Source of the DNA: Lachnospiraceae bacterium
Lineage (GTDB): Bacteria; Bacillota; Clostridia; Lachnospirales; Lachnospiraceae
DNA length: 64,000 bases
Assembly (NCBI GenBank): GCA_017938315.1
Contig: JAGBBV010000008.1
Span: 1 to 64,000, forward strand
Direction: 5' to 3'
Shown here: in pieces, positions 1 through 64,000 of the stretch
How positions within the stretch are numbered: position 1 is the first letter of the stretch
Layout of the letters: each line of letters begins with the position of its first letter
Notes under the pieces: generated by a model
What the model saw: the letters and a program-made list of their open reading frames with translations, nothing else
Database searches by the model: none
What the model was told of the DNA's origin: nothing
Translations under genes and position numbers: made by a program

Positions 1-24
1 CCAGGATCAAACTCTCAATAAAAA
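1..24 (-). rRNA. rrs: 16S rRNA, 5' end only (partial)
   Basis: The minus strand reads TTGAGAGTTTGATCCTGG, the conserved 5' terminus of bacterial 16S rRNA (the universal 27F primer region). Only about 24 nt lie in the window; the gene continues off the left edge. The exact mature 5' nucleotide is not certain. Confidence 0.95.
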
Positions 25-255
25 GTTTTTTCCCGGTTAAGATTAACTCTAGCTAATTCTTTAACCGTTTTACTGCTGTTTGGTTCGTTTCTGTTCGAAA
101 CTTCTCTGAATCTTCTCAGAGGTGCATCTTACGATGCTTTACTCTTTTAGAATTTTCAGGGTTGCATTGCTGTTTATTTGTCAAGGTTCTTGCAAAGCTT
201 CCTTGCGAGATGGCTTTGCATTCTTTATGTTGCAAGTTGACTCGCAACGAAGATT
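25..255 (-). other. rRNA operon leader
   Basis: This is the transcribed spacer between the rRNA promoter and 16S. On the minus strand it contains short perfect stems such as GCATC/GATGC, CTCTGA/TCAGAG and GGTTAA/TTAACC close to the 16S start, the kind of structure expected for precursor processing. A second TTGACA lies at 179-184 without a convincing -10 partner. I see no coding gene here. Confidence 0.6.
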
Positions 256-284
256 AATATACCATCCTTATTTCAAGTTGTCAA
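256..284 (-). promoter_or_regulatory. rRNA operon promoter
   Basis: On the minus strand a perfect -35 TTGACA (279-284) is followed after exactly 17 bp by TATATT (256-261). The A/T-rich stretch upstream (285-330) is suited to an UP element. Transcription would start near 249 and run into 16S. Confidence 0.85.
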
Positions 285-335
285 CGATTTTTTTAAAAAA
301 ATTGTAGATTTTTTTCGCACACTTTTTTTATATAG

Positions 336-358
336 AAAAAAGCCCGAAAATACGGGCT
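336..358 (-). terminator. Intrinsic terminator after the lipoprotein gene
   Basis: The stem AGCCCG/CGGGCT with a 6-nt loop is followed on the minus strand by a T-run. It closes the DUF1846-kinase-membrane protein-lipoprotein operon and insulates the rRNA promoter. Confidence 0.85.
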
Positions 359-387
359 CTTTTACTGCTTTAATACGCTAAATTATT

Positions 388-1131
388 TTAGTCCAAAAGA
401 ATTGTTGTTGATTTGTCTCCATTTTTTATATAGAGGGACAAACTGGCAATTTCTTGCACCTGCACCTCCGGCACCTCACATACCAGAACAAACTCCTGCG
501 TAGAATCACTGGTAATAATTCCCTGGTAATTAGCCAAATCATTTAATAGCATTGTCGTCAGTATATTTTTAGACTCTTCATTTACATTTATCTTAAACCT
601 GATTCCATCGCCAAGCACATCAAGTGCCTGATCATTGCCCGATGTATTACTTACATTAAATTTTACAACAACAAGCTCATTGCCTGCCAGAGCATCCATA
701 GTAAAATAGGTGCCTTCTGCATTTTGAGGATAAGAAGATGTAACCTCATAACCGGCGTACTCTATGGAAAGGTTATTTAGTGCCATTACTTCTTGCAATG
801 ATAGCTGCGGTGCTTCTTCTTCCTTTTTATCCTTGGCTTTCTCACTATCATCCCCACTGTCAGATGATTGTTCCTCTTCTGAAGCCGTATATTCCGGTAC
901 ATAAGAAAGGATTTCCTGCAGCCTTGCCTCCTCAGCCAACCTTATTTCCAGTTCTTCCTTGTCAAGCAATCTGGATATCCGGTTTGCATCATGATCTCTC
1001 ACTGCCGCTGCTGCATATTCAACTATTAACTTTTCTGTTGTTTCATCCATCTGCGGAATCTCATTACCACATCCGGAGAGCAAAGCTACCGCCGCACATA
1101 ATACACAGCTGTAAATCAACGTTTTTCTCAT
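388..1131 (-). CDS. Predicted lipoprotein, DUF4352-like
   Basis: A 247-residue exported lipoprotein. The N-terminus is a basic start followed by a hydrophobic segment and the lipobox LLSGC, with Cys near residue 21. Residues about 25-110 are charged and helical with an acidic linker (EEEQSSDSGDDSEKAKDKKEEE region); the C-terminal half is beta-rich and resembles the DUF4352/immunoglobulin-like domains of Firmicute lipoproteins (inference from sequence character only). The start overlaps the stop of the upstream membrane protein gene as ATGA, so the two are translationally coupled and probably act together at the membrane. The specific function is unknown. Confidence 0.8.
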   Translation of the reverse strand: MRKTLIYSCVLCAAVALLSGCGNEIPQMDETTEKLIVEYAAAAVRDHDANRISRLLDKEELEIRLAEEARLQEILSYVPEYTASEEEQSSDSGDDSEKAKDKKEEEAPQLSLQEVMALNNLSIEYAGYEVTSSYPQNAEGTYFTMDALAGNELVVVKFNVSNTSGNDQALDVLGDGIRFKINVNEESKNILTTMLLNDLANYQGIITSDSTQEFVLVCEVPEVQVQEIASLSLYIKNGDKSTTILLD

Positions 1132-3239
1132 CTTTCGTCAATCCTTTCTTCCTTTTCATCATCTTTCTTTTCCAAATATATATATATGAAAGAAATCGCC
1201 AATGCAATGATGCCTACTATCAGGAAAAGAATTGCTTTCGCAACAGTTTCCAATTCACTGAAATCAAAAATGATCAGTTTCACACAAACAAAAGCCGCCA
1301 ATATCAATCCGCATATGCGGTATATTTTATCCTTTTTAAAAAATCCAATTACAACGCATCCGATGGCAACCACCATCAGCAGTGCACTGACTATCACTGC
1401 GGTTGTAAAATGTGCCGCAAAAATCATGTATATCAGATATCCCATTAATATCAAATATTTTCTGGCAACACCCAGTTCATATCTTTTACAAAATACAATG
1501 ATAATATAAACTGCTCCCACCAGCATTGTCACTGAATTAATCCAATATTCATCACACCATGCAGTACTTAGGCTAAGTAGTCCTACAAAGGTAAGGTTTA
1601 CAACATTATATGGAAGTTGCTTCTTTTCTTTTAATTGAGGTAAATGATTAAATATCAAAAACAATATTAATAAAGTAGCCACTTGAACCGGCATTGACCA
1701 ATTACTACCATCAAAACAATTCAGAACGAAAGCCCAAAAATAAACCGTGAGAACTATTTCATAATAAATATGCCACTCTTTTATCACGAATACAGAGAGT
1801 GCTGCAATCACCGCAAAAATAATGCCATACCAATCATCTGCATAACTTGCCCAATAAAGAACCGTTATCATCGTCAAAACAGAATCCAAACCCCTGACTT
1901 CTTTTACTTTTATACATATCAGTTTACTTAATATGTACATGAAAGTAATTCCTATCATTGCCTCTATTTCATATTCTGAAAATCCGTTACAAAAAACAAC
2001 AAATGCAGTCAAAAAGTAAAACTGAATCCACCGGTATTTATTATCCGATAACAGAACAAAGAATAACGCAGCCACTACTACGGCCAATACTTCCGTTAAT
2101 ATCCGGTTTACAATAAGCAATACCTCATCATCAATCCCGTGATTGCCACATCCAATTACTAATAAAGTAATTAAAGTAATGCCTAACATAATGCAGTATA
2201 TAACTACAAACCAGTCTTTAACGGTTTCTCTCTCCATGAAAAAAATCAGATTAGTCAGCAAAAGTGACATTGCTGCAAAAAAAGCGACATACATAACGTC
2301 CATACCATCAGCAAGCACAGTGTATGTAACAATAACCGTAAACACGACATGTGCTATCATATGTACGCATCCAATCACTTCACTGCACTTTTGATTCGGC
2401 ATAAGAACAGATGCAATGTTCATCACAAAAACCATTCCCATTAAAAATAAAAAAGAAATTTCCGAATCAAAACCTTCTACAGGCAGGAAACATATGTAAG
2501 AACCAAGTACGCTTATCAGCCTGATGCTCGTTGCATCCTTTTTTCTTCCAAGTAAGATAGCAAAAATAGCTATGGCAAAGGTTAAAACTGCCGCTACTAA
2601 ACCATTCATTGTTTCAAGCACCAAATAGTTAATAACCGTGGCGGCAAAAAGGCTGGCAATCCCAATTCCTGTAATCACAAGTGAAAATGTTTTGTTTAAG
2701 CGCTTTACAGCAATTTCCGATAGTAATATCACTGCCACAGAGGCCACATACAGACACACTCCCTGCCAGACTCCCTCTAACAGATTAAACCCTATAATGA
2801 CCAGCGCTGCCAATACGAACACAGAGCCAAGCGTACTAAAGATACCTGCTCCAACCTTAAACTCCATTGTGTCTTTCTTCGGTTTATCTTCTGTCACTTG
2901 AACCGGATCAGCCTGCCTAGACTGTGAAAGTGTTTTTGCCTCCTGGGGTACCTGTTGCTCAATTGCGGTGCCGGAAACCTGTCCCATTCTCTGCTGATAT
3001 AATTTATAAGTTCTGTCAGCTTCTCTTGCGACCTGTCCGGGTGTTGCCTTTCCACTTTCCAGGTCCTTCATCATTTGTCTTAAATATTGATCATAGTAAG
3101 GGTCTTTTGAAATATCCATCAATTCCAAAAGACGCTTTCTTACATTTTCTTTTGCTTCAATGGTCTCTGCAAGTGCACGAAGACGCGCCGCTTCTGCCAT
3201 GGCATCTTCATATTGCATATTCTCATTTGCCTGATTCAT
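1128..3239 (-). CDS. Large polytopic membrane protein (DUF2339-like)
   Basis: About 703 residues. The first roughly 110 residues are soluble, helical and charged (QYEDAMAEAARLRALAETIE region), and the rest is a long series of some 18-20 closely packed hydrophobic segments ending in a short charged tail. A cytoplasmic coiled-coil followed by many membrane helices resembles DUF2339/DUF2157-type proteins, but I cannot assign a function. I chose the ATG at 3239 because AGGGGAA lies just upstream; an earlier in-frame start at 3284 would overlap the kinase gene by more than 60 nt. It overlaps the kinase stop by 17 nt and is coupled to the downstream lipoprotein, so kinase, membrane protein and lipoprotein form one unit. 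Confidence 0.75.
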   Translation of the reverse strand: MNQANENMQYEDAMAEAARLRALAETIEAKENVRKRLLELMDISKDPYYDQYLRQMMKDLESGKATPGQVAREADRTYKLYQQRMGQVSGTAIEQQVPQEAKTLSQSRQADPVQVTEDKPKKDTMEFKVGAGIFSTLGSVFVLAALVIIGFNLLEGVWQGVCLYVASVAVILLSEIAVKRLNKTFSLVITGIGIASLFAATVINYLVLETMNGLVAAVLTFAIAIFAILLGRKKDATSIRLISVLGSYICFLPVEGFDSEISFLFLMGMVFVMNIASVLMPNQKCSEVIGCVHMIAHVVFTVIVTYTVLADGMDVMYVAFFAAMSLLLTNLIFFMERETVKDWFVVIYCIMLGITLITLLVIGCGNHGIDDEVLLIVNRILTEVLAVVVAALFFVLLSDNKYRWIQFYFLTAFVVFCNGFSEYEIEAMIGITFMYILSKLICIKVKEVRGLDSVLTMITVLYWASYADDWYGIIFAVIAALSVFVIKEWHIYYEIVLTVYFWAFVLNCFDGSNWSMPVQVATLLILFLIFNHLPQLKEKKQLPYNVVNLTFVGLLSLSTAWCDEYWINSVTMLVGAVYIIIVFCKRYELGVARKYLILMGYLIYMIFAAHFTTAVIVSALLMVVAIGCVVIGFFKKDKIYRICGLILAAFVCVKLIIFDFSELETVAKAILFLIVGIIALAISFIYIYLEKKDDEKEERIDER

Positions 3240-4716
3240 GATATTCCCCTGCATTTTCCAGCTCAAACCAAAATTCCACACCATTATCGTAATTATTTAC
3301 ACCATAATCCTTGTTTAGTGCTTCCATCATCGCCTTCACGATGGAAAGACCTACCCCACTTCCACCATAGGCTCTGGTTCTTGCTTTATCAACTTTATAA
3401 AACTTCTCCCAAAGATGGGAAATACTTTCCTGTGGTATGGGTTTCCCTGTATTAAATACCGAAATTCGTACCACATCATTTCTTGTTTCTAATTTTACAT
3501 CAATTACCATATCATCCGCAACATGGTTCATTGCATTTGTAAAATAGTTTCCAAAAATTTCTTCTACCATATATTCATCTGCCCACACGTAAACAGGTGA
3601 ATGCTCTTTCATAATAACCGTTATATTTCTTTGCCTACACAAAATCTCTGTTGTCTGAAGGTAATTTTGAATTAATGAAACGATGTCAAAACGTTCCATT
3701 GTAACGGTATCATTTCCAAATTCCAGTTGGTTTAATGTCAGAAGTTTTTTGACCATATTATTCATTTTGGCCGCCTCATCCATGATTACTTCACAGTAAA
3801 ACTCTCTGCTTTCAGCATCATCGGATATGCCTTCCTTAAGGCCCTCTGCATACCCTTGAATTAATGCAATGGGTGTTTTTAATTCGTGGGAAACATTTGA
3901 CAGAAATTCCCTACGCATTTCATCTATTTTGTTCTTTTTTTCAATATCACGCTGCAACTCATTGTTTGCACTCTTAAGTTCTGAAATGGTATGTTCCAGT
4001 GTATTGGATAATTCATTAATATTATTTCCAAGCAACGCAATTTCCGTATTACTTTTTCCGACGTATTTCGCATCAAAATCAAGCTGTGCCATACGCTCCG
4101 AAATCTTTGCCAATTCCATAATGGGTTTTGTCACCTTTTTGGAAACCCAAAAAATAATAAATGCACTGAATAAGGCAGAGCCAACTCCCACATACGCAAG
4201 AAAGCGGTTCGCCAACTCTACACTTTCACGGATACTCTCTAACGGGCTAATCAAAAGAAAGAAATTTCCGTTATCCAGAATTCCCCACATTTCAATCGCT
4301 TCCGTCTTTGTTCTCTCATCCATGGAAATTCTTATTTCATAATTCTCTTCCGCTAAAAGAACATTTTCTCCAAATGAATTGGTGGGGTTAAAAATATGAT
4401 TTAAAAGTTGCCTGCTTAAAAGTTCATAATCATGAGTAGAGGTCTTCAATGTTCTGGACTGGGCATCTAAAATAATAAAATTTATATTACTTTTTTCACA
4501 TATTTTTTGTATTTCTATTTCAAATTCTTCTGAATCAATTTTGCCTGCACTGGAGGTATCATTAATAACCTGATACCCATTCATAAGCGCTTCCTGTTTG
4601 TTATTTAGGTAGTACTTTTCCAGAAAAGTATTGTTAATAAACCAACACAATAATATCGTGCCGGCCATCAACAGACAAAATATTGCCGCAAATTGTCTTC
4701 TCATTGAATATTTCAT
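3223..4716 (-). CDS. HAMP-domain sensor histidine kinase (no adjacent regulator)
   Basis: A 497-residue membrane kinase. There is a TM helix at about 8-29, an extracytoplasmic sensor region of about 135 residues, TM2 at about 168-190, a HAMP linker, a HisKA domain with the H-box SNVSHELKTPI (phospho-acceptor His near 275), and a HATPase domain with N-box EIFGNYFTNAMNHV and G-box GGSGVGLSIV. It should autophosphorylate and pass phosphate to an OmpR-type regulator. No regulator gene is adjacent: the upstream neighbour, 6 nt away, is the DUF1846 gene. The nearest kinase-less OmpR regulator lies at 17351-18037 and is a possible partner (inference). Confidence 0.92.
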   Translation of the reverse strand: MKYSMRRQFAAIFCLLMAGTILLCWFINNTFLEKYYLNNKQEALMNGYQVINDTSSAGKIDSEEFEIEIQKICEKSNINFIILDAQSRTLKTSTHDYELLSRQLLNHIFNPTNSFGENVLLAEENYEIRISMDERTKTEAIEMWGILDNGNFFLLISPLESIRESVELANRFLAYVGVGSALFSAFIIFWVSKKVTKPIMELAKISERMAQLDFDAKYVGKSNTEIALLGNNINELSNTLEHTISELKSANNELQRDIEKKNKIDEMRREFLSNVSHELKTPIALIQGYAEGLKEGISDDAESREFYCEVIMDEAAKMNNMVKKLLTLNQLEFGNDTVTMERFDIVSLIQNYLQTTEILCRQRNITVIMKEHSPVYVWADEYMVEEIFGNYFTNAMNHVADDMVIDVKLETRNDVVRISVFNTGKPIPQESISHLWEKFYKVDKARTRAYGGSGVGLSIVKAMMEALNKDYGVNNYDNGVEFWFELENAGEYHESGK

Positions 4717-4722
4717 TGATGA

Positions 4723-6210
4723 TTACCTTTTATGATAAATACGGTTTTCAGACTCATACTTTGCCTCACAGGTCAGATGAATTCCCAATCGTTTAAAGAT
4801 CTTCTCATCTACGGAGGATAATAACACCGACGAGTGTGCTTCTAAGCCCTGTAACTTTTTAATCTGTGCCATGGCAAGTTCCGCATTTTTATCGGAAGCT
4901 GCTGACGTAGAAAGTGCTATCAAAATTTCGTCTGTGTGAAGTCTTGGATTCTTACTTCCCAGATAATTCGTCTTTAATCTCTGAATCGGTTCTATTGCTT
5001 TCGGAGATACCAGATGAATTTCATGTTCAATTCCTCCCAGTGCCTTAAGTGCATTTAACAATACAGCTGCCGAAGCTCCCAGCAAATCCGTTGTTTTTCC
5101 GGTAACAATCGTTCCATCTTCCAGTTCAATTGCCGCTGCAGGATGTCCGGTCTCTATTTCGCGTTCAAGCGCTGCTCCAACCACCGCACGGTTTTCTGCA
5201 GAAAGACCTGCCTGCTTCATAATCAGTTCTAACTTAAACAGCGTTTCTTTGCTGCCAATTCCACGTTTACAATCGCCCAGGCACTGATAATATCTGCGGA
5301 TAATTTCCTGATGGGATGCTGCCCTGCACGCTTCGTCATCAACAATGCAGTTACCAACCATATTAACGCCCATATCTGTAGGTGATTTATACGGACTTTC
5401 TCCCAATATCTGTTCAAACATTGCATTGAGTACCGGGAAAATCTCAACATCTCTATTATAATTTACGGTTGTTTCTCCATAAGCTTCCAAATGAAAAGGA
5501 TCAATCATGTTTACATCATTTAAATCTGCCGTAGCTGCTTCATAAGCAATATTCACAGGGTGCTTAAGCGGCAGATTCCAAATAGGGAAGGTTTCAAACT
5601 TAGCATAGCCGGCCTTAATCCCTCTCTTATGTTCATGATATAGCTGGGAAAGGCAAGTTGCCATCTTGCCGCTTCCGGGCCCCGGTGCCGTTATAATAAC
5701 AAGGGGCTTTTCTGTTTCAATATATTCATTCTTTCCATAGCCTTCATCGCTGACTATGGTTTCAATATCACTGGGATAACCCGGTATCGTATAATGATGA
5801 TAAGATTTAATTCCCAATGAGGTGAGTCTTTTCTGGAATTGGTCTGCTGCTGTTTGTCCTGCATATTTGGTAATACATACGCTTCCCACGAACAAACCGA
5901 TGCTGCGGAACGCATCAATCAGACGAAGCACGTCTAAATCATACGTAATTCCCAAATCACCGCGGATTTTATTCCCTTCAATGTCCTCCGCACTGATTAC
6001 AATGACAATTTCTGCCTGTTCCTTTAACTGCAACAGCATTTTAAGCTTTGAATCCGGTTCAAAGCCGGGCAAAACTCTGGATGCATGAAAATCATCGAAT
6101 AACTTGCCTCCGAATTCCAAATACAGTTTATTATCAAATTTTGATATTCTCTCCCTGATATGCTCCGATTGCATCTTTAAGTATTTGTCATTATCAAAAC
6201 CAATTTTCAT
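4723..6210 (-). CDS. DUF1846 family protein (UPF0371)
   Basis: A 495-residue cytoplasmic protein matching the full length and character of the DUF1846 family, with the opening MKIGFDNDKYLKMQSEHIRE and a glycine-rich segment ITAPGPGSGKMATCL near residue 175 that resembles a nucleotide-binding loop. Structures exist for the family but no reaction is established that I know of. It is the first gene behind a structured leader and is followed after 6 nt by the sensor kinase, so it is probably co-transcribed with it. Start codon choice is supported by the AAGGTAGG ribosome site upstream. Confidence 0.88.
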   Translation of the reverse strand: MKIGFDNDKYLKMQSEHIRERISKFDNKLYLEFGGKLFDDFHASRVLPGFEPDSKLKMLLQLKEQAEIVIVISAEDIEGNKIRGDLGITYDLDVLRLIDAFRSIGLFVGSVCITKYAGQTAADQFQKRLTSLGIKSYHHYTIPGYPSDIETIVSDEGYGKNEYIETEKPLVIITAPGPGSGKMATCLSQLYHEHKRGIKAGYAKFETFPIWNLPLKHPVNIAYEAATADLNDVNMIDPFHLEAYGETTVNYNRDVEIFPVLNAMFEQILGESPYKSPTDMGVNMVGNCIVDDEACRAASHQEIIRRYYQCLGDCKRGIGSKETLFKLELIMKQAGLSAENRAVVGAALEREIETGHPAAAIELEDGTIVTGKTTDLLGASAAVLLNALKALGGIEHEIHLVSPKAIEPIQRLKTNYLGSKNPRLHTDEILIALSTSAASDKNAELAMAQIKKLQGLEAHSSVLLSSVDEKIFKRLGIHLTCEAKYESENRIYHKR

Positions 6211-6235
6211 GTCTGTCCTACCTTTCTGTCTTTAA

Positions 6236-6319
6236 CAAGTAAAGGCACCCACATAGTGGATGCCCTCATGTCAATCACATGACTGCCAACAACATTCCGT
6301 CAGCAGTTGCCCTAATCTA
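6236..6319 (-). promoter_or_regulatory. Structured 5' leader of the DUF1846-kinase operon
   Basis: Between the promoter and the gene the minus-strand RNA forms three successive stem-loops: an 8-10 bp stem around CTGCTGACGG/TTGTTGGCAG with wobbles, the perfect stem TCATGT/ACATGA, and the 9-bp stem GGCATCCAC/GTGGGTGCC next to the gene. The last resembles a terminator stem but has only a weak T-run. I could not match it to any riboswitch class from memory (ZTP, purine, THF, preQ1 and guanidine motifs considered). Confidence 0.45.
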
Positions 6320-6348
6320 ATTATACCTTATTCATAAAATTATGCAAC
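6320..6348 (-). promoter_or_regulatory. Promoter of the DUF1846 operon
   Basis: A perfect -10 TATAAT (6320-6325, minus strand) is preceded by a weak -35 (TTGCAT) at 16 bp spacing. It places the start of the RNA just ahead of the three-hairpin leader. Confidence 0.55.
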
Positions 6349-6374
6349 AATTATTTTTATCAAAAAGCATTATT

Positions 6375-7865
6375 TTACTGTACTCTTCCGTAAATTTTTG
6401 CCGTTTTATACATCTCCTCTGCGAGTTCACCATTATGCTCCCCGGGAAGGCATCGCCATCTCCAATTTGTCCCTACAGAAGATGGTAAATTGATTCTGCT
6501 TTCACTACCAAGCCTCAGATAATCCTGAAGCGGTATTATAGCAGTATCTGCCACACTGGCAAGTGCCTCTTTTATGAATACCCGGGCAATATCATCATTT
6601 TCCTTTATATTTAAATATTCATTTGCAAACTCCTTATCTCTTTTTTCCAGAGAATTGTACCACCCCAAAACCGTATCATTATCATGGGTTCCTGTATATA
6701 CCACGCAATTTTTATCATAGTTATGTGGTAAGTAATCGCTGTCTTCTCTTGAATCAAATGCAAACTGAAGTACTTTCATTCCCGGATAACCGGTTTTTCT
6801 AACAAGCTCTATTACACTTTCTGTCAAAAAACCTAAGTCCTCCGCTATTACAGGTTTCTCACCCAATTGGTTTTTTAGTGTTCTAAATATATCATATCCC
6901 GGTCCCTTCTTCCACTTTCCGCATTTGGCATCTTTATCTCCGAACGGAATGGCATAATATTCATCAAATCCTCTGAAATGATCAATTCTTACCACGTCAT
7001 ACAAACGATAACAATAAGACATTCTTTGAATCCACCATACATATCCTGTATCCTTATGATATTCCCAGTTGTATAAAGGATTCCCCCAAAGTTGTCCGTC
7101 TTTAGAAAAAGCATCCGGAGGACATCCTGCCACAGCTAACGGATTTCCGCTTTCATCCAATTGAAAAAGGCTTGGATTTGCCCAGACGTCTGCACTGTCC
7201 AGTGCTACATAAATAGGAATATCTCCGATGATCTCTATGCCTTGTTTATTTGCATACTCCTTTAATTCCTGCCACTGAATCCAAAACTCATACTGCAGAA
7301 ACTGATAAAAATTTATTTCTTCCTTATATAACTTAGCATATTTGCTGACTGCCGCAGGTTCATGTCTGCGGATATCCTCATCCCATTCATAAAAACTTTT
7401 ACCGCCATAGGAATCTTTTATCGACATAAATAATGCATAATCAAAAAGCCACATCTTATTTTCTTCTATAAAATTTATAAACTTTGTGTCATTTAAAATG
7501 TTACTGTTCTCATATGCTTTTCTTAAAATTTTCCATCTTGTCAAATATAGATTATCGTAATTAACGCATCTTCCATCCCCTGCATTACAGTTTTCTTCAC
7601 AATCCTCTTTTGTGACATATCCTTTCTGAATCATTTTTTCCAAATCAATATAGTAAGGATTTCCGGCAAATGTTGAAAAGGATTGATAGGGAGAGTCACC
7701 GTATCCAGTAGGTCCAAGGGGTAATATTTGCCAATAGCTCTGCCCTGCTTTGCATAAAAAATTTACAAACTCATAAGCTTCTTTAGAGAAAGCACCAATA
7801 CCATATGGCGACGGTAGGCTAAATACCGGTAGTAACACGCCACATTTTCTTTTTTTCTTACTCAT
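6375..7865 (-). CDS. malQ: 4-alpha-glucanotransferase (amylomaltase, GH77)
   Basis: About 496 residues, normal length for amylomaltase. It transfers alpha-1,4-glucan segments between malto-oligosaccharides in the cytoplasm and releases glucose. Family signatures visible: PLGPTGYGDSPYQSFS near the N-terminus, the nucleophile region VRIDHFRGFDEYYA, the acid/base AEDLG, and the third acidic residue in YTGTHDND. I place the start at the ATG at 7865, 6 nt after AGGTGG; a GTG at 7874 is the alternative. It is the last gene of the binding protein-permease-permease cluster, adjoining the second permease stop, so imported oligosaccharides are probably its substrates. Confidence 0.95.
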   Translation of the reverse strand: MSKKKRKCGVLLPVFSLPSPYGIGAFSKEAYEFVNFLCKAGQSYWQILPLGPTGYGDSPYQSFSTFAGNPYYIDLEKMIQKGYVTKEDCEENCNAGDGRCVNYDNLYLTRWKILRKAYENSNILNDTKFINFIEENKMWLFDYALFMSIKDSYGGKSFYEWDEDIRRHEPAAVSKYAKLYKEEINFYQFLQYEFWIQWQELKEYANKQGIEIIGDIPIYVALDSADVWANPSLFQLDESGNPLAVAGCPPDAFSKDGQLWGNPLYNWEYHKDTGYVWWIQRMSYCYRLYDVVRIDHFRGFDEYYAIPFGDKDAKCGKWKKGPGYDIFRTLKNQLGEKPVIAEDLGFLTESVIELVRKTGYPGMKVLQFAFDSREDSDYLPHNYDKNCVVYTGTHDNDTVLGWYNSLEKRDKEFANEYLNIKENDDIARVFIKEALASVADTAIIPLQDYLRLGSESRINLPSSVGTNWRWRCLPGEHNGELAEEMYKTAKIYGRVQ

Positions 7866-7874
7866 ATTCTCCAC

Positions 7875-8723
7875 CTATCCTTTTACGGCACCTGCCACAA
7901 CGCCTTCAATAATATACTTTTGGCATGTAAGATAAAAAATGATAATCGGTATTATGGATAACACAAGCATTGCCATAAGTGCACCCAAGTCTTTATTTCC
8001 GTTAGACCCTACCAGCATTTGTACTACAACAGGTATTGTTTTGTATCTTGTGCTGATACCAATCACCAGATACGGAAGCAAAAAATCATTCCAAATCCAC
8101 ATAGCATTTAAAATTGCCACCGTAATGGCTGTAGGTTTCATAATTGGAAAAACTACTTTAAAAAATGTCTGGAGCGGGTTACACCCATCTATCATTGCTG
8201 CCTCTTCTATTTCAATGGGTACCGATTTTACAAATCCCGCAAACATAAATACCGATAGTCCTGCTCCAAATCCAAGATATAAAATACACATTCCTATAGG
8301 ATTCTTTAAATGGAATGTATCTGCTAGGCTGGACATGGTAAACATTACCATCTGGAACGGCACAATCATGGAAAACACAAACATATAATACAAGCCATTT
8401 GTCCATTTGTTTTTAATTCTTGCCAAATAATAAGCGGTCATTCCGGTAAATAATATCAAGAGGGCAACAGATACTATCGTTATAAAAAAAGACCATCCGA
8501 TTGCACTGAGAAGCCCCGTTTTCGTCAAGCCATTTATATAGTTATCCACACCTACGAAAGTCTCGCCGGAAGGTATGGAAAAAGGATCCCTACTGATAAA
8601 AAATTTACCTTTAAATGAATTAATCAGGATAAAAAACAGTGGATATAATACCACCATCGCAACAATAGTAAGAACAACATAAATTATTGCATTTGTCCTT
8701 TTCACCTGTTTTGATTGTATCAT
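7875..8723 (-). CDS. Sugar ABC transporter permease, MalG type
   Basis: A 282-residue inner membrane permease with about six TM segments and the EAA loop EIEEAAMIDGCNPLQ that contacts the ATPase subunit. Its length and C-terminal ending (YIIEGVVAGAVKG) are typical of the CUT1 MalG/YcjP family. It overlaps the preceding permease gene by one base (TAATG). No ATPase gene is present in the locus, so a shared MsmK-type ATPase encoded elsewhere probably powers the transporter, as is usual in Firmicutes (established for the family, inferred here). Linkage to malQ suggests malto-oligosaccharides as cargo. Confidence 0.92.
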   Translation of the reverse strand: MIQSKQVKRTNAIIYVVLTIVAMVVLYPLFFILINSFKGKFFISRDPFSIPSGETFVGVDNYINGLTKTGLLSAIGWSFFITIVSVALLILFTGMTAYYLARIKNKWTNGLYYMFVFSMIVPFQMVMFTMSSLADTFHLKNPIGMCILYLGFGAGLSVFMFAGFVKSVPIEIEEAAMIDGCNPLQTFFKVVFPIMKPTAITVAILNAMWIWNDFLLPYLVIGISTRYKTIPVVVQMLVGSNGNKDLGALMAMLVLSIIPIIIFYLTCQKYIIEGVVAGAVKG

Positions 8724-9568
8724 TAATGTTCCACCTCCCTACGTCTTGTTAAGGAAAGTTGTCCCAGTGCAATAACCGCCACTATCAGAAAGAAGATAAC
8801 AGCTTTTGCCTGACCTACGCCTTCATATCCTGTCTTCCCATAAAATGTATCATAAATATTTAACGCCAGCATACGTGTCTTATTCATTGGTGCACCGTTT
8901 GTCAATGCCTTATTCTGGTCAAACAATTTAAAACTGTTTGACAATGTAAGAAATACACAAATCGTGACGGATGACATAACCATGGGAAGCTTCACTTTGA
9001 GAAGTGTCTGCCAGGAAGTCGCCCCGTCAATTTTCGCCGCTTCTATGAGTTCAGTGGGTACATTCTGAAGACCTGCAATATAGATAATCATCATGTAACC
9101 AATCATTTGCCAATTCATTAAAATAATCAATCCCCAAAAACCATACTTTGCATCTGCCACCAATGTGGTTTCAAACTGATATAAAATTGCATTAATCATT
9201 TGTTGCCACGTATATCCCAATACGATACCGCCAATTAAATTGGGCATAAAAAATATCGTTCTATATACATTTGTTCCCTTCATCTTACGTGTCAAAAAAA
9301 GTGCCAGCGTAAATGCAAGCAAATTAATACTAACTACACTAATCAAAGTAAATAAAGTGGTGAACCCCAAAGAATACAAAAATCCCTGCCCTTCACTAAA
9401 AGCAAGTTTATAATTTGCAAGACCCACAAATTCTGCATTTTTTACGGTTGTAAACTCGCAAAATGACAAGTAAATACCTTGAATAAAAGGAATAATAAAT
9501 GCAAAGGAAAACGCAATTAATGTCGGTAGCGTAAAAATCAGAAAATACTTTTTCAACGTTTTTTCCAT
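8723..9568 (-). CDS. Sugar ABC transporter permease, MalF type
   Basis: A 281-residue permease with six predicted membrane helices and the EAA motif ELIEAAKIDGATSWQ. It lacks the extra N-terminal helices and large periplasmic loop of enterobacterial MalF, as expected for Gram-positive CUT1 permeases. It pairs with the MalG-type subunit whose start codon overlaps its stop. The binding protein gene lies 72 nt upstream, separated by a strong hairpin. Confidence 0.92.
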   Translation of the reverse strand: MEKTLKKYFLIFTLPTLIAFSFAFIIPFIQGIYLSFCEFTTVKNAEFVGLANYKLAFSEGQGFLYSLGFTTLFTLISVVSINLLAFTLALFLTRKMKGTNVYRTIFFMPNLIGGIVLGYTWQQMINAILYQFETTLVADAKYGFWGLIILMNWQMIGYMMIIYIAGLQNVPTELIEAAKIDGATSWQTLLKVKLPMVMSSVTICVFLTLSNSFKLFDQNKALTNGAPMNKTRMLALNIYDTFYGKTGYEGVGQAKAVIFFLIVAVIALGQLSLTRRREVEH

Positions 9569-9602
9569 AAACCAATCTTTTCCTTTCCTATTTTTTATAA
9601 GA

Positions 9603-9629
9603 GCGCTTCGCAGTGTAACTACAAAGCGC
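9603..9629 (-). promoter_or_regulatory. Intercistronic hairpin between binding protein and permease genes
   Basis: A 12-bp stem (GCGCTTTGTAGT/ACTGCGAAGCGC with two G-U pairs) and a 3-nt loop sit 12 nt after the binding protein stop. The T-run that follows on the minus strand is poor, so partial termination or 3'-end stabilisation of the binding-protein mRNA is more likely than full termination. Confidence 0.65.
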
Positions 9630-9640
9630 CCTATTATTTA

Positions 9641-11113
9641 TTATTCTGCTACTGTTTCTGCTTCATTATTCACAGTTTCTTCTGCCTGAGTCTCATTCTC
9701 AGTCTCATTCCCTGTTGTTGCTTCTTTTTCTTCTGCCCATCTTGTAACTACAATTTCTTCTACTTCATCCCATGTCATATTTCCATTACTGTATTCAAGA
9801 AGTGCTGCGCCGAAATCATCTTTGAAATCCTGGCTGGGGAATGTTGTAAAGTTCCAATTTACAGAGATTTTTCCATTTTCCATAAATCTGAACATTTCTT
9901 TTGCAAGAGGATCTGCAGGTTTTTCTTCCTCATTAAATGTGGAGAAAGGTGCTGCATTACCAAGTTTATTTACCATCATATCTTTTCCTTCAGCTGATGA
10001 AATAAGCCAATTCATAAAGTCGATGGTGGCCTGTCTGTCTGCTTCGGATGCCTGAGCATTTACACACCAAAAGTTTTCTGTACCGGTGCAAAGTCCCTGC
10101 TCTTCTTCCCCTTCTATACCTGTGTAGATAGGCATGAACTTCACGTTTTCTTCTTCTACTACATTTCCGTCAACACCGGCAATCTGGCTCCATCCCCAGT
10201 TACCGTTTTGTACCATAGCCGCCTGTCCAAGTGCAAACTCTGCCATGGAATCGGAAACTGCCTTACTTCCTAACAAAGTAGGTGCACAAGTAGAATTGTT
10301 GATATACAGATCAAAAATATTTTTAAAGTTTTCACTGTAAGAAAAATCTAACTGTGCAAGATCTGTTGCATATTTATCGCTATATTCATAATATACGGGA
10401 ATGTTTGCAAGATGTGTGTGCCATCTCCAATCTTCACCGGGAAGTAGCGATGTAGATGCAAATACACCTTCTATTCCAAGTTCTTCTTTTTTGGACTGCA
10501 TATCCTCTACTACAGCCTTAAAAGTGTCAAAGTTGTTAATTTCATCTACGCTCTCTACAACTGCGCCATCCATCTCAAAATATTTCTGCATAATGGCATC
10601 ATTATAAATAATACCGTATGACTCTACGGTATAAGGAATACCGTATACCCCACCGTCTGCACCTGTTATTGCAAGGCTTTTATCTGTCAGTGCTTCATAA
10701 ATTTCAGTCCCGCTTAAATCATAGCAGTAGTCTTTCCATGCATTGTATCCTATAGGTCCGTTAATCTGAAATAATGTAGGTGCATTAGAACCTGCTATTT
10801 CAGATTTCAAAACTTCTTCATAAGTTCCGCTTGCTGCTGTAACAACCTTTACAGGTACTCCCGTTGCTTCTGTATATGCTGCGGCAATTTCCTGCCATTG
10901 CTCTTCTACCTCCGGCTTAAAGTTCATATAATAAACAGAACCTTCCGCTTTGGCAGTCTCATCTTCTGCATTTTCTTTATTTTCTGTCTCTGTAGTATTT
11001 GTTTCTCCCTGTGTTTGCGGTGTTTCAACGGGTTCTTTGGAACTTCCGCAACCTACCAACATAGAAGAAACAATTGTTGCACATAATAATGTGCTTAACA
11101 TTTTTCTTTTCAT
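9641..11113 (-). CDS. Extracellular sugar-binding lipoprotein (family 1 SBP, MalE-like)
   Basis: About 490 residues. The start at 11113 is chosen because AAGGAGAGG precedes it and because it begins a proper signal peptide (MKRKMLSTLLCATIVSSMLVGC) with lipobox MLVGC; an upstream in-frame start would overlap the operator repeats. The mature protein has a Thr/Glu-rich linker, then a type-1 periplasmic-binding fold as in maltose-binding proteins (segments such as GVYGIPYTVESYGIIYN and AAMVQNGNWGW), and an acidic low-complexity C-terminus. It captures substrate for the two downstream permeases. Ligand identity is inferred from the malQ linkage. Confidence 0.92.
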   Translation of the reverse strand: MKRKMLSTLLCATIVSSMLVGCGSSKEPVETPQTQGETNTTETENKENAEDETAKAEGSVYYMNFKPEVEEQWQEIAAAYTEATGVPVKVVTAASGTYEEVLKSEIAGSNAPTLFQINGPIGYNAWKDYCYDLSGTEIYEALTDKSLAITGADGGVYGIPYTVESYGIIYNDAIMQKYFEMDGAVVESVDEINNFDTFKAVVEDMQSKKEELGIEGVFASTSLLPGEDWRWHTHLANIPVYYEYSDKYATDLAQLDFSYSENFKNIFDLYINNSTCAPTLLGSKAVSDSMAEFALGQAAMVQNGNWGWSQIAGVDGNVVEEENVKFMPIYTGIEGEEEQGLCTGTENFWCVNAQASEADRQATIDFMNWLISSAEGKDMMVNKLGNAAPFSTFNEEEKPADPLAKEMFRFMENGKISVNWNFTTFPSQDFKDDFGAALLEYSNGNMTWDEVEEIVVTRWAEEKEATTGNETENETQAEETVNNEAETVAE

Positions 11114-11141
11114 AATATTCCTCTCCTTCACATTGTTTCTT

Positions 11142-11189
11142 TGTAACCTTTCCGGTAAGGTTACCGGTAACGTTTCCGATAACATTGCA
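11142..11189 (-). promoter_or_regulatory. Tandem LacI-type operator-like dodecamers
   Basis: Four contiguous 12-bp units lie between promoter and gene: TGTAACCTTTCC (11142), GGTAAGGTTACC (11154), GGTAACGTTTCC (11166) and the weaker GATAACATTGCA (11178). Units 2 and 3 are near-perfect palindromes around a central CG or GG, the form expected of a MalR/LacI-family site. They cover and follow the predicted start site, so a bound repressor would block initiation or elongation. No LacI-family gene is in the window. Confidence 0.6.
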
Positions 11190-11190
11190 A

Positions 11191-11219
11191 ATAATAACAC
11201 CATATTGTGTGCATTTCAA
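11191..11219 (-). promoter_or_regulatory. Promoter of the malto-oligosaccharide operon
   Basis: Minus-strand -35 TTGAAA (11214-11219), 17-bp spacer, -10 TATTAT (11191-11196). The start site would fall near 11184 inside the operator-like array. Confidence 0.7.
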
Positions 11220-11274
11220 CCAATTTTATGAATTGTTTATACAATTGGGAAATTTTACATAATATGGTGTTATT
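11193..11274. repeat. 14-bp perfect inverted repeat with nested second repeat
   Basis: AATAACACCATATT (11193-11206) and AATATGGTGTTATT (11261-11274) are perfect inverted copies. Between them CCAATT (11220) and AATTGG (11243) form a second inverted pair. The left arm overlaps the -10/spacer of the mal promoter. It could be a terminator for the upstream chemoreceptor transcript or a regulator binding region; no T-run decides it. Confidence 0.6.
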
Positions 11275-11298
11275 TGGAAAAATATTATGTTTTTAATT

Positions 11299-13140
11299 CT
11301 AAATTGTTACTCTGCCTTCTTCTACGGCTTTTTCGTAATTTGCCTGTGCCTGTCTTATAAATGCTTCATCGTCCTGTTTTTCAGGCGGAATGTACGCTTT
11401 GCCGGGTTCTCTCTTACGTAAGTTAAACCGCTCCATTGCCTTACGCAATCTTTCTGCATTTTCATTAAGAAGGTCACAAGAAGCAGATGTCTCTTCGCTG
11501 ATAGCTGCATTGGTATCAACTGCATCCGCAATTTCTTCGATACCGGTTTCTATCTTAGCCATCTTATCCTTTTGTTCCTGTCCGGCGATACTCATCTCAT
11601 CATTAAACTGATAAATGGTATCTACTCGTTCTACAATCTTGTTAAAGGTCTCAGAAGTCTCATTTGTAATTTCATTACCGATATTTGCCTTAGTAATGGT
11701 ATCTTCAATCAACTTCCTACTTGCAATCACAGCATTTGCGCTTTGTGCTGCAAGGCTTCCCACTTCATTTGCAACTACCGCAAATCCCTTACCTGCTTCA
11801 CCGGCTCTGGCCGCTTCAATAGATGCGTTGAGGGCCAGTAAATTCGTCTGGTCTGCAATCTCTTCAATTGTGGTAATAACGGCGAATATCTTTTGTGAAG
11901 ACTCTGTAATATCTTCCATTGCTTTGATAAGCTGTTCTATCTTTTCATTATTTAGGGCAACTTCATCTTTGATATCACCGGTAAGTTCTTTGGACTTTTC
12001 AATTCTTTCAACATTCTTGTTAATGAGTTCAACCGTTTCAACAAGAGCATCCTTAAAATCGGAAATGTTATGTATCTGCTGGGTACAATTTGCGGCAAGG
12101 GAACTGCTCGCATTGGCAATATCATCTGCACCACCTGCCACTTCCCCTGCAATCTGGGTAATTTCGTTAAACATAAGGTCATTATTCTGTACCATTTTAT
12201 ACAGATTTTGTGACAACCTATCCTGGGTGGAGCGGATATTAACGAATGCGGTCATATCACCTTCTGCTACCCTCTCAACAACATGTACATTTTCCTGGAT
12301 ACCACCAGCCATAACCTTAAAGGCATCTATCATGGTATTGATTTCTTCAATGGTTGTTGTCGCATCACCAAAGTCAATCTGATCAGAACCAAGTGCCAAT
12401 TCTCCTGCCCAATCCGCCACCTTATTAACCGGCTCTGCTATTTTATTTGCAAGTCTGTTTGCATGTATCTTAATAATTCTGGTAGTAATCAACATTAAGC
12501 CTAAACTTAAGACAATTGAAATGATTACCTGAATTACCGTTGCCATATAACTTGCGTCTGTCTGCTTCGCATAAAACGCTGTGACAATATCAATATTATC
12601 GGAAAACTCCTCATACTTAGCAGTAATGGAATTGACAAGAGCTAGTCCCTGCTCCGGATTATCCTGAATAGTAACATCTAAATTATTTTTATAAATCAAA
12701 TGGATTTCATCATGAATTTCCAATGCCTTGTCAAAGGCTGCTTTTGCTTCTTTATCTTTCTTTACATCAGTAATATCAAATGTATATCTCCATTTAGCGT
12801 AATCGCAGTTATCCAAACTGGTTACATTGGTAAATTCCGATCCTTCAGTAATGGAAATAATCAAGTCCGTCACCCATGTATTTACATAGTTTCTTGCAGT
12901 TTCTACGCTAGATGATCTTTCAGATAAATCTCTCATGTTTTTGGAAAAATATGCAGACATTCCCAAATTTAATACTGAAAAAATAATCAAAAACAGCATA
13001 ATTTTTATCATAACAGAATTGCTATTTTTAATATGCTGACTAATTGCTTGTACTGCGTTTTTCTTTGATTGAGGTTTTATTTTTGCCTGTTTTATTACGG
13101 CCTTTTTACTCTTTTTTTCCTTTATCTTTTTTTCCTGCAT
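11299..13140 (-). CDS. Methyl-accepting chemotaxis protein
   Basis: About 613 residues. There is an unusually long Lys-rich cytoplasmic N-terminus, TM1 near 42-63, an extracellular region of about 130 residues, TM2 near 195-220, a HAMP-like linker and a full signalling domain with the canonical tip [20 protein letters not shown]. The extracellular part contains NCDYAKW followed by HDEIH, resembling part of the CZB zinc-binding arrangement, but the usual first His is not evident. Start at 13140 is preferred because GGAGG lies 7 nt upstream; the ATG at 13146 is too close to it. It should couple to CheA/CheW encoded outside the window. Confidence 0.9.
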
Positions 13141-13174
13141 CCCCATGCCTCCAATTTTAACTTATATTATTGTT

Positions 13175-13203
13175 ATTATACCTTAAACTATCAATAAAAA
13201 CAA
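13175..13203 (-). promoter_or_regulatory. Promoter of the chemoreceptor gene
   Basis: Minus-strand TTGTTT (13198-13203), 17-bp spacer and a perfect TATAAT (13175-13180), followed by an A/T-rich leader and GGAGG. Confidence 0.65.
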
Positions 13204-13277
13204 GAAATATGGCATGTTTTGTCTGTTTCTTTTCGTTAATTTTCGTTTTTTTTACACATTTAACTGTATATATCTTT

Positions 13278-13318
13278 TTGGCATCTTATATGGCTTATAT
13301 GTACCTCTTGCCATCTTA
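13278..13318 (+). promoter_or_regulatory. Two direct repeats upstream of the LytTR gene
   Basis: TTGGCATCTTA (13278-13288) and TTGCCATCTTA (13308-13318) are spaced 30 bp apart, close to three helical turns. LytTR-domain regulators commonly bind direct repeats upstream of their own operon, so these are candidate autoregulatory sites. Confidence 0.5.
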
Positions 13319-13367
13319 CCTATTGCAATCAAATTTGTAAATGATAAAATCAGTTTGGAGGTGCAAA

Positions 13368-13799
13368 ATGAAAGTAAAAATTGTTGATCAACAGAAAGAA
13401 TTACAAGTGATTATTGAGTGCCAAAAACTTGATGAAAAAGTCACCCGTTTAAAATCACATATCGAATTATTTGATAATAAATTACAGGCAAAATCCGGTG
13501 GTGAAACCTGTTTTGTCCATTCTGCAGATGTTCTTTACTTTGAAACCGTAGATAACCGTATGTTCTTATACACAGATGATTCGGTTATGGAAATAAGGCA
13601 ACGGCTTTATGAACTGGAAGCATTCCTTCCAAGCGAAGATTTTATACGGATTTCCAAATCGCAGATTGCCAATGTTAACAAAATAAAATCGTTAAAGCCG
13701 GAAATTAACCGTACGATTTTGGCTACCCTTTGTAACGGGGAGCAACTTTATATTTCAAGGAAATATGTAAAAGCATTCCGGGAATTGCTGAATATATAG
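13368..13799 (+). CDS. LytTR-domain transcription regulator (stand-alone)
   Basis: About 143 residues. It has a short helical N-terminus of some 45 residues and then a LytTR DNA-binding domain (VLYFETVDNRMFLYTDDSVMEI region through SEDFIRISKSQIANVNKIKS), with no receiver domain. The start at 13368 follows TTTGGAGGTGCAAA; an in-frame start at 13341 lacks a ribosome site. It is the first gene of a plus-strand operon whose next gene is a DUF3021 membrane protein. In known LytTR/DUF3021 pairs the membrane partner inhibits the regulator, and the operon autoregulates; that role is inferred here from gene order. Confidence 0.9.
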   Translation: MKVKIVDQQKELQVIIECQKLDEKVTRLKSHIELFDNKLQAKSGGETCFVHSADVLYFETVDNRMFLYTDDSVMEIRQRLYELEAFLPSEDFIRISKSQIANVNKIKSLKPEINRTILATLCNGEQLYISRKYVKAFRELLNI

Positions 13800-13808
13800 G
13801 AGGTTATC

Positions 13809-14273
13809 ATGAAAATCACAAAAAATGATTTGATTCAATTTTTAACATGGACCAGAAACGGCATTTCTTTTTGCAGTTGTTGGTTTTTGATTCTTTGGCT
13901 TATTTTTAATTATTCTTTTGGCATTAAAAATATTGCTACTGACAATTTAATTCGAATGATGTTTTTTATCATAGGGGGTGTGCTTATTTTCTCTTCTGTT
14001 TTCACCCGTCTGTTTTTCAAAAAATTATTGTTTATTACAAGACTAACTATTTTTATGATTACATTTTGTGTATATGAATGTGCTGTATTTTACGCAAGCG
14101 GTTTCTTTCAAGGAAGTGGCTCACCTGCCCTTTGGCTTTTCTTTTTCGGCAGCATTTTAGTTTCTTACTTTATATGTATTACTATTTATCATTTTTATAG
14201 TAATAAAAAAGGAGAACTATATACACAGGCATTACAATCTTATCAGCTAAAACGGAGGGAAGTAAATGGATAA
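13809..14273 (+). CDS. DUF3021 family membrane protein
   Basis: 154 residues with four hydrophobic helices and a short charged C-terminal tail, length and layout typical of DUF3021 proteins that partner with stand-alone LytTR regulators. It starts 9 nt after the regulator stop, with AGGAGG just upstream. It probably controls the regulator by holding it at the membrane (known for homologous pairs, inferred here). It overlaps the next gene by 8 nt. Confidence 0.85.
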   Translation: MKITKNDLIQFLTWTRNGISFCSCWFLILWLIFNYSFGIKNIATDNLIRMMFFIIGGVLIFSSVFTRLFFKKLLFITRLTIFMITFCVYECAVFYASGFFQGSGSPALWLFFFGSILVSYFICITIYHFYSNKKGELYTQALQSYQLKRREVNG

Positions 14274-14829
14274 ATATAAAACTTGGAAAAATGTCATTTC
14301 AGAGCTTCGCATGGACAACTCTGTCAAACAAAAGAAAGGACTGCATTTTATTCTGACATCGGTTTTTATATGGGCGGCAATCTTTGTGATACAGAGCACA
14401 AGCCTCCCCGCTCTGACCAAAAATTTATTTACATTATGTTGCTCTGCCCCCTTATTTCCTGTGGCATTACTATTTTCCAAAATACTGAAAATTGATTTTC
14501 AAAACAAAGAAAATCCCCTTACCAATCTCGGTATTCTATTTGCACTAAACCAGCTTCTATATATTTTAATAGCCATGTGGGTATATCCTACCGTACCGGA
14601 TAAAATGGTCATGGTTTATGCAATGATTTTTGGTGCACATTTATTACCATACGGGTGGACATATGAGTCAAAGGCATATTATACCTTTGCCGTGTTAATA
14701 ACGATTGTTGTATTACTTGTAGGAATTTCTTTTACCGCAGAAATTGTGGCAGCTGTCATGTTCTTTATGGAAATTGCTTTGAGTCTTTGTCTGGTTTTTG
14801 AAGTAAAGAAACTTGATTGTAAAGTATAA
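14266..14829 (+). CDS. Membrane protein, DUF7010-like
   Basis: 187 residues with a charged N-terminal 25 residues followed by about six membrane helices. The segments SAPLFPVALLFSKILKIDF and NPLTNLGILFALNQLLYI resemble DUF7010 proteins, an assignment made by eye. It is the last gene of the LytTR operon, translationally coupled to the DUF3021 gene, and is closed by a strong terminator. It is probably the effector output of this small regulatory operon, but the function is unknown. Confidence 0.75.
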   Translation: MDKYKTWKNVISELRMDNSVKQKKGLHFILTSVFIWAAIFVIQSTSLPALTKNLFTLCCSAPLFPVALLFSKILKIDFQNKENPLTNLGILFALNQLLYILIAMWVYPTVPDKMVMVYAMIFGAHLLPYGWTYESKAYYTFAVLITIVVLLVGISFTAEIVAAVMFFMEIALSLCLVFEVKKLDCKV

Positions 14830-14832
14830 ATA

Positions 14833-14866
14833 AGCCCGGGAGTCATTTTGACTCCCAGGCTTTTTT
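14833..14866 (+). terminator. Terminator of the LytTR operon
   Basis: The stem AGCCCGGGAGTCA/TGACTCCCAGGCT (one mismatch) with a short loop is followed by TTTTTT on the plus strand. It may also stop minus-strand transcription from the oxidoreductase gene. Confidence 0.9.
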
Positions 14867-14869
14867 CCT

Positions 14870-15841
14870 TTAGTATCCGATTTCACGAAGTACTGCATCA
14901 ATTAGTTTTGCATTCTTAATAGAAAATTCCGGTGTGACATGAGGGGATTCTTTTCCCATGATTGCACGGTTCATTTGTTCCAATTCAAGGCAATAATTTT
15001 GTCTTACCGTTACACATCTTTCTATTTCTTTGCCCTCTGAAACAACCGTATATTTTAATTCTCCTGCCTGATTATACTCTACAGATGATTTGATAAAACC
15101 TTTGGACCCATGAATATAAAGTCTGTCGTGTCTGCCATTGGTACCCACGCCAAGCATCATTCCAACGTTAAATGACGCCCTCACACCATTTTCGAACTTC
15201 ATAATTCCTGCTGTAAATAAGTCCACGCCTTTATCACTCATTTCTGCATTCGCTTTTACATATACAGGCTTTGAGTCTACCAGCGTCAAAATCATGGTCG
15301 TACAATAGCACCCCAAGTCATACATGGCGCCGCCGCCCAGTTCTTTATATAATCGGATATCCTCTTCATAGCCTTGTGTTAAAAATGCAGTTTCAATATA
15401 GTCAACATCACCGATGATGCCACTCGTCACATCTTCCTTTAAAGATTTTATATAAGGACTGTGAAGGTACGCATAGGCTTCTGCCAGAATAACACCTTTT
15501 TCTTTTGCCGCCGAAAACATCTCTTCTGCCTCTTTTGCATTGAGTGCAATAGGCTTTTCACACAATACATGTTTACCTGCTGCAATTGCTTTCATAACCC
15601 ATTCATAATCCAAGTTGTTGGGAAGAGGAATATATACTACTTCTACATCGGGATCTGCAAGTAGTGCATCATAACCTACATAACTCTTGGCAAAGCCATA
15701 TTCCTCTTTGAACTTCTGTACTTTCTTTTCATCCCTTCCGGCAATGGCATATAGTTCGCATCCTTCTGCCTGTTTCATGCCTGGAATGGTACAGCCTGCC
15801 GCAATGGATGCTGTTCCCAGTACGCCCCATTTAACTGTCAT
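14870..15841 (-). CDS. Gfo/Idh/MocA family oxidoreductase
   Basis: 323 residues, usual family length. The N-terminal Rossmann fold opens with WGVLGTASIA; the signature CEKPIALN (about residues 94-101) carries the lysine that positions NAD(P)H and substrate; a C-terminal alpha/beta substrate domain follows, with GGGAMYDLGCY containing the family's aspartate region. Closest in style to NADP-dependent sugar or trans-dihydrodiol dehydrogenases; the exact substrate cannot be read from the sequence. AGGAGGAGACATAT precedes the start, and the gene lies 16 nt after the chemoreceptor stop, suggesting co-transcription. Confidence 0.9.
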   Translation of the reverse strand: MTVKWGVLGTASIAAGCTIPGMKQAEGCELYAIAGRDEKKVQKFKEEYGFAKSYVGYDALLADPDVEVVYIPLPNNLDYEWVMKAIAAGKHVLCEKPIALNAKEAEEMFSAAKEKGVILAEAYAYLHSPYIKSLKEDVTSGIIGDVDYIETAFLTQGYEEDIRLYKELGGGAMYDLGCYCTTMILTLVDSKPVYVKANAEMSDKGVDLFTAGIMKFENGVRASFNVGMMLGVGTNGRHDRLYIHGSKGFIKSSVEYNQAGELKYTVVSEGKEIERCVTVRQNYCLELEQMNRAIMGKESPHVTPEFSIKNAKLIDAVLREIGY

Positions 15842-15857
15842 ATATGTCTCCTCCTGT

Positions 15858-17255
15858 CTATACAGATTGTGTGTTTTTCACAATCTTATCTACGCTGTCC
15901 CTATAGATCATCATTGCCTCCACGATAGACTCAACTGATTCCTGGTTAGCCATAGAATTATTATGCATATCCGACACTTTATTGCTTAAGTTATTAAATA
16001 TATGATTGATCTGATTTACGCTTTCATTTTGGCGTTCGATATTGCCATATAACTGTTCAAACTGTTGATTCAGCTCTTCCATGCTTTTCACTAAACCTGA
16101 CATTGTCTTTTCTGATTGTGAAAGGGCTTCCTCACCACTTGTTAATCGTTCCGAGGTTTGGGCAACACGCTGAAGCAACTCTTCCACCACTTCTGAAACC
16201 TGCGTTGAAAAGCCGGTACTGATTTCCGAAAGTTCACGCATTTCCGATGCAAGCACCTGGAATCCTGCTCCGGACTCTCCTACATGTGCCGCCTCCACAG
16301 ATGCATTTAATGATAAAATAGTCAATTTGAAAGAGATATCATTAATCTGCTTTGCAATGCCTGCCACCTCATTCATTTGTTCTTCCATTGTCCGGAAAAT
16401 TTGACCTGATTCGTTTATAATTTCACTGACAGTATTTACCTGTTCGTTCATACTGTCAACATGATTTCTGTTTTCACCAAGCACACTTTCAAAATGTTTC
16501 ACATCCTTGTTTAAATAACTGATTTGTGCTTCGGTTTCTTCTATCCTTCCACGCACTACGTCGCAATTTTCAAACACTTCTCTAGCCCCTTGTGTAATGG
16601 CAAGTGAGCCGGAATGCAAGCCCTGTGTACTGGTCTCAATCTTTGCAGAGGATTCAGAAAAATCACGCTCTAATTCAGTTCCCATGGTTCTGACTGTTTC
16701 AAGAAGTTTTTCTGATTCTCCGGCACGTTGATCGCTAACCTCAATAAATGCACGTCCTCTTTTAATTACCTGATAAACCAAACTTGCTGCAAGTATAAAT
16801 ACCCCAATACATAAAATGTACTGTCCTAAGCTTTCTGCTTTTTCGGGATGTGCTATATACATAATAACTAAAATTACACTGATAATAGCAATCTGGATTT
16901 TTGTGAATTTTGGTTCCAAATACAGACCGGCAAGTGCAATTACCGCAAGATATAAGGAAAAGTCATCGCTGTAGGATGCCCCACTGTTCAAAGAAATAAT
17001 AAATACCAAAAATGGTAATGCGATTGCTGAAACAAGTTCTTTTACATAGGTATCTGCCTTCACTACCTTTAGTACTGCAAAAGTCCCCACAAATGCAGCA
17101 ATACAAATCCCAATGATTATCATTGCTTTTGTATTACCACCAACTATATTCTTTACAAAAAATAAAGAACATACAATCATCGGTAACCATTGCATGATTT
17201 TGTAAATCGTTTCACGTGATAACATCTTTTTTGTGTCTTTTTTTCTTTTGTTCAT
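15858..17255 (-). CDS. Chemoreceptor-like protein with divergent signalling tip
   Basis: About 465 residues. Six or so closely spaced N-terminal membrane helices (residues about 15-165) have almost no extracellular domain and no evident HAMP, followed by a long coiled-coil signalling domain. The tip reads ISFKLTILSLNASVEAAH then VGESGAGFQVLASEM, instead of the usual [10 protein letters not shown]...EAARAGE. LNAS.EAA and GFQVLA are kept, but several CheA/CheW contact positions differ. Start at 17255 is chosen because the promoter -35 overlaps the earlier in-frame start at 17318 and GGGGG precedes 17255. It may sense membrane or cytoplasmic state, or may not couple to CheA. Confidence 0.8.
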   Translation of the reverse strand: MNKRKKDTKKMLSRETIYKIMQWLPMIVCSLFFVKNIVGGNTKAMIIIGICIAAFVGTFAVLKVVKADTYVKELVSAIALPFLVFIISLNSGASYSDDFSLYLAVIALAGLYLEPKFTKIQIAIISVILVIMYIAHPEKAESLGQYILCIGVFILAASLVYQVIKRGRAFIEVSDQRAGESEKLLETVRTMGTELERDFSESSAKIETSTQGLHSGSLAITQGAREVFENCDVVRGRIEETEAQISYLNKDVKHFESVLGENRNHVDSMNEQVNTVSEIINESGQIFRTMEEQMNEVAGIAKQINDISFKLTILSLNASVEAAHVGESGAGFQVLASEMRELSEISTGFSTQVSEVVEELLQRVAQTSERLTSGEEALSQSEKTMSGLVKSMEELNQQFEQLYGNIERQNESVNQINHIFNNLSNKVSDMHNNSMANQESVESIVEAMMIYRDSVDKIVKNTQSV

Positions 17256-17289
17256 AATAACCCCCATAATTTGTGCCATACTAATTATT

Positions 17290-17318
17290 ATTATACAAAA
17301 GTTTTCAGACAATTTCAA
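17290..17318 (-). promoter_or_regulatory. Promoter of the divergent chemoreceptor gene
   Basis: Minus-strand TTGAAA (17313-17318), 17-bp spacer, TATAAT (17290-17295). It lies 33-61 nt after the response regulator stop, so the receptor gene can be transcribed separately. Confidence 0.75.
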
Positions 17319-17350
17319 CTGTTATAATCAATTTGACAAAATGTATTAAT

Positions 17351-18037
17351 TTATTCCACATTCTCTACGCTTAGCTTGTACCCCATTCCCCATATGGTCT
17401 TTATCAAATCGCCTTTCTCACCCATCTTACTGCGCAATTTCTTTACATGGGTATCTATTGTCCTTGCATCGCCGAAATAATCATAATTCCATACATTATT
17501 CAGTATCTTTTCCCTGGACAGTGCAATTCCTTTATTCTCCACAAAATAAGTGAGTAACTCAAATTCCTTATAACTCAATTCAATCAGTTCGCCGTCGATG
17601 GTAACGCTGTGGGCGGATTTATCAATTACAATACCGCCGGCTTCCACACGTTCTTCGGTTCCCAGCTGGTTTGTACGGCGAAGAATGGCTTCTACACGGG
17701 CTACCAGAATTTTGGGACTGAAGGGTTTGGTAATATATTCATCCACACCAAGCTGGAATCCTAAAAGTTCATCCTTTTCATCTGATTTGGCTGTGAGCAT
17801 GATAATGGGTACTTTTGAATACCGGCGGATTTCCCGGCAAGTCTCCCAGCCGTCCATGAGAGGCATCATTACATCCAGAATTATTAATGCAATATCTTTT
17901 TGCTCCAAAAAGATATCTACTGCCCGGCTACCATCCTCGGCCTCCAAAACTTCGTAGCCGCTTTTGGACAGAAAGTCTTTTACCAGTTTCCGCATTCTCG
18001 CTTCATCATCAACCACCAGTATTTTCAGTCGCTCCAT
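17351..18037 (-). CDS. OmpR/PhoB-type response regulator (no adjacent kinase)
   Basis: 228 residues. The receiver domain has the acidic pair VVDDEA (10-12), the phospho-acceptor Asp in LIILDVMMPLMDGWE (about residue 53), Thr/Ala in MLTAKSD, and Lys in YITKPFSP. A C-terminal winged helix (GELIELSYKEFELLTYF through ARTIDTHVKKLRSKMG) binds DNA. It overlaps the upstream gene by 29 nt. The usual kinase gene is not downstream; a chemoreceptor gene follows instead. The regulator-less kinase at 3223-4716 is a candidate partner. Confidence 0.95.
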   Translation of the reverse strand: MERLKILVVDDEARMRKLVKDFLSKSGYEVLEAEDGSRAVDIFLEQKDIALIILDVMMPLMDGWETCREIRRYSKVPIIMLTAKSDEKDELLGFQLGVDEYITKPFSPKILVARVEAILRRTNQLGTEERVEAGGIVIDKSAHSVTIDGELIELSYKEFELLTYFVENKGIALSREKILNNVWNYDYFGDARTIDTHVKKLRSKMGEKGDLIKTIWGMGYKLSVENVE

Positions 18038-18608
18038 TTAACTCCTCCCCCACATTCATTTGCAGGCTGTTTTCTTTCTCTCTTACTTTGTTTTCACGTT
18101 CTGTTAGTTCCTGTTCCCATGATGCATATTGATTAATAATGTTATTTTTATAATTTAATATATTAGGATTATCGCTATTTAAAGTAATGGCAAACATAGC
18201 AATTACCATGATTACTAAAATAATATTTATCAGCACCGAAACATGGTATTTGTTCACCCTGCTTTTTGGACGTGCAGGCCGGATCCGTTCACGTACGGGC
18301 GTCCTATCTGCATCTTCTGCATCGTGCACAAAAGTCATGTACATGGGAATGGGACGAATTTCTTCTTCCGATATGCCGAGACTTTGCAGTTCTTCCTGCA
18401 AATGCCTTAAATATTCCCATCCCAGCGGTGTACGGAATACCTTCTTATCCAAAAGCTGGTCATAAACGGCAAGACGGTTTCTGCCCGATTTGCCGGTCAT
18501 ACGGGTTTCAAAATATCTGGCTAATTTGATTTCTTCTTCAGCTGTTTTGGCATCCTTTTCAGAGCCGAAACGATAGCCGTTCATCAGTAACTTGTCATTA
18601 TCTGCCAT
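18009..18608 (-). CDS. Conserved single-pass membrane protein of unknown function
   Basis: 199 residues. The first roughly 125 residues are soluble and helical with many charged residues; a single TM helix lies at about 124-144 (VSVLINIILVIMVIAMFAIT), then a short Gln/Glu/Lys-rich coiled coil and a polar tail. Its end overlaps the response regulator start by 29 nt, implying co-translation. The topology, with cytoplasmic N-domain and outer coiled coil, is compatible with a sensor or regulator accessory, but this is inference. AAAGGATT precedes the start. Confidence 0.75.
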   Translation of the reverse strand: MADNDKLLMNGYRFGSEKDAKTAEEEIKLARYFETRMTGKSGRNRLAVYDQLLDKKVFRTPLGWEYLRHLQEELQSLGISEEEIRPIPMYMTFVHDAEDADRTPVRERIRPARPKSRVNKYHVSVLINIILVIMVIAMFAITLNSDNPNILNYKNNIINQYASWEQELTERENKVREKENSLQMNVGEELNGATENTGG

Positions 18609-18643
18609 AGCACAATCCTTTTCTTTGGAATGATGATAATTTT

Positions 18644-18669
18644 AAAACCACCGTATCTGCGGTGGTTTT
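18644..18669 (-). terminator. Hairpin terminator at the left edge of element 1, probably the original ssrA terminator
   Basis: AAAACCACCG/CGGTGGTTTT forms a perfect 10-bp stem with a 6-nt loop, T-rich on both sides. It lies between the recombinase gene and the chromosomal membrane-protein gene. If element 1 were removed through the shared AGTGGA, this hairpin would follow directly after ssrA on the minus strand. Confidence 0.7.
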
Positions 18670-18674
18670 ATTTA

Positions 18675-18680
18675 AGTGGA
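18675..18680 (+). other. Left attachment core of element 1 (candidate)
   Basis: AGTGGA here recurs in the same orientation at 31234-31239, exactly at the 3' end of ssrA. Serine recombinases need only a very short identical core, so a 6-bp match at the two predicted ends is sufficient but not proof. Confidence 0.5.
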
Positions 18681-18705
18681 AGTGCATGATTAATATCCGA
18701 ACCCC

Positions 18706-20343
18706 TTACAGAAAAAAATCATTATTCTCTGGCTCCAAATACTTCTCATAGTCCATTTCCACTTCATTTGTAAAGTCACCATTATTTTTAACTCGCATTA
18801 CCAAATAATCTAAATTTTCAATAATATTAATTGTATCCTCAAACTGAAGCGTTCTTCTGTCATCTGTATAATAGAATGTAATTACAACCTTATCTTTATA
18901 CAGATAAATCCTATCAATTAAATCTGATAATGCATTTTTGTAATACACACCATCTCTGTTGAGTTTTCCTGCCCAACTCTCAAAATATCTTACCACATCA
19001 TCAAATTTAAGTCCATTCTTTTGTCTATTCTTATCCACAGCAATTGATTCTTCAAGAGATTTTTTCTGTTTTTCCAATTCTTCAATTTCTGAAACAATTG
19101 AATCAAATAAATTACCCTTCTTAATAAATGAAATCAATCTCTTTAACTGCTTATTAACTTCTTTCAAAGATGCTTCTTTACTCTTAATCAAATCCTCTGT
19201 AAAACCATTTTTTGAATTATAATAATTAAAACATTTATTAGCAATAAGAATCCTTAAGGATGCATCATTAAGCAGATTATCAATTTCATACTTAACAATT
19301 GATTCAACTTCTTTCTTCCTCTTATTTTTCATTGTACATTTATGCTTTCTTGCATTTTTACATGAATAGTAGTAATGAATATCTCCATGTCTACCAGTTC
19401 CACAGGTTCCTTGCATGGTTTCCCCGCATTCTCCACAGTAAATATGTCCTGACAACCAATAATCCGCAATTGGAGCATCTGGATTATTCTTTTTAATAGC
19501 ACCTTTTCCACCACGCTTGTTTTCATCAAGTTTCTTTTGTGCAGCTTCAAAAAGTTCATCAGTTACTATTCGTGGCATTCCACCCTTAATTGGTTCTGGT
19601 AAAGAACGCCAATGATATTCACCAATGTAAGCCCTATTTCGCAGAATATTTGCCAGTGTTGATACCACAAAAGGTCTTCCCGTAGAAGATTTAAACCCTT
19701 CCGAATCCAGTTCATTTGCAATTACTTTCAAAGATTTTCCATTAACATAATCGTTGAAAATTCTTTTAACTACAACTGCATTTCTTTCATCAATTTCATA
19801 TTTCTGCTGACTTTTCCCTTTATAGCCTAAAATTTTACGACCGTTGTATAAACATTGTTTAGCATTATCTGCCAAACCGCGGGTTACATTCTGTGAAAGG
19901 TCAATAATGTAATTATGTGCCATAGCGGCATAAAGCCCTTGTACTGCATAACGCATCCCTTCATCCTCTGGTAAGGTTTCTGATACGGTTACTATCTCTA
20001 CACCATAATCCCGCATCTTGCCATCAATCCAAAAAGAATCATGAATTTCTCTAGAGATTCTGTCCATTTTCCACACAAGTAAATACGCAGGACGTCTTAC
20101 TTTGCACTGATGAATCATATTTTGAATTCCATCTCTATCAAGATTTGTACCCGTCTTGGCATGGTCTTCAAACTCCCCATCTGCTGGAATAACATATCCA
20201 TGCTTTAATGCATATTCATGTGCTGCTTTTCTTTGCTGTTCAATTGATACATCCCTTTGCGCATCACTCGAATAGCGGTAATAACAAAATGCAACATTAC
20301 CAGGATTTCGCTCGAATTTTTTAAATTTCATTGCCATAGTCAT
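18706..20343 (-). CDS. Large serine recombinase (integrase of element 1)
   Basis: 545 residues. The N-terminal resolvase domain has the catalytic serine in YYRYSSDAQRD and the arginines of the SIEQQ and WKMDRISRE motifs; then come a recombinase domain, a zinc ribbon (CGECG ... YSCKNARKHKC, about residues 315-345) and a coiled coil (about 385-440). Such enzymes integrate elements at short att sites without tyrosine chemistry. It lies at the left end of the element, about 26 bp from the candidate core. An AGGAG site suits the ATG at 20343 or, with better spacing, the one at 20337. Confidence 0.95.
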   Translation of the reverse strand: MTMAMKFKKFERNPGNVAFCYYRYSSDAQRDVSIEQQRKAAHEYALKHGYVIPADGEFEDHAKTGTNLDRDGIQNMIHQCKVRRPAYLLVWKMDRISREIHDSFWIDGKMRDYGVEIVTVSETLPEDEGMRYAVQGLYAAMAHNYIIDLSQNVTRGLADNAKQCLYNGRKILGYKGKSQQKYEIDERNAVVVKRIFNDYVNGKSLKVIANELDSEGFKSSTGRPFVVSTLANILRNRAYIGEYHWRSLPEPIKGGMPRIVTDELFEAAQKKLDENKRGGKGAIKKNNPDAPIADYWLSGHIYCGECGETMQGTCGTGRHGDIHYYYSCKNARKHKCTMKNKRKKEVESIVKYEIDNLLNDASLRILIANKCFNYYNSKNGFTEDLIKSKEASLKEVNKQLKRLISFIKKGNLFDSIVSEIEELEKQKKSLEESIAVDKNRQKNGLKFDDVVRYFESWAGKLNRDGVYYKNALSDLIDRIYLYKDKVVITFYYTDDRRTLQFEDTINIIENLDYLVMRVKNNGDFTNEVEMDYEKYLEPENNDFFL

Positions 20344-20366
20344 TTCTCCTTCTATTTATTAGATTG

Positions 20367-20443
20367 AGCTTCTGTAAAGAAGCTATGTAAAAGCAACTCT
20401 TTTTCATTTTTATGTTTTTTTGTGGGAGCCTTACGACTCCCAC
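20367..20443. other. Two hairpins between primase and recombinase genes
   Basis: AGCTTCT/AGAAGCT (20367-20384, loop GTAA) and GTGGGAG/CTCCCAC (20422-20443). Neither has a T-run on the correct side in either direction, so they are not ordinary terminators; they may modulate the recombinase mRNA or serve as binding sites. Confidence 0.5.
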
Positions 20444-20477
20444 AAACTTCTGCCAGTTAAAGCACTGATTCCTGATA

Positions 20478-22166
20478 CTATTCATCATTGCCATAACCGT
20501 TTTTACTACTTACACGAAGAAGTCCTCTGTAATGGTCTTTTAAGACCGGTGTACAAATTTTTTCTACGTCCCCACCGGTGTAGGTAGGGTTTTTCCAATC
20601 GTCTAATCCAAAACTTACAATCAATCTTTCTGGTTTATCCATCCGATTACTTGGACGAATGGTACGTTTCTTATCCTCACAAGACCACTCAGGACAATCC
20701 TCAATCACATTGATAATGCTATCAGTAAATTTATCACGTGCCAAAATCTGTCCGTTAGGGAAATTAGTTCTATACCAACTTTTATACAATGAAAAAAGGA
20801 AATCGAAAGGTAAAAGGTCCCACACAAATTGAGGAGAAAGTTCTTCAAAAAACTGCCGTACAGGGTCATTATATTCCTTGAACTCAGCCAAGGCAGTCAC
20901 ACAGGTTTGCGGTTCAGACAATACGTAATAATTCATGTTTAATACTTTATATAAGACATATTCCAAAACATCTGTCCTGTGTAAATACTCATCTTTAATG
21001 TACTTTCTTTCTTTTCCTGTGAAGCACTTTTCAAACGGAACAAATAACTGCCTACGATAAAATGAATCTGATTTGTCTTTTACTTTTGGCTTTTCATTCA
21101 AACACTCAACTACAAAACCGTAGAACTGATAACTAATTGGTTTCTTATATTTTCTGTTAATTGAAATAACGTCATTAGTGATAACAGCTTTAATATTTGC
21201 TGCCTTATCAATATATGTTCCTACATCATTTTCATCTTGAATTACTGCATTCGCTCTAATTAATGGCTCTAACATAAAATCTTTACTAAAGTCCTCCAAT
21301 GATATAGACGCGTAACTTCCGTCTCCACATAATGACCGCATAAGTTCACACAACGTTCCTTTACCGTTATTACCCTTTTCTGAATAAAACCAAGCAGATT
21401 TATTCCATCTTACGAATGGTCTGATAATAGCTCCAAGAATTTGCCATAAAAGTTCGACAATTTCAGGGTCATCAGATAAATCTTCCATCCACGATTCAAC
21501 ATCCCAATCTGTTCCATCGTCATCATTATGTATTGTGACATTTGTAGCAGCAGGATTATAATTCACTCTTGATTTACTTAAGAAGACATACTCTGGTGAA
21601 AAAAGTTCTAATACCTTTGTCGAATAATCAAAAATACCATTGTTGACAGCAATCAAGTCTTTATCAGTAGTTCTTTTCACTCTTGGTGCTTGCATATTTA
21701 ACAATTCCAACACTTCGGAAAGTTCTCGACTCGAAATAGAATAATTATATTCATGAGCTACACGCTTAATTTCATCTTCATCCGTGATGTATAAGCCTGA
21801 ATTTTCTCCTGTGTCACAATAAATAGCAAGCAAATCATAACTTGGGTCGGCATTATCTCCACCACACTTCACCCTAACAATATGATGGGTAAACAACATA
21901 ATTGTTGCAATCTGTGATGCACACAGCTTTTGTGGAATTGTTAATTTACAGCCTTTAGGAAGTATTTGATTTTCCAAAACAATCTGTGACTTAATGATAG
22001 CAACAAGTTCCTTCTCGATTTCATCAGGAGATGGAAGATTATCCCTATCTAACGTATCAAGATAATCATTTGTACAAGTACGAATGATTTCATTCAACGT
22101 TCGTCCTGTGATAAATGCAAAATTAGTATTTGCACTATCAACAAAGTTGATATTTAATTCGTTCAT
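20478..22166 (-). CDS. Phage/plasmid primase-helicase, D5/P4 type
   Basis: 562 residues. The C-terminal half is an SF3-like helicase: P-loop SEKGNNGKGTL (about 287-297), acidic Walker B-like VIQDEND, and a sensor asparagine in VECLNEKPK followed by DSFYRRQLFVPF, typical of D5_N/P4-type replication proteins. The N-terminal third is helical and unassigned; no clear primase DxD motif is visible to me. It probably unwinds the element origin. The start has no recognisable Shine-Dalgarno sequence and lies 19 nt beyond a terminator stem, consistent with tight control by the upstream attenuator. Confidence 0.88.
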   Translation of the reverse strand: MNELNINFVDSANTNFAFITGRTLNEIIRTCTNDYLDTLDRDNLPSPDEIEKELVAIIKSQIVLENQILPKGCKLTIPQKLCASQIATIMLFTHHIVRVKCGGDNADPSYDLLAIYCDTGENSGLYITDEDEIKRVAHEYNYSISSRELSEVLELLNMQAPRVKRTTDKDLIAVNNGIFDYSTKVLELFSPEYVFLSKSRVNYNPAATNVTIHNDDDGTDWDVESWMEDLSDDPEIVELLWQILGAIIRPFVRWNKSAWFYSEKGNNGKGTLCELMRSLCGDGSYASISLEDFSKDFMLEPLIRANAVIQDENDVGTYIDKAANIKAVITNDVISINRKYKKPISYQFYGFVVECLNEKPKVKDKSDSFYRRQLFVPFEKCFTGKERKYIKDEYLHRTDVLEYVLYKVLNMNYYVLSEPQTCVTALAEFKEYNDPVRQFFEELSPQFVWDLLPFDFLFSLYKSWYRTNFPNGQILARDKFTDSIINVIEDCPEWSCEDKKRTIRPSNRMDKPERLIVSFGLDDWKNPTYTGGDVEKICTPVLKDHYRGLLRVSSKNGYGNDE

Positions 22167-22181
22167 ACTAACAACGGGTAC

Positions 22182-22261
22182 AAAAAAGCACCCTAATCCT
22201 TTCTGAGTAGAGTGCTTGCATCATATCATTTTATCTATATTAAGATACATAAGCTCTACTC
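22182..22261 (-). promoter_or_regulatory. Terminator/antiterminator leader of the primase gene
   Basis: In the minus-strand RNA three segments compete. A (22251-22261) GAGTAGAGCTT can pair with B (22205-22217) AAGCACTCTACTC, 8 contiguous pairs plus 3 more across a 2-nt bulge. B can instead pair with C (22186-22193) GGGTGCTT, 8 pairs, followed at once by a T-run, making a terminator just ahead of the primase ATG. B-C is stronger on the minus strand (G-U pair) than on the plus strand (mismatch), so it belongs to the primase transcript. Confidence 0.7.
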
Positions 22262-22500
22262 TATTTCATCAAAGAATATCTATGACGAATGTAATACAAT
22301 ACACATTCTATAGATGCCCTCTTTGGCGGGCGAGCTTAATGTACCACTCAACAACTTACCTATCCTTTCAGGCTTCACTTCCCTTCCAGAATCAGCAGTA
22401 ATCTGAAAATTCTAATCCATAAATATAAAACCTTTTAATATGTGAATCAGTTTTACAACATAGGGATTCTAGGTTTAATTTCCTCCTTGATTATTATTCT
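22218..22500. other. Gap between primase leader and HTH gene
   Basis: Beyond the attenuator segments this 283-bp stretch is AT-rich and shows no protein-like reading frame. It includes the 5' part of the primase leader RNA. I did not find a convincing promoter of its own, so the primase transcript may start at the HTH gene promoter (23294-23322). Confidence 0.5.
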
Positions 22501-23262
22501 CTATTTAAAGAGTAAAATCTCTTTCTGCTCATTAATGTCATCTGAATAATATGATATATATTCTTCAGTAATTATTTCTTTATCATCAATTAATATAATC
22601 GAAAGATTACCTTTAAACGAAAGGGTATTTTTCAATTTAATGAGATAATCATATACTTCTTGTTCATCAACTACTAATGAACATTTTCTTGATGCATCCA
22701 GTGATAGAAAAATGAATTTTCCAAGTTGACTTTTTAACAATGGCATCCATTTATTCATTCCCATATTTTTAAATGATACAAACTGAATGACCCATTTTAT
22801 TTCATCAATTTCTAATACGCAATCAGCATTGTATTTCCTTCCTGTGCTCCCATCCATTTTCTTATATTGAGGAAAAATATCCTTCTCAATAAGGGTATTA
22901 GTAATCAGTCCCATTCCAAATACTTTAAATTCATTCCTTTGAATTTTCAGCTTATCTTCAGCCTGAATAATCAATTCATCTGAATAACTGATATCAATCT
23001 CATCTTCTGATACATCAACATATCCTGCCGCTTGCATAAGCATCTCAAATGTAATATTATTTTTTGGCTTTGCTCTGTCGGCTGTTAATTTCTTGATGAG
23101 CTGCGGTGTTGCCTTGTAATCACCTTTTAGAACCCTTGTTATACCAGCAGCGCTAACACCCGCATCCTGTGCATATCTTCTGATAGAACGTTCTTCGTTA
23201 GTCCCCTTTGCACTCATTATTAAGCTATTGACTTTATCAATATTGTAATCAGTTTCACTCAT
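22501..23262 (-). CDS. HTH regulator with large C-terminal domain
   Basis: 253 residues. Residues about 25-60 form an XRE-like helix-turn-helix (RRYAQDAGVSAAGITRVLKG). From about residue 120 an alpha/beta domain follows (NADCVLEIDEIKWVIQF ... KCSLVVDEQEVYDYLIKLK) that I do not recognise; the pattern of a conserved Asp, then a beta strand, resembles nuclease-like folds, but catalytic residues are not convincing. Located next to the structured core and behind a strong promoter, it is the likely master regulator of the element, comparable in position to Stl-type repressors of satellites (inference). Confidence 0.75.
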   Translation of the reverse strand: MSETDYNIDKVNSLIMSAKGTNEERSIRRYAQDAGVSAAGITRVLKGDYKATPQLIKKLTADRAKPKNNITFEMLMQAAGYVDVSEDEIDISYSDELIIQAEDKLKIQRNEFKVFGMGLITNTLIEKDIFPQYKKMDGSTGRKYNADCVLEIDEIKWVIQFVSFKNMGMNKWMPLLKSQLGKFIFLSLDASRKCSLVVDEQEVYDYLIKLKNTLSFKGNLSIILIDDKEIITEEYISYYSDDINEQKEILLFK

Positions 23263-23293
23263 TTCATCTCACCAAACTCTCTTTTATGTTTCA

Positions 23294-23322
23294 ATAATAC
23301 ACCTTTAATGTTTACATGTCAA
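23294..23322 (-). promoter_or_regulatory. Promoter of the HTH regulator gene
   Basis: Minus-strand TTGACA (23317-23322), 17-bp spacer, TATTAT (23294-23299): near consensus and 32 bp from the start codon. Confidence 0.85.
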
Positions 23323-23459
23323 CAACTAATCGCGAATTATGTTTATTTGTAATCACTCGTAAAAAAATGAAATGGAACCACATAAATCTGAACAGGCTTA
23401 AACACTGATTCTAGAGTCCGAGCATCCACACCACTCTTCTGTCACCACGAAGTGGCTTG

Positions 23460-24075
23460 CTCTTGATAAGAGTAAAATGATAAATGATACACTGATATAC
23501 CGAGATGCTATACATATGAAAATACTGATTCTGTCATCCTCGCATAATTTGAATCATATCATTTATCATTCTCTTGTCATGAGTGACCTAAACTAATTAT
23601 CAATTGATAGTTATACAGGACCCGATAGGGACACCTGCGAATGCAGGTGGTAAGATACGAGCGTCGGCTGTGCCGACCACGGTTGCCAATAGGCAAATGT
23701 GTCACTCGTTCTTATCCTGTTTCCTTCTTTCCTCCACGACTGCTCCATAAAGGCGTGGGATAAGGAAATATTGTTATTTTATCAAGGCTTTGCAAAGGGG
23801 CACACACTGACTATGTCATATGCCGCCTGCCGCAAAGCCATATATTTTCAGCTGATATATGAGTAGTTATCAGCTGACTCTTTGCAGCAATAATTCAAAC
23901 TTGGTGACACACAGATATATTATTGCTGCAACCATATTGATAGTTATGTATTTTCTACTTGCTGCATAATTGCAGCAACGCGAAGCGGACTTTGTCCGCT
24001 AAAAATTTATTGGAACATTCGCTTGTCGAATGATATAAAAAAATAACTCCAACAGATGGCGCAACTCCAATCTGT
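23460..24075. ncRNA. Large array of stem-loops (candidate ornate structured RNA or origin region)
   Basis: This gene-free stretch contains consecutive non-crossing perfect stems: 23460/23472 (5 bp), 23476-23489 with 23557-23570 (14 bp), 23581-23587 with 23701-23707 (7 bp) enclosing three hairpins at 23632-23649, 23663-23677 and 23683-23695, then 23786-23793 with 23832-23839 (8), 23848-23877 (10), 23882-23894 with 23919-23931 (13), 23959-23978 (8), 23984-24000 (7), 24016-24032 (6) and 24052-24075 (6). Size and setting recall the large ornate RNAs of phages and mobile elements (GOLLD, ROOL), but I cannot match either by eye. Strand is undecided. Confidence 0.6.
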
Positions 24076-24099
24076 AGAGCATTCAATTCATAAAAAAAC

Positions 24100-24280
24100 A
24101 GCCCAGTAATGGGCTACTTTTATCTTGCCATATCAAAAATCGCCCTCTAGTGGGCTACTTTTATTCTTGTCCGCATTAATATAGCCCGCTAGTGGGTTAC
24201 TTTTATCCTTGCTCACATTAATATAGCCCTCTGGTGGGCTACTTTTTCTCGCTACATTAAAAATAACCCACTAGCGGGTT
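24100..24280. repeat. Five palindromic repeats, period 40-42 bp
   Basis: Units at 24100-24115, 24141-24156, 24183-24198, 24225-24240 and 24265-24280 each have the form AGCCC-N6-GGGCT, most followed by ACTTTTAT. Unit 5 changes to AACCC/GGGTT on both arms, a compensatory pair of changes that keeps the dyad; unit 3 changes one arm to a G-U-compatible form. Spacing is close to four DNA turns. Unit 1 read on the minus strand ends in seven T, so it can also terminate the 24616-25197 transcript. Confidence 0.8.
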
Positions 24281-24301
24281 ATTTTTCAGTATATGAAAAA
24301 A

Positions 24302-24615
24302 TGTATCATATCTATGATACAACTAATATACACGTCTGATACAATAAAAAATATATAAATTAACAAAAGCCTTGAAATATCAACGTTTTTTTGATACACA
24401 CCCTAAAATACACCGAATGTATCACGTGTATCACGATTTTACCAAAACTATTTATATATAAAATACATGGTATTATCTTTCTTTTTTCTTTATATAACTT
24501 TTATAAAAAGAATGATACATATGATACAAACTTATATATAGCTAGGTTTTATCAGTGTTTAGAGTGTATCAAAAAAATAAAATTTCATGATACATGTATC
24601 ATAAAAAGTGATACA
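24302..24615. repeat. Iteron-like cluster: 12 copies of TGATACA
   Basis: TGATACA or its complement TGTATCA occurs at 24302, 24315, 24337, 24392, 24418, 24427, 24513, 24522, 24565, 24588, 24595 and 24609. Several are arranged as palindromes (24588-24601 gives TGATACATGTATCA) and some as direct pairs 9 bp apart (24418/24427, 24513/24522). Such density is not expected by chance in 314 bp and looks like a replication origin or a cooperative regulator site. Further single copies occur at 23485 and 25224. Confidence 0.75.
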
Positions 24616-25197
24616 CTATCCTTTATTATCGTTGAACTGTACCCATAACACTGAAATCATCTTCTGTATCAATTCATTCAAACTAATTTCTCCCAAACTA
24701 TCTGAGAGCATTTCAACAAATTTCTTTTCTTCTGTACTAAGCTCTTTACCACAGGTAACAATCATTCGGAAATCAATCTTTGTGTTTTTCCAAAGACTTT
24801 GAGCAAAGTCAGTTTCAGCGGAAACGCTAAATTCTGGCAGACCACAATCAAAATCCAAACATGGTGTAATTTTAGAATGTTCAGAAACCATCTCATTCAG
24901 ACGGTCTTCTTTTTCCTGTTCTAACCGAAGAATACTTGTCAAAGCATTCTTAAGAAGGATTAACGCATTAGCACATGAATACATTTTACCGTTATCCGCA
25001 CGCCACGCATTCATTGCAAGATAGTATATATTGCTCCCCATCGCTGCACAAATATTGTTTGTATCACCATATGTAATCATTGGGTTTTCAACTTCAAGGT
25101 ATTCTAATATTCGTTTTATTTTTGTAGCACTGATTGGATTTTCTACATCAAGTTTAACTTTTGTATCATTTCCATGTACATCAAATCGAATTACCAT
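24616..25197 (-). CDS. Unrecognised element protein next to the iterons
   Basis: 193 residues, mostly helical, acidic overall, no signal peptide or membrane segment. Visible features are a beta-rich N-terminus (RFDVHGNDTKVKLDVENP), a central helical portion with RLEQEKEDRLNEMV, and a C-terminal helix pair. I recognise no family. Its 3' end touches the last TGATACA copy. AGGAGGAAGTAAT precedes the start. Position suggests a replication or partition accessory, but this is not supported by any motif. Confidence 0.65.
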   Translation of the reverse strand: MVIRFDVHGNDTKVKLDVENPISATKIKRILEYLEVENPMITYGDTNNICAAMGSNIYYLAMNAWRADNGKMYSCANALILLKNALTSILRLEQEKEDRLNEMVSEHSKITPCLDFDCGLPEFSVSAETDFAQSLWKNTKIDFRMIVTCGKELSTEEKKFVEMLSDSLGEISLNELIQKMISVLWVQFNDNKG

Positions 25198-25293
25198 ATT
25201 ACTTCCTCCTGTTAAAAAAATACTGATACAGAAACAGTTATAATCCTCTGTATCGGTAAATACTAAATATTCAAAATAAAAGCCTTTCCTCGA

Positions 25294-26310
25294 TTAGAAC
25301 GATGGTGTAAAGTTTTCAAAATTATCAAATATGTAATCATCTAATCTTTGTTGAATTTGTGAGTATGCTGACCTAACTCCTAGACTGCTCTCGTAAGCGT
25401 TTTCAGCAATTTGTTTTAATTCATCATCTGAAAGAACTTCTCTACGAATAAATCCTTTAGGAAGCAAATACTTCTTTTCAATTTGTTGTATAGGTGAATT
25501 TTCAAATTCCGAAATCAAATACATATAATCCTTTAATTGAAGAGGACGTAAATTTGTTATCGAACCGATTCTTGAAGCAAGTTCTGGAATCAATCCAAAA
25601 TCAATTACATCGTCTAATGTCAGCTCCTCTTCAAACGCAGAAAAATTACATGTCTGCGCGCCAAACCCCAATGCTTTTGTACTTTTATTTTTTGCTATTT
25701 CATTAGCTTTTGCAGAAAAAGCCCCTACAAAAACCCAGCTAATATTATCTAAGCGTACACGTTTCCCGCTATCAGAAGAATGACGACGTAGCATAATATA
25801 TGGCTGAGATGATTGCACTAAAGCCAAAAGTTCTGCCTGCATTGCCGAACTAACATTATTTCCATGACTCTCGACTTTCGGTGTGACAAATTTATCGAAC
25901 TCGTCATAGACCACGATGTAGCCTTTACTTGCTTTTTCATCTATTGACAACAATGGACTATATATTTTTTCTGCACCAGAAAATCCGCTTTGGGTAAACA
26001 CCGCCGAATTTGCAATGATGATATAGGGAAATAACTCGTTCTTTATTACATCGAAAATGTATGTTTTCCCACATCCAGAAGGACCACAAAATAGATTTCT
26101 AGACACACGACCGTGTACGTGATTATACAAAAGCATACTTGCTTTTCTTACTGCCTCATCTTGCTTATAAACTCTTGTCTTTAGAAACTTATAAATTTCA
26201 CGTGGGTCTTCCAATATCTCGTTTGGTTTTTCTTCCTGCGTTTTATTCCAACCTTCTTCGTCATCAAAAATCGATTCATTGCATTTGATAAATCCAGAAA
26301 ATAGTTCCAT
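25294..26310 (-). CDS. ClpX-like AAA+ ATPase of element 1
   Basis: 338 residues. Walker A FCGPSGCGKTYIF (about 81-93), Walker B GYIVVYDEFDK (about 131-141), sensor and arginine region ISWVFVGAFSA, then LGFGAQ and DVIDFGLIPELASRIGSI, which parallels the ClpX/HslU large domain ending, and a small C-terminal domain with LGVRSAYSQIQQ. It is shorter than ClpX and lacks the N-terminal zinc-binding domain. LGF occupies the place of the ClpX IGF loop that docks on ClpP. It might remodel a replication or host protein for the element, alone or with host ClpP (inference). AGGAGGAGGTG precedes the start. Confidence 0.85.
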   Translation of the reverse strand: MELFSGFIKCNESIFDDEEGWNKTQEEKPNEILEDPREIYKFLKTRVYKQDEAVRKASMLLYNHVHGRVSRNLFCGPSGCGKTYIFDVIKNELFPYIIIANSAVFTQSGFSGAEKIYSPLLSIDEKASKGYIVVYDEFDKFVTPKVESHGNNVSSAMQAELLALVQSSQPYIMLRRHSSDSGKRVRLDNISWVFVGAFSAKANEIAKNKSTKALGFGAQTCNFSAFEEELTLDDVIDFGLIPELASRIGSITNLRPLQLKDYMYLISEFENSPIQQIEKKYLLPKGFIRREVLSDDELKQIAENAYESSLGVRSAYSQIQQRLDDYIFDNFENFTPSF

Positions 26311-26426
26311 TTATTTTCACCTCCTCCTTTGATGTTCTGCGCACGCACTAACTCAATTGAAGCATCGTGACGATGATTATAAAACAGGCTGAAACCAAAT
26401 TTGGAATCAGCCTTAATCAATCACTA

Positions 26427-27344
26427 TTATGCTGTTTTCTTCTTTTTCATTTTATCTTCCGCTGTATCAAGAAAAAACTGCATTGCTTTTTCCGCTTGCG
26501 CAGCTGCTTTTGCAATTTCTTGTTTGCTTTCTTTCAGTCTAGACGACCAGCCATCAATATATGCCACATCATTTGTAAATTCGCTATCATCAAAAGCAAT
26601 TTGAAAATGAGATAATAACATCTGACTTCCAATCTGAGCCACCAGTTCTTCTCGACAATATGGGTCTGTGCCAAATGTCTTTCCCACATATCGTCCAACA
26701 CTTTTTGCCGTACTATGAATTATTTCATGTAACAAAGAACTATAGTATGCATACGTAGACTTAAATCCTTCTTTTGCAGGAACCCTTACCATATGATTTG
26801 ACGGACTATAGAAGCAGTTCGAACCATCATCAACAATATCAATTGTTAAGCTGATTGCTTTAGCATATGCATCAATATATTTATCCAACAATTTAGTCTG
26901 CTTCGTACTCGTCTTGTAGGTTTTTACAGCAGGATAATGAGAATGCACGCCACAAATATCTTCAATATTGAAGGCTTGATAGAACCTTAAAAACCTACCT
27001 TTTTCTTGTTTGCCAAATTCGTCCAAAACAGGATTTCCATTTTCGTCCTTTTTATCGAATGTACCATAATAGAAAATTGGCTTCTTGTGTGAACCTTGTT
27101 TTACAAAGATAGACGCATCCTCTGGCTGCGTCTTTCTGTAGTCTTGTAATGCATTAAAAGTCATGTACTCACCCGGTTCAAGTATCATTCTATTAATCCC
27201 TCGATAAGCCTTCCCAGTTGTGTAACTTACTGCAAAAGGAGGTCCACCAGACCACGGGCGAATCCAATGAAATGGTTTGTTTAATGTTTTTGCTTCCTCC
27301 AACTTGTCTAAAATCTTTTGTGTAATAATTTCATACACATTCAT
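26427..27344 (-). CDS. ArdC-like antirestriction protein (ssDNA-binding plus zincin domain)
   Basis: 305 residues. The N-terminal domain has the ArdC-type pattern PFHWIRPWSGGPPFAVSYTT and GKAYRGINRMIL, associated with single-stranded DNA binding. The C-terminal domain is a zincin metallopeptidase-like fold with LLHEIIHST (HExxH) and a downstream glutamate in REELVAQIG. Such proteins protect incoming or replicating element DNA. A Lys-rich tail ends the protein. It precedes the ClpX-like gene in the same direction by 117 nt. Confidence 0.88.
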   Translation of the reverse strand: MNVYEIITQKILDKLEEAKTLNKPFHWIRPWSGGPPFAVSYTTGKAYRGINRMILEPGEYMTFNALQDYRKTQPEDASIFVKQGSHKKPIFYYGTFDKKDENGNPVLDEFGKQEKGRFLRFYQAFNIEDICGVHSHYPAVKTYKTSTKQTKLLDKYIDAYAKAISLTIDIVDDGSNCFYSPSNHMVRVPAKEGFKSTYAYYSSLLHEIIHSTAKSVGRYVGKTFGTDPYCREELVAQIGSQMLLSHFQIAFDDSEFTNDVAYIDGWSSRLKESKQEIAKAAAQAEKAMQFFLDTAEDKMKKKKTA

Positions 27345-27403
27345 GTTCTTTCACATCCTTTCAAAATCGACTAATGACACCGTCTATATATTCAACAATA
27401 TTG

Positions 27404-27429
27404 CGTTGTGCACTATGCACAACGTTTTT
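27404..27429 (+). terminator. Palindrome with plus-strand T-run
   Basis: CGTTGTGCA/TGCACAACG, loop CTA, followed by TTTTT. It works as a plus-strand terminator on paper, but no plus-strand gene lies upstream, so it may instead be an operator for the ArdC-like gene starting 60 nt away. Confidence 0.45.
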
Positions 27430-27448
27430 CATTTTTCGGATTTATGGC

Positions 27449-27479
27449 AAAAAAATATCTGCTCGTATATGAGCAGATA
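27449..27479 (-). terminator. Minus-strand terminator ahead of the ArdC-like gene
   Basis: TATCTGCTC/GAGCAGATA, 9-bp perfect stem, followed on the minus strand by seven T. It faces the palindrome at 27404, giving opposite terminators 30 bp apart. Confidence 0.65.
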
Positions 27480-27590
27480 ACAAAAATGCAACTGTTTGCA
27501 TGATGGGAAAATATTATGTTTTTTCAGTTATATTGCGAATAGAATTAACACATTATAAATTCTATAATAAATAAAAAAGGAGGTATTAAT

Positions 27591-27914
27591 ATGGATAATT
27601 TACAGAAAACTCATATACCAAATAGTAGATATCGTGAAGACGTAAAAATATTTCATGTGAAAAGATATCTTGATTCTGGCATTGGATATAAGAAGTATGC
27701 TCACATGAACGGTATTCCTCATAACACTTTATATCGTTGGATATTAAAATATAAAGATTTATTTGCCAATGACAATATGTCTTTTGAACCTGTACAATGC
27801 ACAATCGGCGAGAGTAAAAAGGATACTATTGAACTTCCTATTGAAGAATATCGAGAATTGGAATCAATCAAAACCAAATACAATATTATTCATTCTATTT
27901 TCAAGAATGTCTAA
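27591..27914 (+). CDS. Small HTH protein, transposase-orfA-like
   Basis: 107 residues. A helix-turn-helix is evident at about 22-58 (HVKRYLDSGIGYKKYAHMNG then IPHNTLYRWILKYKD), similar to the N-terminal HTH of IS3/IS66 accessory proteins, followed by a short helical tail. No transposase catalytic gene or inverted repeats are nearby, so it is more likely a regulator than part of an intact insertion sequence. An excellent AAAAAGGAGG site precedes the start; the gene is on the plus strand, opposite to its neighbours. Confidence 0.75.
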   Translation: MDNLQKTHIPNSRYREDVKIFHVKRYLDSGIGYKKYAHMNGIPHNTLYRWILKYKDLFANDNMSFEPVQCTIGESKKDTIELPIEEYRELESIKTKYNIIHSIFKNV

Positions 27915-27975
27915 TACATATTAATCATTTCCTTTTTTTAAGGTCAGTGAGATACATCCCCTCTCTGACCTTCCA

Positions 27976-28018
27976 TAAAAAAGAACCCATACACTATGAT
28001 ATTCTCATAGCATATGGG
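27976..28018 (-). terminator. Terminator of the transglutaminase-like gene
   Basis: On the minus strand CCCATA and CTATGA pair with TCATAG and TATGGG, with a 2-nt TG/TG interruption, then TTCTTTTTT. It lies 22 nt after the stop codon. Confidence 0.85.
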
Positions 28019-28039
28019 CTCAAGTTGTACTTATATTTC

Positions 28040-29644
28040 TTAGTCACGAAGCCAAGGAACATTGTTGTCAGGGTTCGTAGCATTCTCATAAGTCCAAATT
28101 TGTTTACCGATGGATAAAGGTTCATAAACACCTTTGTAAGTACCATAACCATTTGTGTATTTTCTTTTTGTTTCACTTTGTTTTCCGACTTCAGATGTAT
28201 CAGGACTGTCACATACATAATCATTAAACAAAGTAATATCAATAGGCATCCAGTGTCCATTAAGATAAATAGCATTGTAGGTATGCATATATTCATCATA
28301 AGATGTACAAGGAATACCATTAGAACGACACATAATTGCAAGAATATTAGTGTAATCCCAACATACACCAACACCATTGTAATAAGCAAAGTTATTATCA
28401 TCAGTATAACCATCATAGGTATCTGTTGATGCAACTCTTGCTCTGGAATATTTAAGTTTATCAACTTTGTAACTATCATAAGCAACATTACTTGCAATAT
28501 AGTTTACAAAAGCAAATACTTTTGCTTCATCAGTCCAATCATCTTTGATAAGTTCTTTACCCTTTTCAACCCAAAGGTCAACATGTGTAACTCTACCATT
28601 GGAACCAGATGTAGGATAAGTAATTTCATCCAAATCAAGACAATCGTTAGGGTCGATATTTTTCATTGCTTTAACAAAGTTTCCTCGACCATTTACAATG
28701 GTATCTTTGCTACCATAGTGAATGCTACACATATAACTGTCATTACCATTTACATAAAAATAGTGATATGTCGATACATCATCTTTTGCAGTTGGTACAA
28801 CTGTATAAAGATAATACAAACCATTTTCCAAATCAGTAATGTCAAATGTGTAATTTGTATCTTTTGTTACATTCATATCAGAATAAACAGTATTTTTATC
28901 ACTTAGTTTAAAGATTCTGATACGAGCATTAGGTTCAATTTGAGAACTATGTTTATAGAATGAATAAGTCAAAGTATTACCATCGATAGACATTCTTGTA
29001 CCACAATAACCCTCATAATTGATATTGACATTGCGGATAGGTGTAGAACCAACATTACCGCTTTTCTTAAAGTCATAAAGAATTACTTCGTCAGTATACT
29101 CGATAACAGTATCATAAGTAATTTTCTCAGTAACCTTTTCAGCATTTTCGATGTGCTTTACCTTTTCATCAGTTCCAAGCTTTGCATTTGGTTCAGCCAC
29201 AGTATCTGATTCAGGTTCTTCTATTATCCTAATCGAACTAGAATCAAATATTATTTTTTCTTCGATTATTGCTTCATTTTCTTCAATTATTGACTCTTTT
29301 TCTTCGATTACTTCTTCTTTTTGGAGTTCTGTTTTTTCAACTAATTCAATAGCCGGTTCTTCTTCAACCACATTTTCATTATTCTCGACCGATGTGATTT
29401 CGCTTTTTGCAATGGCTTTCTTTTCTCCATCCCCTTTAATAATGCTTCCAGAGACAATACCTGCCAAAAATAAAAGAAACAATGAAACAATAGCAACTCG
29501 TATTTTAGAGGTAGACTTTTTCTTAGCAATAAGTAGGTCGTTGCCACTTTGTTCAGTCACTGTTTCATTGTCAATGACAGTACCACAAACCGAGCAAAAA
29601 TTTGCACCTTCACTTACTTCTTTTCCACAATTCTTACAGAACAT
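28040..29644 (-). CDS. Zinc-ribbon membrane protein with transglutaminase-like domain
   Basis: About 534 residues. A zinc ribbon at 1-25 (CKNCG ... CSVCG), a TM helix near 48-70, an acidic low-complexity stalk of about 100 residues rich in EEK/IEE, a beta-rich middle domain, and a C-terminal transglutaminase-like protease fold with Cys in GVGVCWDYTNILA, His in YMHTYNAIYL and Asp in MPIDITLF. The triad appears intact. The topology puts the ribbon inside and the enzyme outside the cell. Start at 29644 follows GGAGGGAAAAA. Role in the element is unknown; cell-surface modification or exclusion are possibilities (inference). Confidence 0.85.
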   Translation of the reverse strand: MFCKNCGKEVSEGANFCSVCGTVIDNETVTEQSGNDLLIAKKKSTSKIRVAIVSLFLLFLAGIVSGSIIKGDGEKKAIAKSEITSVENNENVVEEEPAIELVEKTELQKEEVIEEKESIIEENEAIIEEKIIFDSSSIRIIEEPESDTVAEPNAKLGTDEKVKHIENAEKVTEKITYDTVIEYTDEVILYDFKKSGNVGSTPIRNVNINYEGYCGTRMSIDGNTLTYSFYKHSSQIEPNARIRIFKLSDKNTVYSDMNVTKDTNYTFDITDLENGLYYLYTVVPTAKDDVSTYHYFYVNGNDSYMCSIHYGSKDTIVNGRGNFVKAMKNIDPNDCLDLDEITYPTSGSNGRVTHVDLWVEKGKELIKDDWTDEAKVFAFVNYIASNVAYDSYKVDKLKYSRARVASTDTYDGYTDDNNFAYYNGVGVCWDYTNILAIMCRSNGIPCTSYDEYMHTYNAIYLNGHWMPIDITLFNDYVCDSPDTSEVGKQSETKRKYTNGYGTYKGVYEPLSIGKQIWTYENATNPDNNVPWLRD

Positions 29645-29686
29645 TTTTTCCCTCCATAAAAGATGCAGCATTTAAAATCAAACTAT

Positions 29687-29827
29687 TCATCTTTTTGTCA
29701 CATCGCCAATAAACCAACGTGTTCCATCTGGTGTCTCATTTGTATGACAGACTATTTGAGAAGCACACGAATGTTCTTTACCATCCGCACATTTGATTAT
29801 GTATAATCGCTTTGTTTTAATCTGCAC
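29687..29827 (-). CDS. Possible small Cys-containing protein
   Basis: A 46-codon minus-strand frame starting at a GTG, with protein-like composition (RLYIIKCADGKEHSCA and TNETPDGTRWFIGDV). It fills most of the gap between the two zinc-ribbon genes. The start has no good ribosome site, so it may be a remnant. Confidence 0.3.
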   Translation of the reverse strand: MQIKTKRLYIIKCADGKEHSCASQIVCHTNETPDGTRWFIGDVTKR

Positions 29828-29875
29828 ACCAAAATTTAGCCAAAACTTGATAGTTATTTTTACCGATTATATGTT

Positions 29876-30520
29876 TTATCTTACTTTCTTGAGTTCACGA
29901 TTAGTCTCTTCAGTATCAAATGGTAACAATCTTCCAGCTACAAACATAGATAGATTTTCATCGTCATCTTTAAATACGAAAAAGAGTGTTTCGTTACTAT
30001 CGACAGGCCCTATGCTCCAACTCAAATCACCATTCTCATGCTCTGTATAGTATACATTATATTCAAAACGCTCAGTTCTTTCTTCATCATAACCATCAAT
30101 GTCTGTAAAATAGAATGTACGCTCTGCACTACCATCACTATTAAGTTTTACACTATATGTAACCTCATCTAGAAACAGCGTATCTTCTCTATTTAGATTA
30201 AAAATAACTCCTTTATATTCACCACGAGAGTCACTCGCCCAATTTGCCTTGTAAGTACACTCCCATGTACCAACAAGTTCTCTTTCAACCTGCTTAGTCG
30301 GTGAATTATAATATCTTATCGCCAAAATTATCACAACGAGAGCAACAAGCGCAATTGCAACAATTCCTTTTTTTCGTTTTTTATTCGGCTTTTTCACATC
30401 TGATTGGGAAGATGCTACATTACCATTATTGATATTAGCAACACCATTAATAGGTGTTCCGCACTTAGGACAAAATTGTGTCCCTTCTACTAATTGATTT
30501 CCACATTGACTACAAAACAT
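29876..30520 (-). CDS. Zinc-ribbon single-pass membrane protein
   Basis: 214 residues. N-terminal zinc ribbon CSQCG ... CPKCG, a basic linker KKPNKKRKKG, one TM helix near 49-66, and an extracytoplasmic beta-rich domain of about 140 residues (LVGTWECTYKANW ... TERFEYNVYY ... LSWSIGPVDS) with lipocalin-like repeated strands. The same architecture starts the neighbouring transglutaminase-like protein, so the two probably belong to one surface module. No enzymatic motif is visible. Confidence 0.8.
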   Translation of the reverse strand: MFCSQCGNQLVEGTQFCPKCGTPINGVANINNGNVASSQSDVKKPNKKRKKGIVAIALVALVVIILAIRYYNSPTKQVERELVGTWECTYKANWASDSRGEYKGVIFNLNREDTLFLDEVTYSVKLNSDGSAERTFYFTDIDGYDEERTERFEYNVYYTEHENGDLSWSIGPVDSNETLFFVFKDDDENLSMFVAGRLLPFDTEETNRELKKVR

Positions 30521-30641
30521 ACCTAATCATCTCCATTTTCTTTTATGATATCGCATAGTATTACATACTGACAGTTTATTGTAATATATTTTTATATGCA
30601 ATGTCAAACTATAATTAATATCAAAAGCGAGGTTTGATATC

Positions 30642-30833
30642 ATGAAAAATACTGAACTAGAAAAACTGGTTTTAAAAAAGCGTGGTGAGGATGGCACAAA
30701 GGTAATCACAATTAGGATTCGAGAAAATCTGCTTGCAGATATAGACGCCACAGCACAACAAATCAACTACTCAAGAAACGAATTAATTTGTGCCATTCTT
30801 CAGCATGGTATAAACAATATAGAGATTCAATGA
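30642..30833 (+). CDS. Ribbon-helix-helix DNA-binding protein
   Basis: 63 residues. A basic N-terminus, then the beta strand VITIRIRENLL and two helices (ADIDATAQQINYSRNELICAIL), the Arc/CopG pattern. Such proteins repress their own or neighbouring promoters. GCGAGG precedes the start. It is divergent from the zinc-ribbon genes, so it may control them. Similar in design to the protein at 58409 in element 2. Confidence 0.8.
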   Translation: MKNTELEKLVLKKRGEDGTKVITIRIRENLLADIDATAQQINYSRNELICAILQHGINNIEIQ

Positions 30834-30881
30834 ATTAGTTACTCTGAATCTAATATAAAAACTTTAATATTCGATACATAA

Positions 30882-30920
30882 TAAAAAGAACCAGCGAGAT
30901 TTTTATACCTCACTGGTTCT
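30882..30920 (-). terminator. Terminator of the short ORF at the ssrA end
   Basis: AGAACCAG-GAG pairs with CTC-CTGGTTCT, with a one-base mismatch, followed on the minus strand by TTTTTATT. It lies just after the stop at 30924. Confidence 0.8.
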
Positions 30921-30923
30921 AAA

Positions 30924-31190
30924 TTATACGATTCCTAAATTTTTAAATGCCTCTATAACCATCTTCTCTTTTTCAGATTTTAAATTTGGTAAAACAATTT
31001 CTTTTTCTCCCCTAGCTTCTAATGAACTTAAGCCACATTTATTTCTTACCTGCGTAATGGTAGAGCGACTTATCCGCACTTCGTAGTGGTCATATACCCA
31101 ATGAATTATTCCACCAAACGTCAATGCGTATTCTTTTGTTCTTGGGGGTTGGGATAATTCTATGATTATTCCAAAGACATTTCCAAACAC
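30924..31190 (-). CDS. Short protein at the ssrA-proximal end of element 1
   Basis: About 88 residues from a GTG at 31190. The frame is open further upstream right into ssrA, but that part is simply tmRNA sequence. The segment KEYALTFGGIIHWVYDHYEV then SRSTITQVRNKCGLSS looks like a helix-turn-helix-bearing small protein; I do not know the family. No ATG is available in frame, also not in the predicted circular form. The AGGG six bases before the GTG lies in the 3' arm of the hairpin at 31194-31217, so translation may be limited. It could be a 5'-truncated gene. Confidence 0.5.
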   Translation of the reverse strand: MFGNVFGIIIELSQPPRTKEYALTFGGIIHWVYDHYEVRISRSTITQVRNKCGLSSLEARGEKEIVLPNLKSEKEKMVIEAFKNLGIV

Positions 31191-31193
31191 AGA

Positions 31194-31217
31194 AACCCTA
31201 GTGTTTGAACTAGGGTT
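31194..31217 (-). terminator. Hairpin downstream of ssrA
   Basis: AACCCTAG/CTAGGGTT, 8-bp stem and 8-nt loop, 18 nt after the tmRNA 3' end. The following T content is modest. It is element-borne if the boundary is at 31234. Confidence 0.6.
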
Positions 31218-31233
31218 CGTATACCTGTGGTCG

Positions 31234-31239
31234 AGTGGA
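31234..31239 (+). other. Right attachment core of element 1 (candidate)
   Basis: AGTGGA at the junction of ssrA and element DNA, matching 18675-18680. On the minus strand it contributes TCCA of the tmRNA acceptor end, so integration preserves the RNA. Confidence 0.5.
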
Positions 31240-31580
31240 TTAGGCGGGAGTCGAACCCGCGTCCAAAGACCCATTCCCTGTCCTTCTACTATCATAGTCA
31301 ATTGTTTTGGTTTCCCGCATTCCCTCCCAGATCAGGAAATTGACACCCCAATCCGTTTAGTAGCTTCATCATACGCCCACAGGTGCAAAGCTTAGCCTGT
31401 GTCGTTTCCTACATAGTCGATGCCCGGATCTTAATGTGTAGGTGCACTAAGTCGGACAGCTGCCATTAGGCAGCGTATGCTAATTTATTATCAGCGTTTA
31501 TATTTAGTGTTGCGATTTGACGCATCGCCTGCGGATAGCTTCTCCAGCTGCAAGACCCCTGTCGAAACCTTTACTAACCC
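31236..31580 (-). ncRNA. ssrA: tmRNA
   Basis: The minus strand starts GGGTTAG and continues with GTTTCGACAGGGG, the conserved tmRNA 5' region; the 3' end has a T-arm (GCGGGTTCGACTCCCGC) and CTAATCC, which pairs with the 5' end to close the acceptor stem, then discriminator A. CCA seems not to be encoded. The tag reading frame ends ADNKLAYAA-stop at 31466-31495; the resume codon is uncertain. It rescues stalled ribosomes together with SmpB, whose gene lies 69 nt upstream. Element 1 begins exactly at its 3' end. Confidence 0.95.
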
Positions 31581-31649
31581 TTATCTGATTTAATTATAAC
31601 ATTTATCACACCAATAGCAATGAAAAAAGTGTGAAAACTTTCTGAATTC

Positions 31650-32117
31650 TTATACCCGAAGCCTGATTTTCATTTCCTTTTCCGCTTCGCGCTTCTGGTC
31701 TTTTTTCGCAATATCCTGACGCTTATCATAAAGCTTTTTACCTTTTGCAAGACCAATCTCTATTTTTGCTCTTCCATTCGAAAAATATACCTGAAGAGGT
31801 ACTAGTGTATAGCCCTTTTCTGCACTACTTCCAATGAGTTTACGGATTTCCTGCTTATGTAACAGCAGTTTCTTTGGGCGCAAGGGATCCTTATTGAAAA
31901 TATTTCCTTTTTCATAAGGACTTACGTGCATGCCGTAAATATACACTTCCCCTTTTTCTACACGGATAAAAGCTTCCTTGATGCTGCACTTTCCCATGCG
32001 GAGGGATTTCACTTCCGTTCCGTGCAGCACAAGACCTGCTTCATATTTTTCTTCAATAAAATAATCATGATATGCTTTTTTGTTATTCGCAACCAGTTTC
32101 ATAGCCTCTTTTGCCAT
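31650..32117 (-). CDS. smpB: SsrA-binding protein SmpB
   Basis: 155 residues, full family length. It has the OB-fold start [20 protein letters not shown], the core [13 protein letters not shown] and [18 protein letters not shown], and the C-terminal tail [18 protein letters not shown] that inserts in the ribosomal mRNA path. It binds tmRNA and delivers it with EF-Tu to stalled ribosomes. It begins 2 nt after the rnr stop and is followed by ssrA, so protein and RNA partners are adjacent. Confidence 0.97.
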
Positions 32118-32119
32118 GA

Positions 32120-34276
32120 TTATTCTCCTTCCTCAGGTGCCAAAATAAAATCAATGCTCTTAGACATTCTGTCTACGTCATCTACCATAATGGTTACCTT
32201 TTGTCCCAGTTTAAAGCATTTGCCGGTATCTCTTCCTACCATTTCGTAGGTTTCTTCTCTATAGTAATAATAATCTCCCACAAGGCGTGATACGTGTATC
32301 ATACCTTCCACGGTATTGGGTAGTTCCACATAAATTCCCCATGCGGTAATCCCGGAAATCACGCCCTCGTATTTATTGCCGATGCGGCTTTCCATATACT
32401 GTGCTTTCTTCAGTTTGTCCGTTTCCCGCTCTGCCTCGTCTGCACGGCGTTCCATCTCTGAGGAGTGCTTTGCAACCTCAGGCAGAATCGCCTTATAATG
32501 CTCTACTCTCTCTTCCTTTAATCTGCCACGAAGCTGTTCCTTGATAATGCGGTGAATCTGCAAATCGGGATATCTTCTGATGGGAGAAGTAAAGTGACAA
32601 TAATACTGACAGGCAAGACCAAAGTGTCCGCTACAATTTACGGTATATTTGGCCTGCTTCATACTGCGCAGGGTCAGTCTTGCAATCAGCGCTTCTTCAT
32701 CGGTTCCTTCTATTTTACCAAGAAGCTTTTGTATCTCCTTGGGATGAACCTCATTTTCACCCACTTTAACTTTGATATGATAGCCAAAATTGTTAATGAA
32801 GGTACCCAGTTTTAAAATTTTCTCCGGATCCGGAGTTTCATGGGTACGGTATACAAAAGGCATCTCCATCCAGTAAAAATGCTGTGCCACTGTTTCATTG
32901 GCAAGAAGCATAAAATCCTCAATGATTTTGGTGGCTGTATTTCTGTCATAGGGCTTAATTTCAAGAGGTACTCCATTCTCATCCAGAATCATTTTACTTT
33001 CCGGGAAATCAAAGTCAATAGAACCACGTTTTCTTCTCTTTTCACGGAGAATTCCCGAAAGTTCCTGCATCATGCGGAACATGGGCACCAGTTCTTCATA
33101 CTTATCTATGGTCTCTTTATCGTCATCTTCCAATATTTTCTTCACTTCCGTATAGGACATACGGCTGTTTACGTTGATGACAGACTCTACAATTTCATAA
33201 TCCGTCACTTCCCCTTTATCGTCAATGGTCATAAGACAGCTCAGTGCAAGTCTGTCCACTCCCTGGTTTAAAGAACAGATTCCGTTTGATAATGCATGGG
33301 GAAGCATAGGAATCACCCTATCAACCAGGTAAACACTGGTGCCACGCTTCAATGCTTCTCTGTCAAGGGCAGAGTTTTCCTGTACATAGTTGGTAACATC
33401 TGCGATATGCACGCCCAGATGATAACCGTTTTCATCTTTATATACATTGACAGCATCGTCTAAATCTTTGGCATCCTCTCCGTCAATGGTTACCATGGTA
33501 ACGTCGCGAAGGTCTCTCCGCCCTGCCATATCTGCTTCGGATACCTCTTTATTCATGCGCTCTGCCTGGTTTAATACCTTTGCGTCAAATTCTGTAGGAA
33601 GTTCAAAGCCCTTTACAATAGACATAATATCCACGCCGGGGTCATTGATATGCCCGATAATTTCTACCACTTTACCTTCAGGTTTATGCTTATCATCACC
33701 GTAATCTGTGAGTTCTACTACTACTTTATGCCCGTTCACTGCTCCTTTAGAACGTTCAATGGGCACAAAAATATCAGAAGACATTTTATCATTGTCAGGA
33801 ATCACAAAACCGAAGGTCTTGGATTTTTCAAAGGTTCCCACTACCTGTGTCAGGGCATGCTCTAAAATGGCGACCACTTTTGCCTCGGGACGTTTTCCTC
33901 GCTGTTCATTTAAAAGTTCAACCTGTACCTTATCCTTATGAAAAGCACCGTTTACACCGCTCTCCGGAATAAACAAATCCTGTTCTCTTCCTTCTATCTC
34001 CACAAAACCAAAGCCTCTGGAATTGCTGATAAAGGTTCCAATTAATTCTCCGTCCTGCTTTTTCCCGTCGCCCTTTAAATACTTGCCGCGCTTGGTAATC
34101 TGCAGTCTTCCTTCTGCCAAAAGTTCTTCTAATACCTGCTTTAAATCAGCACGTTCCTCCGGTTTTACCTGCATAAAAATGGCTAGTTCCTTTTCTTTCA
34201 TGGGAACATACAATTCATCCTCTACCAGTTCACATATTAAGTTTTTCCGTCTTTCATGAATATCTTGTCCCATCAA
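32120..34276 (-). CDS. rnr: Ribonuclease R
   Basis: 718 residues. N-terminal winged-helix region, cold-shock domains ([17 protein letters not shown] and TFGFVIPDN), the RNB catalytic domain with [14 protein letters not shown], carrying the metal-binding aspartates, and a C-terminal S1 domain ([19 protein letters not shown]). It degrades structured RNA 3' to 5' and partners with the trans-translation system, in keeping with its place directly ahead of smpB and ssrA. Confidence 0.97.
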
Positions 34277-34290
34277 AATCTCCTATAAAG

Positions 34291-34320
34291 TAAAAAAAGC
34301 ACTCTTTTGCAAGAGTGCTT
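34291..34320 (-). terminator. Terminator between secG and rnr
   Basis: AAGCACTCTT/AAGAGTGCTT, 10-bp stem with a 4-nt loop, followed on the minus strand by TTTTTTT. It would end or attenuate secG transcription ahead of rnr. Confidence 0.85.
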
Positions 34321-34326
34321 AAGTTC

Positions 34327-34566
34327 TTAAAATACGTTAAGGTTTAAAACTACTGTAAGTAAAATAAATGCAACCGCAAGATACTTTGTAATCTTTACTA
34401 AGTTACCTTCCATGGAACGTCCTTTATTCTTACCCCAGTAGGTTTCAGCAGCTCCGCTTACAGCTCCAAGTCCTGCTGATTTACCTTCCTGCATCAATAC
34501 TAAAACAGCTAATGCAATACTAACTAATATAAAAATAATCTGAATGATAATTCTTAATACTGCCAT
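34327..34566 (-). CDS. secG: Preprotein translocase subunit SecG
   Basis: 79 residues with two membrane helices separated by the conserved loop LMQEGKSAGLGAVSGAAET. Start at 34566 is set by TAGGAGGTGTAGAA; the earlier in-frame start has no such site. It is the small accessory subunit of the SecYEG channel. The order secG, rnr, smpB, ssrA is common in Firmicutes. Confidence 0.93.
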   Translation of the reverse strand: MAVLRIIIQIIFILVSIALAVLVLMQEGKSAGLGAVSGAAETYWGKNKGRSMEGNLVKITKYLAVAFILLTVVLNLNVF

Positions 34567-34663
34567 TTCTACACCTCCTAATGCCGAACAAACCATAGTT
34601 TACCATATAAAACCATAGATTTCAAGCATTTTATCTCAATTTTGTAGATTATGTCGCTTTCCC

Positions 34664-36256
34664 TTACTGTCCTTCTCCTGCAAGAGCTGCTTCTACTTCT
34701 GTAAGAACCCCCTCCGGTGTGGTCACATAGGAAACACCGTTAATTTCCACTGCCTGGTTTCTCACTAAGACTCCGTCCGCACCAAAGTAGTAGGGCTGTT
34801 TTGCAATAGTGTATACACCTGTGACAATATGACCTACCTCATCGGCATAATAGGTCTGTTCTCCAAGTGTAATCCATCCTGTGAGCATCTGTCCGGTAGC
34901 TGTATCGTAGTAATAGCTTCCGTCCTCTCTTGCTACCATTCCTGTCATCATGACACCTTCAGGTGTAAACAAATAGTTCTTTTTGTCAATGACTGCTGCA
35001 CCTGTTACCAGGTGTCCGTCATCGGGAGATAAATAATGACGTCCTGCTGCGTCATCTAAAAATCCACGGACCTTCATTCCTGTAGCCGGATCATAATAAA
35101 ATGTTCCGTTTTCTAAGGTAATCCATCCTCCCTGTCTGACACCATTTGCATCAAACATAAATTCTATGCCGTCAATATTCTGAGCTCCGGTAAGCATATG
35201 TCCGTCTGTTCTGTCAAAGAAATAGAACTTACCCTCTGCATCACTCATCCATTCTCTTTTCATAATACCGTTATTTGCCGGATCATAATAAAACCTCTGG
35301 TCGCCGAGGACTACCCAGCCGCTAAGTTTAACACCTTCTGCGGTAAAATAATAGTCTGCACCCTCTACCACGCACTGACCTCTTGCTATGCTACCGTCTG
35401 CGGGTGATAAATAATAGGTTCCCGAAGGATCCGTAAACCAGCCTCTCACCATGTTACCTGCAACGTCAAGATAATATCTGGTATTATTATAATCTACCCA
35501 GCCTTTTTGCATGCGCCAATTACGGTAGAATCTTATGGCACCGTTGCGCTCCACAAATCCTTCCGGAATAATTAATGAACTGTAATCTTTGTACTGATAA
35601 TTTAAATCCACGCGGCCACCGATGCCGGGAACACTTCCGCTGCTGGTGTGCTGCCAAAAGCATACATTATTGGTGCTTCCGCAAGTTCCATTATAATGAG
35701 CTACCCATCTGTCCCATCCGCAAATACTCAATTTGCCGTCAAACAAATTTTTGTAGGAATATACCATGGGATAATACCCCGCTGCGTCTATGGGAAAACA
35801 AAACGAATTAATAATGGAAATCAAAAGTTCCTGGCTTAAATTCTTATGCACTTTGTCTTCAATATCAAAAACGATAGGAAAATTAATGGTATAATTTTTA
35901 ACCCATTCCAATACCAGATTTGCCTCCTGGGCAGCTGCTTCCGGAGTGGTTGCATAAGAGTAAATGTAAACACCGGTCTTTAATCCTGCCGCCTGGGCAC
36001 CGGTGATATTTGCTGCAAAATTAGGATCAATACCACTTTTGGTACTTCCCACTTTAATAAATACAAAATCATAGCCTGCGGCTTTTACCTGGTTCCAATC
36101 AATGGGACCGTTATATTGGGAAACATCAATCCCTTTTGAAACTGCCTGCTTCGCCATAACTTCAGCCGGCTGCATGGTCCACAATACAGAAACTGCCATG
36201 ATGGTTGCAAGCAGTGTCGCAGTTAATTTTCTGACTGTGTTTCTAAATTTTTTCAT
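34664..36256 (-). CDS. Secreted GH25 lysozyme with cell-wall-binding repeats
   Basis: 530 residues. Signal peptide (residues 1-35, ending VMAKQA), a GH25 muramidase domain of about 200 residues with GIDVSQYNG, FVFIKVGS and the catalytic acidic cluster PIVFDIED, then FWQHTSSGSVPGIGGRVDLN. The C-terminal roughly 280 residues are about 13 repeats of the choline-binding type (GWV...RYYLD, GWITLGEQTYYAD). It cleaves peptidoglycan glycan strands outside the cell, likely during wall turnover. The gene is single, preceded by a long hairpin region. Confidence 0.95.
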   Translation of the reverse strand: MKKFRNTVRKLTATLLATIMAVSVLWTMQPAEVMAKQAVSKGIDVSQYNGPIDWNQVKAAGYDFVFIKVGSTKSGIDPNFAANITGAQAAGLKTGVYIYSYATTPEAAAQEANLVLEWVKNYTINFPIVFDIEDKVHKNLSQELLISIINSFCFPIDAAGYYPMVYSYKNLFDGKLSICGWDRWVAHYNGTCGSTNNVCFWQHTSSGSVPGIGGRVDLNYQYKDYSSLIIPEGFVERNGAIRFYRNWRMQKGWVDYNNTRYYLDVAGNMVRGWFTDPSGTYYLSPADGSIARGQCVVEGADYYFTAEGVKLSGWVVLGDQRFYYDPANNGIMKREWMSDAEGKFYFFDRTDGHMLTGAQNIDGIEFMFDANGVRQGGWITLENGTFYYDPATGMKVRGFLDDAAGRHYLSPDDGHLVTGAAVIDKKNYLFTPEGVMMTGMVAREDGSYYYDTATGQMLTGWITLGEQTYYADEVGHIVTGVYTIAKQPYYFGADGVLVRNQAVEINGVSYVTTPEGVLTEVEAALAGEGQ

Positions 36257-36306
36257 CCTTTGTTCCTACCTTCTCTTTTTCACTTGTTTTTTCATTCTAT
36301 AAACTC

Positions 36307-36351
36307 GCATGCCCGCGCTTTGCACTCACTGCTGCTACCGCAGCGGCATGC
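36307..36351. repeat. Inverted repeat in the eno-lysozyme gap
   Basis: GCATGCC (36307-36313) and GGCATGC (36345-36351) flank a GC-rich interior with further partial pairing. It follows the eno terminator and has no T-run; possibly a dispersed palindromic repeat. Confidence 0.45.
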
Positions 36352-36357
36352 TCATTA

Positions 36358-36412
36358 TAACGGCACGAAAAACAAATGCAGCTTTGCTGCGCTTGTTTTT
36401 CATGTGCCGTTA
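36358..36412 (-). terminator. Long hairpin overlapping the eno stop codon
   Basis: Stems TAACGGCAC, GAAAAACAA and GCAGC pair successively with GCTGC, TTGTTTTTC and GTGCCGTTA, 23 bp in all with small internal loops. It starts in the stop codon of eno and would terminate or stabilise that mRNA. The T-run after it is weak. Confidence 0.65.
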
Positions 36413-37729
36413 TATTTTGTTAAACGGTTCTTTATAGCATGCTACGCTTCCCAATTCTTCTTCAATTCTAAGAAGCTGGTTATACTTCGCCACACGGTCA
36501 CTTCTACAAGGTGCACCTGTCTTAATCTGGCCTGCGTTTACTGCAACAGCTAAGTCTGCAATAAAAGTGTCCTCTGTCTCGCCGGACCTGTGGGATATAA
36601 CAGCTTTATAACCATTTTTCTGTGCCATTTCAATGGCTTCCATTGCTTCGGAAACTGTACCGATTTGATTTACTTTTACAAGAATTGCATTTGCCACATG
36701 AAGCTTAATACCTGCATCTAAACGCTTGGTGTTTGTCACAAACAGATCGTCTCCCACAAGCTGAATCTTGTCACCTAAACGCTCTGTCATATGCTTCCAA
36801 CCATCCCAGTCATCTTCCGCAAGGCCGTCTTCAATGGAAAGAATCGGGAATTCATGAATCAATTCCTCATAATAAGATATCATTTCGGCGGTATCCCTGA
36901 CAACTTCCTTACCCGTCAGTGCACTTTCTCCGGGGAAATGGTACATACCTGTCTTTTCATTGTATAATTCACTGCTTGCCACGTCAAGGGCTATCTTGAT
37001 ATCTTGCCCTGGTAAATATTTACTCTTTTCAATTGCCTCTACAATCAGCGACAACACAGCCTTTGCATCAGGAAGGTCAGGGGCAAATCCACCCTCGTCA
37101 CCGACGCCGGTAGAGAGTCCTTTCTCTTCTAATATTTTCTTTAAAAAATGGTATATTTCTGCACAAATACGAAGTCCGTCCGCAAAGTTTTCCGCCTGCA
37201 CCGGCATAATCATAAATTCCTGGAAGTCTACAGTATTGGATGCATGCTTTCCGCCATTTAATATATTCATCATGGGAACCGGCATCAGCCTTGTATAAGC
37301 ACCACCCAAATACTGATATAATGGAATATTCAAAGCCTTTGCCGCTGCTCTGGCTACCGCCATAGACACTGCAAGGGTTGCATTGGCTCCAAGATTTCCT
37401 TTATTGTCCGTTCCGTCCGTCTCAATTAAGATTCTGTCAATTTCAATCTGGTTTAAACCGTTTCTTCCGTAAATGGCCTCTTTGATTTTCGTGTTGATAT
37501 TAGAAACTGCCTTTCTAACCCCTAATCCGAAATATCTGGTTTCTGCATCGCGAAGTTCCACTGCTTCGAAGCGGCCTGTGCTGGCCCCTGATGGAACGGA
37601 TGCCTTTCCTGCATATCTCTTCCCTGTCATGGTATCTGTCAGGGTAATTTCTGCCTCAACAGTAGGATTTCCTCTGGAATCTAGGATTTCTCTTCCGTGG
37701 ATATTGGTAATCTGCATATATGTTTTCAT
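36410..37729 (-). CDS. eno: Enolase
   Basis: 439 residues. Converts 2-phosphoglycerate to phosphoenolpyruvate in the cytoplasm. Signatures: [14 protein letters not shown] near the N-terminus, the catalytic Glu region [10 protein letters not shown], metal ligands in [19 protein letters not shown] and VGDDLFVTN, and [16 protein letters not shown] lies 6 nt before the start at 37729. Monocistronic, divergent from the mannosyltransferase gene. Confidence 0.98.
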
Positions 37730-37793
37730 AAATAGCCTCCTGCCGTTCTTTTTTCTTATTTACAAGTATAGCCTTTTGTCTACAGTTTCATTC

Positions 37794-37822
37794 TTGTTTT
37801 CGCAGCTTTTCCTTGCTATACT
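37794..37822 (+). promoter_or_regulatory. Promoter of the PMT-like gene
   Basis: TTGTTT (37794-37799), 17-bp spacer, TATACT (37817-37822), 33 bp ahead of the start codon. Confidence 0.6.
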
Positions 37823-37854
37823 GTAAATCAGAAAAAAGATTAAGAGGGAATCCT

Positions 37855-39477
37855 ATGACAAAAAAAGATTACATATGCATGAGCGCTCTCATGCTAATAT
37901 TTACTATTTTGGTTTTTTTCAAATTGGGAAATGCCTACGCACCGGAATCTGCCTATACCACTACATCCGAAAGCCGGGATATTATTATTGATTTCGGCGA
38001 ATATATAGATGTAACCGATATGCATATTTTTTTAGGAAATTTAGAAGCAAGAACCTTTTCTCTTTCTGTTTTTAACGAAGTGAGCGGCCAATGGGAAGTT
38101 ATTAACGGTGAGGATAATGCAGAAACTGTTTTTGCTTGGAATAAACTTCCCATCAATTATAACACCCGCTATCTTGGCATGGTTGCGCTTCACGATGCCG
38201 CCGTCTTAAATGAAATGGTCTTTACCGGTCCTTCCGGTGAAGTCATAGTACCTGTAAACACACAGGACTATCCTGCTCTTTTCGATGAACAGGATATGTT
38301 TCCCGATGCAGTTACCTATATGAGCGGCAGCATGTTTGACGAAGTATATCACGGCCGTACTGCTTACGAGTTCATCCATGGTCTTACCACCTACGAAACC
38401 ACTCACCCCCACCTTGGAAAAATCATCATCTCCCTGGGAATTTGTTTATTTGGCATGAATCCCTTCGGATGGCGCTTTATGTCTGCCCTCTTTGGCATTC
38501 TCATTATCGGTGTCATGTACATTTTTGCCAAAAAGTTGTTCAAAAACACTTATGTTGCAACTGCAACTGCAGGGCTTCTCACCTTTGACTGTATGCATCT
38601 GACTTTATCAAGAATTGCAACCATTGATATCTTTGCAGCATTCTTTATTCTGCTTATGTTTTACTTTATGTACGACTATATGACCAAAGAAACTCTTTTA
38701 CCCCTGGCTCTGTGCGGTATTTCCATGGCCTGTGGCATCGCAACCAAATGGACCGGTGTGTATGCAGGACTAGGGCTTGCAGTTTTATTCTTTTGGTATA
38801 CTTTTACTCATTTTAAAGGCAAACAGACTTTCCGGTTATTTGGCTATTGCTGCATCTTCTTTGTGGCAATTCCGTTACTTGTTTATACACTTAGCTTTAT
38901 ACCCGTTGTGGGATATACACCGTACAATGGCTTGATTGATAAAACCATACAGGGTACCATGGCCATGTACGATTACCATGCCAATTTGGAAGCTGAACAT
39001 TATTACAGTTCTCCTTTTTATGAGTGGCCCTTTATTTGGATGCCCCTTTTATATGCAAACGACATGGTAAATGCCACCCATGTCAGTGCTGTAAGCTGTA
39101 TGGGTAATCCTGCCATCTGGTGGGTGGGTATCCCTTGTGTATTCTTTCTTCTCTATCAGTGGATATTTAAGAAAGATAAACAAGCAGGCTTTCTTTGCAT
39201 TGCATATGCAGCCCAGTACATTCCCTGGATGAGCATTGGAAGAATCACCTTCATTTATCATTACTTCCCTGCTATTTTGTTTGTGATACTAATGATGGGT
39301 TATACCATGAACTATCTGAACACCAACTTTAAATACGGAAAAAAGGCGACTGCCCTATATCTCGGCATCGCCCTTATCGTTTTCTTTATCTTTTATCCCG
39401 TTGTTTCCGGGTATCCCATCTCTCAGGAATGGGGACTAAAACTCCGCTTATTAAAAGATTGGATTATTGTATTGTAA
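37855..39477 (+). CDS. PMT-like GT-C membrane glycosyltransferase
   Basis: About 540 residues. One N-terminal TM helix, an extracytoplasmic beta-rich insert (about 30-165), the active-site loop FDEVYHGRTAYEFIHG with the acidic pair and the HPHLGKIIIS motif of protein O-mannosyltransferases (usual form HPPLGK), then about ten TM helices. Such enzymes use polyprenyl-phosphate sugar to glycosylate proteins outside the membrane. Start at 37855 follows AGAGGGAATCCT. Its 3' end overlaps the next, convergent gene by 14 nt. Protein acceptor unknown. Confidence 0.85.
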   Translation: MTKKDYICMSALMLIFTILVFFKLGNAYAPESAYTTTSESRDIIIDFGEYIDVTDMHIFLGNLEARTFSLSVFNEVSGQWEVINGEDNAETVFAWNKLPINYNTRYLGMVALHDAAVLNEMVFTGPSGEVIVPVNTQDYPALFDEQDMFPDAVTYMSGSMFDEVYHGRTAYEFIHGLTTYETTHPHLGKIIISLGICLFGMNPFGWRFMSALFGILIIGVMYIFAKKLFKNTYVATATAGLLTFDCMHLTLSRIATIDIFAAFFILLMFYFMYDYMTKETLLPLALCGISMACGIATKWTGVYAGLGLAVLFFWYTFTHFKGKQTFRLFGYCCIFFVAIPLLVYTLSFIPVVGYTPYNGLIDKTIQGTMAMYDYHANLEAEHYYSSPFYEWPFIWMPLLYANDMVNATHVSAVSCMGNPAIWWVGIPCVFFLLYQWIFKKDKQAGFLCIAYAAQYIPWMSIGRITFIYHYFPAILFVILMMGYTMNYLNTNFKYGKKATALYLGIALIVFFIFYPVVSGYPISQEWGLKLRLLKDWIIVL

Positions 39478-40669
39478 GTGTATATTCGCTTACCTGTTTG
39501 TACAAGTCACAGCCTACGTATACTATCAGTGCAAGCTGTCCGATGGCAAGATATTGTATGGGTACAATGGTCACCCCTATGAGATAAGGCATAAAAGTCA
39601 GTAGGGAAACCAGTATAAAGCCGCAGGCAACCGGCAGCCTCTTACCTTTGTACATACTATAAACAATTGCCAGTAAGTCAATAAAGAATCCATATCTGTC
39701 ATGCATGTGCGGCAGACTGTACACGGTGATTGCCACTGTAAAAAGTGCCAGTGTAACCATTACATCTTCCGTCAGCATGACATTTTTTGTGTAGAAATAA
39801 TAAGCAATGCATCCCAGCAATATCACCGTCATATAAAGTCCTGCCCCGCTCACTTCTTCTGCATGCCGCATATCCGGCATCGCCTCACCAATCAACGCAT
39901 AAATATTCGGATATTGTAATGTCCCCCAAGGATAATATCCCGACTGGCTGAAGTAGACAGATAATACATTTTTCAAATCACGGCCTGCTATCCATGCCGG
40001 AACCGCACTTGCCACATAGATAACCGGAACCCATAAAAGATGTCTTAACAGAATGGTTTTCCTTTTCAGCCACATAATCATGTAAAACGGCAGTAAAAAC
40101 AGGGACTGCAACTTAAAAGCAAAGGATATTGCAAAGAAAATCATGGATTTATTACTGTTGTCTTTCAAAAAATAATAGAAAGAATATAACAAAAAACAGG
40201 TGTAAATCATATCGCATTGACACCAATATGCACCATCTAAAATCACTGTGGGCGAAAGCAATAACGCCGCCATTCCTAAAATAGCTCTTCTTTTGCTTTT
40301 TGTAATTTCATACACAATCAGGAAAATAGCAATTGCTCCTATGTATTCAAATAAAACTGACACCAGTTTCAACGCATATAAATCATTGGTGCTGATGTAG
40401 GAAAGAATCGTCATAATATACATATACGGTGAGGTATAATTGGATATTTCCATTCCAAGGGACCAAAAACCACCGTTTTCTCTTATTTCAAACATCCATT
40501 TCTGCAAAAATCCATAGTAATCCGCTGATTCAATAGGAAAAAGATTCATACGGATAACAAATGCGAAAATAAATAAACAACCTATAAATGCAAAATCTAC
40601 TACCTTGAAATCAATTCCCTTTATCTTAATGTCTTTATTCATAATTTGATCTATCATGCGTTCTTTCAT
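39464..40669 (-). CDS. GT-C/GT87-like membrane glycosyltransferase
   Basis: About 401 residues with some ten TM helices. The first outer loop contains FPIESADYYGFLQKW, with an acidic residue typical of GT-C enzymes, and a later loop reads LDGAYWCQCDMIYTCF, resembling mannosyltransferases that use lipid-linked donors. Start at 40669 is preferred because promoter elements occupy the earlier frame and GGAATAAG precedes it; other ATGs follow closely. Substrate is unknown. Converges on the PMT-like gene. Confidence 0.75.
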   Translation of the reverse strand: MKERMIDQIMNKDIKIKGIDFKVVDFAFIGCLFIFAFVIRMNLFPIESADYYGFLQKWMFEIRENGGFWSLGMEISNYTSPYMYIMTILSYISTNDLYALKLVSVLFEYIGAIAIFLIVYEITKSKRRAILGMAALLLSPTVILDGAYWCQCDMIYTCFLLYSFYYFLKDNSNKSMIFFAISFAFKLQSLFLLPFYMIMWLKRKTILLRHLLWVPVIYVASAVPAWIAGRDLKNVLSVYFSQSGYYPWGTLQYPNIYALIGEAMPDMRHAEEVSGAGLYMTVILLGCIAYYFYTKNVMLTEDVMVTLALFTVAITVYSLPHMHDRYGFFIDLLAIVYSMYKGKRLPVACGFILVSLLTFMPYLIGVTIVPIQYLAIGQLALIVYVGCDLYKQVSEYTLTIQ

Positions 40670-40706
40670 CTTATTCCATGCTCTTTCCTTTTGATTTATC
40701 TCATTT

Positions 40707-40735
40707 ATTATATCTTGAAATAAAAAGAGTTTCAA
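40707..40735 (-). promoter_or_regulatory. Promoter of the GT87-like gene
   Basis: Minus-strand TTGAAA (40730-40735), 17-bp spacer, TATAAT (40707-40712). Confidence 0.75.
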
Positions 40736-40741
40736 CTCGCA

Positions 40742-40770
40742 AAAGAAAACCGCTTACTTAACGTAAGCGG
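40742..40770 (-). terminator. Terminator overlapping the ABC permease stop
   Basis: CCGCTTAC/GTAAGCGG, 8-bp stem and 5-nt loop, then TTTTCTTTT on the minus strand. The stop codon of the permease gene lies inside the stem. Confidence 0.85.
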
Positions 40771-43000
40771 TATCTTCCTCTACAAATCCCGGTACTCCAG
40801 CAAGTGCAAACCCATAATATGCCATTCCATCGTTATCGATTCCTACTTCACTTTCCGGTTTGAAATACACAATTACCATATAGTCATCATCTGCTCCATT
40901 TGCATTATGCCAACTTTGATATAAGTAATCTCTTGGATAAAGACTATCGCATAATTTCTCTATATCTTCTTCGGATTCATATGTAATCCTTGTTGTAAAA
41001 TCATTCAACTCATCATATTCCTTAGGAACAACCATTGTTGCTGCCTCAAAACCTGCCTGTGTAAATTCTGATACTTCCTCCTGCTCATTTGCGGCTTCAA
41101 CCAGTTCATTATGATAATTGGTCACCTGGATACGCTCTATATCTTCCGGATTAAGATATCCGTCCATGTAGTATCCTTTCTCTTTCAGATAAGCAATCGA
41201 CTTTTCATAAAAAGGATAAATCTGCAGTGATGTTTCCGCATAAGAAGTATAGTGTTCGTTTTTCTTTTCAAAACTAAGCACCATGCTTCCAACGCAAGCA
41301 TTTTCACGGAACTTAAAGAAACTGCTGCTTCTGATATCTTCCTGATATAATTTCAAAAGTTCTTTTGCTTCTTCTCTTTTCATGTCAACGCGATAAATAC
41401 CGTTACCAAAATGTGCTATCACTTTTCTGTTTTCATCATTAAGAGCCAGCGTAAGCTCATCGGATGTACCCATATATGCTCCGCTAATAAATTCCTCAGA
41501 GGATTCAATGCGGTCAATTACCTCTGCCATTTCGGGATCATTCACGTCAACCCAAATACTTCTGCTTATCTCTCTCTTATTTGCCATGCGGAAAGTCACA
41601 TTTACAGTATGCCAATTTCGCTCTGTATCATCATAAAGTTTATCTAAATTTTCATATCCATCTACCGCATCTATGGAAAGCTGCAAAAGTTTATTCACTG
41701 AGCCAATATCGGTCAGATACATATGTTCATCAGCAAACTGTCTTCTTGACATATACTGCATATCCTCATCCCAATAACTGTTTCCATAATAGGTATAATC
41801 ATCAATGGGGAATTCCACAAATGCACTTTCTACCTTTTCCGGATTGGGTATATAGGTGTCATACCCCAAAATATCAAATCGGAATATACAGAAAATAAAT
41901 GCCACTGCAACTGCTGAAATAACGATATGGGATTTCTTATGAAGCATCCCTTTAATATCAAATTCATAAATCACCTGCATTAAGCAGCACATAAAAATGG
42001 TAGCCACTATCAAGGCAAACAGAACAACTCCAAAGTTGGTGGTACCATATATAGGATTGTAATTTACCATACTTGCCACTGCAAGTCCTACTAAAAGTGC
42101 AATCGGAACTGTCAGTAAAATTTTAAGCCAAGGCTTGGGCCATGAAAAGGCTATGGCTTTTCCCGCCGCCTCTGCAGGTCTCTTTAGATAAGCTATGTAT
42201 GCAACAGTACCCGTGCACCCTGCAAATATGAGCAAACTGCATGCACTTTTTAACATCCCTCCATTGATTGCATCATAGGAAAACAGCATGGTAAATGGAG
42301 ATAACACCGGTTCTGTACTTATACTGTATCCGGAGTATAATTTAAAGAACATATCCATATACCCCATAACCATCAACCGAACGATACATTCATATAAAAA
42401 CAATACTCCAATAGCGCAATAAGTGATAATCACATGCCCTGTGAGCATCACGGCAAGCATTGTCAGATGATATACACCAAGGAAAAAGCACAAATTCAAA
42501 GCAAATATCTGCCATGCTCCGACAAAGATATCCGCAGTCATAAAACCGTTACATGCTACAACGAGCAGTGAAGTCAACACACCTATAAAATAGGGCACTA
42601 CACAAATGATTACACCGTTTAGCCAGATAACCAAAAAACGCTTTTTGCGTCTTACAGGCATTGCATTATAAAAATCAATTTTCTTTTTATGATATAAATA
42701 GGAGAATCCCTGTATTCCGCAAAAAACAGCTATCATTGCAATCACAAGCCAAGCCGCACCGCTCTGTCCACACAGCATGGACGTAATGGAATAAGTCACC
42801 TCATTATAAAGCATCCGGGTTCCCACCGCTTCCCCGTAAACTTCAATATAACCTTCCAAATTGCTTTTGTTCTGGCTGATTACTATGGCAAGAATGGACG
42901 GAAGCACAATGACAAAGGAAAAAAAGGATACAATCCACACCCAGATTCTTCTTTTATTATTTTCTCTTAAACTAGCCAAGAATGAGTTTTTTAATGTCAT
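40754..43000 (-). CDS. ABC transporter permease (ABC-2 type, DUF6449-like C-terminus)
   Basis: 748 residues. About ten membrane helices in the first 390 residues, with HKKKIDFYNAMPVRRKK in a cytoplasmic loop, then a large extracytoplasmic domain of about 350 residues (DTYIPNPEKVESAFVEFP onward). This layout fits permeases of YtrA-regulated transporters of Firmicutes, some annotated DUF6449. It overlaps the ATPase gene by 29 nt. Role is likely export or protection against envelope-active compounds, inferred from the operon type. Confidence 0.85.
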   Translation of the reverse strand: MTLKNSFLASLRENNKRRIWVWIVSFFSFVIVLPSILAIVISQNKSNLEGYIEVYGEAVGTRMLYNEVTYSITSMLCGQSGAAWLVIAMIAVFCGIQGFSYLYHKKKIDFYNAMPVRRKKRFLVIWLNGVIICVVPYFIGVLTSLLVVACNGFMTADIFVGAWQIFALNLCFFLGVYHLTMLAVMLTGHVIITYCAIGVLFLYECIVRLMVMGYMDMFFKLYSGYSISTEPVLSPFTMLFSYDAINGGMLKSACSLLIFAGCTGTVAYIAYLKRPAEAAGKAIAFSWPKPWLKILLTVPIALLVGLAVASMVNYNPIYGTTNFGVVLFALIVATIFMCCLMQVIYEFDIKGMLHKKSHIVISAVAVAFIFCIFRFDILGYDTYIPNPEKVESAFVEFPIDDYTYYGNSYWDEDMQYMSRRQFADEHMYLTDIGSVNKLLQLSIDAVDGYENLDKLYDDTERNWHTVNVTFRMANKREISRSIWVDVNDPEMAEVIDRIESSEEFISGAYMGTSDELTLALNDENRKVIAHFGNGIYRVDMKREEAKELLKLYQEDIRSSSFFKFRENACVGSMVLSFEKKNEHYTSYAETSLQIYPFYEKSIAYLKEKGYYMDGYLNPEDIERIQVTNYHNELVEAANEQEEVSEFTQAGFEAATMVVPKEYDELNDFTTRITYESEEDIEKLCDSLYPRDYLYQSWHNANGADDDYMVIVYFKPESEVGIDNDGMAYYGFALAGVPGFVEEDTAYVK

Positions 43001-43877
43001 AGCCCACTACCTCCGTTTCGCTGATAAATATTTCCTCTAATGAAAGAGGTAACGCTTCCAGAAATACTGTGTTTACCGTAGCAAAAATGGCGAGTATTTC
43101 CGCCTTACTTCCCCGTACCGTAAGCGTGTTTAAGGAACCTCTCTTTTCATTTTTCATAATATCAAGAGAAGAAATTGCTTTTTCCTCATCCTCATTGCTG
43201 GAAAATACACACTGTACCTTCTGAATGTTGCACTTCATATCTTCCAAATCTTTTGAAAGAAGTACACCGCCTTTGTGAAGAAGTCCCACATGGTCACAAA
43301 TGTCTTCCAATTCTCTTAAGTTATGGGAAGCAATAATGGGAGTCAGTCCCCTTTTCTCCATTTCGCTTGCAAAAATACTTTTAATGCCCTGACGCATGAC
43401 CGGATCAAGTCCGTCAAAGGTTTCATCACCAAGCAGATATTTTGTGTTGCTGCAGATACCGCAAATGAGTGCAAGCTGCTTCTTCATTCCTTTGGAATAT
43501 GTATTAATTTTTCTTCTTTTATCCAATCCAAAATTCACCAGATAATTATAATAATCCTCCACTGCAAACTCCGGATATACACTGCTTAAATACTTCTGCA
43601 TATCCACCGGATTGCTGTTTGCGAAGAAATACGGTTCATCTGCGATAAAATAAAATTTACGTTTTGCCTCCACATTGTCAAAAACAGGAAGTCCGTCTAT
43701 GGCAATTTCTCCCTCGTCCGGCTCTAAAATACCTGCTACCATACGAAGTACCGTGCTCTTTCCCGCACCGTTTGTTCCAATCAGACCAAACACTGTGTTT
43801 TCTTTAATAGAAACACTGACATTGTCAACTGCTTTATTGTCCTCAAATGTTTTGCTGACATTTCTTATCTCAATCAT
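42972..43877 (-). CDS. ABC transporter ATP-binding protein
   Basis: About 301 residues. Walker A GTNGAGKST (about 37-45), signature YSKGMKKQLAL, Walker B KYLLGDETFDGLDP and switch His in IIASHN. A C-terminal extension of about 80 residues follows. Start at 43877 is preceded by GGAGGAACTT and overlaps the regulator stop as ATGA; the upstream TTG is unlikely. It energises the permease encoded next. Confidence 0.95.
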   Translation of the reverse strand: MIEIRNVSKTFEDNKAVDNVSVSIKENTVFGLIGTNGAGKSTVLRMVAGILEPDEGEIAIDGLPVFDNVEAKRKFYFIADEPYFFANSNPVDMQKYLSSVYPEFAVEDYYNYLVNFGLDKRRKINTYSKGMKKQLALICGICSNTKYLLGDETFDGLDPVMRQGIKSIFASEMEKRGLTPIIASHNLRELEDICDHVGLLHKGGVLLSKDLEDMKCNIQKVQCVFSSNEDEEKAISSLDIMKNEKRGSLNTLTVRGSKAEILAIFATVNTVFLEALPLSLEEIFISETEVVGYDIKKLILG

Positions 43878-44236
43878 AAGTTCCTCCAATCCCTCACATG
43901 ATTTGCAATTTCATCTTCTGTCATTCCTACTTCTACTGCCGCACTGCATATCACCTTAAGCTTTGATAATATTTCTCCCTTATATACCGGCAACAATTTT
44001 GCCGTATCAGACGCAAAGTTTCCTTTCCCTTTTACCGTGTATATGTAACCTTGCTTTTCCAATTCTGCATAAGCACGCTGTATGGTGTTGGGATTAATGG
44101 ATAATTCCACTGCCAAATTACGGACGGAAGGTATCTTTTCATTTGATTTAATAATGCCACGCAATATGAGCATCTTAAACCGTTCAATTACCTGTTCGTA
44201 AATAGGTCTTGCATCGTTACTGTCAATGGGTATCAT
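43874..44236 (-). CDS. GntR-family regulator, YtrA type
   Basis: 120 residues. The winged helix-turn-helix has the GntR signature PIYEQVIERFKMLILRG, IPSVRNLAVELSINPNTIQR and YAELEKQGYIYTVKGKG; only a short C-terminal helical tail follows, which defines the YtrA subfamily. It represses the ABC operon of which it is the first gene, through the operator at 44256-44280. Confidence 0.95.
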   Translation of the reverse strand: MIPIDSNDARPIYEQVIERFKMLILRGIIKSNEKIPSVRNLAVELSINPNTIQRAYAELEKQGYIYTVKGKGNFASDTAKLLPVYKGEILSKLKVICSAAVEVGMTEDEIANHVRDWRNL

Positions 44237-44255
44237 ACGCGCTTCCTTTCTTTTT

Positions 44256-44280
44256 AGTGTACTAATCTCGTTAATACACT
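44256..44280 (-). promoter_or_regulatory. YtrA-type operator
   Basis: AGTGTA-N13-TACACT, a perfect dyad of the known YtrA-box form. It starts 2 bp downstream of the -10 element and covers the predicted transcription start, so binding would block initiation. Confidence 0.85.
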
Positions 44281-44281
44281 C

Positions 44282-44310
44282 ATGATAGCAAAGGCTATTT
44301 TCCCTGTCAA
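44282..44310 (-). promoter_or_regulatory. Promoter of the YtrA-type ABC operon
   Basis: Minus-strand TTGACA (44305-44310), 17-bp spacer, TATCAT (44282-44287). Confidence 0.85.
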
Positions 44311-44356
44311 TTTCCCTTACCCTATATTAAGTCTATCTTAAGGTGTTCTTAAGAAA

Positions 44357-44386
44357 CAAAAACAGCCGGGGTTATCTTCCCCAGCC
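44357..44386 (-). terminator. Terminator of the membrane glycosyltransferase gene
   Basis: GGCTGGGG pairs with CCCCGGCT (two G-U pairs) around a 7-nt loop, then TGTTTTTGTTT on the minus strand. It overlaps the end of the gene. Confidence 0.65.
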
Positions 44387-45589
44387 GTTATATACTACCA
44401 CGCTCCCAATTGCATTTAGGCACATGCCAAAGATACAAAGAGGTATCTGGATTTTGGCAAGTCCCGGATATTTTCTTTGTAATAACAACATTCCAAAATA
44501 AATCCATGGAAGCAGGTCGTTGGTATACCTGTTTCCAAAATGCCAGCCTCCCATGGTTCTGTGCATTACCACCACCAGCATATAGGCAATTGCCAAAGCA
44601 AAAACCAAAAACATTGTTCTAAATATCGCATACTCCTTTTTGGCAAGTGCTACTAACATATAAATCATAAACAATACAAACACCGGACTTACCAGTAACA
44701 TAGATAAGTTTCCAAAATGATCCACCGTAAACATTCCATTCTCCGCAAAATCCGGCCAATGAAACAGCATCCTTACATTTCCCGCAATGTAGTTAACATG
44801 AAATTGTCCAAACTCTGCTTCTGTAAACTCAGGCAGATAGTTATGTCCGAACTCAAAAGGATTGCCAAAACGAAGAAAATTCAAAAGCATATAAGAACCA
44901 CCGACTATGGCAGGGGGAATCACCCACTTCCAATTTTCACTTACAATGTCCCGCCACGAAGAAACTGTCTTTTTCTTATGATATAAAACAAACACTAACA
45001 CCGGCAAAAACATAAACTGCATAGGTCTGCACCCCACGCTGCAGGCCCAAAGGCCAAGGGATACACCTCCCTTGCCTTCCAGTGCATGATACAGTGACAT
45101 AACCGACAGCATAAAGCATAGTGTCTGGGCTAAAAACCATACCGATGCGTCCACCATGACAAACACCTGATTGCTTCCGATTACTACCAGTAAAGTACCT
45201 ATCAATGACTGCAAATCGTCAAGTCCAAGGAGTTTTCCCAAACGATAGGTATAAATAACCAAAACTGCTATAATCAGACACAGAATCAGATTGTCCGGCG
45301 TATCGCTTCCAAAAAGAAAGGTGAGAGGAAACAATAAATAAGAAGGAAAGGGCGGAAAACTGACAAAATATTTCCCCTCGTATATAGCAAGTTCAAGCCA
45401 TGTATAATTCTGTCCCAAATCCAGTCTTCCCTGTCGCCACGCGTCAGCTTGCAGGGCATAAGAATTATAAGTGTTTGCATCCAAAGGCCATTTGCCGGTA
45501 AACATCCACAGTAAAAAGAGAAAAGCAAACACCGAGCAAAGTGTCAGTAATTCATAACTTACCGTTTCATTCCATTTCCATGTTTTCAT
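44372..45589 (-). CDS. Multi-TM GT-C-like membrane protein
   Basis: About 405 residues with some ten TM helices. A first outer loop with GKWPLDANTYNSYALQAD and a conserved LAIYEGKYFVSFPPFPSYLL resembles the acidic-loop and following helix of lipid-linked sugar transferases; a glycan transfer role is inferred. The later loop HRTMGGWHFGNRYTND is also typical of this group. Start at 45589 follows AGAGGAAATTCT. It lies alone between the ABC operon promoter region and gpmI. Confidence 0.75.
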   Translation of the reverse strand: MKTWKWNETVSYELLTLCSVFAFLFLLWMFTGKWPLDANTYNSYALQADAWRQGRLDLGQNYTWLELAIYEGKYFVSFPPFPSYLLFPLTFLFGSDTPDNLILCLIIAVLVIYTYRLGKLLGLDDLQSLIGTLLVVIGSNQVFVMVDASVWFLAQTLCFMLSVMSLYHALEGKGGVSLGLWACSVGCRPMQFMFLPVLVFVLYHKKKTVSSWRDIVSENWKWVIPPAIVGGSYMLLNFLRFGNPFEFGHNYLPEFTEAEFGQFHVNYIAGNVRMLFHWPDFAENGMFTVDHFGNLSMLLVSPVFVLFMIYMLVALAKKEYAIFRTMFLVFALAIAYMLVVVMHRTMGGWHFGNRYTNDLLPWIYFGMLLLQRKYPGLAKIQIPLCIFGMCLNAIGSVVVYNGWGR

Positions 45590-45609
45590 AGAATTTCCTC
45601 TTGCAAATA

Positions 45610-45633
45610 GAGCGCCCAAAAATTTGAGCGCTC
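45610..45633 (-). terminator. Hairpin after gpmI
   Basis: GAGCGC/GCGCTC with a 12-nt T/A-rich loop (partly paired), 22 nt after the gpmI stop. The T-run is weak, so termination strength is uncertain. Confidence 0.5.
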
Positions 45634-45655
45634 ACATTGTTATCTTGTAATCCAA

Positions 45656-47197
45656 TTATTTCTTAATCAGTAAAGACTTACCGGTCATTTCAGCAGGCTG
45701 CTCCATACCCATCATCTCAATCATGGTAGGAACGATATCTGCAAGACATCCGCCTTCTTTTAAAGTATAAGCAGGATCTGCATTTACTAAGATGAAAGGA
45801 ACAGGGTTTGTAGTATGTGCTGTGAAAGGTTCACCGGTTTCATAGTCAACTAACTGTTCTGCGTTACCGTGGTCTGCACAGATAAACATCTGACCGCCAA
45901 CTTCCTTGATGGCATCTACTGCTTTTCCTACACATTCATCAACAGCTTCCACTGCCTTAATCGCAGCCTCTTCCACACCTGTATGACCAACCATATCAGG
46001 GTTTGCAAAGTTAATAATAATGACATCATACTTATCAGACTTAATTGCTTCTACCAGTTTATCACAAACTTCATAAGCACTCATCTGAGGCTTTAAGTCA
46101 TAAGTAGCAACATCCTTAGGAGAATTTACAAGGATTCTGTCTTCGCCTTCGTTGGGTTCTTCCACACCACCGTTAAAGAAGAATGTTACGTGTGCATATT
46201 TTTCTGTTTCTGCAATTCTAGCCTGCTTTAAGCCGTTTGCTGCAAGCCATTCACCAAAGGTATTGGTAACGGAAATCTTATGGAATGCTACATCCTTATT
46301 AGGGATTGTAGGATCATAATCTGAGAAGCAAACAAAGGTAAGGTCAAGTCTTGCACCCCGCTCAAAGCCCTTGAAGTCATCATCACAGAAGGTTCTGGTG
46401 ATTTCTCTTGCCCTGTCAGGTCTGAAGTTAAAGAATACTACGGAATCCTTATCCTTAATGGTTGCAACGGGTGCACCGTCTTTTACAACAACAGTAGGCT
46501 TTACAAATTCATCTGTTTCCTCTCTGTCATAAGAAGCCTGGATACCTGCAGGACCACCTTCCGCTGTAAGGCCTTCGCCCTTGGTAAGTGCATCATAAGC
46601 AAGCTTTACTCTGTCGTAGTTGTTATCTCTGTCCATAGCGTAGTAACGTCCTGTTACGGAAGCGATTTCGCCTACGCCGATTTTCTTCATTTCTGCCTCT
46701 AATTCTTCTGCATAACCCTTGCCGCTTGCAGGAGGTGTATCACGTCCGTCAAGGAAACAATGTACATATACCTTGGAAAGGTTATTTCTCTTAGCAAGTT
46801 CAAGTAATCCGTAAAGATGTGTATTGTGGCTGTGTACACCACCGTCGGATAATAAACCAAACATATGAAGTGCGGAATCATTATCCTTACAATTCTGAAC
46901 TGCTTTTAACAGTGCGGGATTTTCAAAGAATGTTCCGTCCTGGATTTCTTTAGTGATTCTGGTAAGTTCCTGATATACGATACGGCCTGCACCCATGTTA
47001 AGGTGACCTACTTCGGAGTTACCCATCTGGCCGTCGGGAAGTCCTACTGCCATTCCGCTTGCATTTCCTTTTACGAAAGGACACTCTGCCATGAGCTTAT
47101 CCATAACGGGAGTCTTTCCTTCTGCTACTGCGTTATGTGCGCTCTTTTCATTTAAACCGTAACCGTCTAAAATCATTAATACTGTGGGTTTCTTCAT
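45656..47197 (-). CDS. gpmI: 2,3-bisphosphoglycerate-independent phosphoglycerate mutase
   Basis: 513 residues, normal length. Interconverts 3- and 2-phosphoglycerate using two Mn ions. Metal and catalytic motifs: LMILDGYG (first Asp), GNSEVGHLNMGAGR with the nucleophilic Ser, DGRDTPP, FNFRPDRARE, NFANPDMVGHTG and ICADHGNAE. It feeds enolase, encoded 8 kb away. It has its own promoter and is monocistronic. Confidence 0.98.
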   Translation of the reverse strand: MKKPTVLMILDGYGLNEKSAHNAVAEGKTPVMDKLMAECPFVKGNASGMAVGLPDGQMGNSEVGHLNMGAGRIVYQELTRITKEIQDGTFFENPALLKAVQNCKDNDSALHMFGLLSDGGVHSHNTHLYGLLELAKRNNLSKVYVHCFLDGRDTPPASGKGYAEELEAEMKKIGVGEIASVTGRYYAMDRDNNYDRVKLAYDALTKGEGLTAEGGPAGIQASYDREETDEFVKPTVVVKDGAPVATIKDKDSVVFFNFRPDRAREITRTFCDDDFKGFERGARLDLTFVCFSDYDPTIPNKDVAFHKISVTNTFGEWLAANGLKQARIAETEKYAHVTFFFNGGVEEPNEGEDRILVNSPKDVATYDLKPQMSAYEVCDKLVEAIKSDKYDVIIINFANPDMVGHTGVEEAAIKAVEAVDECVGKAVDAIKEVGGQMFICADHGNAEQLVDYETGEPFTAHTTNPVPFILVNADPAYTLKEGGCLADIVPTMIEMMGMEQPAEMTGKSLLIKK

Positions 47198-47257
47198 GTT
47201 CTTCTCCTCTTCTTTTATATAAACTATTTGTTATTTCAGTAACAATCTCACCAAACG

Positions 47258-47286
47258 ATTATACACGTTTTACAAAGTCTGTGCAA
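47258..47286 (-). promoter_or_regulatory. gpmI promoter
   Basis: Minus-strand TTGCAC (47281-47286), 17-bp spacer, perfect TATAAT (47258-47263), then a 50-nt leader. Confidence 0.75.
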
Positions 47287-47291
47287 TACCT

Positions 47292-48488
47292 TTACATAAT
47301 TTGTTTCCACTGATAATAGCCGATCATATACACCATCATAAATGCAAACGACGCCATAACAAGGGGCATTTTTGCTTTTGGATGCTCTGCCACAAACCGG
47401 CCCCCCAGCATGAACATGGGAAGGGCATTTAGCATGTATCTTCCTCCACTGATTAGCCATGTGGAGGAATAGGTAAGCAGGTAAAAGGCTATCAAATATA
47501 CTAAATAGGTGGGCCGCATCTTTTTTGCAATTCCATATAGGATTGCCCCTATGCCTACAAAGAACAAGACAAACTGGGGTATCCACAAACTCATGCCGGT
47601 GGATGTATACCAAGATTCCCGCACATAATCCCACATATAGGACAGTGTATACCATATGGGTCCCAGGGTATGATTCCAATGGTTTTCCTGATAATACATA
47701 AACCGGAACATGTCCCCTTCCACTACATAATTCATCAGCAGATAGACAAACACGCCGCATATCATGGGCACACATTTTAGTCCCTGCATAATAATCTTTT
47801 GCCAAAATTCTTTCCATTTCTTTTCTTTTAATAGTACGACCGGGTGATAACAATAAAAAAGTTCTGCTATTACCACAAGGGTCAGAAGCATGCCCTGTAT
47901 TTTGGTCAGACAAGCCAAAAATCCTACCAGGGCTACCAAATGCCACTTATGCTTTCTTACATAATAAAGAAAGGCTGCCGACAGGGCAAAGAAAAGAGAT
48001 TCCGTCATAATTGCCCCGAAGAAAAATGCAAAGGGAAATACCGATACTAATATCAGTGCATTTTCTGCTGTCTGTTCGTCATATTCCATACATATGAGTT
48101 TATCAAAATAAATACAGCCTGCCCCATAGCAAATCACGGAAACTATGATTCCCGATAACATGTAGTTACCTGTCAAAAGGGTAACTCCTCTGATAAGCCA
48201 GGGATATAAGGGGTAAAATACAATATCTAAAAACTGTCCATTTTCCTGATAGCCGGCATAGCCATCTTCAGCAATTCTAAGATAAGCATATCCATCCCAC
48301 CTTTTCCAGGCTTCCAAAAAATCCGTAAGATTAATTGCATCCTGATATTCCCCGAACATTGCCATAACACAAAGAGAAACTATATAGATAAAAACGCGAA
48401 AAAACACAGCATAAGCAAAGATGCGAAGTGCCCTGCTTTTATGCCATGTTTCTTTTATTTTTTTTGGTATGATTGTCATTTGTTTCAT
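47292..48488 (-). CDS. PIG-V-like membrane mannosyltransferase
   Basis: About 398 residues with ten or so TM helices. The first outer loop has LEAWKRWDGYAYLRIAEDGY, close to the WD..(Y/W)..IA..GY motif of the PIG-V family, and FYPLYPWLIRG follows, another hallmark. Later SGGRYMLNALPMF also fits. It would transfer a sugar from a polyprenyl-phosphate donor outside the membrane. Start at 48488 has GAGG at 6 nt and overlaps the preceding stop as ATGA. Confidence 0.85.
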   Translation of the reverse strand: MKQMTIIPKKIKETWHKSRALRIFAYAVFFRVFIYIVSLCVMAMFGEYQDAINLTDFLEAWKRWDGYAYLRIAEDGYAGYQENGQFLDIVFYPLYPWLIRGVTLLTGNYMLSGIIVSVICYGAGCIYFDKLICMEYDEQTAENALILVSVFPFAFFFGAIMTESLFFALSAAFLYYVRKHKWHLVALVGFLACLTKIQGMLLTLVVIAELFYCYHPVVLLKEKKWKEFWQKIIMQGLKCVPMICGVFVYLLMNYVVEGDMFRFMYYQENHWNHTLGPIWYTLSYMWDYVRESWYTSTGMSLWIPQFVLFFVGIGAILYGIAKKMRPTYLVYLIAFYLLTYSSTWLISGGRYMLNALPMFMLGGRFVAEHPKAKMPLVMASFAFMMVYMIGYYQWKQIM

Positions 48489-49669
48489 TTGCATCCTCTG
48501 GCGTATGCTTTGTCTATTTCTATAACAACAAAATAACTTTCGTCAATTTCCTTTACTTTCTGCTCAATGTATGTCTCTATCTCGCCATCTGACATCTCAT
48601 AATCATAAGGTACCAAAACATCAAAAATCAGATTGGTATGTGTAGGACCGTGTACAATCCGGAAATCATGGAAGCTTACACTTCCTTCCATCTCTTTAAT
48701 GATAATTGCAACCTTTTCCTTAATGGCATTGGTCATCTCATCATCCACACAAATAGGGTCCATATGAATCACGGCACTGCAGCTTAACTCTTTTGCAAGC
48801 CTGTGCTCAATGGTATCCACCATATCATGAAGCACTAAGATATCCCCACTTGAAGGAACTTCCACATGAACAGAGAGCATCACTCTTCCAGGTCCGTAAT
48901 TATGTACAACCAAATCGTGGATTCCGATTACACCTAAGGACTCATACTCCATAATAATCTCTTCCACTCTATCTACAAACTCCGGCTCAGGAGGTTGACC
49001 AAGCAGGGGGCTAATAGTTTCTTTTGCCGCCTCTATTCCTGCCCAGAATACAAAAAGTGCTACCAACACACCACAATATCCGTCAATTACAATACCTGTA
49101 ATCTGTGCAAAAATTGTAGTTCCCAACACCACAAAAGTAGAAAGTGTATCGCTGATACTGTCCTTCGCGGTAGCATCCATGGTGGCACTGTTTATCTTTA
49201 GTCCGATCTTTCTATTATAAAAAGCCATATAAAACTTTACTAAAATAGAAACCGTCAAAATGCCAATTACTAAAGGCCCTGTCTGTATCTGCGTGGGATG
49301 CATTATTTTATCAATTGAGGATTTCAAAAGTTCAAATGCCATGAGTAAAATAACCATAGCTACTGCTAATCCGGAAACATACTCAATTCTTCCGTGTCCG
49401 AAGGGATGATCACTGTCAGGCTTCTGACCTGCCATTTTAAATCCAACAAGGGTAATCAGCGAAGAACCGGCATCCGATAGGTTATTAAACGCATCTGCCA
49501 CAATGGCTATGGAGCCACTTAAAAAGCCCGCCAGTGCTTTTCCTGCAAAAAGAAGAATATTCAGAAAAATGCCCACGCCGCCGCATAACATTCCATACTT
49601 CTGACGCACTGTCATATCTGCTGTATTCTGATAATCCTTAATCAACCATTTTGCAAGTAAAGATACCAT
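48485..49669 (-). CDS. Cation diffusion facilitator (CDF) transporter
   Basis: 394 residues. Six TM helices with metal-site residues in DAFNNLSDAGSS (TM2) and DATAKDSISD (TM5), the HPFGHGRIEY loop, and a C-terminal ferredoxin-like domain, extended beyond the usual length of about 300 by a further region of about 90 residues with HDFRIVHGPTHTN. It exports divalent metal (Zn, Fe or Mn) in exchange for protons. GTGAGG precedes the start. In one operon with the TPR gene upstream and the PIG-V-like gene downstream. Confidence 0.93.
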   Translation of the reverse strand: MVSLLAKWLIKDYQNTADMTVRQKYGMLCGGVGIFLNILLFAGKALAGFLSGSIAIVADAFNNLSDAGSSLITLVGFKMAGQKPDSDHPFGHGRIEYVSGLAVAMVILLMAFELLKSSIDKIMHPTQIQTGPLVIGILTVSILVKFYMAFYNRKIGLKINSATMDATAKDSISDTLSTFVVLGTTIFAQITGIVIDGYCGVLVALFVFWAGIEAAKETISPLLGQPPEPEFVDRVEEIIMEYESLGVIGIHDLVVHNYGPGRVMLSVHVEVPSSGDILVLHDMVDTIEHRLAKELSCSAVIHMDPICVDDEMTNAIKEKVAIIIKEMEGSVSFHDFRIVHGPTHTNLIFDVLVPYDYEMSDGEIETYIEQKVKEIDESYFVVIEIDKAYARGCK

Positions 49670-49687
49670 GCTGCTTCCTCACTTCAT

Positions 49688-51016
49688 TTAAAATTCTGTT
49701 GACCACTCATGCTCACCACCCCAGTCACCGATTAACTGTGTCGTGGTTCCTTCCTCTGTTTCCACTCTGGTTTCAAAGCGGTAGTTCATCTGTGGTACAT
49801 ATTCATTTCCAATCTGCACATTGCTGTACAGATAAATGAACTCATAGGTAGTATGGGGATACTCTGCTTCTCCTGCAGGTTCATAAGAAATGCATAATCT
49901 CTGGACTCCTGCATCTTCCTGTTTCACACCCCATACGTTAATAACGCCTGCGGTCTCATTATATTCATCATAGTCTGCAAAAGCAAACATCCAGCCACTT
50001 TCTTCTTTGATGAACTTCATCTTTTCACGGCTTACGGGAATATAGGTCTGACCATACCAGTATTCCATACTTCCATCAATGAAGGCATCCCTGATGGCAA
50101 TATACTCTTCTTTATTCATAAAGTCCCTGATAGGGGCATATTCACCGGATTCAAATATGGCAAAGGCTTCTCCAAAGAATGTCTGCATTTCTAATGCTTT
50201 CTGTGTGCACGCAAGAAGCTGCATCACTGCCTCATCCTGTGTATATGTAGAAATTCTGCTAAGTAACTCTTTATATTCTGCCAAATGTTCCACATCCAAA
50301 CGGATGTCTTCTGTTCCCGGTGCTGCAAACTGCACTACCTGGGAAAGTAATTCATCTGTTGAATTTGCTTCATATACAAGAAGTAAACGGAGCATTAAAT
50401 CCTGATACACCTTAAATCCGCATGTACCATTCATCTGTGTTTCGCAAAGAAGTCCTTCCTGTTCAGGAAATGCACCAAATAAACGTTCATAACATACATC
50501 TAACAAGCGGAAAGCATCTGCATTGTCAGGATCTTTTTCCAGTACAGAAATACATTTATCCAATGTATTTAAAGTACAAGCCTGATTATTGATATCTGCC
50601 ACTGCTTCATTTAAAATAACCGTGCAATAATACTGAAGCAGGCTTTCGTCCTGTGTAGATTCCCATCCCTGGTAAAGAACCTGCTCTGCTGTAGTAATCT
50701 CTTCCTGTGTAAGATATGCACCGGCCATGGTTCTGTATGCCTGTACAGATGTGGAATCAATTGCAAGTGCTTCCTCACAGGATGCTATGGCATCCTCATA
50801 GTTTGCTGTTTCAAGAAGTTCACTTGCTTCCTTTAACTGCTTTGCCACCTTTGTCTGGGGAAGCATATTGTATGCCAAAAGACTGCCACCACCTAAAAGG
50901 GCAAGGCACACTACTATCATCACAATTCTCTCAATCAGGACAACACGTTTTCTTCTCTTACTTCTTCTCTCTCTTGCTTCCTGCTGCTGTCTGCTTCTTC
51001 TGACTTCTTTGTCCAT
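49688..51016 (-). CDS. TPR-containing membrane-anchored protein
   Basis: 442 residues. A very basic, Arg-rich N-terminus of 27 residues, one TM helix near 28-50, then a helical solenoid with TPR-like units (ASELLETANYEDAIASCEEA, DSTSVQAYRTMAGAYLTQEE, DPDNADAFRLLDVCYE). The last 130 residues are beta-rich. Probably an extracytoplasmic scaffolding protein. It is the first gene of the operon with the CDF transporter, 18 nt apart. Specific partner unknown. Confidence 0.8.
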   Translation of the reverse strand: MDKEVRRSRQQQEARERRSKRRKRVVLIERIVMIVVCLALLGGGSLLAYNMLPQTKVAKQLKEASELLETANYEDAIASCEEALAIDSTSVQAYRTMAGAYLTQEEITTAEQVLYQGWESTQDESLLQYYCTVILNEAVADINNQACTLNTLDKCISVLEKDPDNADAFRLLDVCYERLFGAFPEQEGLLCETQMNGTCGFKVYQDLMLRLLLVYEANSTDELLSQVVQFAAPGTEDIRLDVEHLAEYKELLSRISTYTQDEAVMQLLACTQKALEMQTFFGEAFAIFESGEYAPIRDFMNKEEYIAIRDAFIDGSMEYWYGQTYIPVSREKMKFIKEESGWMFAFADYDEYNETAGVINVWGVKQEDAGVQRLCISYEPAGEAEYPHTTYEFIYLYSNVQIGNEYVPQMNYRFETRVETEEGTTTQLIGDWGGEHEWSTEF

Positions 51017-51061
51017 TTCCCTAACCTCTTAAAAAAACGAAAATATTACATACTAATCCTT

Positions 51062-51090
51062 ATCGTATCATATTCTACAAGCATTGACAA
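51062..51090 (-). promoter_or_regulatory. Promoter of the TPR-CDF-PIG-V operon
   Basis: Minus-strand TTGTCA (51085-51090), 17-bp spacer, TACGAT (51062-51067). Confidence 0.6.
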
Positions 51091-51095
51091 ATATT

Positions 51096-52676
51096 TTATA
51101 TTCTCCCTAATGGTTTATTTTTCTGAACTTTTCGTTTCTTTTTGTATTTTTTATCAGTATCTTTTCTGCCTCTGTCACGGTGTTTGTCCATACCACGGCC
51201 CCGTTTTTCAAACAACGGTTTTTCTTCCTTAATTTCTTCCGGCTCATCACCAACTCTCATCTGCATAAAAGCTGCCGCCAAATCAAGCACGGAAAAGCCG
51301 TTTTCCATGGCCGCCTTTTCAATAGATTCCTTCAGTGCAGATAAATCCTTCTGCTCCATTACTTCCATCGCCTGGGCATATACCACACCGGCCTTTACTT
51401 TAACAATATCTTTAGGGGAAGGAAGCTTTCGTTCTTTAATCTTTGTATGGCAAATACGTTCAATTTCCCTTATCTTATAAATTTCCCTACCGGTTACCAG
51501 GGTAAAGGAACGGCCTGCTTTTCCGGCACGTCCGGTACGTCCGATACGATGCACGTAATATTCGATATCTTCCGGCACGTCATAATTAAATACAGCATCC
51601 ACGCCACTGACATCTATGCCCCTGGCTGCCACATCGGTAGCGATTAATATAGCACATCTTCCGCTTCTAAATGCGCCCATTACCATATCTCTCTGGTGCT
51701 GGGACAAATCCCCGTGAAGCCCTTCTGCCTGATAATCTCTTTGCTTTAAGATTTCTGCCATCTCATCTACCATTTTCTTGGTATTGCAAAAAATCAGACT
51801 GCGGACCGGCTGATAATAATCCATCAATCGGCAAAGTGCTTCCATTTTATCTTTTTTATTCACACGGTAATATGCCTGTTTAATGGTATCTACCGTTATT
51901 TCCTTGGGTGTCACTTTGATATACTGGGCATCTTTTTGGTAAGTATGTGTGATATCCAAAATAGGCTTAGGCATGGTGGCTGAAAACAACGCCATTTGTC
52001 TCTCTTCCGGCATGTCCTTTAAGATAGTCTCAATATCCTCACGAAAGCCCATATTCAGCATTTCATCGGCTTCATCCAGCACAATCATTTTCACATATGC
52101 GGTTTTGATGGTATGGCGGCGCATATGGTCCATCACTCTGCCCGGTGTTCCTACAATAATCTGCACGCCCTGACTAAGTGCCCGGATCTGCCTTGAGATA
52201 TCCTGACCACCGTAAATAGGAAGTACCTTTACCCCATGCATGAACTTGGCAAGCTTTCTGATTTCCTCTGCCGCCTGAATGGCAAGTTCTCTTGTAGGGC
52301 AAAGCACAATTGCCTGCAATTTTTTCAGCTCAGCATCTACGCTCTGAATCATGGGAATTCCAAAAGCCGCAGTCTTGCCTGTTCCGGTCTGGGCCTGTCC
52401 TATTATGTCTCTTCCTGTTAAAAGAGCCGGAATCGCCTGTTCCTGAATGGGGGACATGGTTTCAAAACCCATATCTGCTACAGCACGCAGAATATTGGGA
52501 TGGATGTCTGCATCCACGTAACGCATTCCCTGTTTTTCTGCAAGCTCCTGCGTTTTTCCCATAGTTTTCTCATCTTCTGTTGTTTTGACATCTTCGAATG
52601 TATAAAATTCCTGTGCATTTTTCTTCTTTAATGTTTTTATTTCTCTTTTCACGCCAACCTCTATTCTATGATGCAT
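51096..52676 (-). CDS. DEAD-box RNA helicase
   Basis: 526 residues. Q motif GFETMSPIQEQAIPALL, Walker A AQTGTGKT, PTRELA, GTPGR, DEADEML, SATMP, then helicase C with IATDVAARGIDV and HRIGRTGRAGK. A basic tail (DKHRDRGRKDTDKKYKKKRK) aids RNA binding, as in CshA-type helicases for ribosome assembly and RNA decay. The N-terminal 50 residues are not conserved in kind; a GTG at 52652 preceded by GAGG or an ATG at 52562 are alternative starts. Confidence 0.95.
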   Translation of the reverse strand: MHHRIEVGVKREIKTLKKKNAQEFYTFEDVKTTEDEKTMGKTQELAEKQGMRYVDADIHPNILRAVADMGFETMSPIQEQAIPALLTGRDIIGQAQTGTGKTAAFGIPMIQSVDAELKKLQAIVLCPTRELAIQAAEEIRKLAKFMHGVKVLPIYGGQDISRQIRALSQGVQIIVGTPGRVMDHMRRHTIKTAYVKMIVLDEADEMLNMGFREDIETILKDMPEERQMALFSATMPKPILDITHTYQKDAQYIKVTPKEITVDTIKQAYYRVNKKDKMEALCRLMDYYQPVRSLIFCNTKKMVDEMAEILKQRDYQAEGLHGDLSQHQRDMVMGAFRSGRCAILIATDVAARGIDVSGVDAVFNYDVPEDIEYYVHRIGRTGRAGKAGRSFTLVTGREIYKIREIERICHTKIKERKLPSPKDIVKVKAGVVYAQAMEVMEQKDLSALKESIEKAAMENGFSVLDLAAAFMQMRVGDEPEEIKEEKPLFEKRGRGMDKHRDRGRKDTDKKYKKKRKVQKNKPLGRI

Positions 52677-52703
52677 ATATATAGTTTCCTCACTCTATTA
52701 CAG

Positions 52704-52736
52704 AAAAAGACAGCACTTCGTTTCAAAAGTGCTGTC
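52704..52736 (-). terminator. Terminator after the GtrB-like gene
   Basis: GACAGCACTT/AAGTGCTGTC, 10-bp stem, 8-nt loop, then TTTTTCTG on the minus strand. Located 83 nt after the stop codon. Confidence 0.85.
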
Positions 52737-52818
52737 TTATCTAACTTTTCACGAACTTCTCAAGTATATCGGTTAATTCTGATACTGTCAAGGGTTATCC
52801 ATCGTCAATCTCTTTCCG

Positions 52819-53769
52819 TTACTCTTCATTCAAAAACTGTTCGATAATAAACCGGGGTCTCGCTTTGGTCTCTAAGTAAATCTTTCCGATATATTCTCCA
52901 ACCACACCAAGGGATAAGAGAATCAATCCACCAATAGCCCATACGGAAACCATAAGCGTAGTCCAACCAACAATGGTCTCACCCATAAAATGACGGACAA
53001 AACTGTAAATCAACATTACAATGCTGACAAAGAAGATAAAGAAACCAAGTCCGGTAATCATACGGATCGGTTTGATACTCAGGGAAGTGATTCCTTCCAC
53101 AGCAAATGCCAGCATCTTACCAAGAGGATATTTACTCTCACCGGCAAACCGTTCACCACGCTCATAGTAAACAACATCCCAAGGATAACCAATCATGGGA
53201 ACTACACCGCGAAGGAACAAATTCACTTCTCCAAACTCTGCCAGTCCCTCAAGTGCACGCTTACTCATGAGACGATAATCAGCATGGTTAAATACCGTGT
53301 TGGCTCCCATGGTATTCATTAATTTGTAGAAGCCTTCTGCTGTCACTTTTTTGAAGAAAGTATCTTTCTTACGGCTGCTGCGCACACCATATACGATATC
53401 CTTGCCATCCAGGTATTTATCAATCATTTCATCAACAGCATCAATATCGTCCTGTAAATCCGCATCCATGGAAATAGTCATATCCGCATGATCTTTGACC
53501 GTCATAAGACCTGCCAACAGGGCGTTTTGATGTCCTCTGTTTCTGCTTAAGTTGATACCGCTAAATGCCTTATCCTGTTCATGTAATGAGCAGATAATTT
53601 CCCAGGTCTTATCCTTGGAACCGTCATTGACAAATACAATACGGCTTGCCTTATCTATTTTTCCCTTTTCTATTAAAGAAGTGATTTTTTCTTTCAGTCG
53701 TTTTGCTGTTTCCGGTAAAACTGCTTCTTCGTTATAGCAGGGAATTACCAGATATAATTTATTTTCCAT
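52819..53769 (-). CDS. GtrB/DPM1-like polyprenyl-phosphate glycosyltransferase
   Basis: About 316 residues. GT2 catalytic domain (LVIPCYNEEAVL, VFVNDGSKDKTW, and the DxD-like SMDADLQDD), then two C-terminal TM helices near 235-260 and 270-295. These enzymes move a sugar from a nucleotide donor to undecaprenyl phosphate on the inner face; GT-C enzymes then use that product outside. Four such GT-C-like genes are in this window. Start at 53769 follows GGGAGATGTTTG. Confidence 0.92.
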   Translation of the reverse strand: MENKLYLVIPCYNEEAVLPETAKRLKEKITSLIEKGKIDKASRIVFVNDGSKDKTWEIICSLHEQDKAFSGINLSRNRGHQNALLAGLMTVKDHADMTISMDADLQDDIDAVDEMIDKYLDGKDIVYGVRSSRKKDTFFKKVTAEGFYKLMNTMGANTVFNHADYRLMSKRALEGLAEFGEVNLFLRGVVPMIGYPWDVVYYERGERFAGESKYPLGKMLAFAVEGITSLSIKPIRMITGLGFFIFFVSIVMLIYSFVRHFMGETIVGWTTLMVSVWAIGGLILLSLGVVGEYIGKIYLETKARPRFIIEQFLNEE

Positions 53770-53803
53770 CAAACATCTCCCGGGAATTTTTATATTTCTG
53801 TTT

Positions 53804-54499
53804 TTATCTTAATACAGCAACAGATACTGTGTATCCGTTTTCACACTTTCCTATTTTTCCAAGGTAACAGGTTGCTGTGGGATTATCGAAAGTTACCCCC
53901 ATGACATCCATCACTACACGATCCAATGCAGTGGTCACATCCTCTCCAAGAGGAATCGGAATCGTTCTAAATATCATGCCATCTATAAAATCATCTACTC
54001 TGTTATATCCAAGACGTGTCAACTCATCATTAATTGCACTTCTAAGCTGTGCTTCATAATCATCATTGGCCTGAGGCGCATAAATAGAACCGCTGTTAGG
54101 ATCATTGTTATGGCAAACCTGATGCTGGAATTCTTCTTCTAATATGAAATATCCGCTTCCCGCAGGTTCCGGAGTAGGCTCAGGCGTGGGCTCAGGTGTA
54201 GGTTCCGGAGTAGGCTCAGGCGTAGGCTCAGGTGTGGGCTCCGGCGTAGGCTCAGGTGTGGGTTCCGGAGTAGGCTCAGGCGTGGGCTCAGGTGTCGGTT
54301 CCGGTGTAGGTTCCGCTGTGGGCTCCGGTGTAGGTTCCGGTGTAGGCTCTACTACTTCTACCACCTCCGGTTCAGGTGCTTTTGTTGCATTGTAAACAAT
54401 AGGTGTCGCAATTGCACCAAGCGTTGCAAGTGTTGCCAATGTTGTTACGAACTTTCCTTTTGCACTGAGTGCAAGAAATTTTCCAATTAATCCGGACAT
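53804..54499 (-). CDS. Membrane-anchored PTPEP-repeat surface protein
   Basis: 231 residues. One hydrophobic helix (about 15-36), a Pro/Glu-rich stretch of repeated PTPEP units (about 50-112) that acts as a wall-spanning stalk, and a C-terminal globular domain of about 115 residues with four Cys (QHQVCHNN ... [17 protein letters not shown]). I do not recognise the globular domain. Its promoter is at 54538-54566. Length of the repeat tract may vary between strains. Confidence 0.8.
54168..54350 (-). repeat. Coding tandem repeat (PTPEP)
   Basis: About fifteen imperfect 12-bp units of the form GGTTCCGGAGTA/GGCTCAGGCGTG (plus-strand view), encoding alternating Pro-Glu-Pro-Thr. Synonymous changes between units show that the tract is not a recent simple expansion. 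Confidence 0.85.
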
Positions 54500-54537
54500 C
54501 TTATGTACCTCACCTTTAATAAGATTTCATGCGTTAT

Positions 54538-54566
54538 ATTATATCACAAGCATCAATTTTATTCAA
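54538..54566 (-). promoter_or_regulatory. Promoter of the PTPEP-repeat gene
   Basis: Minus-strand TTGAAT (54561-54566), 17-bp spacer, TATAAT (54538-54543). Confidence 0.75.
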
Positions 54567-54609
54567 TAAAAGAGGACTCACTTGTTGTTCGCAACAAATA
54601 AGTCCTCTT
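54566..54609 (-). terminator. Hairpin at the left flank of element 2
   Basis: AAGAGGACT/AGTCCTCTT with further inner pairing (TTGTTGTTCGCAACAA), then TTTTATTG on the minus strand. It precedes the PTPEP gene promoter and separates it from element 2. Confidence 0.75.
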
Positions 54610-54730
54610 AGTTATACTTTTTTAGATTTTATTATATTAATAGTTTACAATAACAAACAATTTTACACAAGTCATCTCGCAACCCCTTATAAAATGGGCA
54701 TTTGTTAGCTTTTCACATTTTCCAAATAGC

Positions 54731-54756
54731 AAAAGTGATATTTATAAGTGATACTT
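54731..54756 (+). repeat. Left end direct repeat of element 2
   Basis: AAAAGTGATA-TTTAT-AAGTGATACTT. The same 10 and 11 bp arms recur at 61784-61809 around a different central 5 bp, as expected for a tyrosine recombinase site with non-identical overlap sequences. Confidence 0.65.
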
Positions 54757-54785
54757 AAAACATATCCAAATGCCTTTCACACCCA

Positions 54786-55097
54786 CTATATAGCAATAGA
54801 TTGCCCTAAATGATGAGTAAAAAAATCGTCAAAGTCTTCACGTTTTACATAATATTCCTTGCCAATCTTGATACTATATTTCATTTGAAATAAAACCTTT
54901 AAAAATCTCAACGCCTTATCGTCTTCGCATTTCAACAGAACTTTTATATCGTCCTTATTATAAATGGTTTTATATATTTCTTCTTCAAACTCATACTTAT
55001 CATTTTCGTTATAGTCGTCTTTTTCCATTAGGTCTTCTATCGTCACAAGGTTCCTATATCGTTCGCATAATAATTCATCTATCTTAATTTCTTCCAT
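54786..55097 (-). CDS. Excisionase-like small protein
   Basis: 103 residues, acidic N-terminal half, then DIKVLLKCEDDKALRFLKVL and KIGKEYYVKREDFDDFF, which matches the pattern of MerR-like winged-helix excisionases (hydrophobic helix-turn-helix, then IG..Y.V...DF..F). It lies at the left end of the element, where Xis proteins of Tn916-like elements help Int to excise. The N-terminal extension is unusual. Assignment rests on pattern only. Confidence 0.6.
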   Translation of the reverse strand: MEEIKIDELLCERYRNLVTIEDLMEKDDYNENDKYEFEEEIYKTIYNKDDIKVLLKCEDDKALRFLKVLFQMKYSIKIGKEYYVKREDFDDFFTHHLGQSIAI

Positions 55098-55518
55098 AGT
55101 CTCACCTCATTTTTATCCTAAAACTTGAAATGGAATTTTTTTATTTATTATAATATGTATATCTTAATCTCGCAAGATTTTTACGTTTAAGAAAGAGTAG
55201 TTACGTTTGGAATTTTTATTTGTGTTATTCACTATTTTTCACGATAAGTAAGGAGTTTATTTTAGTGGTATTCATTCTCGCAAATGAATACATTTAATAG
55301 GCAACTTGCTTTTTTTATAGATGTTGCTTGTCTTTAGTCCACGCTCCCTAATGTGGATTGTATCACAAACTTTTATTTCGTGAGTATGTGGCGTTTAGTC
55401 GCTTTTCAAGCGATTGTAATTCAAGGATAGAGAGATAAACCAAATTTGTCATAAGTCGCCATTAAGGGCGCGATATGCGCCTTAATGGCGATTTTACATA
55501 GACGTAAGGAGTATTCAA
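55098..55518. other. Gene-free interval with hairpins upstream of the plus-strand recombinase
   Basis: 421 bp without a coding frame. It holds a perfect 9-bp hairpin GTATTCATT/AATGAATAC (55268-55291), a short GTCGCTT/AAGCGAT stem near 55400, and a long stem at 55457-55490: CGCCATTAAG-GCGC pairing with GCGC-CTTAATGGCG, one bulged G, ending 28 nt before the recombinase ATG. The last is followed by ATTTTA and could attenuate the gene or be a recombination site. Confidence 0.55.
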
Positions 55519-56436
55519 ATGAAAAGTATCAAGTGTCAATTTCAACACTCAATCAATATGAATTTTAGAGAAAATATCGACAAACACGCCCAAAAGCAAA
55601 ATGGTGCTATAAGTGGTAGCACATCAATTTATAGTTACAACGAAAAGTTTCGTTTACTTGATGTATCAAGCAATCTTTCCAATTTTCTCAAAGCAAATTA
55701 TCCCAACGTAAAATATATAAGGGATATTCAACCAATGCACATTCAAGAATTTTTGAATAGTAAAAAGGATTGCACCCAACAATCCATTAACTCATACATT
55801 CAATCACTCAAAAAATTAGAAAGGGTTGCCAACAAATGCTATGGACTATCAAACAATAATATGAGTAAAATTGTTGCCCCTATTGTCACCAAAAAACAAA
55901 GTGAGTTAAGGGGAGCAACCCACCCTATCACGCAAAGCAATTACGAAAAAATTTTAACCTATTGCTTAAACAACCCAAGTAAAAGTGGCGATTGTCTTTT
56001 ATTAAATTATGCTTGCTCCAACTCGCACGCCTTTCGTGTGCAAGAGCTTGCACGAATAAAACTCGACAATATCGCCCCCAATGGTATGATTACGATTGAC
56101 AATGCCAAGGGTGGTAAAACCTATATGGCACATTGCCCCAACTTAGACTTTTTACAAGTTACCATCCGGAAACAATATGACCCTAATGGCAAGTTGCTTT
56201 TTGGCATCAATGGCAATTCAATTAACAAATATCTTTCACGTGTATGTGACAAGTTGGGCATTGATGAAAAATATTCATTCCACGACATAAGGCGTTTCCA
56301 CGCTCAAGAATTTTACGATAACCTACGAAACAATGGATATGATATTAAAAATGCCACCTTGGAAACGAGCAAATATTTAGGACATAACACCCCACGCGAA
56401 CGAATGATGACACAATCCTATATTACCATATGGTAA
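55519..56436 (+). CDS. Tyrosine recombinase
   Basis: 305 residues. N-terminal SAM-like core-binding domain (about 45-115), then a catalytic domain with Arg in SHAFRVQELARI, Lys in NAKGGKTYM, HxxR in FHDIRRFHAQ, His in LGHNTPRER and Tyr in QSYITIW near the C-terminus. All five catalytic residues appear present. It differs strongly from the second recombinase at the other end, resembling chromosome-type or phage-type solo recombinases. AAGGAG precedes the start. Confidence 0.88.
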   Translation: MKSIKCQFQHSINMNFRENIDKHAQKQNGAISGSTSIYSYNEKFRLLDVSSNLSNFLKANYPNVKYIRDIQPMHIQEFLNSKKDCTQQSINSYIQSLKKLERVANKCYGLSNNNMSKIVAPIVTKKQSELRGATHPITQSNYEKILTYCLNNPSKSGDCLLLNYACSNSHAFRVQELARIKLDNIAPNGMITIDNAKGGKTYMAHCPNLDFLQVTIRKQYDPNGKLLFGINGNSINKYLSRVCDKLGIDEKYSFHDIRRFHAQEFYDNLRNNGYDIKNATLETSKYLGHNTPRERMMTQSYITIW

Positions 56437-56495
56437 TTTTTGACCTCCTATATTTTGTCCTTTTGCCCTTATGTGTGAAAGGACTTTACATAGAA

Positions 56496-56524
56496 AAAAC
56501 TCCCCAACAAAAGGGGAGTTTTTT
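56496..56524 (+). terminator. Terminator of the plus-strand recombinase
   Basis: AAAACTCCCC/GGGGAGTTTT stem with a TTTTTT tail on the plus strand; also T-rich on the minus strand, so it probably serves the convergent lipoprotein gene too. Confidence 0.9.
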
Positions 56525-56551
56525 AATGTATATGTAGTTTTAATTACTTGA

Positions 56552-58288
56552 TTATTCATTGCCCAATGTAATATATCTACCTAACCTTGCATTAAACATT
56601 TCTTTTTCCGCAGCACTTAATGATTGACATTGTTTTGTTGAACTATCATATAAAATTCCACTTTCTGAGTGATAACTATAAGATGTTCCATTATATGATA
56701 TTATGCAATCATATGAAACATCTGAAATTTCATCGTTGCTCCACGCTCCCCACTCTATTATGTTCTTGACAAAACTTATATCATTCTCATCAATTTCAAA
56801 TGAAGCATCTTCTCCATTACGCGAAACCATAATAGCATTGGTATTAGTAGTGGTAGTAGTTGTTGTAACGTTAGAGTTTGGGGTTATTCCCAAATGATAA
56901 TCTAAACTTGCCATTACATCTAATGCTCTTTCATCATCATAAACATCTTCTCTTTCCACATATGTAAAGAAATACAAGTAGTCTTGTGGCATTGCATAAT
57001 CTGAACCATACAACAACGTAGCATATCCCTTATACCCATTATCATCTATGATAGGATATAAAGTTTGTATTCCATAATCATCAACTTGAAGACCAAAATC
57101 TCCTTCTACGTAATGTTCGTGTTCCATAAGACCATAAGCCCCAATATCATTCCTATCTACAATCTCATTTGTAGGAATTGCTTGAGCATTTAATTTATAA
57201 AGTCCTTCGCTTTCTTGCAATGTTAATACGCCATTACTTGCAATCGCTTGACTTCCCAAATCACTTGGTCCATACCAATGGAATAACATTTCGTGATTAT
57301 TAGGTGTTGTATAAGAAGTAATATTTCTTGACATTCCATTTTGATATGGTGACTTTTGCGTATATCCTTCCATTCCCTCAGGAAACATCCAATAGGTAGT
57401 TTTTTCTACGTACAAATTTTCTTCTTCCACAAATTCTATACTATTCATAAATTCCAATACTTTTGTTTCATCGCCACTTTGTACGCCATAAAGAATTATG
57501 TAACGTTTCTCGTTTTCATAATCATCATATATACAAGTATATGATGTACAAGGGTATATGTGATTCGTTCCACCATCTTGACTAAATACAACTTCATAAT
57601 CTGTTCTATAAATTATCTTGGCATAATTATCTCCAACATCAAGCGTATGCTCCATATCTTCATTAGGTGTAAAACGATAACTATTACCCATTAAAGGCAA
57701 CCACGATGTTTGCGCTTTTAAGGCATCTTCATTTACGCACTCTTTTATCATTCCACCATCCGAACTCATATCAGAAAACCCATACACACCAAATACAAAT
57801 TGTTCAAATCGTTGCTCCAATCCATTTGGCAAATACATTATATTGCTATCATAGATGTCTATACTATCAAAAGTCCAATCTTTTCTCTCATCTTTATTAT
57901 CAAAACGAATTGAACCTCTTACACCATTTGCATTTGTATAATTTACTAATAGTTTTTCTTCTCCACTTGGCAATGGACTTGTCGAATATTCTTCAAATGC
58001 CTCAAAAACCAAATCATCATCTAAACTATCTTCCAAAGAACCATACACATAACCTATACGATTAAAATATGCTTTATACAATTTAGCGTTTCGCACTTCA
58101 AAAGGAATGTATTCTTCTATCGCAATGGGTTCTTGTATGTCTTCAATAGGTTCTTCCACCACTTCAATAGGTTCTTGTACTTCTTCAATGGGGTTTTGTA
58201 CGTCTTGGGTGTCTTGTGTTGAAGTGCTACCACAAGCACTAAGCAAAAGACACATACATAAAGTGAGTGTTAATAATTTTGTTTTCAT
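56552..58288 (-). CDS. Large lipoprotein, cargo of element 2
   Basis: About 578 residues. Signal peptide MKTKLLTLTLCMCLLLSAC with lipobox LLSAC, a repetitive acidic linker (PIEEVQEPIEVVEEPIEDI and similar), then about 500 residues of a beta-rich extracellular portion, with two halves that each end in a tripartite pattern of Tyr-rich strands. No enzymatic motif recognised. It is the only obvious cargo gene. Start at 58288 has AAAGGAT; an in-frame ATG at 58321 would extend the signal peptide with charged residues and is less likely. Confidence 0.75.
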   Translation of the reverse strand: MKTKLLTLTLCMCLLLSACGSTSTQDTQDVQNPIEEVQEPIEVVEEPIEDIQEPIAIEEYIPFEVRNAKLYKAYFNRIGYVYGSLEDSLDDDLVFEAFEEYSTSPLPSGEEKLLVNYTNANGVRGSIRFDNKDERKDWTFDSIDIYDSNIMYLPNGLEQRFEQFVFGVYGFSDMSSDGGMIKECVNEDALKAQTSWLPLMGNSYRFTPNEDMEHTLDVGDNYAKIIYRTDYEVVFSQDGGTNHIYPCTSYTCIYDDYENEKRYIILYGVQSGDETKVLEFMNSIEFVEEENLYVEKTTYWMFPEGMEGYTQKSPYQNGMSRNITSYTTPNNHEMLFHWYGPSDLGSQAIASNGVLTLQESEGLYKLNAQAIPTNEIVDRNDIGAYGLMEHEHYVEGDFGLQVDDYGIQTLYPIIDDNGYKGYATLLYGSDYAMPQDYLYFFTYVEREDVYDDERALDVMASLDYHLGITPNSNVTTTTTTTNTNAIMVSRNGEDASFEIDENDISFVKNIIEWGAWSNDEISDVSYDCIISYNGTSYSYHSESGILYDSSTKQCQSLSAAEKEMFNARLGRYITLGNE

Positions 58289-58408
58289 ATCCTTTAATCT
58301 CCTTTGTGGAATAATTTGCACTATGATTATACACTATTTTATCTTGCAAAACAACGTGTATATTTACAAGAATTTTGCATATAAAATAATTGTTGTGAGG
58401 TGTATGAT

Positions 58409-58582
58409 ATGTTCAAAGTCGAAAAAGATTACAACGAATACCAAAACAAGACTTTTCGTATTCCAAGCGAAATAGTCAAAGAATTAGAAGTTGTTGCAAG
58501 CAAAAACAACATTAGTGTCAATCGCCTTGTTATCCAATGCCTACAATATTCGTTAGATAACTTGGACGAAAATTCAAAATAA
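58409..58582 (+). CDS. Ribbon-helix-helix protein of element 2
   Basis: About 57 residues. Strand NKTFRIPSEIVKELEVVA followed by two helices (NNISVNRLVIQCLQYSLDNL), a CopG/Arc fold. Likely local repressor, divergent from the lipoprotein gene. GAGG precedes the ATG at 58409 at 8 nt; the ATG at 58400 is also possible. Confidence 0.8.
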   Translation: MFKVEKDYNEYQNKTFRIPSEIVKELEVVASKNNISVNRLVIQCLQYSLDNLDENSK

Positions 58583-58591
58583 GCAAAATCC

Positions 58592-58622
58592 AACCTATAT
58601 GCCAATGGTGTATAGGTTTTTT
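58592..58622 (+). terminator. Terminator of the RHH gene
   Basis: AACCTATA/TATAGGTT, 8-bp stem, 11-nt loop, then TTTT. Confidence 0.8.
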
Positions 58623-58692
58623 GTTACCATCCGGGAACAAATGTATATTACTATTATTTTTAGTTGCTCGAGGCGTTTTTAGGTGTGCTTAA

Positions 58693-58720
58693 CTCTTGGT
58701 CTTGGTCTAAAGACCAAGAG
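58693..58720. other. Hairpin downstream of the AEP primase gene
   Basis: CTCTTGGTCT/AGACCAAGAG, perfect 10-bp stem and 8-nt loop, with two more partial GGTCTTGGT copies nearby (58697 and 58739). No T-run; could be an origin or binding site. Confidence 0.5.
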
Positions 58721-58789
58721 AACAAGCATTTTATATTGGTCTTGGTACTAAGAAAAAAGAGATTATTAGCAATAATGAAAAAAATAGTC

Positions 58790-60190
58790 TCATTTTTTCT
58801 TATGTCGATAGTAGGTTGCTCTTGAAATTCCTTGTGTTTCCCAAGGTTTTGGTTGCTTTTCTATTTCTGAAGGACGATTTTTATTACAAATTCTCGATAT
58901 GGTGGAAATGCTTGTATTTACTTCCTTGGCAATCTCGTCATAATTATGTCCCTTGGATAGCATTTCAAGTATTTGGGTATTTCTTATTGCTTTTGCCTTT
59001 CGCTTTTCTTCCCTTTCTTCTTCACTAATGGATTGATAACAAGGATTGTATATAAAATCCTTTGTTGCCACTATTCCATAATCTCCACTTTGCAAATTAA
59101 GATATTCAAGAATTTTTGCATTTGTAAAATAACGATAATTCATCTCTATTTTTTTCTCATCTTCAAAGTTGCTATTGCAATAGTCTAAAATTGTGATAAG
59201 TCTTTGTGTTGTAAGGGGTTCCCTATAATTATCGTTGAATGCGAAAAGCACAATTCTTGCTTGCTCATAGGGCATTATGTTTAATAGAAAATTAGCAAGC
59301 ACTAAACAAGTCCTATTTCTATTTTCGTGTCCCCCATAAGGAAGATTTTTTAAAAGGTCTTTTTGATAAGAGAAAATAGCATCTACAATCTTTTTACACC
59401 TTTTCTTATTGGCACCCTTTTTTGATTGAAACTTGGGAGCAATGGTATATGTGTTTTTAAGTTGTGGGGATTTCTTGGGAATGAGTGAATACTTATCTAA
59501 TATCTCTTGAACATTGATATAATCATAATCGCTAAAGAAAAATGATGTCATTTGTTTCGTTGGGGTCTTAGTGTTGTAGGTGTATGGCATACGAAACAAA
59601 CCACATTTTCTTTTGGTTGTCGAACTATCCAACTCCACCCCTAAATCACTACACTCATTTACAATTTTTTCGTGTATGCTTAAAATATGGTTTTCCATTA
59701 TCTCTTGGATAAATGCTAACTTATAAGAGATTGCCTTTTCATAGACATAAATAAATTGAATGCCCATACCACTTTTTACACACATTGTATAAGGTATTGA
59801 TTTATTAAGTGCTATATCCAAATCCACTTTTCTTATATATGTGTCAAGATTTTCAGAAAGTTTTTTATAACTCATATATGCCTTATGACAATCTATATCA
59901 ATCACTACTCCACCATAAGAAAAAATATGTTGAGTATCTCTATTTAAAGTACCATTAACCCACATAAATTGATTAAGAGTATAATAATAATTCAAACTTT
60001 CGCATATCTCCAAACTCTCTAAAAAAGCATTTCTTTCATTGGTTTTAGGAGCTTTTAATGTATGGAATTTCCCATCTCTATTCATTCTACAAAACATTAT
60101 ATGCCCATTAAAATTTGTGTCGTGATAAATCTTATCAAAGAAAAATTTTGCTTTTGCATATTCGTATTTTTCTAAACAATCCTTGCTCAT
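58790..60190 (-). CDS. AEP-type primase/replication protein with C-terminal HTH
   Basis: 466 residues. The first 235 residues show the archaeo-eukaryotic primase pattern: acidic DxD in GGVVIDIDCHKAY (about 93-105), VKSGMGIQFIYVYE with the SGxG motif, and SSTTKRKCGLFRMPYTYN with basic nucleotide-contact residues. A PriCT-like helical region follows (YGGHENRNRTCLVLANFL), then a helix-turn-helix of the IS/resolvase type near 410-440 (EMLSKGHNYDEIAKEVNTS). It probably initiates replication of the excised element. Confidence 0.75.
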   Translation of the reverse strand: MSKDCLEKYEYAKAKFFFDKIYHDTNFNGHIMFCRMNRDGKFHTLKAPKTNERNAFLESLEICESLNYYYTLNQFMWVNGTLNRDTQHIFSYGGVVIDIDCHKAYMSYKKLSENLDTYIRKVDLDIALNKSIPYTMCVKSGMGIQFIYVYEKAISYKLAFIQEIMENHILSIHEKIVNECSDLGVELDSSTTKRKCGLFRMPYTYNTKTPTKQMTSFFFSDYDYINVQEILDKYSLIPKKSPQLKNTYTIAPKFQSKKGANKKRCKKIVDAIFSYQKDLLKNLPYGGHENRNRTCLVLANFLLNIMPYEQARIVLFAFNDNYREPLTTQRLITILDYCNSNFEDEKKIEMNYRYFTNAKILEYLNLQSGDYGIVATKDFIYNPCYQSISEEEREEKRKAKAIRNTQILEMLSKGHNYDEIAKEVNTSISTISRICNKNRPSEIEKQPKPWETQGISRATYYRHKKK

Positions 60191-60330
60191 CTAACTCCTA
60201 ACAAGCAACGAAACACACGAAATAAAATCGTGTGCCCCCTACTTTCAAAAAATTATTTTTGAAAGCATACGAAATTGAGATTGAGCAAATCAAATTTTAG
60301 GAATACCCATTTAGGGATATTTTTGACAAC

Positions 60331-60366
60331 TAAAAAAAGACCACTTGATTTTATTCAAATGGTCTT
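60331..60366 (-). terminator. Terminator of the integrase gene
   Basis: AAGACCA-TTGA pairs with TCAA-TGGTCTT around a 6-nt loop, one mismatch, then seven T on the minus strand, 14 nt after the stop codon. Confidence 0.9.
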
Positions 60367-60379
60367 CTTGTTTATCGCT

Positions 60380-61723
60380 TTATAGATAGTCTTTGTATTT
60401 TTCCATTAGTACTTTTAATAGTTTCAATTCGTCTTCATCAAAATCTTTTATCTTTTCCTTTTTGTCTTTTTCTTCTAAAAAGAGTTTTGAGGGTGTTTGT
60501 ATCGTTTTCAAAATTTCTTCGTTAGCGTGGGTATAAACCTTTTCGTTCACTTCCCTTGTATGCCCCAACATCATCGAAGTAACAAGTGAATTACCCCTAC
60601 TTGACATATTTGCATAACTATTCATTGTGTGCCTTAAAGAGTGCAAGCAAAGTCCTTTAATTCCATTCTTGCCACTTTGTACGCCCCTATCAATGCCAAG
60701 TTTATTACATAAACTTTTAAACCCTACCTCCATAGTTGCATTACTTCTACGTTTCCCATTTCTAAAGGTGGGATAAAGTAAATCATCTACATTACATTCA
60801 CAATATAGGGAAGTTTGTTCGCGCATTTCTTTGATACATTCCAAACACAAATCCGTTATATAAACTTCTCTTGTCTTCCCATTCTTGGGAACTTTTACAT
60901 ATTCTTCTATGCCCTCATCTTTGTTGCCATTTTTATAGCGATAGGCACGACTTTTGTTTATTGTAATAATTCGTCTATCAAGGTCAATACAATCATTTGT
61001 AAGACTTGCAAACTCGCTCGCACGCAAACCGGTTTCCAAAAGGAAAACTACCACAACACTATATTGCCCTATGTGTTGTTTATATGCCTCATAAAATTTC
61101 AAAATATCTTCCTTGGTAAAAATCTCTTTTTTATTCTTTTCCACTTCTTCCATATGGGCGTTATATTCGTCCATTACTTCTTTTTTCATTTCCACTTGCC
61201 TTGCATAATTTTCACTTAGCAAGGAACGTGCTACCAAATTATCACAAAGTCGCCTACAAAGTTGGATAGGGAACGAACACGTTTTTTTGCTATACTTTTT
61301 CCCTATTTCGTCAAAGTATTCTTCAAAGGTCTTTTTAGATAGCATATGTAATTGCATACGTGAGATTGGATAAGGGTGGAAACAATTCTTAATTGCTTTT
61401 GTATAAGAATAATATCCACTTTCCGTTATGCTCAACCTCGCCACTTGGTCTAAATACTCGTCCATATAGACGCCAAACGTTTTTGTCTTATCTATCTTCA
61501 CATCACGATTATTGTAATTAAGTTCTTTTTCCCAAGCAAGCATTGCCATACGTGCGTTTTTTCTCGCCTCTTGCTCATTCTTCCCTTTACGTTTAAATCT
61601 CTTGGGTTTATAAGTTTTAGGATTGATGTACTTGGATTGTATCACGCATTCCCATTGCCCATCGCTTAATTTTCTTGCACTACCTTGCCCATTATCTTCC
61701 CTTGTACGAATACTTTTTGCCAT
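60380..61723 (-). CDS. Tyrosine integrase, Tn916/phage type
   Basis: 447 residues. N-terminal arm-binding domain with basic residues (TREDNGQGSARKLSDGQWEC), SAM-like core-binding domain, and catalytic domain with Arg in LLETGLRASEFASL, Lys in PKNGKTREVYI, HxxR in LHSLRHTMNS, His in MLGHTREV and Tyr in KVYTHANEE. A charged helical tail of about 45 residues follows. It is 60 bp from the right-end direct repeat, the normal position of the enzyme that moves the element. Confidence 0.95.
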   Translation of the reverse strand: MAKSIRTREDNGQGSARKLSDGQWECVIQSKYINPKTYKPKRFKRKGKNEQEARKNARMAMLAWEKELNYNNRDVKIDKTKTFGVYMDEYLDQVARLSITESGYYSYTKAIKNCFHPYPISRMQLHMLSKKTFEEYFDEIGKKYSKKTCSFPIQLCRRLCDNLVARSLLSENYARQVEMKKEVMDEYNAHMEEVEKNKKEIFTKEDILKFYEAYKQHIGQYSVVVVFLLETGLRASEFASLTNDCIDLDRRIITINKSRAYRYKNGNKDEGIEEYVKVPKNGKTREVYITDLCLECIKEMREQTSLYCECNVDDLLYPTFRNGKRRSNATMEVGFKSLCNKLGIDRGVQSGKNGIKGLCLHSLRHTMNSYANMSSRGNSLVTSMMLGHTREVNEKVYTHANEEILKTIQTPSKLFLEEKDKKEKIKDFDEDELKLLKVLMEKYKDYL

Positions 61724-61783
61724 AAAAGCACCCCTTTCCTTTTGTAAATATCACTTTTTTCTTTTATTTTTCCTTTTCGATGA

Positions 61784-61809
61784 AAAAGTGATAAATTTAA
61801 GTGATACTT
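61784..61809 (+). repeat. Right end direct repeat of element 2
   Basis: AAAAGTGATA-AATTT-AAGTGATACTT, partner of 54731-54756. An inverted partial copy (AAGTGATATTTAC on the minus strand) lies just inside at about 61744-61757 and may be an integrase arm site. Confidence 0.65.
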
Positions 61810-61828
61810 CTAACATTATAAAACACAA

Positions 61829-61869
61829 CAAAAAGGGCGTCAATTAGTGAAAGCCACTAAAAGACACCC
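61829..61869 (-). terminator. tpiA terminator
   Basis: GGGTGTC/GACGCCC with inner TTAGTG/CACTAA pairing, then TTTTTGTTG on the minus strand. Element 2 begins 20 bp beyond it. Confidence 0.85.
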
Positions 61870-61925
61870 TTATTTACTAGGTTTTTCAACCCAAAAATCT
61901 GTGAAAATTGTTCAACTTTTTCTAA

Positions 61926-62675
61926 TTACTTATAGTTAACGATCTTACCAAAGTCAGCCTTAAGGGAAGCACCACCAACAAGACCACCGTCGATGTCGGG
62001 CTGTGCAAATAATTCAGCTGCATTTGCTGCGTTTACAGAACCGCCGTACTGGATACGAACAGCCTGCGCTGTAGCTTCATCATACATTTCAGCGATGCAG
62101 TCACGGATTCCCTTACATACTTCCTGAGCCTGCTCTGTAGTAGCAGTTTTACCTGTACCGATAGCCCAGATAGGTTCGTAAGCGATAACCATTCCCTTAA
62201 CCTGGTCAGCTGTTACACCAACTAAGTCAGACTTAATCTGAAGTCTGATCCAGTCCATAGTAACGCCCATTTCTCTCTGTTCAAGAGATTCACCACAGCA
62301 AAGAATCGGAATAAGACCAGCTTCAAGAGCCTTCTTAACCTTCTTATTTAACATGCAATCGCATTCTTTGAAGTAGTCACGTCTTTCGGAATGTCCGATA
62401 ATAACATACTTAACACCTGCATCTACTAACATTTCTGCAGAGATTTCACCTGTGTAAGCACCCTTATCTTCAAAGTACATATTTTCAGCACCAACTTCAA
62501 CGTTTGTTCCCTTAACAGCTTCTACTACGGGAACGATGTCGATAGCAGGTACGCAGTAAACTACGTCTACTGTATCAGATTTTACTAAATCTTTTAATTC
62601 AGCACATAAAGCAACTGCCTGAGAAGGAGTCATGTTCATTTTCCAGTTGCCGGCTACAATTTTCTTTCTTGCCAT
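61926..62675 (-). CDS. tpiA: Triosephosphate isomerase
   Basis: 249 residues. Converts dihydroxyacetone phosphate and glyceraldehyde 3-phosphate. N-x-K start AGNWKMN, catalytic His in VIIGHSERR, catalytic Glu in [14 protein letters not shown], and phosphate loop GGSVNAANA and GLVGGASLK. It follows pgk by 16 nt, one glycolytic operon. Confidence 0.98.
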
Positions 62676-62691
62676 TTTAACTATCTCCTTT

Positions 62692-63915
62692 TTATTTATT
62701 GTCTGCTGCGTCTACACCGGGAAGTACTTTTCCTTCAAGGAACTCTAAGGAAGCACCGCCACCTGTAGAGATGTGGCTCATCTTATCAGCGAATCCAAGC
62801 TGGTTAACAGCTGCTGCGGAGTCACCACCACCGATGATTGTTGTTGCATCAGTTTCAGCTAAAGCCTTAGCTACAGCGATTGTACCTTTTGCAAGTGTAG
62901 GGTTCTCAAATACACCCATAGGTCCGTTCCAAACAACAGTCTTAGCGGATTTAACAGCGTCAGCATAAAGTTCTGCTGTCTTAGTACCGATATCAAGACC
63001 TTCCATGTCAGCAGGAATCTTGTCAGCATCTACTACAGATACTTCGATTTCAGCGTCGATAGGATTAGGGAAACCTGCAGCGATTGTTGTATCGATAGGA
63101 AGTAATAACTTCTTACCAAGGCTTTCAGCCTTAGCCATCATTTCCTTACAGTAATCAATCTTTTCTTCATCAACTAAGGAGTTACCGATTTCATAACCTT
63201 TTGCTTTTAAGAATGTGAATGCCATACCACCACCGATGATAAGAGTATCACATTTTTCAAGTAAGTTGTTGATAACGTTAAGCTTGTCAGCAACTTTAGC
63301 ACCACCAAGGATTGCAACGAAAGGTCTTACAGGATTTTCTACTGCATTTCCAAGGAATTCGATTTCTTTCTGCATTAAGTAACCAACTGCACAGTCACCA
63401 CCCTTAGCACGAACAACATCTGTTACACCTGCAACGGATGCATGTGCTCTATGGGAAGAACCGAAAGCGTCACATACATATGCATCACAAAGGTCAGCTA
63501 ATTCTTTGGAGAATTCTTCGCCGTTCTTTGTTTCTTCTTTGCCACGGAAACGTGTATTCTGAAGTAATACAACATCTCCTTCTTTCATAGCTGCAACAGC
63601 TGCTGTAGCTGCTTCGCCTGTTACGTTGTAATCGGATACGAAAACAACTTCTTTTCCTAATTTTTCGGAAAGTCTCTTAGCAACAGGTGCTAAAGATTCC
63701 TTCTCGTTAGGACCTTCTTTAACTTTTCCAAGGTGAGAGCAAAGAATAACCTTGCCGCCATCTGCTAATAACTTGTTAATTGTAGGAAGTGCTGCGTTGA
63801 TACGTGTTTCATCTGTGATAGCACCATCTTTTAAAGGCACATTGAAGTCACATCTAACAAGTACGCGTTTTCCTGCTACGTTGATATCATCAACTGATTT
63901 CTTGTTTAATCCCAT
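62692..63915 (-). CDS. pgk: Phosphoglycerate kinase
   Basis: 407 residues. Transfers phosphate from 1,3-bisphosphoglycerate to [20 protein letters not shown] and NTRFRGKEE near the N-terminus bind substrate; [19 protein letters not shown] and GGGDSAAAV with the C-terminal GGGASLEFL bind nucleotide. AGGAGG precedes the start. First gene of the visible part of the glycolytic operon, behind a strong hairpin. Confidence 0.98.
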
Positions 63916-63941
63916 GATTAAATCCTCCTAATATTTTTTAA

Positions 63942-63975
63942 TATAAAAGGGTCCGGTCCATAAGACCGGACCCTT
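63942..63975 (-). terminator. Hairpin upstream of pgk
   Basis: AAGGGTCCGGTC/GACCGGACCCTT, 12-bp perfect stem and 5-nt loop, then TTTTATATT on the minus strand. It terminates or attenuates a transcript from a gene beyond the right edge, probably gap by common gene order (inference). Confidence 0.85.
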
Positions 63976-64000
63976 AAGGTCTACCAAACTAAACTCTGTT

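Follow-up and report, generated by a model that had tools for sequence, protein, structure and literature searches.

At the origin oriV of RSF1010, iterons and the folded single-stranded initiation sites ssiA and ssiB lie beside the replication genes; these ssi sites are simple hairpins, and are served by a plasmid-encoded primase. The sso's of ICEBs1 (sso1) and of pBAA1 are presented in PMC4595007 as cis-acting DNA of ICEs and plasmids that folds when single-stranded and in which structure can outweigh sequence; the three plasmid sso's named there measure 168–340 nt. The Frpo/ssi single-strand promoters, described in PMC11541004, are folded single-stranded DNA in conjugative elements that is recognised by host RNA polymerase. 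In Streptomyces theta-plasmid origins such as that of pWTY27, the iterons form both direct and inverted repeats in a noncoding stretch close to the genes for replication, and the RepA of pWTY27 binds a long inverted repeat (PMC3583192). Finally, GOLLD and ROOL are highly folded noncoding loci on mobile elements, often near tRNA islands (PMC12286853).

The locus described here lies in a window of 64,000 nucleotides, which is part of a 2.63-Mb bacterial genome. We lean modestly towards reading it as a cis-acting origin, that of an integrative element of 12.6 kb, with a conserved core that we infer to work as a folded-DNA, ssi/sso-like initiation site and not as an RNA gene. By analogy, the closest mechanism would be that of an sso/ssi single-strand initiation site beside an iteron cluster; such sites have a conserved stem-loop fold, and the core shows conserved pairing, few wobble pairs and a stable DNA fold. 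Unlike the ssi sites of RSF1010, the core occurs also where there is no close relative of the element's D5 helicase. The sso's of ICEBs1 and pBAA1 have three stem-loops (PMC4595007), whereas the core is a branched set of helices (P1–P5) with a nearly invariant hairpin, placed beside iterons, and would serve in priming. Frpo retains −35/−10 sequences in its fold (PMC11541004), and the proposed likeness of the core to it is that of folded DNA in mobile elements. The iterons of pWTY27-type origins are alike, but the description of those origins, in the text available, includes no covarying core (PMC3583192). Compared with GOLLD and ROOL, as characterised in PMC12286853, the core is smaller, has no Rfam match, shows almost no covarying G-U pairs and sits beside iterons. 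No description of the core fold was found in the literature searched, which included the available sections of PMC4595007, PMC11541004, PMC12286853, PMC3583192 and PMC4446434.

The integrative element and its hairpin-rich DNA

The element is inserted directly 3′ of ssrA (31235–31580, − strand), and at its far side lies a chromosomal gene (18009–18608, − strand) with a homologue near ssrA in relatives. In five of nine congeneric loci ssrA is only ~100–220 bp from that homologue, which represents the uninterrupted state, compared to 12.6 kb in the window; the element therefore spans approximately 18610–31234. The other four loci had no ssrA within the 1.5-kb flank, and no direct repeats of 11–14 bp were found between the two end regions of the element. 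At the left end is a large serine recombinase (18706–20343, − strand) with Resolvase, Recombinase and Zn-ribbon domains, followed by a D5-type replication helicase (20478–22166, − strand; D5_N, DUF5906 and Pox_D5), for which Pfam gave no separate primase domain. An HTH/XRE-like protein (22501–23262, − strand; phrog_1337, E 1.3e-6, no Pfam match) reads away from the core, and its gene is preceded by a promoter-like TTGACA-17-TATTAT (23322–23294, − strand) that matches at 11 of 12 positions. The genes on the other side of the core (24616–27344, − strand) encode a 193-aa protein, an AAA protein resembling ClpX and an ArdC-like antirestriction protein. The ClpX-like protein is encoded at 25294–26310; a related locus, L229, has another AAA protein with a DnaJ-like neighbour.

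The stretch between the HTH gene and this gene set is the one in which the first-pass annotation had described dense perfect stems without a coding frame, and the counts bear it out. Perfect, non-crossing stems of at least 5 bp number 17 in 23400–24040, against a mean of 13 in 40 Markov shuffles, while stems of at least 7 bp number 9 (mean 3.45, maximum 6) and paired bases 250 (mean 156, maximum 214) against the same number of shuffles. The RNA folding energy of the stretch corresponds to z scores of −9.0 (+ strand) and −6.7 (− strand), with 20 shuffles each. The hairpins of this stretch are real, and above chance. On the 5′ side of the core, a long hairpin (23476–23570, + strand) is built on a 14-bp perfect inverted repeat (23476–23489/23557–23570), and the DNA fold of 23457–23580 has a z of −3.9. 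Immediately 3′ of the core comes hairpin P6 (23720–23768, + strand), with a perfect 7-bp outer stem, and then further perfect hairpins of 8, 10, 13, 8, 7 and 6 bp (23786–24032, + strand). Hairpins also trail the core in several of its relatives, judged by eye from printed sequences, and across 28 members the density of perfect stems is highest within 300 bp of the core (0.15–0.19, compared to 0.03–0.04 in Markov sequence).

Five tandem palindromes, also listed in the earlier annotation, were recovered at 24093–24286 from the sequence and an inverted-repeat search, and may act in insulation or termination. They are mutually similar, have T-rich tails and are placed between the core and the iterons. 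Terminator-like sites number five in 23100–24750, where 0.5 are expected; of the four on the + strand, three fall inside the palindromes, and the fourth (23441–23456) lies 5′ of the core. The stretch as first delimited ended at 24290, and the TGATACA repeats discussed below (~24300–24610) begin just past that end.

Fold and covariation of the core

The conserved core comprises about 106 bases (23615–23720, + strand). It is enclosed by helix P1 (23615–23620 with 23715–23720), inside which lie P2–P5, the nearly invariant hairpin H1 (GTCGGC-TRT-GCCGAC) and the variable hairpin H2. P2 is a hairpin, CCC-GATA-GGG (23621–23630), with three invariant outer pairs, and P3 (23632–23638 with 23643–23649) varies in sequence and length; both could be made out by eye in 16 of the 25 members. 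P4 pairs TAAGA (23651–23655) with TCTTA (23710–23714), and was parsed by eye in 19 members. The 3′ domain (23654–23725, + strand), as defined by our covariance model R1, contains P5 (23657–23661 with 23705–23709), H1 (23663–23668 with 23672–23677) and H2 (23678–23701). The framework common to the relatives runs in the same order, with P1 as AGGGCA...TGCCCTTT, a CCC-hairpin-GGG, a small hairpin, an AGTAAGG/CCTTA pairing, P5, H1 and H2; in most relatives the H1 sequence is GTCGGCTRTGCCGAC.

This arrangement revises two details of the first-pass annotation. The proposed pseudoknot between ACAGGA and TCCTGT (23615–23620/23715–23720) is in fact the conserved outer helix P1, and is not added to a 7-bp helix. 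That 7-bp helix (23581–23587/23701–23707) does occur in the window, but in the conserved fold its 3′ strand belongs to P5 and H2.

Covariation, whose absence from homologues the earlier annotation had named as a refutation, is very strong. Over 27 aligned rows, two of them spurious, the covariation score is 0.566, compared to 0.136 (sd 0.016) after shuffling; none of 500 shuffles reaches the score, and slid-partner controls give 0.03–0.10. In the same 27 rows, 94.4% of cells in the 3′ domain are paired, and 14 of 17 pairs show double changes. The two spurious rows, L168 (24.1 bits) and window:56861 (15.5 bits), were dropped from the family; they are included in the covariation count, and left out of the wobble count given below. 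P1 and P4 also change in a compensatory manner, with non-standard cells at 10/209 in the 19 of 25 members parsed by eye. P1 switches as a whole helix, from GGGCA/TGCCC to CAGGA/TCCTG (the window, L150 and L151) or GAGCA/TGCTC (L152). The P1 counts tilt toward pairing, as they were parsed by eye with six members unclear or left out (L074, L085, L098, L102, L146 and L153, also unparsed for P4). P4 takes the forms TAAGG/CCTTA, TAATA/TATTA, TAAAA/TTTTA and TAATG/CATTA, with 5/95 non-standard cells. Because the covariation is so strong, the core fold is a selected one; a point against our reading is that mutational homogenisation can also maintain perfect palindromes.

When 23615–23720 is folded as DNA, the covariation-supported structure is obtained, with a z of −8.1, and of −7.9 for the reverse strand. 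The near-equality of the strands would suit a cruciform formed in double-stranded DNA, to which a protein of the host or of the element binds, and which acts in partition, copy control or silencing. We consider this very improbable: the core is a seven-helix branched fold, and such folds are not known to be usual for cruciforms.

Wobble pairs and the choice between DNA and RNA

A complex covarying fold could also belong to a structured noncoding RNA of a new class, transcribed from the + strand, ending at the tandem terminators and regulating or priming replication at the iterons. We regard this as unlikely, but as deserving serious weight. The three + strand terminator-like sites between the core and the iterons suit such a transcript and, by RNA energies, the sense strand folds better than the antisense in 19/25 members (p 0.015, mean −6 kcal/mol). 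Real RNAs, on the other hand, retain many G-U pairs, and structured RNAs tolerate them in covarying helices; the core does not show this tolerance. At covarying, well-kept pairs of the 3′ domain, G-U makes up 4/299 standard pairs (1.3%) in 25 copies. In controls drawn largely from the same genomes the share is 12.7% for 18 tmRNAs (87/684) and 7.8% for 14 RNase P RNAs (70/902), giving Fisher p values of 2e-10 and 1e-5, respectively, in a comparison that is imperfectly matched because the covariance model aligned the core, whereas MAFFT and RNAalifold were used for the controls. P1 and P4 together have 7 G-U in 199 standard pairs. G-U is not clearly commoner than A-C, the counts being 4 and 2 at covarying pairs, and 6 and 15 over all 17 pairs. 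On the RNA side of the balance, the minimum-energy folds of the whole core have 7% G-U, compared to 13/97 in the tmRNA of the window. Rarity of wobble pairs in both directions is also what a cruciform would give.

The near-absence of wobble pairs argues against an RNA of the GOLLD/ROOL kind and for pairing in DNA. The base-pair changes of the core look more like those of folded single-stranded DNA than those of an RNA gene, and the lack of wobble pairs suggests that the core acts as DNA; it would do so while single-stranded.

Searches for known RNAs agree in leaving the RNA reading without a family. At Rfam gathering scores no family matched the core, and the ssrA tmRNA was the sole match in the window; a low-threshold scan (E up to 10) gave 20 matches, all below gathering scores, with GOLLD and ROOL absent. 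In the related loci L066, L067, L074 and L090, RAGATH-18 alone was matched, outside the core; in that relative's contig (L074:16700–16772) this RNA scores 72 bits. On the + strand, a single promoter-like site lies 5′ of the core and matches at 9 of 12 positions, and promoter-like sites as a whole are not in excess (7, compared to 7.2 in shuffles). The likeness to GOLLD and ROOL that the first-pass annotation had drawn is not sustained by these results, while the alternatives it had also offered, a new class or a complex replication origin, fit the evidence.

Relatives, iterons and the proposed origin

Direct similarity gave little access to relatives. At the DNA level the stretch had zero matches in phages, and only short, chance-like ones in 17 of 299 family genomes, its own included. 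A search of 397 family genomes recovered the 193-aa protein nowhere else, searches with the HTH protein gave no relatives among plasmids or viruses, and viral scans with single proteins came back empty. For the ClpX-like protein, ClpX-type matches came from 395/397 genomes, and weak ones from plasmids and phages. A profile of the D5 helicase, built on an alignment of three of nine D5 relatives from the 397 family genomes, found 70 loci in genome contigs and 3 in viral contigs. Comparing the core with these loci by blastn revealed a hairpin shared by four of them, and reading the surroundings gave the common framework described above. Two pattern scans of viral contigs returned two true contigs, both already known as helicase carriers; L135 and L137 matched the pattern without the rest of the fold, and were dropped as spurious.

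Eleven 3′-domain sequences went into R1. It scores the window, itself a training sequence, at 62.3 bits (E 1.2e-11). A further 18 loci fall below an E of 1e-9; 12 of them are training sequences or copies of one, and 6 are new. Among genomes or records with a helicase relative, R1 matched 14/34 and 14/38, or 28/72 in total, at E up to 0.1; one of these matches is weak (G436, E 0.053), and two with identical scores (G428 and G465) are probably the same element. In the remaining 44 no core was found by this search, which left out L120 and may have missed cores since in most genomes R1 scored just some of the first-look candidates. With stricter filters, 299 family genomes gave three matches at E up to 0.001 (the window's own genome, G103 and G145). 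The link between D5 helicase and core, 28/72 compared to 2/298 other family genomes, counts for the origin reading, but is inflated because R1 came from D5-bearing loci and the searches differ in threshold and filters. At E up to 1e-20, no helicase relative came up in G103 or G145, which both have the core, and plasmid NZ_CP109058.1, found by blastn, has the core but no D5 match.

The resulting family has 28 core copies: 25 left after removal of the two spurious rows, plus NZ_CP109058.1, G103 and G145. L098 stands for L063 and L138, and L107 for L104, L129 and L133, whose scores are equal. Members are labelled mostly Bacillota and Actinomycetota, with one MAG labelled Muribaculaceae (L074); L086, the genome of L152, is labelled only as bacterium, and no host is given for the IMG/VR contig L136. 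Sequenced plasmids account for three members, NZ_CP109461.1, NC_018580.1 (pGKT2) and NZ_CP109058.1, which must replicate, and we count this for the origin reading.

Beside the core of the window lie iteron-like TGATACA/TGTATCA repeats (24300–24610, by eye), a cluster of short repeats in noncoding DNA, as at iteron-type origins, with the D5 helicase encoded by the second gene from the core. In 23775–24775, TGATACA has 13 copies over both strands; the best 7-mer of Markov shuffles averages 3.6, and none of 100 shuffles reaches 13. Across the family, a 7-mer is over-represented (reached by at most 2/100 Markov shuffles) in the kilobase 3′ of the core in 11/24 members, and 5′ of it in 2/25 (L067 and L161; Fisher p 0.004), with L195, L229 and L230 left out and with shuffles that do not preserve hairpins, which can add repeat copies. 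The 3′ enrichment is not significant in the other 13 of the 24. An earlier 8-mer version over 700 bp gave 13/26 and 2/26, respectively (no more than 1/60 shuffles). The repeat is specific to the element, being TGATACA in the window, GTTTACA in L115, GCGAAAA in L102 and L098, and AGACCAC in L150, and inverted repeats flank some arrays (L090, L107, L109, L150 and L154, by eye). The core is constant across elements while the adjacent repeats change, and this combination, on plasmids and integrative elements alike, suggests that the core belongs to a cis-acting origin and that a host factor reads it. That G103, G145 and plasmid NZ_CP109058.1 have the core but no close D5 relative likewise points to a host partner.

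For such an origin, the element's own DNA-binding protein and the D5 helicase would open the DNA at the iterons, and the exposed strand would fold into P1–P5 with H1. An enzyme common to many hosts (RNA polymerase, primosome or primase) would recognise this folded core as the place to enter, or to prime, for making the complementary strand, either during autonomous replication or after single-strand transfer.

The neighbourhoods of the core bear on a further alternative, an oriT. Genes of T4SS coupling type (7 of 25 loci), ClpP-like genes (6) and DUF5688 genes (6) are placed on the 3′ side of the core and point toward it in every locus of these clusters; these families were named on one representative each, and the counts are not independent because the loci are related. 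The constant placement of the coupling-type genes also counts for the origin reading. A D5 helicase gene is within 9.5 kb of the core in 14/25 loci, as expected since most loci were found via this helicase. The core, inverted repeats and iterons might together be a relaxase or accessory-protein site for mobilisation, perhaps by a helper element, and we judge this to be rather improbable. It would agree with the conjugative or mobilisable settings, with the single orientation of the coupling-type genes, with the MobF relaxase annotated on the NBC_01304 plasmid, with the inverted repeats around the iterons and with the ArdC-like protein. A scan of 10 window proteins, however, yielded no relaxase. 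One would also expect relaxases to differ between phyla, across which the core is conserved; the D5 link, inflated as it is by how the loci were found, also stands against an oriT. The fixed polarity of the core relative to iterons and coupling-type genes speaks against a cruciform as well.

Returning to the origin reading, we put forward tentatively, as possible but short of probable, a wider proposal. The members may represent phylum-spanning folded-DNA initiation sites, made of branched single-stranded DNA that covaries almost without wobble, in which a host-recognised module is combined with each element's own iterons and initiator on integrative elements, ICEs and plasmids. If so, this would be a widespread structure of DNA, not RNA, that is visible by covariation. 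The core would mark the origins of many unclassified mobile elements and supply a model to search for them, and would point to a shared host factor recruited by these elements. In genome scans, a simple wobble-pair test could then tell whether a fold is one of DNA or of RNA.

GC skew was uninformative on the origin, with no signal in pGKT2 and the NBC_01304 plasmid (whole) or in the NBC_01454 plasmid (sampled). In pGKT2 the skew summed over 182 kb (L196–L205) is net positive. A family annotated in L170 as DHH phosphoesterase is near the core in 5/25 loci (L170, L173, L175, L182 and L184). In the Streptomyces NBC_01454 plasmid (L170:1390–8031) the core is ~1.2 kb from a Tn7-like set of TnsA, integrase, ATPase and TniQ genes. 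In G103 the core (L230:9291–9356) adjoins a serine recombinase, without a close D5 relative, and is near homologues of the chromosomal genes to the left of the window's element (blastn, 17375–17911).
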